From Bacillota bacterium (GTDB lineage: Bacteria > Bacillota_I > Bacilli_A > Erysipelotrichales > Erysipelotrichaceae), in assembly GCA_018065105.1 (NCBI GenBank), contig JAGHTX010000056.1, forward strand, positions 1 through 37,718: a DNA stretch of 37,718 nt, given 5' to 3'. Positions 1 to 37,718 of the stretch are shown here, one piece after another. The notes under the pieces were generated by a model. The model searched no databases. It saw only the letters and a list, made by a program, of their open reading frames with translations, and was not told the origin of the DNA. Every line of letters begins with the position of its first letter. Positions within the stretch are counted from its first letter, which is position 1. Both the position numbers and the translations under genes were made by a program.

Positions 1-25
1 TTAGTGATATTATAATTAGGCAATT

Positions 26-101
26 GCCTGAATAGCTCAGTAGGTAGAGCATCCGGCTGTTAACCGGCAGGTCACAGGTTCGAGTCCTGTTTCAGGCGCC
101 A
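26..101 (+). tRNA. tRNA-Asn (anticodon GTT at 59-61), CCA encoded
   Basis: Cloverleaf read by hand: acceptor GCCTGAA/TTCAGGC, D stem GCTC/GAGC, anticodon loop CTGTTAA, T arm ACAGG-TTCGAGT-CCTGT, 3' GCCA. Confidence 0.95.
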
Positions 102-112
102 CTTGTAAACGA

Positions 113-139
113 AGAGATGAGAAATCATCTCTTTTTTTA
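113..139 (+). terminator. Intrinsic terminator after tRNA-Asn
   Basis: AGAGATGA-gaaa-TCATCTCT followed by a T run. Confidence 0.85.
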
Positions 140-141
140 GT

Positions 142-174
142 TTAAAAAAAAAGAATAAGCAGTATTGCTTATTC
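142..174 (-). terminator. Intrinsic terminator of the XRE-S24 repressor gene
   Basis: Arms GAATAAGCA/TGCTTATTC (153-174) followed on the minus strand by a T run (complement of the A run at 144-152). Confidence 0.8.
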
Positions 175-765
175 AAAATCCGAACGAGAATATAAAACCT
201 TTCCAATAACCCGAACCGGTAGGTTCTCTACTTCTTTAGCACTAAAATATCGATTTCCTACTTCTGGATTGGCAGCTTCTAAAATCCACAAATCTTCTTT
301 TTTTATCAAGCGCTTAATTGTAACTTCTTCATTACCAATTAAAATAACCGCAATCGTACCACTTGGAACAATATTAGTCTGTTTTACATAAATCAAATCC
401 TGATCGTGTATATGAGCACCTGTCATAGAATCTCCACTAACACGCAAAAAATAGTCTCCTCGATAGAAATCCTGTTTCGATACATCTTCATACCCTTCTA
501 GATTCTCTTGGGCAAACAGCCCATATCCTGCTTTGGCAACCCCTAATATTGGCTTTCTATATAAATCGGTATCTTTTAATAAAGCTTCAACGTCCATTCC
601 CAATAAAAACGATAAGCGTTCAATAACCTCTGGCTTCATAACTTTCATATCTTCTTTTAGCCATCGGGAAACGGTTGATTTATTTACACCTACTTGAGCT
701 GCAATATAATCGTTTGTGACTTGTGTTTTTTCCTTATACTGCTTCAATATTTCTCTTAATGTCAT
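169..765 (-). CDS. XRE-family HTH / S24 (LexA/HdiR-like) autoproteolytic repressor
   Basis: N-terminal HTH (MTLREILKQYKEKTQVTNDYIAAQVGVNKSTVSRWL); Ala-Gly cleavage site in AKAGYG; SGDSM serine; VTIKRL lysine. Start at 765 chosen over 792 because GGTGGAGT precedes ATG. Confidence 0.85.
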   Translation of the reverse strand: MTLREILKQYKEKTQVTNDYIAAQVGVNKSTVSRWLKEDMKVMKPEVIERLSFLLGMDVEALLKDTDLYRKPILGVAKAGYGLFAQENLEGYEDVSKQDFYRGDYFLRVSGDSMTGAHIHDQDLIYVKQTNIVPSGTIAVILIGNEEVTIKRLIKKEDLWILEAANPEVGNRYFSAKEVENLPVRVIGKVLYSRSDFE

Positions 766-783
766 ACTCCACCTACTATACAT

Positions 784-812
784 AGTATACAAAATGTTGC
801 ATATATAAGCAA
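784..812 (-). promoter_or_regulatory. Putative promoter of the repressor gene (-10 TATACT 784-789; -35 TTGCTT 807-812; 17-bp spacer)
   Basis: Read on the minus strand; the -35 lies inside the GTTGC-N8-GCAAC inverted repeat (796-813). Confidence 0.6.
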
Positions 813-813
813 C
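796..813. promoter_or_regulatory. Putative operator GTTGCATATATAAGCAAC
   Basis: Inverted repeat in the divergent intergenic region, overlapping the repressor -35. Confidence 0.6.
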
Positions 814-837
814 ATAATTGTCATATATCTTATATTA

Positions 838-864
838 GTTGCATTTGTGGTTGTTATATGCAAC
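838..864. promoter_or_regulatory. Putative operator(s): GTTGCAT-N13-ATGCAAC
   Basis: Same GTTGC/GCAAC half-sites as 796-813; overlaps the polymerase -35 (TTGTTA 851-856). Confidence 0.55.
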
Positions 865-879
865 TTATTTCGATATAAT
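851..879 (+). promoter_or_regulatory. Promoter of the Y-family polymerase operon (-35 TTGTTA, 17 bp, -10 TATAAT)
   Basis: TTGTTA 851-856 and TATAAT 874-879, followed by AAGGAGGT and ATG at 901. Confidence 0.7.
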
Positions 880-900
880 GGGGCTATAAGGAGGTGGAAT

Positions 901-2160
901 ATGGATAATCAAATATATATGTGTATAGATTTAAAGACGTTTTTTGCCTCTTGTGAGTGCGTGCATCGGGGATTGGATCCATTTGAAACGAATCTAGTCG
1001 TAGCCGACCCAAGCCGCGGTAATGGGGCTATTTGTTTAGCTATTTCACCCAAACTAAAATCACAAGGGATTCGTAATCGCTGTCGTATTTATGAAATCCC
1101 TAAAAATATCGATTATATCACTGCCGTTCCCAAAATGCGTATGTATATGGAATACGCAGCCAGAATCTATGAGATTTATTTAAAGTATGTATCTAAGGAA
1201 GATATTCATGTTTACTCCATTGATGAATCCTTTTTAAATCTAACGCCCTATCTAAAGCTTTATAATAAGACATCTTACGAAATTGCCAATCACATTAAAG
1301 ACGATGTTCTAAAAACGACCGGTATTACCGCTACCATAGGGTTAGGAACCAATATGTATCTGGCAAAAATTGCGATGGATATTATAGCCAAACACGTAGA
1401 CACGCACATTGCCTATTTGGACCAAAAGAAGTATCGACAAGAACTTTGGCACCATAAACCTTTAACGGATTTTTGGCAAATTGGAAGAGGGACTGAAAAA
1501 AGACTGGCCAAGCACGGCATTGAAGATATGTATGGGATTGCCCATTTTCCCGAAGAAGTACTCTATAAAGAGTTTGGGATCAACGCCAAATATTTAATTG
1601 ACCATGCCTGGGGAAAAGAGCCTACCACTATGGAAGAAATACATGGATATGAACCCGTATCCAAATCCGTTTCGAATTCTCAGGTCTTATTTGAAGACTA
1701 CAATTATAAAGATGCCTATCTAGTACTAAAAGAAATGGTAGAAATCAATGTACTTACCCTTTCTTCCCGACATCTTGTTACCAATCTTATTTCTCTTCGC
1801 ATCGGCTACTCTAAAGACATCCAGCCACCAACAGGAGGTGCACGTAAGATTAATCAAACAACCAATGTATATTCTATTCTTCTCAAAGAATTTTGTGCAC
1901 TCTATAAGGATACAACAAGAAGAGATACCCCTATTCGTACCTTGGCAATCAGCTTTGGAAACATCAAAGAAGAAAAATTTGAACAGTACGATCTCTTTAC
2001 TGACTTTGATGAAATTGAAGGCGAAAAAAATGTGCAGCTGGCCCTTTTGGATATTAAATCAAAATATGGAAAAAACGCGGTACTTCGAGGAATGAATCTT
2101 TGTGAAAAAGCGACCACACGCAAACGTAATACCCTAATTGGAGGACACAATGCCTACTAA
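901..2160 (+). CDS. Y-family DNA polymerase (UmuC/DinB/UvrX-like)
   Basis: MCIDLKTFFASCECV, YSIDESFLNLT, TATIGLGTNMYLAKIAMD and FWQIGRGTEKRLAKHGI motifs. AAGGAGGTGGAAT SD before ATG 901. Confidence 0.92.
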   Translation: MDNQIYMCIDLKTFFASCECVHRGLDPFETNLVVADPSRGNGAICLAISPKLKSQGIRNRCRIYEIPKNIDYITAVPKMRMYMEYAARIYEIYLKYVSKEDIHVYSIDESFLNLTPYLKLYNKTSYEIANHIKDDVLKTTGITATIGLGTNMYLAKIAMDIIAKHVDTHIAYLDQKKYRQELWHHKPLTDFWQIGRGTEKRLAKHGIEDMYGIAHFPEEVLYKEFGINAKYLIDHAWGKEPTTMEEIHGYEPVSKSVSNSQVLFEDYNYKDAYLVLKEMVEINVLTLSSRHLVTNLISLRIGYSKDIQPPTGGARKINQTTNVYSILLKEFCALYKDTTRRDTPIRTLAISFGNIKEEKFEQYDLFTDFDEIEGEKNVQLALLDIKSKYGKNAVLRGMNLCEKATTRKRNTLIGGHNAY

Positions 2161-2476
2161 TCACACATCCCGCGCCAAACTCTTTATTCCTTTCGACGCC
2201 CTAAAAGGCTTTCGTGAACTACTAGAAGAGAAAGAAAAAATTGTCGTAGAAAAGAGAATCTTAGGAGAAGACGATCTAGAAGAACTCAACCGTACCATTC
2301 ATAAAGTAAAACCAGGTATGATTGTACAAGTTGTTTATTATAATGAAGAAGAATATATATTTTTAGAAGGCGTTGTAAGTAAGATTGATCTAGAGTATTC
2401 CAAATATATACAGATTGTAAAGAAAAGACTTTTATTAAACCAAATTGTAGATATAAAAATAATGGAACAGCTCTAA
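2150..2476 (+). CDS. YolD-like protein
   Basis: YolD-type sequence (RAKLFIPFDALKGFRELLEEKEK...). ATG at 2150 preceded by TTGGAGG; overlaps the polymerase stop by 11 nt. Confidence 0.8.
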   Translation: MPTNHTSRAKLFIPFDALKGFRELLEEKEKIVVEKRILGEDDLEELNRTIHKVKPGMIVQVVYYNEEEYIFLEGVVSKIDLEYSKYIQIVKKRLLLNQIVDIKIMEQL

Positions 2477-2498
2477 GCTGTTCCATCTATCTTTTTCT
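2462..2498 (+). terminator. Intrinsic terminator overlapping the yolD-like stop codon
   Basis: Perfect 11-bp arms ATGGAACAGCT-CTA-AGCTGTTCCAT; the TAA stop is in the hairpin; T-rich tail. Confidence 0.7.
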
Positions 2499-3793
2499 TA
2501 TTTAACGATGTCTTCGTCTCCAAATGGATCTCCACATTCTGGACAGAATTTAGGAGGATTTGTTGGGTCTTCTGGAACCCATCCACATTTGTCACATTTG
2601 TATTGAGGAACTCCTACTGGTTTTTTAGCTCCACATTCGCTGCAGAATTTACCTTGGTTTACTGCACCACAGCTACATACCCATCCTTTTACAGGAACTG
2701 GTTTTGGTGAACCGCATTCTGGGCAGAATTTACCTTTCGCTACAGTACCGCAAGTTGGGCATGTCCAAGCGTTTGGATTCGCTGCAGGTGCTGCAGGCGC
2801 TTGTTGTTGCGCATTCATTTGGAATAAAGCTTGTGCATTCATTCCACCAGCTTGTTGTGCTGCATTCAATCCCATGAATCCCATCATAGCTCCACCTTCG
2901 TTTTTAGAAGCATTGATCATAGCTTCGCTTTGTGCTTCTACTAATTGAGCAGCCGCAAGACCAGGATTTTGTAATCCAGCACTCATTTGACGACGTTTAA
3001 GCATTGCTTCGTCTTCTTCACTAGCTTTTACACTGTTTACACCAACGTTAACGATTTCAATACCACGTTGATCTCTCCATTTTGCGGATAATACTTCGTT
3101 TAACGCATCTGCAATTTCCATAGTGTGTCCAGGTAATGCAGAGTAACGAATACCTTTATCGCTAATACGAGCGAAAGCTGGTTGTAAAGCAGTTAATAAT
3201 TCAGATTTTAATTGAGAATCAATTTCTCCTCTTGTGTAATATTTTTTAACGTTTCCACATACGTTAGTATAGAAAAGAATTGGGTTTGTTACACGGTATG
3301 AATATTCACCGAAGCAACGAATTGCGATATCTACATCGATACCTGCTTTTTCATCCACTACACGGAATGGAACTGGTGAAGGTGTTCCGTATTTGTTTCC
3401 AATTAATTCTTTTGTGTTGAAATAATAGATTCTTTGATCTTTAGGTGCAACACCACCGAAAGTAAAACGTTTACCGATATTTTTAAATACTGCTGGAATA
3501 GTTTGGCTTAATTTTCCCGCAAATACTGATGGTTCAGTACTTTGGTCATATGTATATTCTCCAGGTTCAGCACAGATATCAACAACTTTACCTTGTTCAA
3601 CGATGATCATACATTGTCCGTCTGCAACAGAAATGATAGATCCGTTAGTAATGATATTGTCGTCTTTTGCGTTTTTCTTTTGCCCTTTAGCACAAATTAC
3701 ATCCGCTGGTAATGCTTCACAATAGAAGTACTCTTTCCATTGATCCCCTAGTACACTACTAGTTGCCCCAGCAATTGCCTTAATTAATCCCAT
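2498..3793 (-). CDS. SPFH-domain (YdjI-like) protein with three C-terminal zinc ribbons
   Basis: SPFH-like N-terminal region; repeated CxxC modules WTCPTCG..CPECG, WVCSCG..CSECG, YKCDKCG..CPECG. Confidence 0.8.
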   Translation of the reverse strand: MGLIKAIAGATSSVLGDQWKEYFYCEALPADVICAKGQKKNAKDDNIITNGSIISVADGQCMIIVEQGKVVDICAEPGEYTYDQSTEPSVFAGKLSQTIPAVFKNIGKRFTFGGVAPKDQRIYYFNTKELIGNKYGTPSPVPFRVVDEKAGIDVDIAIRCFGEYSYRVTNPILFYTNVCGNVKKYYTRGEIDSQLKSELLTALQPAFARISDKGIRYSALPGHTMEIADALNEVLSAKWRDQRGIEIVNVGVNSVKASEEDEAMLKRRQMSAGLQNPGLAAAQLVEAQSEAMINASKNEGGAMMGFMGLNAAQQAGGMNAQALFQMNAQQQAPAAPAANPNAWTCPTCGTVAKGKFCPECGSPKPVPVKGWVCSCGAVNQGKFCSECGAKKPVGVPQYKCDKCGWVPEDPTNPPKFCPECGDPFGDEDIVK

Positions 3794-3913
3794 AATATAT
3801 CTCCTTTATGATTTTCTGTTGTCTATATAATACAAAAAATACTTTGAATTTTCCATGAAATTTCGTAAATTACGTGCTATTATAAATAACCAAATAAGAT
3901 GGAAAGGATTTAG

Positions 3914-4843
3914 GTGGATTTTATGAATAAAGAATTTTCAAGATTTGATCAAATCCCTTTTGGAAGAGCAAGCGATACAATCACAAAAGGTTGTCTAGTG
4001 TTAGAAGGAGGCGCATTTAGAGCCGTTTATGGAGAAGGTGTATTGGATGCCTTTATGTTAGAAGACATCAATATGGAATGTACTATTGGCGTTAGTGCAG
4101 GTGCCATGAATGGACTAAACTACGTAGCCGGACACATTGGTCGTGCCATCCGTTTTAATTTGGAACACCGTTACGACAGCAGTTATGTTGGAATTAAAGC
4201 CGTTCAACAAAATAAAGGGGTTATTGGATTTAAAACCGCTTTTGATGACGATAAAGCCGAAGAACCTCTAGACATCTATCACTTCTACAATACGCCAAGA
4301 AAATTTTATGCGGTATGCACCAATGTTTTAACCGGAAAACCTGAATATTTTGAAAAAAACAGCTGCAGCGACATTTTTCAAGCCATTCGTGCCAGTGCTT
4401 CTATGCCTGCTCTATCTGCCCCTGTTCCACTCGATGCAAGCTATTTTCTAGATGGAGGTTGCTCAAACAAGGTTCCTATTGAATGGGCTCTTGAACAAGG
4501 CTATGAGAAGATCGTAGTCGTAAGAACCCAGCACAAAGGATATCGTAAAAAAGAATTAAACAATTTAGAAATTGATGCGATCAACCGTTTCTATAAAGAA
4601 TACCCTCTTTTAGCCGATGCATTAAGTCGCAGTGCCGAAATATACAATGCCCAATGTGATCTAATCGAGAAATTAGAAGAAGAAGGAAGAATTTTCGTAA
4701 TCTATCCTAGCGAACCATTAGATGTTGGAAGACTTGAACCCGATTTAGAAAAACTAGGCGATGTGTATTTTTTAGGATATGCCAATGCCAAAGAACATAT
4801 GGCAAAGCTAAAAGAATATCTAGACCTTGCACCTTCTATTTAA
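3914..4843 (+). CDS. Patatin-like phospholipase
   Basis: GGAFRAVYGEGVLDA oxyanion region, GVSAGAMNG (GxSxG), DGG motif. Start is GTG 3914 or ATG 3923. Confidence 0.85.
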   Translation: MDFMNKEFSRFDQIPFGRASDTITKGCLVLEGGAFRAVYGEGVLDAFMLEDINMECTIGVSAGAMNGLNYVAGHIGRAIRFNLEHRYDSSYVGIKAVQQNKGVIGFKTAFDDDKAEEPLDIYHFYNTPRKFYAVCTNVLTGKPEYFEKNSCSDIFQAIRASASMPALSAPVPLDASYFLDGGCSNKVPIEWALEQGYEKIVVVRTQHKGYRKKELNNLEIDAINRFYKEYPLLADALSRSAEIYNAQCDLIEKLEEEGRIFVIYPSEPLDVGRLEPDLEKLGDVYFLGYANAKEHMAKLKEYLDLAPSI

Positions 4844-4861
4844 ATTCGATAAAATTTTTAT

Positions 4862-5461
4862 ATGCCAAGAATAAAAGAAGATTGTGTTAACACAATAGAA
4901 ATTAAAAAAAGTAAATTTATCACGTATTTACACCGAACAGATAACGAAGAAGACGCCAAAGAATTCTTAAAACGCATAAAAAAGGAACACCCTAGTGCAA
5001 CCCATCACTGTACCGCTATGATTATTGGTGACATGATGCGTTCTAACGACGATGGAGAACCTTCACAGACCGCAGGACATCCCATGCTGGATGTTTTGAT
5101 GCATCATCAAATGAACGATGTATTAGCCGTTGTAGTTCGTTACTTTGGTGGAATTAAATTAGGAACTGGCGGTCTTGTTCGTGCGTATGCTGGAAGTGTA
5201 CAAGAAGCTTTAAAAAGTGCTACCCTTACGGAAAGTACCATCTTCCACGAATACGAAATCCGTTTTTCTTACGACCTGATTGGTAAAATCGATGCCTACT
5301 TTAGAAAAAATGGAATCGAGATTACCGAACAAGACTATCAGGAAAAAGTCGTATACCGTTATCTATGCCTAGAAGACATTTCTAGCGATATTCAGGAAAT
5401 ATCCGGTGGAACTATTGTACCTACCTTTATTCGCGATAAAATTAGCGAAAAAACGCTTTAA
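4862..5461 (+). CDS. YigZ/IMPACT family protein
   Basis: DDGEPSQTAGHPMLDVL and VVVRYFGGIKLGTGGLVRAYAGSV motifs. Confidence 0.9.
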   Translation: MPRIKEDCVNTIEIKKSKFITYLHRTDNEEDAKEFLKRIKKEHPSATHHCTAMIIGDMMRSNDDGEPSQTAGHPMLDVLMHHQMNDVLAVVVRYFGGIKLGTGGLVRAYAGSVQEALKSATLTESTIFHEYEIRFSYDLIGKIDAYFRKNGIEITEQDYQEKVVYRYLCLEDISSDIQEISGGTIVPTFIRDKISEKTL

Positions 5462-5479
5462 ACGAGGAGGAATAAATAT

Positions 5480-5752
5480 ATGGAAACTCTATATGGTATT
5501 TTAATTTTAATTCTAGTTTTTACAGCCATTGGATTTATTCTATTTGGATTGTTTAAACTGTTACCCATTATCGTCATTATTGGATTTGTGATCTATCTAT
5601 ACAATCGTTTCATTGCCAAGCCAAAAAAATATACATATGAAGAAACAATCGAAGAAACATACTACAATCCTTTCCAAGACTACACTTCTTCAACACCTTC
5701 GAATCCAGATGTGATCGATGTAGAATACACAGAACGAGAAGACGAGGAATAG
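5480..5752 (+). CDS. Small membrane protein of unknown function
   Basis: Good SD (GAGGAGG); two hydrophobic segments then an acidic tail; TAG stop. Confidence 0.65.
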   Translation: METLYGILILILVFTAIGFILFGLFKLLPIIVIIGFVIYLYNRFIAKPKKYTYEETIEETYYNPFQDYTSSTPSNPDVIDVEYTEREDEE

Positions 5753-5754
5753 TC

Positions 5755-6666
5755 ATGATTGTTCAAAACGCATTTGGACAAAAGGAAAAAGTGGAAGAAC
5801 TGTTGAATAAATCTATGATTCAAAAGAATGCCAGAGAAATTCACAATTGGATGCAGTATTCTTTTGATCCTGCTAACATGTTCTGTTTCTATGAAGAAGA
5901 TATCCTGGTTTCTGTTCTACAAACTCGTAATACCCAAATGAACTTTAATGGACAAAAACTAAAGGTATCCGCTATCGAACTAGCTGCCACACTTCCCGAT
6001 TATCAGAAGCGTGGCTATTTTAAAGCGTTGTTAGATGCCTATATTGAGAAATCCAGCCACAACACACTTATTTCCTATGTATATACCCAAGCTCCTAAAT
6101 TGTTTGAATCTCGTAGTTTTACCAGCATTTCAAGCAGCAAAGAGTATTGGATTCTGGCCAATAAATGTCCAAGTGGTAAGCCAAAACTGGTATCTAACTA
6201 TAAAAACGAAGTGTACCTATTCCCTCTATATCAGGAATTTCTAAGCCACTTTGATGGAAGTGTCTGTTGCGACTCCAATCGTTTTCAACAGCTTCTTCGC
6301 ATTTGGCAATCGTCAAACAAGCACATTGTCACAGCTAGAGATGAACAAGGAAACGTGAATGGGTTTGCGTTTGTCGAAAATCTTCAAAATTACTTCCGCA
6401 TTCATACTATTGTCTATTTAAATGGCTCCACTATTGTCAACATATTAAACTATCTGCTTCTTCAAAAAGAAGGTGTTCAGCTCATTACTTCTCAATATGA
6501 GCGTATAGACAAACTTATGAAACTAGATAAACCGAAAGACCATGCCAAGTGTATGTTCCGACTAAATAACCACAAGCTGTTTTCTGAATTGCAAGGTGAA
6601 AATGTTCGAAATATAAAACAGGTCTTTGAATTTATTGAACTGCCAAATTGGAACTTGCTTATTTAA
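5755..6666 (+). CDS. GNAT-family N-acetyltransferase (Eis-like architecture)
   Basis: ELAATLPDYQKRGYFKALLDAYI resembles the GNAT acetyl-CoA binding motif. Confidence 0.75.
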   Translation: MIVQNAFGQKEKVEELLNKSMIQKNAREIHNWMQYSFDPANMFCFYEEDILVSVLQTRNTQMNFNGQKLKVSAIELAATLPDYQKRGYFKALLDAYIEKSSHNTLISYVYTQAPKLFESRSFTSISSSKEYWILANKCPSGKPKLVSNYKNEVYLFPLYQEFLSHFDGSVCCDSNRFQQLLRIWQSSNKHIVTARDEQGNVNGFAFVENLQNYFRIHTIVYLNGSTIVNILNYLLLQKEGVQLITSQYERIDKLMKLDKPKDHAKCMFRLNNHKLFSELQGENVRNIKQVFEFIELPNWNLLI

Positions 6667-6797
6667 GAAACTCTTGTTCACAAAAATAGTCATTTAGAAG
6701 AAAATATCTTAAAATGTTAAAAATTTGTATGATTTTATTTATACAGATGCTATACTAAAGTAGTAATAGGGCAAATAATAGACAAGGAGAGACCTCT

Positions 6798-7391
6798 ATG
6801 GAAGATTTAAGAATTCAAAAAACTCGAAAGTCATTGAAACAGGCACTTATTCGTTTATTGGATAAGAAACCTTTCGAAAAGATTTCTGTCACTGACATTT
6901 GTAAAGAATCAAACATCAGTCGAATTACCTTTTATACACACTATGATCACAAGTATGGACTTGTTCAAGAAATCTTTAACGATTATGCAGATATGGGACG
7001 CACTATGTATCGCACTAAACAAGCGATGAGCATGAATTTAATCCCATCAAAAAGCACAGATATTCAAAATTTTGTTGCGTTCATCGAAGTCGTATTTGAA
7101 ATCATTATCTCAAACTATCATTTCTTTAAACATGTTTCGCAAGAAGAGAATCCATATTTATTGAGCATTCAAAATACAATTTTATTAGATACTGTAGAGG
7201 CACTTGCGAAAAAACAAGAAAAATCATCTCGTTTAAAATACTCAGCACGTCAAATTACTGGATTCCTTATTTATGGTCTAGTCGGATTTATTTCTGAATC
7301 CAAAAAGGAAGAATTATCTTACCAACAATATAAAGATGATATTGAACGTTTGGTAATTGATCTATTAGAAAAATCTATCTTCTACGAATAA
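6798..7391 (+). CDS. TetR/AcrR family transcriptional regulator
   Basis: N-terminal HTH KKPFEKISVTDICKESNISRITFYTHYDHKYGLVQEIF; SD AAGGAGAG. Confidence 0.88.
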   Translation: MEDLRIQKTRKSLKQALIRLLDKKPFEKISVTDICKESNISRITFYTHYDHKYGLVQEIFNDYADMGRTMYRTKQAMSMNLIPSKSTDIQNFVAFIEVVFEIIISNYHFFKHVSQEENPYLLSIQNTILLDTVEALAKKQEKSSRLKYSARQITGFLIYGLVGFISESKKEELSYQQYKDDIERLVIDLLEKSIFYE

Positions 7392-7420
7392 GAAGCCCGA
7401 TTTTACTCGAGCTTCCTTTT
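7392..7420 (+). terminator. Intrinsic terminator
   Basis: GAAGCcCGA...TCGaGCTTC followed by a T run. Confidence 0.75.
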
Positions 7421-7422
7421 TT

Positions 7423-8073
7423 TTATTTATTTTGTTCTAGATAATCAATGACGTCGTGTAATGATTTTACAATAACCGTAGCCTTAGAAGCGACATCGTC
7501 TTCTGGATATTTTAAATCTGGTACACAGATAACCGGAATGTTTCCGTTATAGGCTGCCATAACACCCGATTCACTATCTTCTAATACGATACCTTCTTCT
7601 TCCTTGATTCCTAATTTTTCACAAGCTTTTAAGAATGTTTCTGGGTGAGGTTTACCATTCACTACTTCGTCTCCACAAACAGAATCATCAAAGTAATCTA
7701 ATACCCCAATAGGTCCTAAAATTGCTTCCACACGATCACGAACACTACTTGTCGCAATGATCATTTTGTATCCATTTTCCTTTAAATACTTTAACAATTC
7801 CATCAATCCTGGTTTTAGTGGAGGATTGGCACGCAAACGTGCATCCAATCTTTCGTGACAAAGATCCCATAATAAATCTAAATCCAATTGGTTATTGTAT
7901 TGTTCTTTAAATACATTAAGGATGTTTGGTTTTCTTTTTCCCAATAAGTGTTTATACATTTCAACGTTGTACTCATATCCCCAGTCGTTTAAGATCTTAA
8001 GATATTCTTCATAAGTGGCGAATTCACTATCAATCATCAATCCGTCCATATCAAATATTACTGCTTTAATCAT
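7423..8073 (-). CDS. HAD-family phosphatase (beta-phosphoglucomutase-like)
   Basis: MIKAVIFDMDGLMIDSE, IIATSSVRDRVEAILG, NGKPHPETFLKACEKLG, VLEDSESGVMAAYNGN. Confidence 0.9.
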   Translation of the reverse strand: MIKAVIFDMDGLMIDSEFATYEEYLKILNDWGYEYNVEMYKHLLGKRKPNILNVFKEQYNNQLDLDLLWDLCHERLDARLRANPPLKPGLMELLKYLKENGYKMIIATSSVRDRVEAILGPIGVLDYFDDSVCGDEVVNGKPHPETFLKACEKLGIKEEEGIVLEDSESGVMAAYNGNIPVICVPDLKYPEDDVASKATVIVKSLHDVIDYLEQNK

Positions 8074-8117
8074 GATAAATCTCCTCTTGTATGCCTCATT
8101 TATGCCTATATTTTATC

Positions 8118-8144
8118 ATAGAAAAAGGGAATGTACATTCCCTT
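8118..8144 (-). terminator. Intrinsic terminator of the MATE gene
   Basis: Perfect palindrome AAGGGAATGTACATTCCCTT with a T run on the minus strand. Confidence 0.75.
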
Positions 8145-9510
8145 AGACTAAACTATTTTTCGCTTCTTTGATATATGGATTCGTATATAACGAATACAAC
8201 AATTGGGCAGTCATGACACACCAGATCACAGGTTCACAGAAGATAACGGCCATATATTGGAAACGAGGAATCAAGGCAATTACGAAGATAATCTTTCCTA
8301 CGCATTCGATAACGCTCGAAATTAATGGAACGATCTTCTTTCCGATTCCTTGTAAAGCGTTTCTCGATTGAATCAAAACACCCAATACAGCATAGAATGG
8401 TCCAACAACACGAAGATACATAGCTCCATTTTCCAGAACGACTGCACTATCGGATCCACTGACCAATTTTACTAAGAATGGTGCCACAAAATAGATAATG
8501 ACCGTAATGATTCCTGCCATCACAAAATCATAAATGTAACAAATTCTTAAACATTCACGAATACGCTTTGGTTGGTTTGCCCCTTTATTTTGTCCAACAA
8601 AAGTAGAAGCAGCCACGGCCACGGCGATAAATGGCATATTGAAGAACATATAGATTTTTCTTGCGGTCGTGTGTCCAGCAATCACAAGTTTTCCTAAACC
8701 GTTGATTCCGTATTGTAAAGTAACCGAACCAACCGATACGATACTACTCATAAATCCCATAGACATTCCTTGCCCTAACAATTCCATGTATAGTTCTTTA
8801 CCGACATTAAAGTGTCTTCTTTCCGGTACCAACATTGGTGTTTTCTTTAAAACATACACAACACATAAGATTACAGAACATCCTTGTGCAATTACGGTTG
8901 CCCAGGCAGCCCCTGCAATTCCCATATTGAATTGGGTAATAAATAAAATATCTAAGCCAATATTGAAAACAGAAGATACCACTAAGAATACAAGAGGCAT
9001 AACACTATTCCCGATAGCTCTCATCATCGATGCACATAGATTATACGCAAACATAACCGCAATAAATAAAGAGATAATAATGATATAGCTATAAGCCTCA
9101 TCAATGATATCTATTGGTGTATTTAACAACTGTAACAATGGATAAATACCTAATACTGCAATAATCGTGATAACCGCACTCGATACCAACCAGATTACCA
9201 AACTTCCCGCTACTGATTTTTTTAATAACTCTTCATCTCCAGAACCGTAACATCTAGAAGTAACAATGGACATCCCGTTTCCAATTCCCATCGCAAATCC
9301 AATCAATAAATCAAAGATTGCGGTACAAGAGCCAATCGCTGCCAATGAGTTATCTCCTAAAAAGTTTCCAACAATCATGGTATCGGCGGTGTTGTATAAC
9401 TGTTGGAAAATATTAGATACCAATACGGGTATCGCAAAGATAATTAACGCTTTTAAAATGGACCCATGTAAGAAATCCACTTCTCCAAATGATTTTTTCG
9501 TTGCTTCCAT
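8143..9510 (-). CDS. MATE-family efflux transporter
   Basis: About 12 hydrophobic segments; FAIPVLVSNIFQQLYNTADTMIVGNFLG is MATE-typical. Confidence 0.92.
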   Translation of the reverse strand: MEATKKSFGEVDFLHGSILKALIIFAIPVLVSNIFQQLYNTADTMIVGNFLGDNSLAAIGSCTAIFDLLIGFAMGIGNGMSIVTSRCYGSGDEELLKKSVAGSLVIWLVSSAVITIIAVLGIYPLLQLLNTPIDIIDEAYSYIIIISLFIAVMFAYNLCASMMRAIGNSVMPLVFLVVSSVFNIGLDILFITQFNMGIAGAAWATVIAQGCSVILCVVYVLKKTPMLVPERRHFNVGKELYMELLGQGMSMGFMSSIVSVGSVTLQYGINGLGKLVIAGHTTARKIYMFFNMPFIAVAVAASTFVGQNKGANQPKRIRECLRICYIYDFVMAGIITVIIYFVAPFLVKLVSGSDSAVVLENGAMYLRVVGPFYAVLGVLIQSRNALQGIGKKIVPLISSVIECVGKIIFVIALIPRFQYMAVIFCEPVIWCVMTAQLLYSLYTNPYIKEAKNSLV

Positions 9511-9545
9511 AATAAAACTCCTTTTCCCAAATACATTATAATCAA

Positions 9546-9574
9546 TTCATTTGTAAACGGCGTTCACAAATGAA
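9546..9574. promoter_or_regulatory. 29-bp near-perfect palindrome upstream of the MATE gene
   Basis: TTCATTTGTaAACG-G-CGTTcACAAATGAA, 14-bp arms with one mismatch, just upstream of a minus-strand TATAAT. Confidence 0.7.
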
Positions 9575-9597
9575 AAGACGACAGTCCGCCGTCTTAA
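9575..9597 (-). terminator. Intrinsic terminator of the PfkB gene
   Basis: Minus strand AAGACGGCGGACTGTCGTCTTTTC. Confidence 0.65.
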
Positions 9598-10502
9598 TCA
9601 TCAAATCTTTCAATGTATGAACAAACACTTTCAGTCGATTGAATTACATTACAAGCTAGTTTTGTTCCCAGTTTACAAGCTTCTTCAAAAGACTTATTGT
9701 AGGTAAGTCCTACCGTTACCCCGGCAAAGAAAGCATCTCCAGCTCCGGTTGTATCCACAACACTTACCTTTTGACTTGGAACAAATCCAGTTTCACCTGT
9801 TTGTGAAGCGTATAAGCATCCTTTCGATCCTAACGTAACAACAATAGCTTTATATCCCCATTTGTTGATTTTCTTACAAATGTTCGCTTGAATTTCTTCA
9901 ATGGATTTATCCTTATAATCCGCATAGAACAATTGTTCGGCTTCCTGTTCATTACATACGAAGCAATCCAATTCCTTCAACAATTCTTTTCGTTCACGAG
10001 CAATTCCCATATTGGCAACTACACCAAAGATTTTCTTGTGATGTCTTTTAGAAAGAGAAATCATTCTTTCTACAATTTCAATATCCACATCGGTTTCAAC
10101 CACAACCGAGTCGGCTTGGGAAATGATCTCGTCCCCTTTTTCCTTTAACATCGTTAATAATGGAGTTAAATCGGGTCTTGCGGAAATAGAACCGGCTACA
10201 TCGTTATTTTCATTAAACACAGCTAACCAAGTTCCCATACCGTTTTCACAAACTTGCATGTATTCGGTATTTACTTTTCTTTCTTTTAATGCGTTTAAAA
10301 TATCTTGTCCAATGGCACTGTCATCCACCATGGACACAAAAGTTGGTTTTAAATTTAAGCTCGTAATATCACGAATGACATTATGACTGACACCACCATA
10401 AACATATTGAATAAATCCTGCATTTCTTCCTGTTGGAATGTATCCATCCAACGGAAATCCTTTGATATCTACATAAATAGGACCTACTGCTACAATTGAC
10501 AT
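9594..10502 (-). CDS. PfkB-family carbohydrate/nucleoside kinase
   Basis: VVDTTGAGDAFFAGVTVGLTY PfkB signature 2; ribokinase-like fold. Confidence 0.88.
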   Translation of the reverse strand: MSIVAVGPIYVDIKGFPLDGYIPTGRNAGFIQYVYGGVSHNVIRDITSLNLKPTFVSMVDDSAIGQDILNALKERKVNTEYMQVCENGMGTWLAVFNENNDVAGSISARPDLTPLLTMLKEKGDEIISQADSVVVETDVDIEIVERMISLSKRHHKKIFGVVANMGIARERKELLKELDCFVCNEQEAEQLFYADYKDKSIEEIQANICKKINKWGYKAIVVTLGSKGCLYASQTGETGFVPSQKVSVVDTTGAGDAFFAGVTVGLTYNKSFEEACKLGTKLACNVIQSTESVCSYIERFDD

Positions 10503-10534
10503 ATCTTCACCCTCTAGTTTTTCCTATAAATATA

Positions 10535-12871
10535 TTACAACATTATTGCGATAGTATAAACTACAAAACAAACGATCCAGGCAATCGCAATTTGCCAAAA
10601 GGCCATACCAACGGCCCACTTTGTTCCTAATTCACGTTTTACCGAAGATACAGCGGCTACACAAGGTGTATATAATAAGCTAAATACCAGTAAAGAAGCA
10701 GCTGTGGCTTTCGATAGAGCAGTTGTTACACTATTTCCAAAAAGAATTCCCAAGGTAGAAACAACACTTTCTTTGGCCATAAATCCACTAATAAGCGATG
10801 TACAAATACGCCAATCTCCTAGTCCAATTGGTTTAAAGAATGGAACTAGATAACTCGCAATAGCTGCCAATATACTCTTTGAAGAATCCAATACATAATT
10901 AAAATGGAAATCAAAGCTTTGTAGAAACCAGATACAAATGGTCGCAATCAAAATAACACTAAAGGCTTTTTGTAGGAAATCTTTCGCCTTTTCCCATAAT
11001 AATTGCGCAACGTTTTTAGCCGCTGGCAATCGATAGTTTGGAAGCTCCATCACAAATGGAACCGCATCCCCTTTAAATAAGGTTGCTCTAAACACAAATG
11101 CCATAATAATACCGACCACAATTCCTAACAAGTATAGCCCTGACATGACCAAAGCTCCCTGCTTCGGAAAGAAGGAACTTACAAAGAAGGCATAAATCGG
11201 AAGTTTAGCCGTACAACTCATAAAAGGCGTTAATAAAATTGTCATTCTTCGATCTCGCTCACTTGGTAATGTACGAGTGGACATGACCGCAGGTACCGTA
11301 CAACCAAAGCCGATTAATAAAGGAACAATGCTTCGTCCAGACAATCCGATCTTTCGTAACAGCTTGTCCATAAAGAAAGCAACACGAGCGATATATCCAC
11401 TATCTTCCATCAACGATAGGAAGAAGAATAAGGTTACGATAATCGGTAAGAAACTTAACACACTTCCTACCCCGGCAAAGATACCATCAATGATTAGCGT
11501 ATGAATCACTTCGTTTACTCCAGCTGCACTAAGAGCACTGTCGCAGGCAATGGTTAAAGCTTCTACACTTATTTCCAATAAGCCTTGTAGCCAGGCCCCA
11601 ATCACATTAAAAGTTAAATAGAATACCGAAATCATGATTAGAACAAAACAAGGAATTGCACTATATTTTCCGGTTAAGATTCGATCAATCTTTTGGCTTC
11701 TTGCGTGTTCTTTTGTTTCATGTGGTTTTACTACCGTTTGTTCACAAACTTTTTCGATAAAAGAGAATCGCATCGCCGCAATAGAAGCGCCTGCATCCAG
11801 TCCACCTTCTTTTTCCATTTGAATGATCATAGAATGTAGAATATCCAATTCTCTTTCTTCAAAGTTTAATTTTTTAAGAATTAAAGAATCCCCTTCAATC
11901 AGTTTTGTTGCCGCAAAGCGAATAGGTAAATCGGCTCTTCTGGCATGGTCTTCAATAAAGTGGCAGATGGCGTGAATACAACGATGCACAGCTCCACCAA
12001 ATTCATTTTCATCACAGAAGTCATGTCTACCAGGACTCTCCTGATATTTAGCAATGTGGATGGCATGGCGAATCAGTTCATCGACCCCTTCGTTTTTGGC
12101 TGCCGAAATGGGAACCACGGGAACTCCTAACATAGCTTCCATTTTATTGACATCAATATATCCACCATTTCCAGTGACTTCATCCATCATATTTAGAGCA
12201 ATAACCATAGGAATATTCATTTCTATTAACTGCATCGATAAATATAGGTTTCTTTCGATATTTGTGGCATCCACAATATTAATAATGGCTTTAGGCTTGT
12301 CTTCTAACACAAAGTTTCTAGAAACAATTTCTTCAGCACTATAAGGAGACATCGAATAGATTCCTGGTAAATCCGTAATTTCTGTATTCGAATACCCTTT
12401 GATCACCCCTGTTTTACGATCCACAGTAACCCCTGGAAAGTTTCCTACGTGCTGATTGGCTCCGGTTAATTGATTGAATAATGTGGTTTTTCCACAGTTT
12501 TGGTTTCCAACTAACGCAAAGGTTAATTTTTCGTTTTCTGGAAGAGGATTTCCATCTCCTTTTGTATGGAATTTTCCTTCTTCCCCTAATCCTGGGTGGG
12601 CCGAATGCGTTAAATGCATAGCGGTATTGTGCACACGTGAACGTGTAGAGATTTTTTCTACTTGAATCCGGGCCGCATCCGCTAATCGCAAGGTTAACTC
12701 ATATCCATGAATTTCCAATTCCATTGGATCTCCCATTGGTGCAAAACGGATGACCGTTGTTTCTGCTCCGGGAATCATTCCCATATCTAAAAAATGTTGG
12801 CGTAGTACTCCCTCTCCTCCTACGGATAAGATCTTCGCACTTTCCCCTATTTTTAATTCATTTAGATTCAT
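10535..12871 (-). CDS. feoB: Ferrous iron transporter, FeoA-FeoB fusion
   Basis: N-terminal FeoA domain (MNLNELKIGESAKILSVGGEGVLRQHFLDMGMIPGAETTVIRFAPMGDPMELEIHGYELTLRLADA) followed by a FeoB GTPase (GNQNCGKTTLFNQLTG, DLPGIYSMSPYS) and Gate membrane domains. Confidence 0.95.
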   Translation of the reverse strand: MNLNELKIGESAKILSVGGEGVLRQHFLDMGMIPGAETTVIRFAPMGDPMELEIHGYELTLRLADAARIQVEKISTRSRVHNTAMHLTHSAHPGLGEEGKFHTKGDGNPLPENEKLTFALVGNQNCGKTTLFNQLTGANQHVGNFPGVTVDRKTGVIKGYSNTEITDLPGIYSMSPYSAEEIVSRNFVLEDKPKAIINIVDATNIERNLYLSMQLIEMNIPMVIALNMMDEVTGNGGYIDVNKMEAMLGVPVVPISAAKNEGVDELIRHAIHIAKYQESPGRHDFCDENEFGGAVHRCIHAICHFIEDHARRADLPIRFAATKLIEGDSLILKKLNFEERELDILHSMIIQMEKEGGLDAGASIAAMRFSFIEKVCEQTVVKPHETKEHARSQKIDRILTGKYSAIPCFVLIMISVFYLTFNVIGAWLQGLLEISVEALTIACDSALSAAGVNEVIHTLIIDGIFAGVGSVLSFLPIIVTLFFFLSLMEDSGYIARVAFFMDKLLRKIGLSGRSIVPLLIGFGCTVPAVMSTRTLPSERDRRMTILLTPFMSCTAKLPIYAFFVSSFFPKQGALVMSGLYLLGIVVGIIMAFVFRATLFKGDAVPFVMELPNYRLPAAKNVAQLLWEKAKDFLQKAFSVILIATICIWFLQSFDFHFNYVLDSSKSILAAIASYLVPFFKPIGLGDWRICTSLISGFMAKESVVSTLGILFGNSVTTALSKATAASLLVFSLLYTPCVAAVSSVKRELGTKWAVGMAFWQIAIAWIVCFVVYTIAIML

Positions 12872-12892
12872 TAGTTAGTCTATCCTTTCTAA

Positions 12893-12908
12893 GTTAGAAT
12901 AATCTAAC
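12893..12908. promoter_or_regulatory. Putative metalloregulator operator GTTAGA-ATAA-TCTAAC
   Basis: Perfect 16-bp inverted repeat just upstream of feoAB; extra half-site TCTAAC-like sequence at ~12919-12925. Confidence 0.6.
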
Positions 12909-12997
12909 AACGAGTCTATTCTAACAAAATTCCTTCTTTTTGCATAGCTTTTTGAATCTTCTAAAATTATAATAGGAATAAGAAATGAGGCCTTATT

Positions 12998-13285
12998 ATG
13001 TTTAATAGATATAAAGATCAGACGAGTAATTTTTTAGCGTTAAAGTTCTATCGAGAAAGAAAACCAAGATACAAAGAAACCATCAGCGATGAAGGAGCGA
13101 AGGTGTTAGAAGTGTTACGAAGTACGTATCATTTTCACTTTTCTGCCATCAATGTATTTTGCGAATACATTTTAGAAGATACCAAAATTCCTTTCACGCT
13201 TGAAGGCATTGCCCCTGTAGCACAAGAATGGATGGAAGCAGGAATCGTGAATAGCGATGATGCACTAAAATATCTAGGTAAGTAA
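12998..13285 (+). CDS. Small conserved-looking protein of unknown function (95 aa)
   Basis: Intact ORF on the non-FeoB strand with its own terminator-like hairpin downstream. Confidence 0.55.
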   Translation: MFNRYKDQTSNFLALKFYRERKPRYKETISDEGAKVLEVLRSTYHFHFSAINVFCEYILEDTKIPFTLEGIAPVAQEWMEAGIVNSDDALKYLGK

Positions 13286-13286
13286 A

Positions 13287-13312
13287 GCAGCAGAATTCTT
13301 GCTGTTTTCTTT
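13287..13312 (+). terminator. Likely intrinsic terminator
   Basis: CAGCAgaattctTGCTG followed by TTTTCTTT. Confidence 0.55.
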
Positions 13313-13347
13313 AGCCTGTAGACTAAAAAAGTTTTAGGAGAATAATT

Positions 13348-14157
13348 ATGGAACGAAAAGAATATAAGACTCGATGTGGAAATATTGTATATTGGACCAA
13401 TACAGTACTTCTTTCTAGAAGAACACTCGTTTTTCTTCCTGGATTAAGTGCCAATCATACTTTATTTGAAAAACAAATCGAGTACTTTTCAAATACGTAT
13501 AATGTACTGGTTTGGGATGCACCAGCGCATGCGGCATCAAGACCTTTCTCACTTAATTTTACTTTAAAAGATAAGGCTATCTGGTTACACGAAATTCTAG
13601 AAAAGGAAGGAATGGTTTCCCCTATTCTTATTGGACAGTCGATGGGAGGCTATGTTTCCCAAATGTATCTTGAATTATTTAAAGATGCCTCTGGATTTGT
13701 GTCTATTGATTCTGCTCCCCTACAAAAACAATATTTGAAAAAGTGGGAGCTCCTATTTTTAAAACATACCGAAATCATGTATCGTGCTTTTCCTTGGAAG
13801 CTATTATTATATTATGGTTCTGTAGGTGTATCGGTCACAAAATTTGGACAGAAACAAATGCGAAAAATGATGGAAGAATATTCAAATGATCCACGGTATT
13901 ACTGTTCTTTGGTTGGTCATGGCTATCGTATTCTTGCACAGGCAATTGAATTAAATTTATCTTATAACATTTATTGTCCTTGTATTTTAATTTGTGGAAA
14001 AAAAGACCAAGCTGGGTTTGTGAAAAAATATAATAAAGAATGGTTAAAAAGAACAGGACTTACAATGTATTGGATCGATGGCGCTGGTCATAATTCAAAT
14101 TCGGATCAGCCAGAAATAGTCAATTCCATCATTCAGACCTTTGTGGAAAACACATAA
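13348..14157 (+). CDS. Alpha/beta hydrolase
   Basis: VFLPGLSANH, LIGQSMGGYVSQMYLE (GxSxG), C-terminal DGAGHNSN histidine; SD TAGGAG. Confidence 0.85.
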   Translation: MERKEYKTRCGNIVYWTNTVLLSRRTLVFLPGLSANHTLFEKQIEYFSNTYNVLVWDAPAHAASRPFSLNFTLKDKAIWLHEILEKEGMVSPILIGQSMGGYVSQMYLELFKDASGFVSIDSAPLQKQYLKKWELLFLKHTEIMYRAFPWKLLLYYGSVGVSVTKFGQKQMRKMMEEYSNDPRYYCSLVGHGYRILAQAIELNLSYNIYCPCILICGKKDQAGFVKKYNKEWLKRTGLTMYWIDGAGHNSNSDQPEIVNSIIQTFVENT

Positions 14158-14200
14158 AAATGGTTCCAATATATCTTACTTACTTTAATATATTGGAACC
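14157..14200 (-). terminator. Strong hairpin oriented as a minus-strand intrinsic terminator
   Basis: Perfect 13-bp arms GGTTCCAATATAT/ATATATTGGAACC with a 13-nt loop; followed by ATTTTTATG on the minus strand but by ACTATAG (no T run) on the plus strand. Confidence 0.75.
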
Positions 14201-14201
14201 A

Positions 14202-14222
14202 CTATAGAATGAATCTATTCAT
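14202..14222 (-). other. Micro-ORF MNRFIL with a strong SD, directly before the terminator
   Basis: Minus strand: CTAGAAAGGAG-CAATC-ATGAATAGATTCATTCTATAG. Confidence 0.4.
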
Positions 14223-14342
14223 GATTGCTCCTTTCTAGTTATTTTTATAGGGGGATATTTTTATGTAGTTGCTGATTTATTTATGTGTACATTGGTTTAT
14301 ACTCTTATTTCCTTTCTATTTTGTAAGTTATTTTGTACTTTC

Positions 14343-14370
14343 ATTATAAACCGTATTTTCTTCGAGTAAA
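14343..14370 (-). promoter_or_regulatory. Putative minus-strand promoter (-35 TTTACT, 16 bp, -10 TATAAT)
   Basis: TATAAT complement at 14343-14348; TTTACT complement at 14365-14370. Confidence 0.5.
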
Positions 14371-14407
14371 TAGATGTGGCCTGTTTGGTATGTCTAGTGG
14401 AAAAGAT

Positions 14408-14442
14408 GAACAAAGACCAATGCTTAGCACTGGTCTTCGTTC
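14408..14442 (-). terminator. Likely terminator of the PTS operon
   Basis: GAACAAAGACCAATGCT-t-AGCACTGGTCTTCGTTC, 17-bp arms with two mismatches, downstream of the PTS stop on the minus strand. Confidence 0.55.
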
Positions 14443-14511
14443 GATTATAAGTTGTTATTTATGATTAAGAGATTTATTATGAGTTATTATTTGGAGATTT
14501 TTTTATATTTA

Positions 14512-16374
14512 TTATGATAATTGATCTAAGATCCATTGTTTATCTGAAGTAGTCTTCATCTTATTCAAGATTCTTGGATCATCTAAGGCAGTGGCAACTT
14601 TCGCAAGAACTTCCATGTGTTCTCCACCTTTACCAGCAATACCGATAACTAATTCAGCTTTTTCATCACCGAATGGAACACCTTCTGGGAATTGTAATAC
14701 TACGATACCAGTTTTCTTGATGATTCCTTCTTCGTGTGTTGTTCCGTGAGGGATAGCTAATCCCATACCCATGTATGTAGATACTAAACGTTCACGTTCG
14801 ATCATTAATTTAATGTATTCTTCTTCAACATATCCTAAATCGAATAATGCCTTACCAGCTAAGAAGATAGCGTCTTCTTTTGTAGCTGCTTTTTGGTTAG
14901 TGTAAATACCATCGATAGTTAAGATACCTTCGTATTTTGGAGATTCAATTGCTTCTTCTTCTACAGTTCCAGAAACTACCATTTCATCACCAGTTGATAA
15001 TTGGAAGAATAAGTTGTCTAATGCAGCATCGGCTAAGAAGTTTCCGATTTCTACGATGTGACAAGTTGGGCAGCATTTTTTAGCACGATCTACTAAGATT
15101 GTTTGTACTACAGCGATATCACAATCTGCAGGAATGTTGTCAACTGAAGTGTTGATAACTTTGATGTCAGGTCTAGCAACTTTTAAACGGTTTCTAAATT
15201 TAGTAGCTCCCATTGCAGAAGATCCCATACCAGCGTCGCAAGCGAATACGATTAAACGTGCATCGGCTAAAGTTGAGATTCCGGAAGTTGTAGTAGTAAC
15301 AAGACCTTTAGATTCAGCTTTCATTGCATCTTTTTGAGCTAATGCATCTTCTAAGCTCTTTTCTCCAGACATCTTAACGATTGGAGAAGCAACTAAGAAG
15401 GATACTCCAGCAGCGATAGCTACACCGATAAATGTCATGATCATTCCAGATCCCTTAGTAGCCATTGACATGAAGGCGATGATTGAACCAGGAGATGCAG
15501 GACCAACCAATCCAGTTCCAGTGATTGAATAGAATAAGATTGCACAAATGTTACCAACGATTGGTGCGATGATAATTACTGGATTCATCAATACATATGG
15601 GAAGTAAATTTCGTGAATACCACCTAAGAAGTGAATGATGATAGCTCCAGGAGCAGAGTCTTTTGTGACTTTTGATTTACTAAACATCCAGTACGCTACT
15701 AATACCCCTAAACCAGGTCCTGGGTTTGCTTCTAACATGTACATGATAGATTTTCCGGCTGTTTCTGCTTGCATTGTAGCGATTGGAGTAAAGATACCGT
15801 GGTTGATTGCGTTGTTTAAGAATAATACTTTTGCAGGTTCGATGAAGATTGCTGCAAGAGGTAATAATCCGTGTTTAACTAATACATCAACACCAGCTGT
15901 TAATACAACTAAGATTGTAGCCATGAATGGACCAATTAAGTAGTTACCGATGATAGCTAAGATCATACCTAAGATACCGATTGAGAAGTTATTGATTAAC
16001 ATTTCGAATCCGGCAGGCATACGAGTTTCCATGAATTGGTCGAATTTTTTAATTACAACACCAGCTAATGGACCCATAACCATAGCACCCATTAACATTG
16101 GATAGTCAGGAGCTCCTACGATAACTCCGACAACAGCGATGGCACCCATGACACCTCCACGGTCACCACCAAAGATTTTACCACCTTGGTAAGCTACTAA
16201 GATTGGTAATAAGTTATTTAACATTGGTCCTACCATTTGAGATAATTTGTCATTTGGTAACCAACCAGTTGCGATAAATAAAGCTGTAATGAAACCCCAT
16301 GCAATAAATGCACCGATATTAGGCATTACCATTGCGGATAAGGTTTTTCCAAATTTTTGAACTGCGTTTTTCAT
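14512..16374 (-). CDS. mtlA: PTS mannitol-type transporter EIICBA
   Basis: IIC (VMPNIGAFIAWGFITALFIATGW; GGIHEIYFPYVLMNP), IIB (FACDAGMGSSAMGA), IIA (GLAIPHGTTHEEGIIKKTG). ATG 16374 with AAGGGA SD preferred to the upstream TTG. Confidence 0.92.
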   Translation of the reverse strand: MKNAVQKFGKTLSAMVMPNIGAFIAWGFITALFIATGWLPNDKLSQMVGPMLNNLLPILVAYQGGKIFGGDRGGVMGAIAVVGVIVGAPDYPMLMGAMVMGPLAGVVIKKFDQFMETRMPAGFEMLINNFSIGILGMILAIIGNYLIGPFMATILVVLTAGVDVLVKHGLLPLAAIFIEPAKVLFLNNAINHGIFTPIATMQAETAGKSIMYMLEANPGPGLGVLVAYWMFSKSKVTKDSAPGAIIIHFLGGIHEIYFPYVLMNPVIIIAPIVGNICAILFYSITGTGLVGPASPGSIIAFMSMATKGSGMIMTFIGVAIAAGVSFLVASPIVKMSGEKSLEDALAQKDAMKAESKGLVTTTTSGISTLADARLIVFACDAGMGSSAMGATKFRNRLKVARPDIKVINTSVDNIPADCDIAVVQTILVDRAKKCCPTCHIVEIGNFLADAALDNLFFQLSTGDEMVVSGTVEEEAIESPKYEGILTIDGIYTNQKAATKEDAIFLAGKALFDLGYVEEEYIKLMIERERLVSTYMGMGLAIPHGTTHEEGIIKKTGIVVLQFPEGVPFGDEKAELVIGIAGKGGEHMEVLAKVATALDDPRILNKMKTTSDKQWILDQLS

Positions 16375-16400
16375 TGTACTTTCCCTTCGCAAGAGGGCAA

Positions 16401-17162
16401 CTAGATTACTTCTACTCCCTCTAATTTACATTTTTCTATAAATTCGATTGGAAGTTTTGAATCAGACACAACAGTATCAACTTCTTTTAAATCACAGATT
16501 GTATACGTTCCATTAATATTGACTTTTGACGAATCCATCAATACGATCACAGTATCCGCTTTAGAAATAACAGCTCTTTTCAATTCTGCATCTTCAGCTG
16601 ATTCACAAGTAAATCCAGTCTTGTGAGAATAGCGAGTAACACCTATGAACGCAATGTCAAAATTAATATTTTTTAAATAATCAATTCCTTGGAATCCATT
16701 TACACTCAAACTATTATGATTGATGACTCCCCCTGTAATGCATACTTTAGGAGCCGTTAATTTTGCCAATTCTGTGGCGCAAGTTAAGCCAGATGTATAT
16801 ATGATATTCTTTTGGTTAGGAAACAATCTTGATAAATATGTTGTTGTTGAACCAGAATCGATAAAGATAGTTTTATTTTCTTGTAATAGGGCGATTGATT
16901 TTTGAGCGATAATCTTTTTCTCTTCTGTATTCTTCAAAAAACGTCGACTTAGGTAATCATCGTTTCCTGAAATGGCTTCTAATGATTTAGCACCACCATG
17001 AACGCGTATCAACAATCTTTCTTGATCCAAACATTTAAGATCGGTTCTCAATGTCATATCGGATACATTTGGGAAATGATCTTTTAACTCTTGAAAAGAT
17101 ACCTTCCCTTTTTGATTTACTAAAGTGACAATTTCATTTCGTCTAATATTCATAACATCCAT
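16401..17162 (-). CDS. DeoR/GlpR-family transcriptional regulator
   Basis: N-terminal HTH (DMTLRTDLKCLDQERLLIRVHGGA) and sugar-P binding domain (IFIDSGSTTTYLSRLF); GGAGGG SD. Confidence 0.9.
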   Translation of the reverse strand: MDVMNIRRNEIVTLVNQKGKVSFQELKDHFPNVSDMTLRTDLKCLDQERLLIRVHGGAKSLEAISGNDDYLSRRFLKNTEEKKIIAQKSIALLQENKTIFIDSGSTTTYLSRLFPNQKNIIYTSGLTCATELAKLTAPKVCITGGVINHNSLSVNGFQGIDYLKNINFDIAFIGVTRYSHKTGFTCESAEDAELKRAVISKADTVIVLMDSSKVNINGTYTICDLKEVDTVVSDSKLPIEFIEKCKLEGVEVI

Positions 17163-17221
17163 ACTTTCCCTCCATAACTATTCATATCTATTTTATTATG
17201 GAGATACAAATAGTCTTATTA

Positions 17222-18481
17222 TTAATCAATAAAGTTAGCTAATAGATATTCTTCCGCTTCAGGGCACCATAATCCTTTGTGAGCGTCTACAATATCTGCT
17301 AATGCGATAAATCTTTCATCTTCTGCACCTTTAGCACGTAAGTCTGTTAATGCAGTTAATGGCATACTTAAGTGTGTGTAAATTAATTTCTTTCCACCTG
17401 GGATTTTTGGTAAGTTTAACGTAGTTTCTCCTGCAGCATCTAATCCACCAATGTGAGTAACCATTACAGCTGGGTTAATGCGTTTTGCCGCTGTTAATTC
17501 TAGTGACTCGATCATATCTGCAGTGTTTCCACCAGTTGTTCCCATTACGTGAGTTGAGTTATAGTGAACATCATAGAAGTTCATTTTTGCACTAAATTGG
17601 TTGTCAGTAGGTCCTGCGAAGAAGTTTAAACATCCATCGCGTCCTAATACCGCGCTACTTTGTTCAACAACTGCAGCAACTGGAGCGTAACATAATACAT
17701 CATCAAATCCAGTTCCACCAGTTAAGTCTCTTAAGTAAGCTACTGGGTCTTCCATTTTTCCAGTATTCACAAAGTGTAGATCAATTCCATCGGCTTTTGC
17801 CTCTTCAACCGGGAATAGTAATTCTGCACGATCCAATCTGTCTTGGTTAACGTCTGTTACCACAACCATGCTTGGACGTACATCGCGGTGTAATGCATAA
17901 GTTAAGGCACCTAATCCCATTGGACCAGCTCCTGCCATAATTGCTAACTTACCATCTTTTTTAATACCCATTTCGTGAGTATATACACCCATTTGTGTGT
18001 GGTAAGCTGCATTGAATGCGCCAATCGAACATGACATTGGTTCTGCTAACGAAGCTTCGTAATAAGCACGTCCCTTATATTCTAAGAAACATCCCAATTC
18101 CATTACTTCTGCAGGAATAATGCAGTATGTAGTATCCCCACCAAAGAATTCGTAAGAGTATCCTGGTGACCACATTGTTCCTTTGTAGTTCAATGCAGGT
18201 TGAAGAGTAAATTTCATACCTGGTTTGAATTTGTCTTGGTGATTTTTACCAACTTCAACGATATCTCCTGCCATTTCGTGTCCCATAATCGCTGGGTGAT
18301 CGGCAACATCTTCGTGAACTCGTTTGTGCTTCTCACCAAGAATAGCACACTTGTAAGTTGACATGCAAACGCTGTCAGATACGATTTTTACAAGGATTTC
18401 GTCATCGGTAATTTGAGGAAGTTCAAATTCGTCTAAACGAAGATCGCCTGCACCGTGTAAACGTAATGCTTTTGCTTTCAT
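17222..18481 (-). CDS. Zinc-type medium-chain alcohol dehydrogenase, L-sorbose-1-phosphate reductase (SorE)-like
   Basis: MDR features (IMGHEMAGDIVEVGKN; AGAGPMGLGALTYAL); length and overall sequence resemble SorE-type ketose/hexitol-phosphate dehydrogenases. Confidence 0.75.
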   Translation of the reverse strand: MKAKALRLHGAGDLRLDEFELPQITDDEILVKIVSDSVCMSTYKCAILGEKHKRVHEDVADHPAIMGHEMAGDIVEVGKNHQDKFKPGMKFTLQPALNYKGTMWSPGYSYEFFGGDTTYCIIPAEVMELGCFLEYKGRAYYEASLAEPMSCSIGAFNAAYHTQMGVYTHEMGIKKDGKLAIMAGAGPMGLGALTYALHRDVRPSMVVVTDVNQDRLDRAELLFPVEEAKADGIDLHFVNTGKMEDPVAYLRDLTGGTGFDDVLCYAPVAAVVEQSSAVLGRDGCLNFFAGPTDNQFSAKMNFYDVHYNSTHVMGTTGGNTADMIESLELTAAKRINPAVMVTHIGGLDAAGETTLNLPKIPGGKKLIYTHLSMPLTALTDLRAKGAEDERFIALADIVDAHKGLWCPEAEEYLLANFID

Positions 18482-18511
18482 TTTAAAAGTCTCCTTTCTG
18501 TCTTTCCTTTC

Positions 18512-18520
18512 GTTCCGAAA
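18512..18520. promoter_or_regulatory. Putative DeoR operator copy 1, GTTCCGAAA
   Basis: Matches GTTTCGAAA at 18585-18593 with one change; the copies are 73 bp apart in the divergent region. Confidence 0.45.
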
Positions 18521-18531
18521 CTTACGCTTTC

Positions 18532-18559
18532 ATTATAACAGTTGTAAGCGCTTTGTCAA
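18532..18559 (-). promoter_or_regulatory. Promoter of the dehydrogenase-deoR-PTS unit (-35 TTGACA, 16 bp, -10 TATAAT)
   Basis: Perfect consensus hexamers on the minus strand (18554-18559 and 18532-18537). Confidence 0.85.
18543..18556. promoter_or_regulatory. Putative CcpA cre site TGTAAGCGCTTTGT
   Basis: 13/14 match to TGWAARCGYTTWCW; lies between and over the promoter hexamers. Confidence 0.7.
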
Positions 18560-18584
18560 CTGTCATTTCAAAAATTATGTTGTT

Positions 18585-18593
18585 GTTTCGAAA
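18585..18593. promoter_or_regulatory. Putative DeoR operator copy 2, GTTTCGAAA
   Basis: Overlaps a likely fruK -35 (TTGTTT 18583-18588; -10 TATTCT 18606-18611). Confidence 0.45.
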
Positions 18594-18639
18594 GTTATTT
18601 TGTGCTATTCTATTATCAGAAGAAAAAAAGGAGAAAAAT

Positions 18640-19539
18640 ATGATTTACACAGTTACATTAAACCCAGCTCTTGACTACGTTATCCAAGTAGATCACTTCA
18701 AACCCGGACAAATCAACCGTAATAAAAAAGAAGACATCTTCTACGGCGGAAAAGGAATTAACGTATCTTGCATTCTGAATGAATTAGATTTTAAAAGTAC
18801 CGCTTTTGGATTCATTGCCGGATTCACTGGAAAAGCATTAAGCGATGGATTGGAAAAAATGGGAATTACTTCAGATTTCATCCCTGTCGAAAAAGGTATG
18901 ACAAGAATTAATGTAAAAATGAAATCAGATGAAGAAACAGAAATCAATGGTATGGGACCTATCATTGAAGATGCAGATTTTAAAGCTTTATTAGCACAAA
19001 CTTCTAAATTAGGAAAAGGAGATATGATCATTATTTCCGGAAACATTCCAAAGTGCATGGCCCACGATACTTATGAAACAATTATCGTAAACTTGAATCC
19101 AGAAGTTGATTTAGTGGTAGATGCAGAAAAATACTTATTAATGAAAATCTTAAAATTCCACCCATTCCTAATCAAACCAAACAACATCGAATTAGCCGAA
19201 ATGTTTGATGCAGAAATCAAAAACGACGAAGACATTATCTTCTATGCACGTAAGCTTCAAGAATTAGGAGCAAGAAACGTTCTTGTTTCTATGGCAGGTG
19301 ATGGAGCCATCTTGGTTGACGAAAACAACGGTGTTCACAAATTAGGTGTCGCAAAAGGTACGGTAGTAAACTCTGTTGGTGCTGGAGATTCCATGGTAGC
19401 TGGATTCATTGCTGGATATCTAAAATCAAACGATTACGAATACGCCCTTAAATTAGGTACAGCTTGCGGTGGAGCTACAGCTTTCCATTCAGGACTTGCC
19501 ACTCGCGAACAAATCGAAGAAACATTAGCTACTCTATAA
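18640..19539 (+). CDS. fruK: 1-phosphofructokinase (PfkB family)
   Basis: MIYTVTLNPALDYVIQVDHF, GGKGINVS, TRINVKMKSDEETEINGMGP, NSVGAGDSMVAGF. ATG 18640 with AAGGAG SD. Confidence 0.9.
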   Translation: MIYTVTLNPALDYVIQVDHFKPGQINRNKKEDIFYGGKGINVSCILNELDFKSTAFGFIAGFTGKALSDGLEKMGITSDFIPVEKGMTRINVKMKSDEETEINGMGPIIEDADFKALLAQTSKLGKGDMIIISGNIPKCMAHDTYETIIVNLNPEVDLVVDAEKYLLMKILKFHPFLIKPNNIELAEMFDAEIKNDEDIIFYARKLQELGARNVLVSMAGDGAILVDENNGVHKLGVAKGTVVNSVGAGDSMVAGFIAGYLKSNDYEYALKLGTACGGATAFHSGLATREQIEETLATL

Positions 19540-19549
19540 TAACGAATAA

Positions 19550-19579
19550 GAGCTCCATTTCTGGAGCTCATTTTTTTTA
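19550..19579. terminator. Intrinsic terminator between convergent genes
   Basis: GAGCTCC-atttct-GGAGCTC followed by ATTTTTTTT. Confidence 0.85.
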
Positions 19580-21139
19580 CCATGAATTTTCGTCGTTTAA
19601 TACTTCAAGAGAAGGATCTAATGGTTCTTCTTTAAAGACAGTTCTCATATATAAGTTAACCTGATCACGAACACCTTGTCGGGAAATGACACGAGGATCA
19701 AATAAATCATGTGTTACCCAAATCAAGTGAATTCCTTTTTCTCTCGCTTTTTCTTCAAATTGACCATGCATACCTGTTAAAGCCTTACAACTCATATGTT
19801 CCCAAAGAATAACCGTATCGGCTCTAAATTGTTCACAGAATTCCCAAAGTTCATCCAATAAAACCTTATATCCTCCATGTGTACGATTACGCATAATCAT
19901 ATTTTCCGTTAACCAGGCTATATCATACATAGCTTGTTCACGATTTTCTGGTGTATCTTCTTCGGCAATAATCTTAGTAGAGACCATTGACAACATATCT
20001 GTTAATGGCAAGATCCCCCAGCAGTTTTGTAGCCAAATCAAAAAATCCATATAGAAGTGGGATTGTACACCCCAAACAATAGCGCGGTGACGATACTCTG
20101 GCACTACCATATTCTTCTTTTCATATCCTTTACGTGCCAGTTCCGTAATTCGACGATCGGCCGTAACGAAATCTTCTACTTTTCCACAAATAGCCATATA
20201 GTTTGTTTCTGTATATAAAGCTAAGTTAGAACCAAATACTTGCGGATAATCCGTTTTATTAATATCTAACCATTCCTGACGATGACGAGTGGATTCATTC
20301 ACACGTTTTGCACATTCAAAATAGTGTTTCCAATCCCACTTTTCTCCTGCGTGTTCTTCAATAAAAGAAATCGCATTACGAACTTCCTGGGCAGCGTATT
20401 CTTGCACATCGTCTTCTCTATGACGAAGAGGAGCTGCCAATTGGAAACAAGGAATACCATGTTCCCCTTCCAATTTATTCATTAATACTTCATTTCCCAT
20501 TAAGGAACCATCGCATGTTGTATTGCATTGAATCGCACAGGCACCTAATACGGGGAAATCGTCTTCAATGGAAATACCCACTTCCATTTCTGGCATCGGA
20601 CAAACATCCCCTGGTAATCCATACGATTGCGCAATGTCTAAATACTTTTCAGCAGCGTGTTGATTCAATAAAACCGATACATAAGCAGAAGGCGTTTCTC
20701 TGGATAATCCTTTAAGCGTTGGAAACCCCATCATGACCGCTGTCATTTCATTTTCATCCACAAGGACAACTTTATCGGAAAACTCTTTGTCATTTCCAAC
20801 ATTACGGTCCCCTCTAAATAAGTTTTCGAGTAATTTGGCAACATCTTCCACAACCAAATCAAACTCTTCGTGACAAATACGAAGCTGTTCCCCTCGTAAA
20901 CCTTGGGTATGGCGGTCTACCATCATTGGTACGGCCAAATAGTTTTTCATCCAGGAATAGCGAAAGAACCCTTTAATGTTGTTGGGTTTGGTCATGAATT
21001 TGGCAAGCACACTTACATTCTTTAGCCAGCGAGTGTAATCATAAAAAGTATCTTGTACCCCTCGCCATTCTCTTCGGTTTCTTACCTTACCATCGGTATA
21101 TAAATCGCCCAAAGGGACTTTTCCTAATTTTTTAAACAT
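19577..21139 (-). CDS. 2-hydroxyacyl-CoA dehydratase-family protein (larger subunit)
   Basis: GACAIQCNTTCDGSLMG and VILWEHMSCKALTG cysteine motifs typical of the HgdA/HgdB fold; paired with 21141-22325. Confidence 0.8.
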   Translation of the reverse strand: MFKKLGKVPLGDLYTDGKVRNRREWRGVQDTFYDYTRWLKNVSVLAKFMTKPNNIKGFFRYSWMKNYLAVPMMVDRHTQGLRGEQLRICHEEFDLVVEDVAKLLENLFRGDRNVGNDKEFSDKVVLVDENEMTAVMMGFPTLKGLSRETPSAYVSVLLNQHAAEKYLDIAQSYGLPGDVCPMPEMEVGISIEDDFPVLGACAIQCNTTCDGSLMGNEVLMNKLEGEHGIPCFQLAAPLRHREDDVQEYAAQEVRNAISFIEEHAGEKWDWKHYFECAKRVNESTRHRQEWLDINKTDYPQVFGSNLALYTETNYMAICGKVEDFVTADRRITELARKGYEKKNMVVPEYRHRAIVWGVQSHFYMDFLIWLQNCWGILPLTDMLSMVSTKIIAEEDTPENREQAMYDIAWLTENMIMRNRTHGGYKVLLDELWEFCEQFRADTVILWEHMSCKALTGMHGQFEEKAREKGIHLIWVTHDLFDPRVISRQGVRDQVNLYMRTVFKEEPLDPSLEVLNDENSW

Positions 21140-21140
21140 A

Positions 21141-22325
21141 TTATAGGTCTCCTTGTAGCTTTTTCATTTCTACACTTTCGACAAAAGCCTGCACACGTGT
21201 ACGCATTTGTCCTGAATTTCCAATCGCATAAGGACGGTCTACAGATAATACTGGATAGTGATATGTATCTCTAAGTACTTGTGTTCCCATCATTCTTTCG
21301 TACGCCCATGGATCGCAGAACTTCATTTGTTCATAAATGATACCATCGGCTTTGTATTCTTTCGCAATTTTATCCACATATTCTTTACGACCATTGACTT
21401 TAATCGAATTCATATATCTTGGACATTGTCCTCGGCTCATATAGGCACGACACACTTGGGTCAGCGCATCTTCTTCATCGTTTAATTCAATCGGATTTCT
21501 TCCTGGTAAAGATCCATAACAGAAGCGGTCCGCACAAACATAGGCTCCACATTCTTCGATCAGCTTGATTACATCGATATCATCGACTTCCGATCCAACC
21601 AATGCCACACGAATTCTATAAGGCTTTTCATCTGGCTCACGTGTTTTTAATTCTTCTAATGTTTCTTCTAACATATCAATTAATAAATATTTTGGACAAA
21701 CATAGGAAGCAAGTACCATTAGAGAATATTCATATCCCGTGATTCTTGGATTTAATTCTTTTCTATAATCGCCAATTTCTCGTAATAAGTGACAAATTTT
21801 ATTATGTTCTTCTACCGATTTTCGAATGGCTGCATCGGATACATCAATGCCGAATTTTTCTTTTAATGGCATCAAGATATGATTCTTACATTGTAGAACA
21901 TATAGAGCTAGTCCATTATCATCGCATTTCATTGGAATTTCCATGTATTCATAGAAATAGTTTTCCTTGTCCATGGTCTTTAATAACTCCATATTTTCGA
22001 CACAGCGATTCATCATAGTGCATCCATCTGGAGTAATAATACAGTCGGTAAAATTATATCCACCTTCCATTGCTCTTTCCAATAAGGCTCTCGTATATTC
22101 ACAAAGGAAGTTTGTTAAATAATAGGTTGCCATATCAATTGAACCTGTTCTTGGAGCTCGTAAGCGTACCGAAAAAGTCCCCGCTAAATTAATCAAAGGT
22201 TCCGGTACGTTTTCACAAACCGTGGCTACACATTTGTTGCCATCTTCGATTCCTTTTTGAACAAGTTCATTATTGGCTTCCATGAGTAATCTTTCAAAAG
22301 TATATGTATATTTTAGGTCTTTCAT
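21141..22325 (-). CDS. 2-hydroxyacyl-CoA dehydratase-family protein (second subunit)
   Basis: IITPDGCTMMNRC, LIEECGAYVCADRFCYGS and IIYEQMKFCDPWAYERM family motifs. Confidence 0.85.
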   Translation of the reverse strand: MKDLKYTYTFERLLMEANNELVQKGIEDGNKCVATVCENVPEPLINLAGTFSVRLRAPRTGSIDMATYYLTNFLCEYTRALLERAMEGGYNFTDCIITPDGCTMMNRCVENMELLKTMDKENYFYEYMEIPMKCDDNGLALYVLQCKNHILMPLKEKFGIDVSDAAIRKSVEEHNKICHLLREIGDYRKELNPRITGYEYSLMVLASYVCPKYLLIDMLEETLEELKTREPDEKPYRIRVALVGSEVDDIDVIKLIEECGAYVCADRFCYGSLPGRNPIELNDEEDALTQVCRAYMSRGQCPRYMNSIKVNGRKEYVDKIAKEYKADGIIYEQMKFCDPWAYERMMGTQVLRDTYHYPVLSVDRPYAIGNSGQMRTRVQAFVESVEMKKLQGDL

Positions 22326-22356
22326 TAAACATCACCATGATTTCTATTTATAAAGA

Positions 22357-22391
22357 AAAGGCAGAGGAAATACCCTTACTGCCTTTTATCG
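22357..22391 (-). terminator. Terminator-like hairpin between the oxidoreductase and dehydratase genes
   Basis: AAAGGCAG...CTGCCTTT; minus-strand continuation TCTTTAT. Confidence 0.5.
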
Positions 22392-22404
22392 ATTTCCTTA
22401 TAGA

Positions 22405-25227
22405 TTATTTTTTTCTTTTAATCGCAATTTTTGCCCCTTGTTTCGCTGCATAAGGAATAATTTCTTTAAATTTATCTTCTGCTTTTGACATTTTTGCACA
22501 ATCTGGATGGCTACGAATCAATTGAATCGCATCAAATTCACATTTTGTTGTACAGATACCACATCCGATACATTTATTTTCATCGACAATCGAAGCTCCA
22601 CATCCTAAACAGCGAGCCGTTTCAATCTTCACTTGTTCTTCTGTTAATGTCTTGTGAGCATCTCTAAAGCTCATAGGACTTGTAGCACTCATTCCGGCTT
22701 CTTGTCTAGGCGCTTTATCGTAAGAACCGATGAATAAGTTTGTCTTATCCAACTCGATGAATTGGCGTTTATTCTTACCAATTGTCATAGATGCACCTGG
22801 GCGAACGAAACGGTGAATTGAGTCGGCTACATAGTGACCTTGTGCAATCGCATCGATTACGAATTTAGGTCCCGTGAATACATCACCACCAACGAATACA
22901 CATGGATCGTCTGTTTGATATGTTAATTGGTCAGCAACTGGATAGTTTCCATGCCAAGTTTTTACGTCGGTACCATTCAACAATCCACCCCAGTTAATGC
23001 TTTGTCCAATCGCAAATACTACATGATCGGCTGCCACTTCCATTGTTTGTGATTCATCGTATACTGGAGAGAAACGTTTTGTTTCTGGATCAATTGTGCG
23101 TACACATTTCTTAAAGACGATAGATTTAACGTTTCCATTTTCATCTTTAATAATTTCTTTTGGTCCCCAACCATTGTTGATTGCGATATTTTCTTCTAGT
23201 GTTTCCGCAACTTCTTCATTAGAAGCTGGCATAGTTTCTCGTGATTCTAAAGCGAACATAGAAACCGAAGAAGCACTGAATCGCTTAGCGGTTCTTGCGC
23301 AGTCAATCGCAACATTTCCTCCACCGACTACGACAACATTACCATTCATAGTTTGGCTTTGATCTTCTGTGGCATCGTGTAAGAAATCTACGGCTAAAGA
23401 AATATTTTTCGCATCTTGACCAGGGATTCCAGGTAAACGTCCACCTTGACATCCGATGGCTACATAGAAGGCTTTATATCCTTCCTTCTTTAATTGTGGA
23501 ATGGATACATCTTTTCCAACTTCAACTCCACATCGGATTTCTACACCCATTTCTTTGATGACTTCGATTTCTGCATCAATGATATCCTTTTCTAATTTAT
23601 AAGATGGGATACCGTAACGCATCATACCACCTGGTTTTTTATTCTTTTCAAATACGGTTGGTTTATATCCTAAAATCGCAAGATAGAAAGCTGCACTCAA
23701 TCCTGCAGGTCCCGCACCAATAATCGCAATCTTATCTGGCCAGCGTTCTAACTTTTTAGTTCTTCCTGGAGAAGCTGGAATGTTGATTTCTGGAATATAT
23801 CGAGTGGCTGCATCTAAATCTTGCGCCGCAATAAACTTCTTAACCGCATCGATCGCAACCGCTTGGTCAATGGTTCCTCTTGTACAAGCTTCTTCACAAC
23901 GTTTGTTGCAGACACGTCCACAAATAGCTGGGAACGGATTATCTTTTTTGATTAAAGCTAAAGCTTCACGATAACGTCCTTGGCTGGCCATTTTTAGATA
24001 TCCTTGTACCGCAACATGCGCAGGACAAGCCGTTTTACAAGGGGCAGTTCCTGTATCGTAACAGTTGATTCGGTTGTTGTCGCGATAGTCTTCGTCCCAT
24101 TTTTCTGGACCCCAGCTTAACACATTTGGTAATTCGTGTTTAGGATATAGAATTGGCCCTTCTTTTGTACATAGTTTTTGTCCAAGTTTTACAGCTCCGG
24201 CCGGGCAATATTCAACACATTTACCACAGGCAACACAGTTCTTTGGATTTACACGAGCACGATACGCACTTGCGGAAAGGTTTGGTGTATTAAATAATTG
24301 TGAAGTACGTAGTGCGTTACAAATATTTACGTTACAGTTACAGATTCCAAAGATTTTATCTTCACCATCGATATTTGTGATTTGGTGAACGAAACCATTG
24401 TCTTCGGCTTTTTTCAAAATAGCCATGGCTTCTTCATAGGTAATATCGTGTCCTTTTCCTGTTTCTCTAGAATAGTCGGCAAAATCTCCAACCCCGATAC
24501 ACCAGGCTTGGCTATCATCCGCACATCCTTCTCCTAAAGCTCCACGAGATACACGACAAGAACATTGTCCAACTCCAATGTGTCCTTCGTATTTCTTTAA
24601 CCAGTAAGAAATGTGTTCGATATCCACGGATTTATTTTCCATAGAAATAGCTTTTTCAACTGGAATAACGTGCATTCCTATTCCGGCTCCTCCTGGAGGG
24701 ATTAAGTGGGTAAGTCCGGCTAATGGAATATATGTCATTCTTTCAAAGAAAGAAGCTAAAGCAGGGTGTTCTTTTAAACGATTGTTTTCTCCTGTTACTA
24801 GATCTTCTTCCATATTGAATAATTCGGCAGATCCTGGAACAAATAACGTTAATGTATAACGACGATCTGTTGGTCCTTCAATTGGTCCATTGTGATCATA
24901 GTTGTTTCCATAATCGTATTCCAACAATCCAATATAGCTCATTTCATCTAACAATTTTTGGAATTGTTCTTCTTCGCCTTCTTTTACTTTACAAAGCTTT
25001 AATAATTCTGGGAATGTATAGTGTTCACGAAGTTTCATTTTTAAGGCAATGTCTGCCATTTCATCGCTAACAATTTCACGTAATCCCCAATATTCTGGAT
25101 CATCGGATGTAATCTTTACTTTGTGTAAAGCTACATCGGTAATTTTTTGTGCTAATTTAAGAATTTTCTTACTCGGCTTTTTTTCACCCATATATTTAGG
25201 GGTTACTGCCTTACTCATCTCAGCCAT
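22405..25227 (-). CDS. Multidomain 4Fe-4S / FAD-NAD(P) oxidoreductase (GltD/NfnB-like core), 940 aa
   Basis: Ferredoxin clusters CVACGKCVEYCPAG and CIGCGICTTKCEFDA; GltD-type CKTACPAHVAVQGYL...CGRVCNKRCEEAC; GAGPAGLSAAFYLA; VVVVGGGNVAIDCARTAKR. Confidence 0.88.
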   Translation of the reverse strand: MAEMSKAVTPKYMGEKKPSKKILKLAQKITDVALHKVKITSDDPEYWGLREIVSDEMADIALKMKLREHYTFPELLKLCKVKEGEEEQFQKLLDEMSYIGLLEYDYGNNYDHNGPIEGPTDRRYTLTLFVPGSAELFNMEEDLVTGENNRLKEHPALASFFERMTYIPLAGLTHLIPPGGAGIGMHVIPVEKAISMENKSVDIEHISYWLKKYEGHIGVGQCSCRVSRGALGEGCADDSQAWCIGVGDFADYSRETGKGHDITYEEAMAILKKAEDNGFVHQITNIDGEDKIFGICNCNVNICNALRTSQLFNTPNLSASAYRARVNPKNCVACGKCVEYCPAGAVKLGQKLCTKEGPILYPKHELPNVLSWGPEKWDEDYRDNNRINCYDTGTAPCKTACPAHVAVQGYLKMASQGRYREALALIKKDNPFPAICGRVCNKRCEEACTRGTIDQAVAIDAVKKFIAAQDLDAATRYIPEINIPASPGRTKKLERWPDKIAIIGAGPAGLSAAFYLAILGYKPTVFEKNKKPGGMMRYGIPSYKLEKDIIDAEIEVIKEMGVEIRCGVEVGKDVSIPQLKKEGYKAFYVAIGCQGGRLPGIPGQDAKNISLAVDFLHDATEDQSQTMNGNVVVVGGGNVAIDCARTAKRFSASSVSMFALESRETMPASNEEVAETLEENIAINNGWGPKEIIKDENGNVKSIVFKKCVRTIDPETKRFSPVYDESQTMEVAADHVVFAIGQSINWGGLLNGTDVKTWHGNYPVADQLTYQTDDPCVFVGGDVFTGPKFVIDAIAQGHYVADSIHRFVRPGASMTIGKNKRQFIELDKTNLFIGSYDKAPRQEAGMSATSPMSFRDAHKTLTEEQVKIETARCLGCGASIVDENKCIGCGICTTKCEFDAIQLIRSHPDCAKMSKAEDKFKEIIPYAAKQGAKIAIKRKK

Positions 25228-25309
25228 ATTATTCTCCTTTAAATGCGCCTTTATTACATAAATTTTACCATGTAGCCATATCTAACACAAATATGTATTT
25301 GTTAGGTTT

Positions 25310-25340
25310 AAAAGAAAAAAGAGTTCGACTTTGAACTCTT
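25310..25340 (-). terminator. Intrinsic terminator of the M17 peptidase gene
   Basis: AAGAGTTC/GAACTCTT arms with a T run on the minus strand. Confidence 0.75.
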
Positions 25341-26738
25341 CTATACTATCTTAGCTAATTCAGCCATTGTACGAATCATCGCCCCTGTGCTCTTTCCTTT
25401 AATATCGCTAACCCCGGCAATATCTAAGTGAATCCATTTAGTTTCTTCGTCAACAAATTCCTGTAGGAAATTTGCGGCCACACTTGCGCCGGCAATTGGC
25501 TCACTTGCACAGTTTTTTAGATCAGCACTGGTAGACTCTAACATCTTTATATAATCTTCGTCTAATGGTAAGCGCCATCCTTTTTCATCGGCTAATTTTA
25601 AAGCCAGTTCACATTTTTGATAGAATGCATCATCGTTACTGAAGATTCCGCAATACGAATGTCCTAAAGCTCGTATACAGGCGCCTGTTAATGTCGCAAT
25701 ATCCACGACATATTTTGCGCCTTGAAGTTGGGCATAGGTAATTCCATCGCAAAGAGCCAGTCTTCCTTCAGCATCGGTATTGGTCACTTCTATTGTTTTT
25801 CCAGATAAAGAAGTGATCACATCGCCTGGTTTTATAGCTTGTTCATTGACCATGTTGTCGGTAACGCATAGGACACCGAGTACATTGGCTTGGGCTTTGG
25901 TACTGGCAAGAAGTTCAAGCGTTGCCAATACATCAGCAGCTCCACACATGTCGTATTTCATTCCCAAACTATTGGATTTAATATTATATCCTCCACTATC
26001 GAACATTAGTCCTTTTCCAACCAATGCGATTAATGGTCCATTCCCGTTTTTATAGTGCAGAGTAATGATATAGGCAGGATATCCACTTCCCTGGTTTACA
26101 CCTAAAATTGCTCCCGCACCCATTTCTTCCAGTTTATCATTATCCAATTTTTGAAATTCCATCTTATAGCGTTTGGCAACCATCTTCGCTTCTTCTAAAA
26201 AAGTAGTAGAAACCATTTTGTTGGCAGGCGCATCTTGCCAAACTCGAGCATGATTGATTGCCAAGGCAATAGATTCGGCTATTTCAATATCTTCTTGTAC
26301 ATCTTCCTTCGCAAAGATTTCCACAGGAATGTGTTTTTTTGTTTCATGTCCCGCTTTTCTTTCTTCATAACTGCTTGTTAGAAAGCTTTCGACAAACAAA
26401 CGTGTGGCTTGTTTCACATCGATAGTTTCACAACCCGCATGATGGGCTACAAAAATACTTTCTTCCTTAATAGCTGGGGTAATCGCTTTGAATACTTCAC
26501 GCATTCTTGCGCTTGTCATTTTCTTAGAATCTCCCATACCGATGAAAAGAATCTTATCAAAATTCATTTTGCCTAATGTGTATACTTCTTGTACTTCTTT
26601 AAACTTCACCTTAACGATTTTATTTAAGTCAAATTCCATATGTTTGACTAGACCTTGGCATACACCTACATCCGAATACACAGGAAATATAATATTTTTT
26701 GTTGCGTCTTTAATTTTTGTGATATTTGCTTGTCTCAT
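25341..26738 (-). CDS. M17 leucyl aminopeptidase family protein
   Basis: GKGLMFDSGGYNIK and NTDAEGRLALCDGI motifs. ATG 26738 has SD TAGGAGAAC; the ORF extension to 26831 overlaps the upstream gene. Stop is TAG. Confidence 0.9.
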   Translation of the reverse strand: MRQANITKIKDATKNIIFPVYSDVGVCQGLVKHMEFDLNKIVKVKFKEVQEVYTLGKMNFDKILFIGMGDSKKMTSARMREVFKAITPAIKEESIFVAHHAGCETIDVKQATRLFVESFLTSSYEERKAGHETKKHIPVEIFAKEDVQEDIEIAESIALAINHARVWQDAPANKMVSTTFLEEAKMVAKRYKMEFQKLDNDKLEEMGAGAILGVNQGSGYPAYIITLHYKNGNGPLIALVGKGLMFDSGGYNIKSNSLGMKYDMCGAADVLATLELLASTKAQANVLGVLCVTDNMVNEQAIKPGDVITSLSGKTIEVTNTDAEGRLALCDGITYAQLQGAKYVVDIATLTGACIRALGHSYCGIFSNDDAFYQKCELALKLADEKGWRLPLDEDYIKMLESTSADLKNCASEPIAGASVAANFLQEFVDEETKWIHLDIAGVSDIKGKSTGAMIRTMAELAKIV

Positions 26739-26749
26739 AAGTTCTCCTA

Positions 26750-26774
26750 TAAAAAAGGATGTAGTATACATCCT
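26750..26774 (-). terminator. Intrinsic terminator after AICAR formyltransferase
   Basis: AGGATGTA-gta-TACATCCT with a T run on the minus strand. Confidence 0.75.
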
Positions 26775-26775
26775 C

Positions 26776-27954
26776 TTAGTGGTGGAATAAACGAATTCCA
26801 GTAAATGCCATGGCCATATCGTATTTGTCACATGTATCGATTACATGATCGTCACGAACGGAACCCCCTGGTTGGGCAATGTATTTAACCCCGCTCTTGT
26901 GCGCTCTTTCGATATTATCTCCAAATGGGAAGAATGCATCCGATCCAAGAGCGACATCTTTCATTTGCGATAACCAGGCTTTCTTTTCTTCCATTGTGAA
27001 TACTTCTGGTTTTGTCGTAAAGACTTTTTCCCATTCACCATCGGCTAATAAGTCCATGTATTCATCTCCGATGTAAAGGTCAATCGCATTGTCACGATCT
27101 TGGCGTTTGATGTTTTCTTTAAATGGTAATTCTAATACTTTTGGGCATTGTCTTAAGAACCAGTTATCTGCTTTTTGGCCAGCTAAACGAGTACAGTGGA
27201 TACGAGATTGTTGTCCAGCCCCGATTCCAATGGCTTGTCCATCTTTTACGTAACATACAGAGTTTGATTGTGTATATTTTAAGGTGATCATAGAAATTTT
27301 TAGATCATCTAAAGCTTCCTTAGGAATAACTTTATTTTTTGTAACGATGTTAGAGAATAATTCATCGTTCATTTCTAAGTTGTTTCTTCCTTGTTCAAAA
27401 GTAATACCGAATACTTGTTTGTGTTCGATTGGTGCTGGTACATAGTTTTCATCAATTTGAATTACGTTGTAGTTTCCACGTTTCTTTTGTTTCAAGATTT
27501 CTAAAGCTTCTTCTGTATATCCAGGAGCAATGACTCCATCGGATACTTCACGTTTGATTAATAAAGCTGTATCTTTGTCACATACATCTGATAAAGAGAT
27601 GAAATCTCCAAACGATGACATACGATCGGCTCCTCGAGCTCTAGCATATGCACAAGCTAATGGTGACAATTCTTCAAAATCATCTACCCAGTAGATTTTC
27701 TTTAATACATCGCTCATTGGTTTTCCAATAGCGGCTCCAGCAGGAGAAACGTGTTTAAAAGATGTAGCTGCTGGATATCCAGTTGCTTCTTTTAATTCTT
27801 TTACCAATTGCCATCCATTTAATGCATCTAATAAGTTAATGTATCCTGGTCTACCATTTAAAATGGTGATTGGTAATTCTTGTCCATCTTCCATATATAC
27901 ACGTGATGGTTTTTGGTTCGGGTTACATCCATATTTTAATTCTAATTCTTTCAT
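26776..27954 (-). CDS. Standalone phosphoribosylaminoimidazolecarboxamide formyltransferase (AICAR Tfase domain of PurH)
   Basis: LKYGCNPNQKPSRVY, PAATSFKHVSPAGAAIG, LKYTQSNSVCYVKDGQAIGIGAGQQSRIHCTRLA, FFPFGDNIERAHKSGVKYIAQPGGSVRDDHVI. No IMP cyclohydrolase domain. Confidence 0.92.
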   Translation of the reverse strand: MKELELKYGCNPNQKPSRVYMEDGQELPITILNGRPGYINLLDALNGWQLVKELKEATGYPAATSFKHVSPAGAAIGKPMSDVLKKIYWVDDFEELSPLACAYARARGADRMSSFGDFISLSDVCDKDTALLIKREVSDGVIAPGYTEEALEILKQKKRGNYNVIQIDENYVPAPIEHKQVFGITFEQGRNNLEMNDELFSNIVTKNKVIPKEALDDLKISMITLKYTQSNSVCYVKDGQAIGIGAGQQSRIHCTRLAGQKADNWFLRQCPKVLELPFKENIKRQDRDNAIDLYIGDEYMDLLADGEWEKVFTTKPEVFTMEEKKAWLSQMKDVALGSDAFFPFGDNIERAHKSGVKYIAQPGGSVRDDHVIDTCDKYDMAMAFTGIRLFHH

Positions 27955-27958
27955 TTTT

Positions 27959-30155
<2,197 letters not shown>

Positions 30156-30217
30156 GTAGTATCCTCTTTTCCTTAGAAATTTTTCACTCTTATTATATAT
30201 GGTGTACTATGCGATTT

Positions 30218-30811
30218 CTAGGATACAAAGGTTACTTTATTTCCGGTTCTTGGTAGGGGTGTTCGATTCGGTTTTCCATCTTCGGTATCTGGATAGCCTA
30301 GAGCTAGAGCACCATATACCTTCTCTCCTTTTTCAACGCCAAATTGCGATAAATAGTCAACAATTACAGGATTCTCGTTTAACCATTTTAATTGATTGAT
30401 CCATACACTTCCCAAATCTTTTGCACTGGCCATGATCATCATATTTTCCAGGCAACAGCTGACATCGGCTATGTTGTTGGAATACGATTCTTGATTAAAC
30501 ATCACAATTAAACATGGGGCGTTGTAGTGGAATCTATAATTTCCGTTTTTTGACTGATAAATGGAACTTGCCATGGATTTATACATGCCTTCTACAATTT
30601 CCATTTTCGCAAATTCCTGGCATACCAATTGTGCCAGTTGATCTAATACTTCTTTGTTCTGAATGACTATAAAATGAGAGGTTTGGCTATTTCCTCCACT
30701 AGGTGCATATCTTCCTGCTTCAATGATTTGATTTAAATCTTCGGATTCTATCGCGTTTGGTTTAAATTTTCTTGTACTTCTTCTTGTCTTAATGATTTCC
30801 AATGTGTTCAT
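30218..30811 (-). CDS. Nitroreductase family protein
   Basis: MNTLEIIKTRRSTRKFKPNAIESEDLNQIIEAGRYAPSGGNSQ. Confidence 0.92.
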   Translation of the reverse strand: MNTLEIIKTRRSTRKFKPNAIESEDLNQIIEAGRYAPSGGNSQTSHFIVIQNKEVLDQLAQLVCQEFAKMEIVEGMYKSMASSIYQSKNGNYRFHYNAPCLIVMFNQESYSNNIADVSCCLENMMIMASAKDLGSVWINQLKWLNENPVIVDYLSQFGVEKGEKVYGALALGYPDTEDGKPNRTPLPRTGNKVTFVS

Positions 30812-30814
30812 AAA

Positions 30815-31552
30815 TTACCCTGCTAAATATTCTACGGCAATATCAATGGCCTTTTGTTGGTCATTTGAAAATCCGTGGTCCGCACCTTCTAATAAGTATA
30901 GTTGACTGTTTTTGTAATGTTGGTGATATCGTTGGGAAGCTACTTTGTCCACAATGGTATCGGCCAAACCATGAATTAAGCATACTTCTTTTTCATATTG
31001 CGCTGCGATCTCATAAATAGGAAGGCTTTGGGCAATTCGAAAATAGAATCCTCCTAACTTGTGTTCTCCTCCCATTAAGGCTAACGTATCAGGAGCGCAT
31101 TTTGGATCGTAAACCGTTCCCATACATTCTCCTTTTTGGGCATCGTCTTTTAGCGTAGCTGCAGGAGCTAGTAGAGCTACTTTTTTAAAGACTTCTGGAT
31201 AATATCCAGCAATCATACTGGCTACAACACCGCCTTGAGAATGTCCGGCAATGGAAATGTTTTGTACTTGTGGAAGCGATTGTACATACTCTAAAACTTT
31301 TTGTACATCACAGATTTCATTGAATAGGTTCATATCATGGAAGTCTCCTTCACTTTCTCCGTGTCCATTGAAATCGAAGCGTAAGCTAGCAATTCCTTTT
31401 TCCAATAGGCATTTGGTTAATAAGCTTATGTGATCTTCATTTCTATGTCCGGTAAATCCGTGGCAAATAATAACTAGATCATACGTTTCCTTGTCTGGCG
31501 CGAATAATTCGCCTACTAGATTTAATCCATCTCTTTTTATGTTTACTTTCAT
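30815..31552 (-). CDS. Alpha/beta hydrolase (serine aminopeptidase/esterase type)
   Basis: IICHGFTGHRNEDH, SIAGHSQGGVVASMIAG, LIHGLADTIV, GADHGFSN. ATG 31552 with AGGAGAAG SD. Confidence 0.88.
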   Translation of the reverse strand: MKVNIKRDGLNLVGELFAPDKETYDLVIICHGFTGHRNEDHISLLTKCLLEKGIASLRFDFNGHGESEGDFHDMNLFNEICDVQKVLEYVQSLPQVQNISIAGHSQGGVVASMIAGYYPEVFKKVALLAPAATLKDDAQKGECMGTVYDPKCAPDTLALMGGEHKLGGFYFRIAQSLPIYEIAAQYEKEVCLIHGLADTIVDKVASQRYHQHYKNSQLYLLEGADHGFSNDQQKAIDIAVEYLAG

Positions 31553-31573
31553 ACTCTTCTCCTTTTTAGACAG

Positions 31574-31595
31574 AAAAAAGCCCAATAAGGGCTTT
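31574..31595 (-). terminator. Intrinsic terminator of the ABC transporter operon
   Basis: AAAGCCC-aataa-GGGCTTT with a T run on the minus strand. Confidence 0.8.
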
Positions 31596-31597
31596 GA

Positions 31598-32362
31598 TTA
31601 ACTAATAAAGCTTTGGCTTTCTTCGTTGTTGATTTCTACGATTTTATAATAGAATTCTTTTTGTGACATATCCCCACGTTCAAGCGTATGAGAAATCTTT
31701 CCGTCTTTGATAAAGATAAATTTCTTTGCGTAGGAAGCAATTTTAGCATTGTGGGTAACCATTAAAATAGTGATGTTGTCTTCTTTATTGATTTTGTGGA
31801 AATAGCTTAAGATTTCAAAACTGTTTTTGGAATCTAGGTTTCCAGTTGGTTCATCGGCAACGATCATTTCTGGTTTTGTTACGATGGCACGGGCAATCGC
31901 AATACGTTGTTTTTGTCCTAATGAAATTTCATTTGGATATTTTTTACGGATATCATCGATGTGAATTCGGTGAATCTGTTCCATTGCCAAGTCTTGTACT
32001 TCTTTTTCTGGTCTTCCAGCTAATACTAATGGAAGAGCAATGTTTTCAAATACGTTTAATGAGTCAATTAGGTTGAATTCTTGGAAAATGAATCCAATGT
32101 TTTCATAACGGAATTCTCCGATTTGTTTTTCTGACATTTGACGAACATCGTTTCCTAAGGCAATTACTTTTCCTTTGGTAGGCATGTCAATAGTACTAAG
32201 GGTATTGACGAAAGTACTTTTTCCAGCTCCGGATGGTCCCATAACGCAGATGAAATCACCTTGTTCCATTTCAAAGTTAATATCGGTTAAAGCTTCAAAT
32301 GGATTCTTTCCGTGAGCACCATAGATTTTATATACGTTTTGTGCAGTTAATACTTTTTTCAT
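31598..32362 (-). CDS. ABC transporter ATP-binding protein A (MacB/BceA-like)
   Basis: Walker [10 protein letters not shown], Walker B MIVADEP, H-loop VTHNAK, degenerate signature ISLGQ. Confidence 0.92.
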
Positions 32363-32374
32363 TTGTACTTCCCC

Positions 32375-33148
32375 CTATTCTTCATTGAAGATTTCATCAA
32401 TATCTTCTGAAGTTAATTCAACCAATTTTTGATAGTATTCTTCTTGACTCATATCGCCTTTTTCTACGATTTCCTTAATGTTTCCATCCAGTACATACAA
32501 TGTCTTATTTGAATAAGAAGCAATTTGACAGTCGTGTGTTACCACAACTACTCCTGTTCCTTTTTTGTTTAATTCTTTAAAGATCATCAATACTTCGTGT
32601 GCGTTTTTACTATCTAGGTTTCCTGTTGGTTCATCGGCAATGATTAGCTTTGGATCGTTCACAAGTCCACGGCATACTGTCGCTCTTTGTACTTGTCCTC
32701 CACTGCATTCTCCTGGCAGTTTCTTTAATAGTTTTTCAATGTGGCAAAGTTTGGCAACTTCTTCGACTTTTTGTTTAATATAAGATTGGCTTTTTCCAGA
32801 TACGTATAGTGGAATACCAATGTTTTCTTCCATGGTTAGGGTATCAATTAATGTTAGGTCTTGGGAAATATATCCTAAGTTTTCATTACGGAATTTTGAT
32901 AAATATTTATCTTCCATTCCAGCAGCATTTTCTCCATCTAGATACATACCACCTTTTGTCGCAAAGTCTAATGTGGATAAAATTGTTAGTAGGGTACTTT
33001 TTCCGGCTCCAGATGGTCCCATGATAGCTACGAATTCTCCTTCGTAGATGGTTACATTTGTTGGATGTAGAGCTTCCATTTCATTCGGTGTCCCTTTTCC
33101 ATATACACGAGTAATGTTTTGTGCTCTTAATAATTCTTTCTTTTCCAT
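32375..33148 (-). CDS. ABC transporter ATP-binding protein B (MacB/BceA-like)
   Basis: Walker [10 protein letters not shown], signature CSGGQ, Walker B LIIADEP, H-loop VTHDCQ. Confidence 0.92.
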   Translation of the reverse strand: MEKKELLRAQNITRVYGKGTPNEMEALHPTNVTIYEGEFVAIMGPSGAGKSTLLTILSTLDFATKGGMYLDGENAAGMEDKYLSKFRNENLGYISQDLTLIDTLTMEENIGIPLYVSGKSQSYIKQKVEEVAKLCHIEKLLKKLPGECSGGQVQRATVCRGLVNDPKLIIADEPTGNLDSKNAHEVLMIFKELNKKGTGVVVVTHDCQIASYSNKTLYVLDGNIKEIVEKGDMSQEEYYQKLVELTSEDIDEIFNEE

Positions 33149-33149
33149 A

Positions 33150-34445
33150 CTATTTTTCTCCTACAATTGATTTCTTAATGGTATGTCCGTAAGTAAATGC
33201 GGTCACGATTCCAGTAAATACGACAACGAATACGAATAAGCCTAGCATGAATGCACACATATTGAAGTCAAATGCGCCTGCTTGTACATATCGATATCCG
33301 ATTGGTGCCATAATCAACAATGGTAATACCAATAGAGTTGTATATACCAGGAAGATTTCATAACGCATGATTTTCATTAATTCTTTTCTTGTGTATCCAA
33401 TTTTCCATAAGTTTAAATAATAAACAGCTCTTTGTTTCGCTTGTACGCTTAAATCAAAAGTTACAGTCATAGATAATAATACAACCGCGATGATATATCC
33501 GGCAAAAGAAAGAATCATTTCATTGATTTTGTCCGAATAAACCATAGTTACGAAGAACATCATGATGATAGAGAACATCATAATTAAGATAGTCATCTTA
33601 CTTGTTAGGATTGTACTACTGAAATTGGACATTGATACGGTCTTATACTTTTGCGTAAAGGAATTTTTGAATTTCCATTTGAATACCAATTTTGAAATAA
33701 CTCCATTCACAATTCCGTATAATCCAACAAAGGCAAAGAACAATTGTGTACTTAGGTTTTGATAATCCATATTTGGAAGAATGATCAATACAATACTTCC
33801 AACGTATAATAAGACAAATACGATATCTGGAATTTTAGAAACAGGTGCTCTGTTAATGATTTTTGCGGTATTTCTTGATGCCAACAATTCTTTTACATCA
33901 ATTCGGAATACATAAGCACAGATATAGAAAACTAAATATACTAAGATAACCCCGATAATGATAAACGATTGAATTAGCGTTGTTCCTTCCACCGACTGAA
34001 TGGTTGTATGCATAATTGAAGATACAAATTGGAAGAATACTTGTACACCAAACCAACCTACGATCAATCCTGGGATACATGCCAATAAGAATAAGAATGC
34101 AGTTTGCATTAAGAAATAGATAATAATTTGGAATGTACTTGCTCCAGATACACTTAAAATCGCAATCTCATTTTTCTTATTATAAATATAGTTGTTGTTG
34201 ACGTAGAACATCAAGAAACAACAGAAAACGATGATTACCATATTTAAGTAGTCACTTGCTGGAACGGCCGCAAACATATTTGGAAGACTTTTTAAATCTG
34301 TATTAACTTGGTCTACAGTTAATGCCTTTCCATTGGATGTTGCCGTAAAGATAAAGCTAATTGCGATTGTTGTAGTCATTACGATCATATAGAACGCAGA
34401 TGACTTTAAATCCTTTCTTATCATTTTTAAAGCCAATCGAAACAT
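33150..34445 (-). CDS. FtsX/MacB-type ABC transporter permease
   Basis: Multi-TM protein with KNEIAILSVSGASTFQI FtsX-like coupling segment; adjacent to both ATPase genes. Confidence 0.85.
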   Translation of the reverse strand: MFRLALKMIRKDLKSSAFYMIVMTTTIAISFIFTATSNGKALTVDQVNTDLKSLPNMFAAVPASDYLNMVIIVFCCFLMFYVNNNYIYNKKNEIAILSVSGASTFQIIIYFLMQTAFLFLLACIPGLIVGWFGVQVFFQFVSSIMHTTIQSVEGTTLIQSFIIIGVILVYLVFYICAYVFRIDVKELLASRNTAKIINRAPVSKIPDIVFVLLYVGSIVLIILPNMDYQNLSTQLFFAFVGLYGIVNGVISKLVFKWKFKNSFTQKYKTVSMSNFSSTILTSKMTILIMMFSIIMMFFVTMVYSDKINEMILSFAGYIIAVVLLSMTVTFDLSVQAKQRAVYYLNLWKIGYTRKELMKIMRYEIFLVYTTLLVLPLLIMAPIGYRYVQAGAFDFNMCAFMLGLFVFVVVFTGIVTAFTYGHTIKKSIVGEK

Positions 34446-34473
34446 AAAATATCACCTCTGAAATATTGTATCA

Positions 34474-34487
34474 CGAAAACGCTTTCA
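34474..34487. promoter_or_regulatory. Putative cre-like site CGAAAACGCTTTCA
   Basis: 13/14 match to TGWAARCGYTTWCW in the divergent region. Confidence 0.5.
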
Positions 34488-34491
34488 TAGC

Positions 34492-34508
34492 GTTTATAAA
34501 TTATAAAC
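34492..34508. promoter_or_regulatory. Perfect 17-bp palindrome GTTTATAA-A-TTATAAAC
   Basis: Exact inverted repeat upstream of the ABC operon; contains TATAAT on the minus strand. Confidence 0.55.
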
Positions 34509-34552
34509 ACTATTCACAGTTTCTAGACGAAATTTGTGTTTATCTTTTAAAT

Positions 34553-34581
34553 TTTTGAAAAAGCTTCATTTATCTTATATA
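34553..34581 (+). promoter_or_regulatory. Promoter of the RsmF-like gene (-35 TTGAAA, 17 bp, -10 TATAAT)
   Basis: TTGAAA-AAGCTTCATTTATCTTA-TATAAT, a few nt before ATG 34590. Confidence 0.7.
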
Positions 34582-34589
34582 ATTTCTTC

Positions 34590-35900
34590 ATGATTGAATT
34601 ATTAGAAAACTACAAACAAGATATGAAAGAATATCTTAAAGATGAATATGAAGCCTATATTGAATCTTTCGAACACGATTCTTATGCCGGTTTGCGTGTA
34701 AACACAAATAAAATCAGTGTCGAAGAATTCCTTGAGATTTTCCCTTTTGATTTAGAACCAATTCCTTGGACAAGCGATGGTTTCTATTATAATAGTGAAG
34801 ATCCCGTAACGAAACACCCTTACTATTATGCCGGACTTTATTATATCCAGGAACCTTCGGCTATGTTACCAGCTCAAGTATTGCCGGTTGAAGAAGGAGA
34901 ATGGGTATTGGATACCTGTGCTGCCCCGGGAGGGAAATCAACAAAACTGGCGACAAAGTTAAAAAATACAGGGGTTCTAGTTTCCAATGATATTTCAGCC
35001 TCTCGATGCCAGGCGCTGATCAAAAATCTTGAACGTTTTGGAACGAAGAATATGATTGTCACAAGCTGTGATATTGATAAATTGGTCGAATACTTCCCAA
35101 ATACTTTCGATAAGATTTTAATCGATGCCCCTTGTAGTGGGCAGGGAATGTTTCGTAAAGAAAAACATTTAATCAAGGCCTATGCAGAACACGATGATTC
35201 CTATTATGCACCGATCCAAAAAGGAATTATTGAAAACGCCCTAAAATTATTAAAGAATGGGGGAAAACTTGTTTATTCTACTTGTACCTTCTCGGTAAAA
35301 GAAGATGAAGAAGTCATTCAATATGCCTTGTCTCTTTGTCCAGAATTAAGAGTACTACCAATTGAGCAATGTACCGGTTTTGTTTCCAATGAATATGGAA
35401 CTAAATTATTTCCTCACCGTATAAAAGGAGAAGGTCATTTTGTTTCCTTGCTTCAAAAAGGGGACGCAGAAGAAAGTTCTTATAAAAAGTCGAAAGAAGA
35501 AAAATTTGATTATGAAGCGATTCATCTAAAAATGAAGGATGCCCACCAAGAATCAATCAAAGATAACTTATATCTCGTACCAAATTTAAATATCGATACA
35601 AAAGGTCTTCGAATTCTTCGTTCTGGTCTTTTGCTGGGAGAACAGAAAAAGAATCGTTTCGAACCAAGTGGTGCCTTAGGATTGGCTTTAACCATGAAGG
35701 AATGTAATAACTGTATCAATCTAAAGGCAGAAGATACTCGAGTCATCAAATATTTAAAAGGAGAGACAATTGATACAAAAGATCTAAAGCCAAAAGATGG
35801 TTTAGCTCTAATTTGTGTAGATGGATTTCCTCTTGGTTTTGCGAAAGTGTCAAAAGGTGTTTGTAAGAATAAATACCCGAAAGGATGGATTTACCGATGA
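34590..35900 (+). CDS. RsmF-like 16S rRNA m5C methyltransferase (NOL1/NOP2/Sun)
   Basis: VLDTCAAPGGKSTKLA, ILIDAPCSGQGMFRK, GGKLVYSTCTFSVKEDEE. Confidence 0.92.
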   Translation: MIELLENYKQDMKEYLKDEYEAYIESFEHDSYAGLRVNTNKISVEEFLEIFPFDLEPIPWTSDGFYYNSEDPVTKHPYYYAGLYYIQEPSAMLPAQVLPVEEGEWVLDTCAAPGGKSTKLATKLKNTGVLVSNDISASRCQALIKNLERFGTKNMIVTSCDIDKLVEYFPNTFDKILIDAPCSGQGMFRKEKHLIKAYAEHDDSYYAPIQKGIIENALKLLKNGGKLVYSTCTFSVKEDEEVIQYALSLCPELRVLPIEQCTGFVSNEYGTKLFPHRIKGEGHFVSLLQKGDAEESSYKKSKEEKFDYEAIHLKMKDAHQESIKDNLYLVPNLNIDTKGLRILRSGLLLGEQKKNRFEPSGALGLALTMKECNNCINLKAEDTRVIKYLKGETIDTKDLKPKDGLALICVDGFPLGFAKVSKGVCKNKYPKGWIYR

Positions 35901-36583
35901 GATTAGATAAGTTTTTAGCCGATATGTCGTTTGGAACTCGTAAAGAAGTAAAACAGCTTATTAAAGAAAAACGAGTTCAAATTAATGGAAAAATAGTCAC
36001 CAAAGCAGATTTTAAAGTAGACTTCGAAGATGAAGTTTATGTAGATGATGAACGAATCGAATATGTAGAATATGAATACCTAATTTTAAATAAACCTCAA
36101 GATTATGTATGTGCATTGGAAGATCGTAGATATCCAGTCATTATGGAATTGATTGAAAGTATTCGAAAAGACTTAGTTCCAGTTGGAAGATTGGATGTCG
36201 ATACCGAAGGATTGATTTTAATCACCAATGATGGGCAACTGAATCACAAATTATTAGCCCCAAAAAGCCATGTAGATAAAACATATTATGTAGAAGTGGA
36301 TAATCCAATTCCAGAGAATGCAGTAGAAATTTTTTCAAAGCCAATGGATCTGGATGATTTTATCACTCAGCCAGCAAAATTAGAGATTCTTGATGAGACC
36401 AGCGCAAATTTAACAATTAGTGAAGGAAAATTCCACCAAGTAAAACGTATGTTTGAGAAAGTAGGTTGTACAGTTACATATCTTAGAAGAGATCAATTTG
36501 GTCCATTAGAATTAGGTGACTTAGATATTGGTGAATATAGAGAATTATCACCAGAAGAAGTCGAAGCATTAAAAAATTGTTAA
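35897..36583 (+). CDS. rsuA: RsuA-type 16S rRNA pseudouridine synthase
   Basis: S4 domain (MRLDKFLADMSFGTRKEVKQLIKEKRVQING) and PVGRLDVDTEGLILITNDGQLNHKLL. ATGA overlap with the preceding stop. Confidence 0.9.
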   Translation: MRLDKFLADMSFGTRKEVKQLIKEKRVQINGKIVTKADFKVDFEDEVYVDDERIEYVEYEYLILNKPQDYVCALEDRRYPVIMELIESIRKDLVPVGRLDVDTEGLILITNDGQLNHKLLAPKSHVDKTYYVEVDNPIPENAVEIFSKPMDLDDFITQPAKLEILDETSANLTISEGKFHQVKRMFEKVGCTVTYLRRDQFGPLELGDLDIGEYRELSPEEVEALKNC

Positions 36584-36584
36584 T

Positions 36585-36613
36585 AACTCAGTTTTTAAGA
36601 GCTGAGTTTTTTA
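36585..36613 (+). terminator. Intrinsic terminator
   Basis: AACTCAG...CTGAGTT followed by a T run. Confidence 0.75.
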
Positions 36614-36675
36614 TTGTCAATTTTGGGATAAAAGATATTTTATCATGTATAATATAAACATGATGGAGGATAATT

Positions 36676-37515
36676 ATGAGTAAAATTGTATTTTTAGATG
36701 TTGATGGAACTTTAATCGACTATGAGGCAAAAATGCCTGCATCTGCAGGAAAAGCGGTTGATTTAGCTCGTGCAAATGGACACAAAGTATATATTTGTAC
36801 TGGATGTTCAAAAGCTGAAATCGAACAACGCGACTTATGTGACCTTGATGGTATGATTGGTGGAAATGGAGCTTATGTTGAAGACAATGGCGAAGTGGTA
36901 ATGCACCAAGGATTATCTAAAGAAGATGTAAAACACATTGTAGACTGGTGTAATGAAAGACACTTAGGATTCTATTTGGAAGCAAACTCTGGTATGTATT
37001 GTAACGACTGGATGTTAGAACAAGGACCAGCAACTATGGTGAAATATGCACAAGGTAAAGGGGCAGACCTTTCTAAAGCTCAAGAAGCTGCTAGTTCATT
37101 CGTAAATGGATTCATTCACCTACAAGGGGAAGATTTATATCGTGACGATGTAAACAAAATCAGCTTTATTTTAAGCACATATCAAGACCACTTAGATTCT
37201 AAAGTTGAATTCCCACACTTAATCGCAAATACATGGGGTGGAAAAGGTGAAGTAGCTTTATTTGGTGATTTAGGACCTACAGGAATCACTAAAAAACACG
37301 CAATCGAAGTCTTATTAAAACACTTAGGTGCAGATCAAAAAGACACTATTTCATTCGGTGACGCAAAAATCGATTTATCAATGTTCGAATTATGCGCATA
37401 CAATGTTGCGATGGGAAATGGTGGACCAGAAATCAAAGAAGCAGCAGACTACATTACTACAGATGTTAATGACGATGGATTGTGGAATGCCTTTAAATAC
37501 TTAGAACTAATCTAA
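36676..37515 (+). CDS. Cof-type HAD hydrolase
   Basis: MSKIVFLDVDGTLIDYEAKMPASAG and ISFGDAKIDLSMFELCAYNVAMGNGGPEIKEAADYIT. Confidence 0.92.
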   Translation: MSKIVFLDVDGTLIDYEAKMPASAGKAVDLARANGHKVYICTGCSKAEIEQRDLCDLDGMIGGNGAYVEDNGEVVMHQGLSKEDVKHIVDWCNERHLGFYLEANSGMYCNDWMLEQGPATMVKYAQGKGADLSKAQEAASSFVNGFIHLQGEDLYRDDVNKISFILSTYQDHLDSKVEFPHLIANTWGGKGEVALFGDLGPTGITKKHAIEVLLKHLGADQKDTISFGDAKIDLSMFELCAYNVAMGNGGPEIKEAADYITTDVNDDGLWNAFKYLELI

Positions 37516-37528
37516 TAATAAGAATAGC

Positions 37529-37556
37529 GAGGAACTTCAGGTTCCTCTTTTTTTTA
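37529..37556 (+). terminator. Intrinsic terminator
   Basis: GAGGAAC-ttcag-GTTCCTC followed by a T run. Confidence 0.85.
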
Positions 37557-37565
37557 TCAGAAGAA

Positions 37566-37594
37566 CGAAAAATATACCTTCCTAAGAAGGTATA
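37566..37594 (-). terminator. Minus-strand intrinsic terminator (end of the rRNA operon)
   Basis: TATACCTTC-ctaa-GAAGGTATA with TATATTTTT following on the minus strand. Confidence 0.7.
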
Positions 37595-37599
37595 AAAAA

Positions 37600-37680
37600 G
37601 ACCCGGCAGCTTGGACCTGCGATTACTTGGTCCAGCCTTCGGCATGTATGCCAGAGCATAAAAAAAGACCCGGCAGCTTG
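37600..37680. repeat. Direct repeat of the 5S 3' tail (GACCCGGCAGCTTG at 37600-37613 and 37667-37680)
   Basis: Two exact 14-nt copies, each preceded by ATAAAAAA(A), 67 bp apart. Confidence 0.8.
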
Positions 37681-37718
37681 CTATCTTGGCAGGGGTAAAC
37701 CCAACTATTGTCGCCGTT
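37667..37718 (-). rRNA. 5S rRNA, 3' portion, truncated by the window edge
   Basis: Minus strand AACGGCGACAATAGTTGGGTTTACCCCTGCCAAGATAGCAAGCTGCCGGGTC resembles the conserved 3' third of Firmicutes 5S rRNA. Confidence 0.75.

Follow-up and report, generated by a model that had tools for sequence, protein, structure and literature searches.

A putative multicopy family of micropeptide-encoding transcription units, likely under LytTR control, in Floccifex and three sister genera

What occupies the minus strand between the terminator of a PTS gene and a hydrolase gene in the 37,718-nt stretch of Erysipelotrichaceae DNA analyzed here (the window; GenBank contig JAGHTX010000056.1)? A sequence-only reading of this locus had proposed an unannotated transcription unit containing a six-codon ORF (MNRFIL), and had offered a small regulatory RNA, a micropeptide or the remnant of a lost gene as its possible nature. 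We asked whether such a unit recurs in related genomes and, if so, what it would produce.

The complete unit, one copy of a multicopy family, spans 14156-14410 of the minus strand, on which all of its features are read. The TTTACT/TATAAT promoter was present at 14370..14343 as proposed, with the -35 element (14365..14370) and the -10 element (14343..14348) separated by a 16-bp spacer. The transcription start is predicted at about 14336, which gives a predicted RNA leader of about 114 nt (14223..14336). Both of the proposed AGAAAGGA segments were found, the first with AAGAG at 14302..14317 and the second at 14236; the first is common to the C40, C121, G004:C29 and G004:C104 copies. Downstream of the first segment lie an unpaired C-rich motif, UCCCCCUAU (14247..14255), the strong Shine-Dalgarno (SD) sequence AGAAAGGAG (14228..14236) and the ORF ATGAATAGATTCATTCTATAG (14202..14222), whose six codons and stop specify MNRFIL. 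The intrinsic terminator (14156..14201, with the U-tract at 14156-14160) stands directly 3' of this stop codon, and the hydrolase gene converges on it. Its hairpin had been described as a perfect 13-bp stem; the hairpin exists, but the stem (14201..14161) is slightly longer, with 14 Watson-Crick pairs and one G-U pair, and the T-run is indeed confined to the minus strand. The earlier account lacked the multicopy nature of the unit, a three-codon ORF in the leader (ATG TAC ACA TAA, encoding M-Y-T, 14281..14292) and a pair of direct repeats. Box 1 of the pair, TTCATCTTTTCCAC (14397..14410), was placed by the alignment of 26 copies at a lag of 21 bp and overlaps the end of the PTS gene's terminator; box 2, ACCAAACAGGCCAC (14376..14389), is degenerate in the window copy and ends 27 bp 5' of the -10 element.

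The window sequence taken alone is weak evidence for a unit, and it is the recurrence that decides. Promoter-like sites within 11-18 kb numbered 21, as against 24.6 in shuffled sequences. The folded window RNA was unusually stable (z = -3.5). A simple terminator scan missed the window hairpin, whose loop probably exceeds the length that the scan permits.

The SD, an ORF ending in N-[RK]-F-I-x and the terminator recurred in about 30 related units, located at unrelated loci in 8 of 273 Erysipelotrichaceae genomes, when the comparison with relatives suggested by the earlier reading was carried out. The carriers belong to the genus Floccifex, an isolate of the culturable pig commensal F. porci included, and to three sister genera. 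At least seven dispersed copies, counting that of the window, are present in the window's own genome: a search with the window stretch reached five further dispersed places (E 7e-50 to 3.5e-8), and a model search added one more at a contig edge. Elsewhere in Floccifex, five copies were found in the sister genome G004, three in the F. porci isolate G001, one in G002 and three in G003; the three other genera contributed three (G025), one (G288) and six (G060). At one G060 locus (G060:C7, L167:5690-6700), five micropeptide units form a tandem array that repeats about every 238 bp. The genes neighboring the copies belong to no common family. One copy site, at a penicillin-binding-protein-like gene/ispG-like locus, is common to G288:C46 and G060:C1, and another, at a GH1 gene, to G025:C231, G004:C104 and G000:C121. 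Among the first 17 copies, 15 had a readable downstream side, and 12 of these 15 face a convergent gene. On G004:C183, one copy adjoins a gene (L117:6434-7957, minus strand) for a 507-aa protein that starts with the double-glycine leader-like LDDQQLEDVDGG.

A degenerate SD-plus-ORF pattern with 2 mismatches allowed matched true copies only in the 273 family genomes, and its reversed control gave zero matches in the same set. Searching 316 genomes at the order level yielded no additional credible carrier. RNAalifold returned no structure from a MAFFT alignment of the copies, the terminator stems being shifted against one another by 1-2 nt; the model used for searching, R1, was therefore based on sequence only. 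The weak matches that R1 gave in the rest of the family (E about 1e-4 to 0.05) were set aside as chance-like, and the three that were read resemble ordinary coding sequence. No Rfam family scored above the gathering threshold for the units tested. In the window, the only Rfam match above threshold was a tRNA away from the unit, and those near the unit were below-threshold microRNA matches that we attribute to chance.

The coding signature of the ORF was then the strongest regularity of the family. Each unit consists of a box pair 21 bp apart, a promoter, a variable leader, a strong SD (almost invariant in alignment A1), an ORF of 6-14 codons and a terminator. The conserved C-terminus of the peptides is N-[RK]-F-I-x, where the last position is L, S or another residue. 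Six-residue forms are MNRFIL, MNRFIS, MNKFIS, MNRLIS, MNKYIS and MNKFIY, and a contig-edge copy encodes MNRYIS. Longer forms comprise (M)KNKFIS/L, MKDLTINRFIL, MKDFTINRFIL, (M)NNIGNQNKFIS, MRFDFSTNRFIQ, MKLDYSRNRFII and (M)KKRFDFSINR[AV]TI, so that N-terminal variation produces lengths of 6, 7, 11, 12 and 14 aa, always with the frame kept. Synonymous swaps were seen among AAT/AAC, AGA/CGA/CGG, TTC/TTT, ATT/ATC, CTA/TTA/TTG and TCT/TCA/TCG. In a set of 20 distinct cores, codon changes had a mean BLOSUM score of 2.32 in frame 0 as compared with -0.10 and -0.62 when read in the two alternative frames; column shuffling did not attain the frame-0 score in any of 1000 trials. This pattern of codon variation indicates that the micropeptide ORF is under purifying selection at the protein level, and it is very probable, therefore, that MNRFIL of the window is translated as a micropeptide and is no remnant of a longer gene. 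The micropeptide option of the earlier reading is thus strongly supported by the synonymous variation, the frame kept through N-terminal extensions and the conserved C-terminus. The lost-gene option is rejected, given that no relative carries a longer gene and that the stop codon abuts the terminator in every copy. The small-RNA option may hold as well, considering the multicopy nature, the regulator-type promoter, the structured and variable leader and the existence of box-driven RNAs lacking an evident ORF.

The remaining parts of the RNA are less uniform. Leaders fall into the window type, marked by the C-rich motif (UCCCCCUAU in the window, C40 and G004:C29; UUCCCCUAU in C28), hairpin types, a long-range-stem type, and a type with almost no leader. 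Some copies of the last type (G003:C130, G060:C1) still have SD, ORF and terminator; together with the frame-preserving, conservative variation, this makes the peptide the most constant part of the element. In the leaders of 13 of 26 copies, exactly two codons separate TAA from an ATG in the context ACC[AG]ATG, and 2 more copies have ATG-TAA; the codons of this three-codon ORF are variable and the position of its stop is fixed. In all of the 25 copies folded, the terminator stem begins 0-2 nt past the stop codon, and the stem is retained in all copies despite differing sequence, the changes being compensated. Immediately 5' of the SD lie bases that pair better with the last codons of their own copy than with those of other copies (permutation p<5e-5); this pairing is weak in the window copy but strong in some others. 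Hairpin P1 of the non-window leader types is likewise copy-specific (permutation p<5e-5). A pseudoknot between the P1 loop and GGUAU could be drawn in 10 copies, with one compensated case, and is absent from the window copy; its copy-specificity was not significant (p = 0.16), and we regard it as tentative. In the leaders of L129, L163 and L165, the 5' arm and loop of P1 are complementary to a downstream GGUAUUUAAUAUAGAU segment, and two exclusive, switch-like folds are therefore possible.

Upstream of the promoters, the paired boxes point to a common regulator, probably of the LytTR type. The 14-bp box consensus is ACCRAYTTTTCCAY, and the pairs lie 21 bp apart in the 26 fully read copies, with a lag-21 self-match of 8.54 versus 6.10 +/- 0.28 in shuffles. 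In 25 of 26 copies, the box end lies 27-29 bp 5' of the -10 element (or 48 bp, that is 27+21, for box 1); the -10 itself reads TATAAT or TATACT at a constant distance to the boxes, and TTTAC/TATTTA recurs at the -35 position in many copies. A like arrangement is published for LytTR regulators, whose ACC-type 9-bp direct repeats are separated by a 12-bp spacer and lie about 8-10 bp 5' of the -35 (PMC6193735); VirR boxes likewise sit just upstream of the -35 (PMC2838878). All 8 carrier genomes encode LytTR proteins. A LytTR gene linked to murA, the identity of the latter being based on reading of its protein sequence, was found in 45 of the 273 genomes, among them 7 of the 8 unit carriers; no copy of it was detected in the window's own metagenome-assembled genome (MAG; 93.8% complete, 244 contigs). 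Just downstream of the murA-linked LytTR gene, a unit-type box-promoter was found in G003, G025 and G206, and a version whose boxes are weaker or spelled differently in G288, G014, G024 and G208. In most genomes examined, this promoter precedes a predicted, conserved RNA of 300-450 nt with the core AGAGCGGUGGGAAGAUGA ... CUAUGGAGAGAAGNCUCCAAA, unannotated at L184:1800-2330 (G288), L187:1790-2200 (G060), L249 (G025), L248 (G014), L250 (G210), L252 (G209), L255 (G024), L256 (G208) and L261 (G206); the members tested had no Rfam match. Two other box-driven micro-ORFs, MAEPVSL (G003:C152:2796 onward, L222) and MDISESSDS (G002:C61:12756 onward, L207), also have stop codons abutting a terminator and may represent additional peptide families within this regulon. 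Box-driven RNAs lacking an evident ORF occur at G000:C134 and in G209, G210 and G192. The first of these, a short RNA of the window's own genome that ends in a terminator (L234, about 1480-1646, minus strand), is a candidate noncoding regulon member. Control of the units by a LytTR regulator is likely but not proven, since the window's MAG lacks the murA-linked gene and other LytTR paralogues are present. DnaA was also considered, given that TTTTCCACA occurs at the dnaA region in two relatives, and was set aside because the unit boxes are longer (ACC prefix), leave the last base free and take other forms in G060. Dense TTTTCCACA repeats lie 5' of dnaA, in an apparent origin region, at L127:3700-3950 (G001) and L128:3250-3340 (G003), and this sequence is apparently the DnaA box of Floccifex.

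Collectively, the comparative evidence indicates that the window locus is a real, unannotated transcription unit belonging to a new multicopy micropeptide-RNA family. The best model would be a LytTR-controlled small-RNA regulon whose commonest members encode an N-[RK]-F-I-x micropeptide. A LytTR-family activator, most likely the orphan murA-adjacent LytTR protein, would bind the repeats and turn on all copies together with the other small RNAs, among them the large RNA beside its own gene. The unit RNA would be translated into a formylated micropeptide, fMNRFIL for the window copy, and, as most copies lack a same-strand gene downstream, peptide and RNA would act in trans. We consider it probable that the unit is such a free-standing multicopy micropeptide gene, activated by LytTR along with other small RNAs and having trans-acting products. 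A uniform function of the RNA is unlikely to apply, given that the leader is strongly variable and nearly absent in some copies.

As to the peptide's molecular role, it can only be inferred. The conserved C-terminus and the fixed junction of stop codon and terminator suggest that the peptide might act on the ribosome during termination. If ribosome and hairpin influence each other there, as the strict junction suggests, brief stalling, RNA protection or read-through might speculatively result, and the C-terminal residues would matter inside the ribosome. A stronger version, in which the C-termini encoded by LytTR-co-activated genes of 6-14 codons act on the terminating ribosome and, via the terminator, serve as a genome-wide trans signal of translation or termination, appears to us rather unlikely.

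The main rival of the micropeptide reading is a family of csRNA-like, trans-acting small RNAs, in which the short ORF would be incidental or would stabilize the RNA through ribosome loading and the variable leaders would bind targets, by the C-rich UCCCCCUA in the window type and by the AUACC-loop hairpin in others. Precedents are the CiaR-dependent csRNAs (PMC8186281) and LhrC RNAs (PMC4132741), where one regulator drives multicopy RNAs, and the three small RNAs driven by VirR (PMC4877802). The box-driven RNAs lacking an evident ORF and the copy-specific pairings, both that within P1 and that between the last codons and the bases ahead of the SD, speak in the same direction. However, it is the amino acids that carry the strongest and most uniform constraint, and the leader is almost missing in some copies that retain SD, ORF and terminator. 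Moreover, the conserved segment is a sense SD and AUG rather than a csRNA-type antisense, and the C-rich motif is confined to some copies. We judge this explanation improbable.

Two further explanations fare much worse. In a leader-peptide attenuator, stalling at the micropeptide stop would control read-through of the terminator into a downstream gene. The abutting stop codon seen in all copies would suit this, as would the conserved residues, which would lie near the peptidyl-transferase center with the ribosome at the stop, but the convergent neighbors of 12 of the 15 resolvable copies leave no same-strand gene to regulate. This finding excludes regulation of a downstream gene as the general function and makes attenuation very unlikely. 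About equally remote is a MITE-like mobile or selfish repeat, or a dispersed bidirectional terminator having no cellular function: the copies are indeed dispersed, intergenic and mostly at convergent sites, with one tandem array of five, but the ORF is under purifying selection, the stems are compensated, some positions are common to different genera, and an unsystematic look at the copies noticed no terminal repeats or target duplications. A phage or plasmid origin was rejected, the viral, phage and plasmid collections searched containing no match to the unit. A type I toxin would be a hydrophobic membrane peptide of about 20-60 aa, as opposed to the 6-14 aa encoded here.

Among known systems, the mccA gene of microcin C has about seven codons and is likewise a free-standing ORF of tiny size; the present units differ from it in their many copies and their sequence, and no ThiF/MccB or exporter gene adjoined the copies examined. 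The VirR-controlled small RNAs of Clostridium perfringens (VR-RNA, VirT and VirU) differ in that the present units are paralogues encoding a peptide of 6-14 aa, with the abutting stop and terminator as a feature of their own, and no sequence homology was found. Streptococcal CiaR csRNAs and Listeria LhrC are organized like the present units, as short RNAs that stand alone, occur in several copies at scattered intergenic sites and are controlled by a regulator. Complementarity to ribosome-binding sites and AUG characterizes the csRNAs (PMC8186281), whereas the units here carry a sense SD, an AUG and a coding-constrained ORF. The LytTR systems HdrRM and BrsRM, whose loci are autoregulatory (PMC6193735), resemble the present units in having direct repeats that start with ACC, 21 bp apart and about 10 bp 5' of the -35. 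In contrast, the 14-bp box described here is longer, the putative regulator is murA-adjacent with no evident membrane inhibitor gene, and the targets are RNAs.

Six-codon genes escape annotation, and a multicopy, coding-constrained family, apparently under a regulator, is thus evidence of functional genes too small for gene finders and databases to handle. The family is similar in kind to small RNAs that occur in several copies under one regulator; what is unusual is its selected ORF, which has no more than six codons in the shortest forms. If this is true, the units would rank among the smallest free-standing protein-coding genes known. They also suggest that gut bacteria of the Erysipelotrichaceae have a LytTR small-RNA regulon not described before, for which there is a clear candidate regulator.
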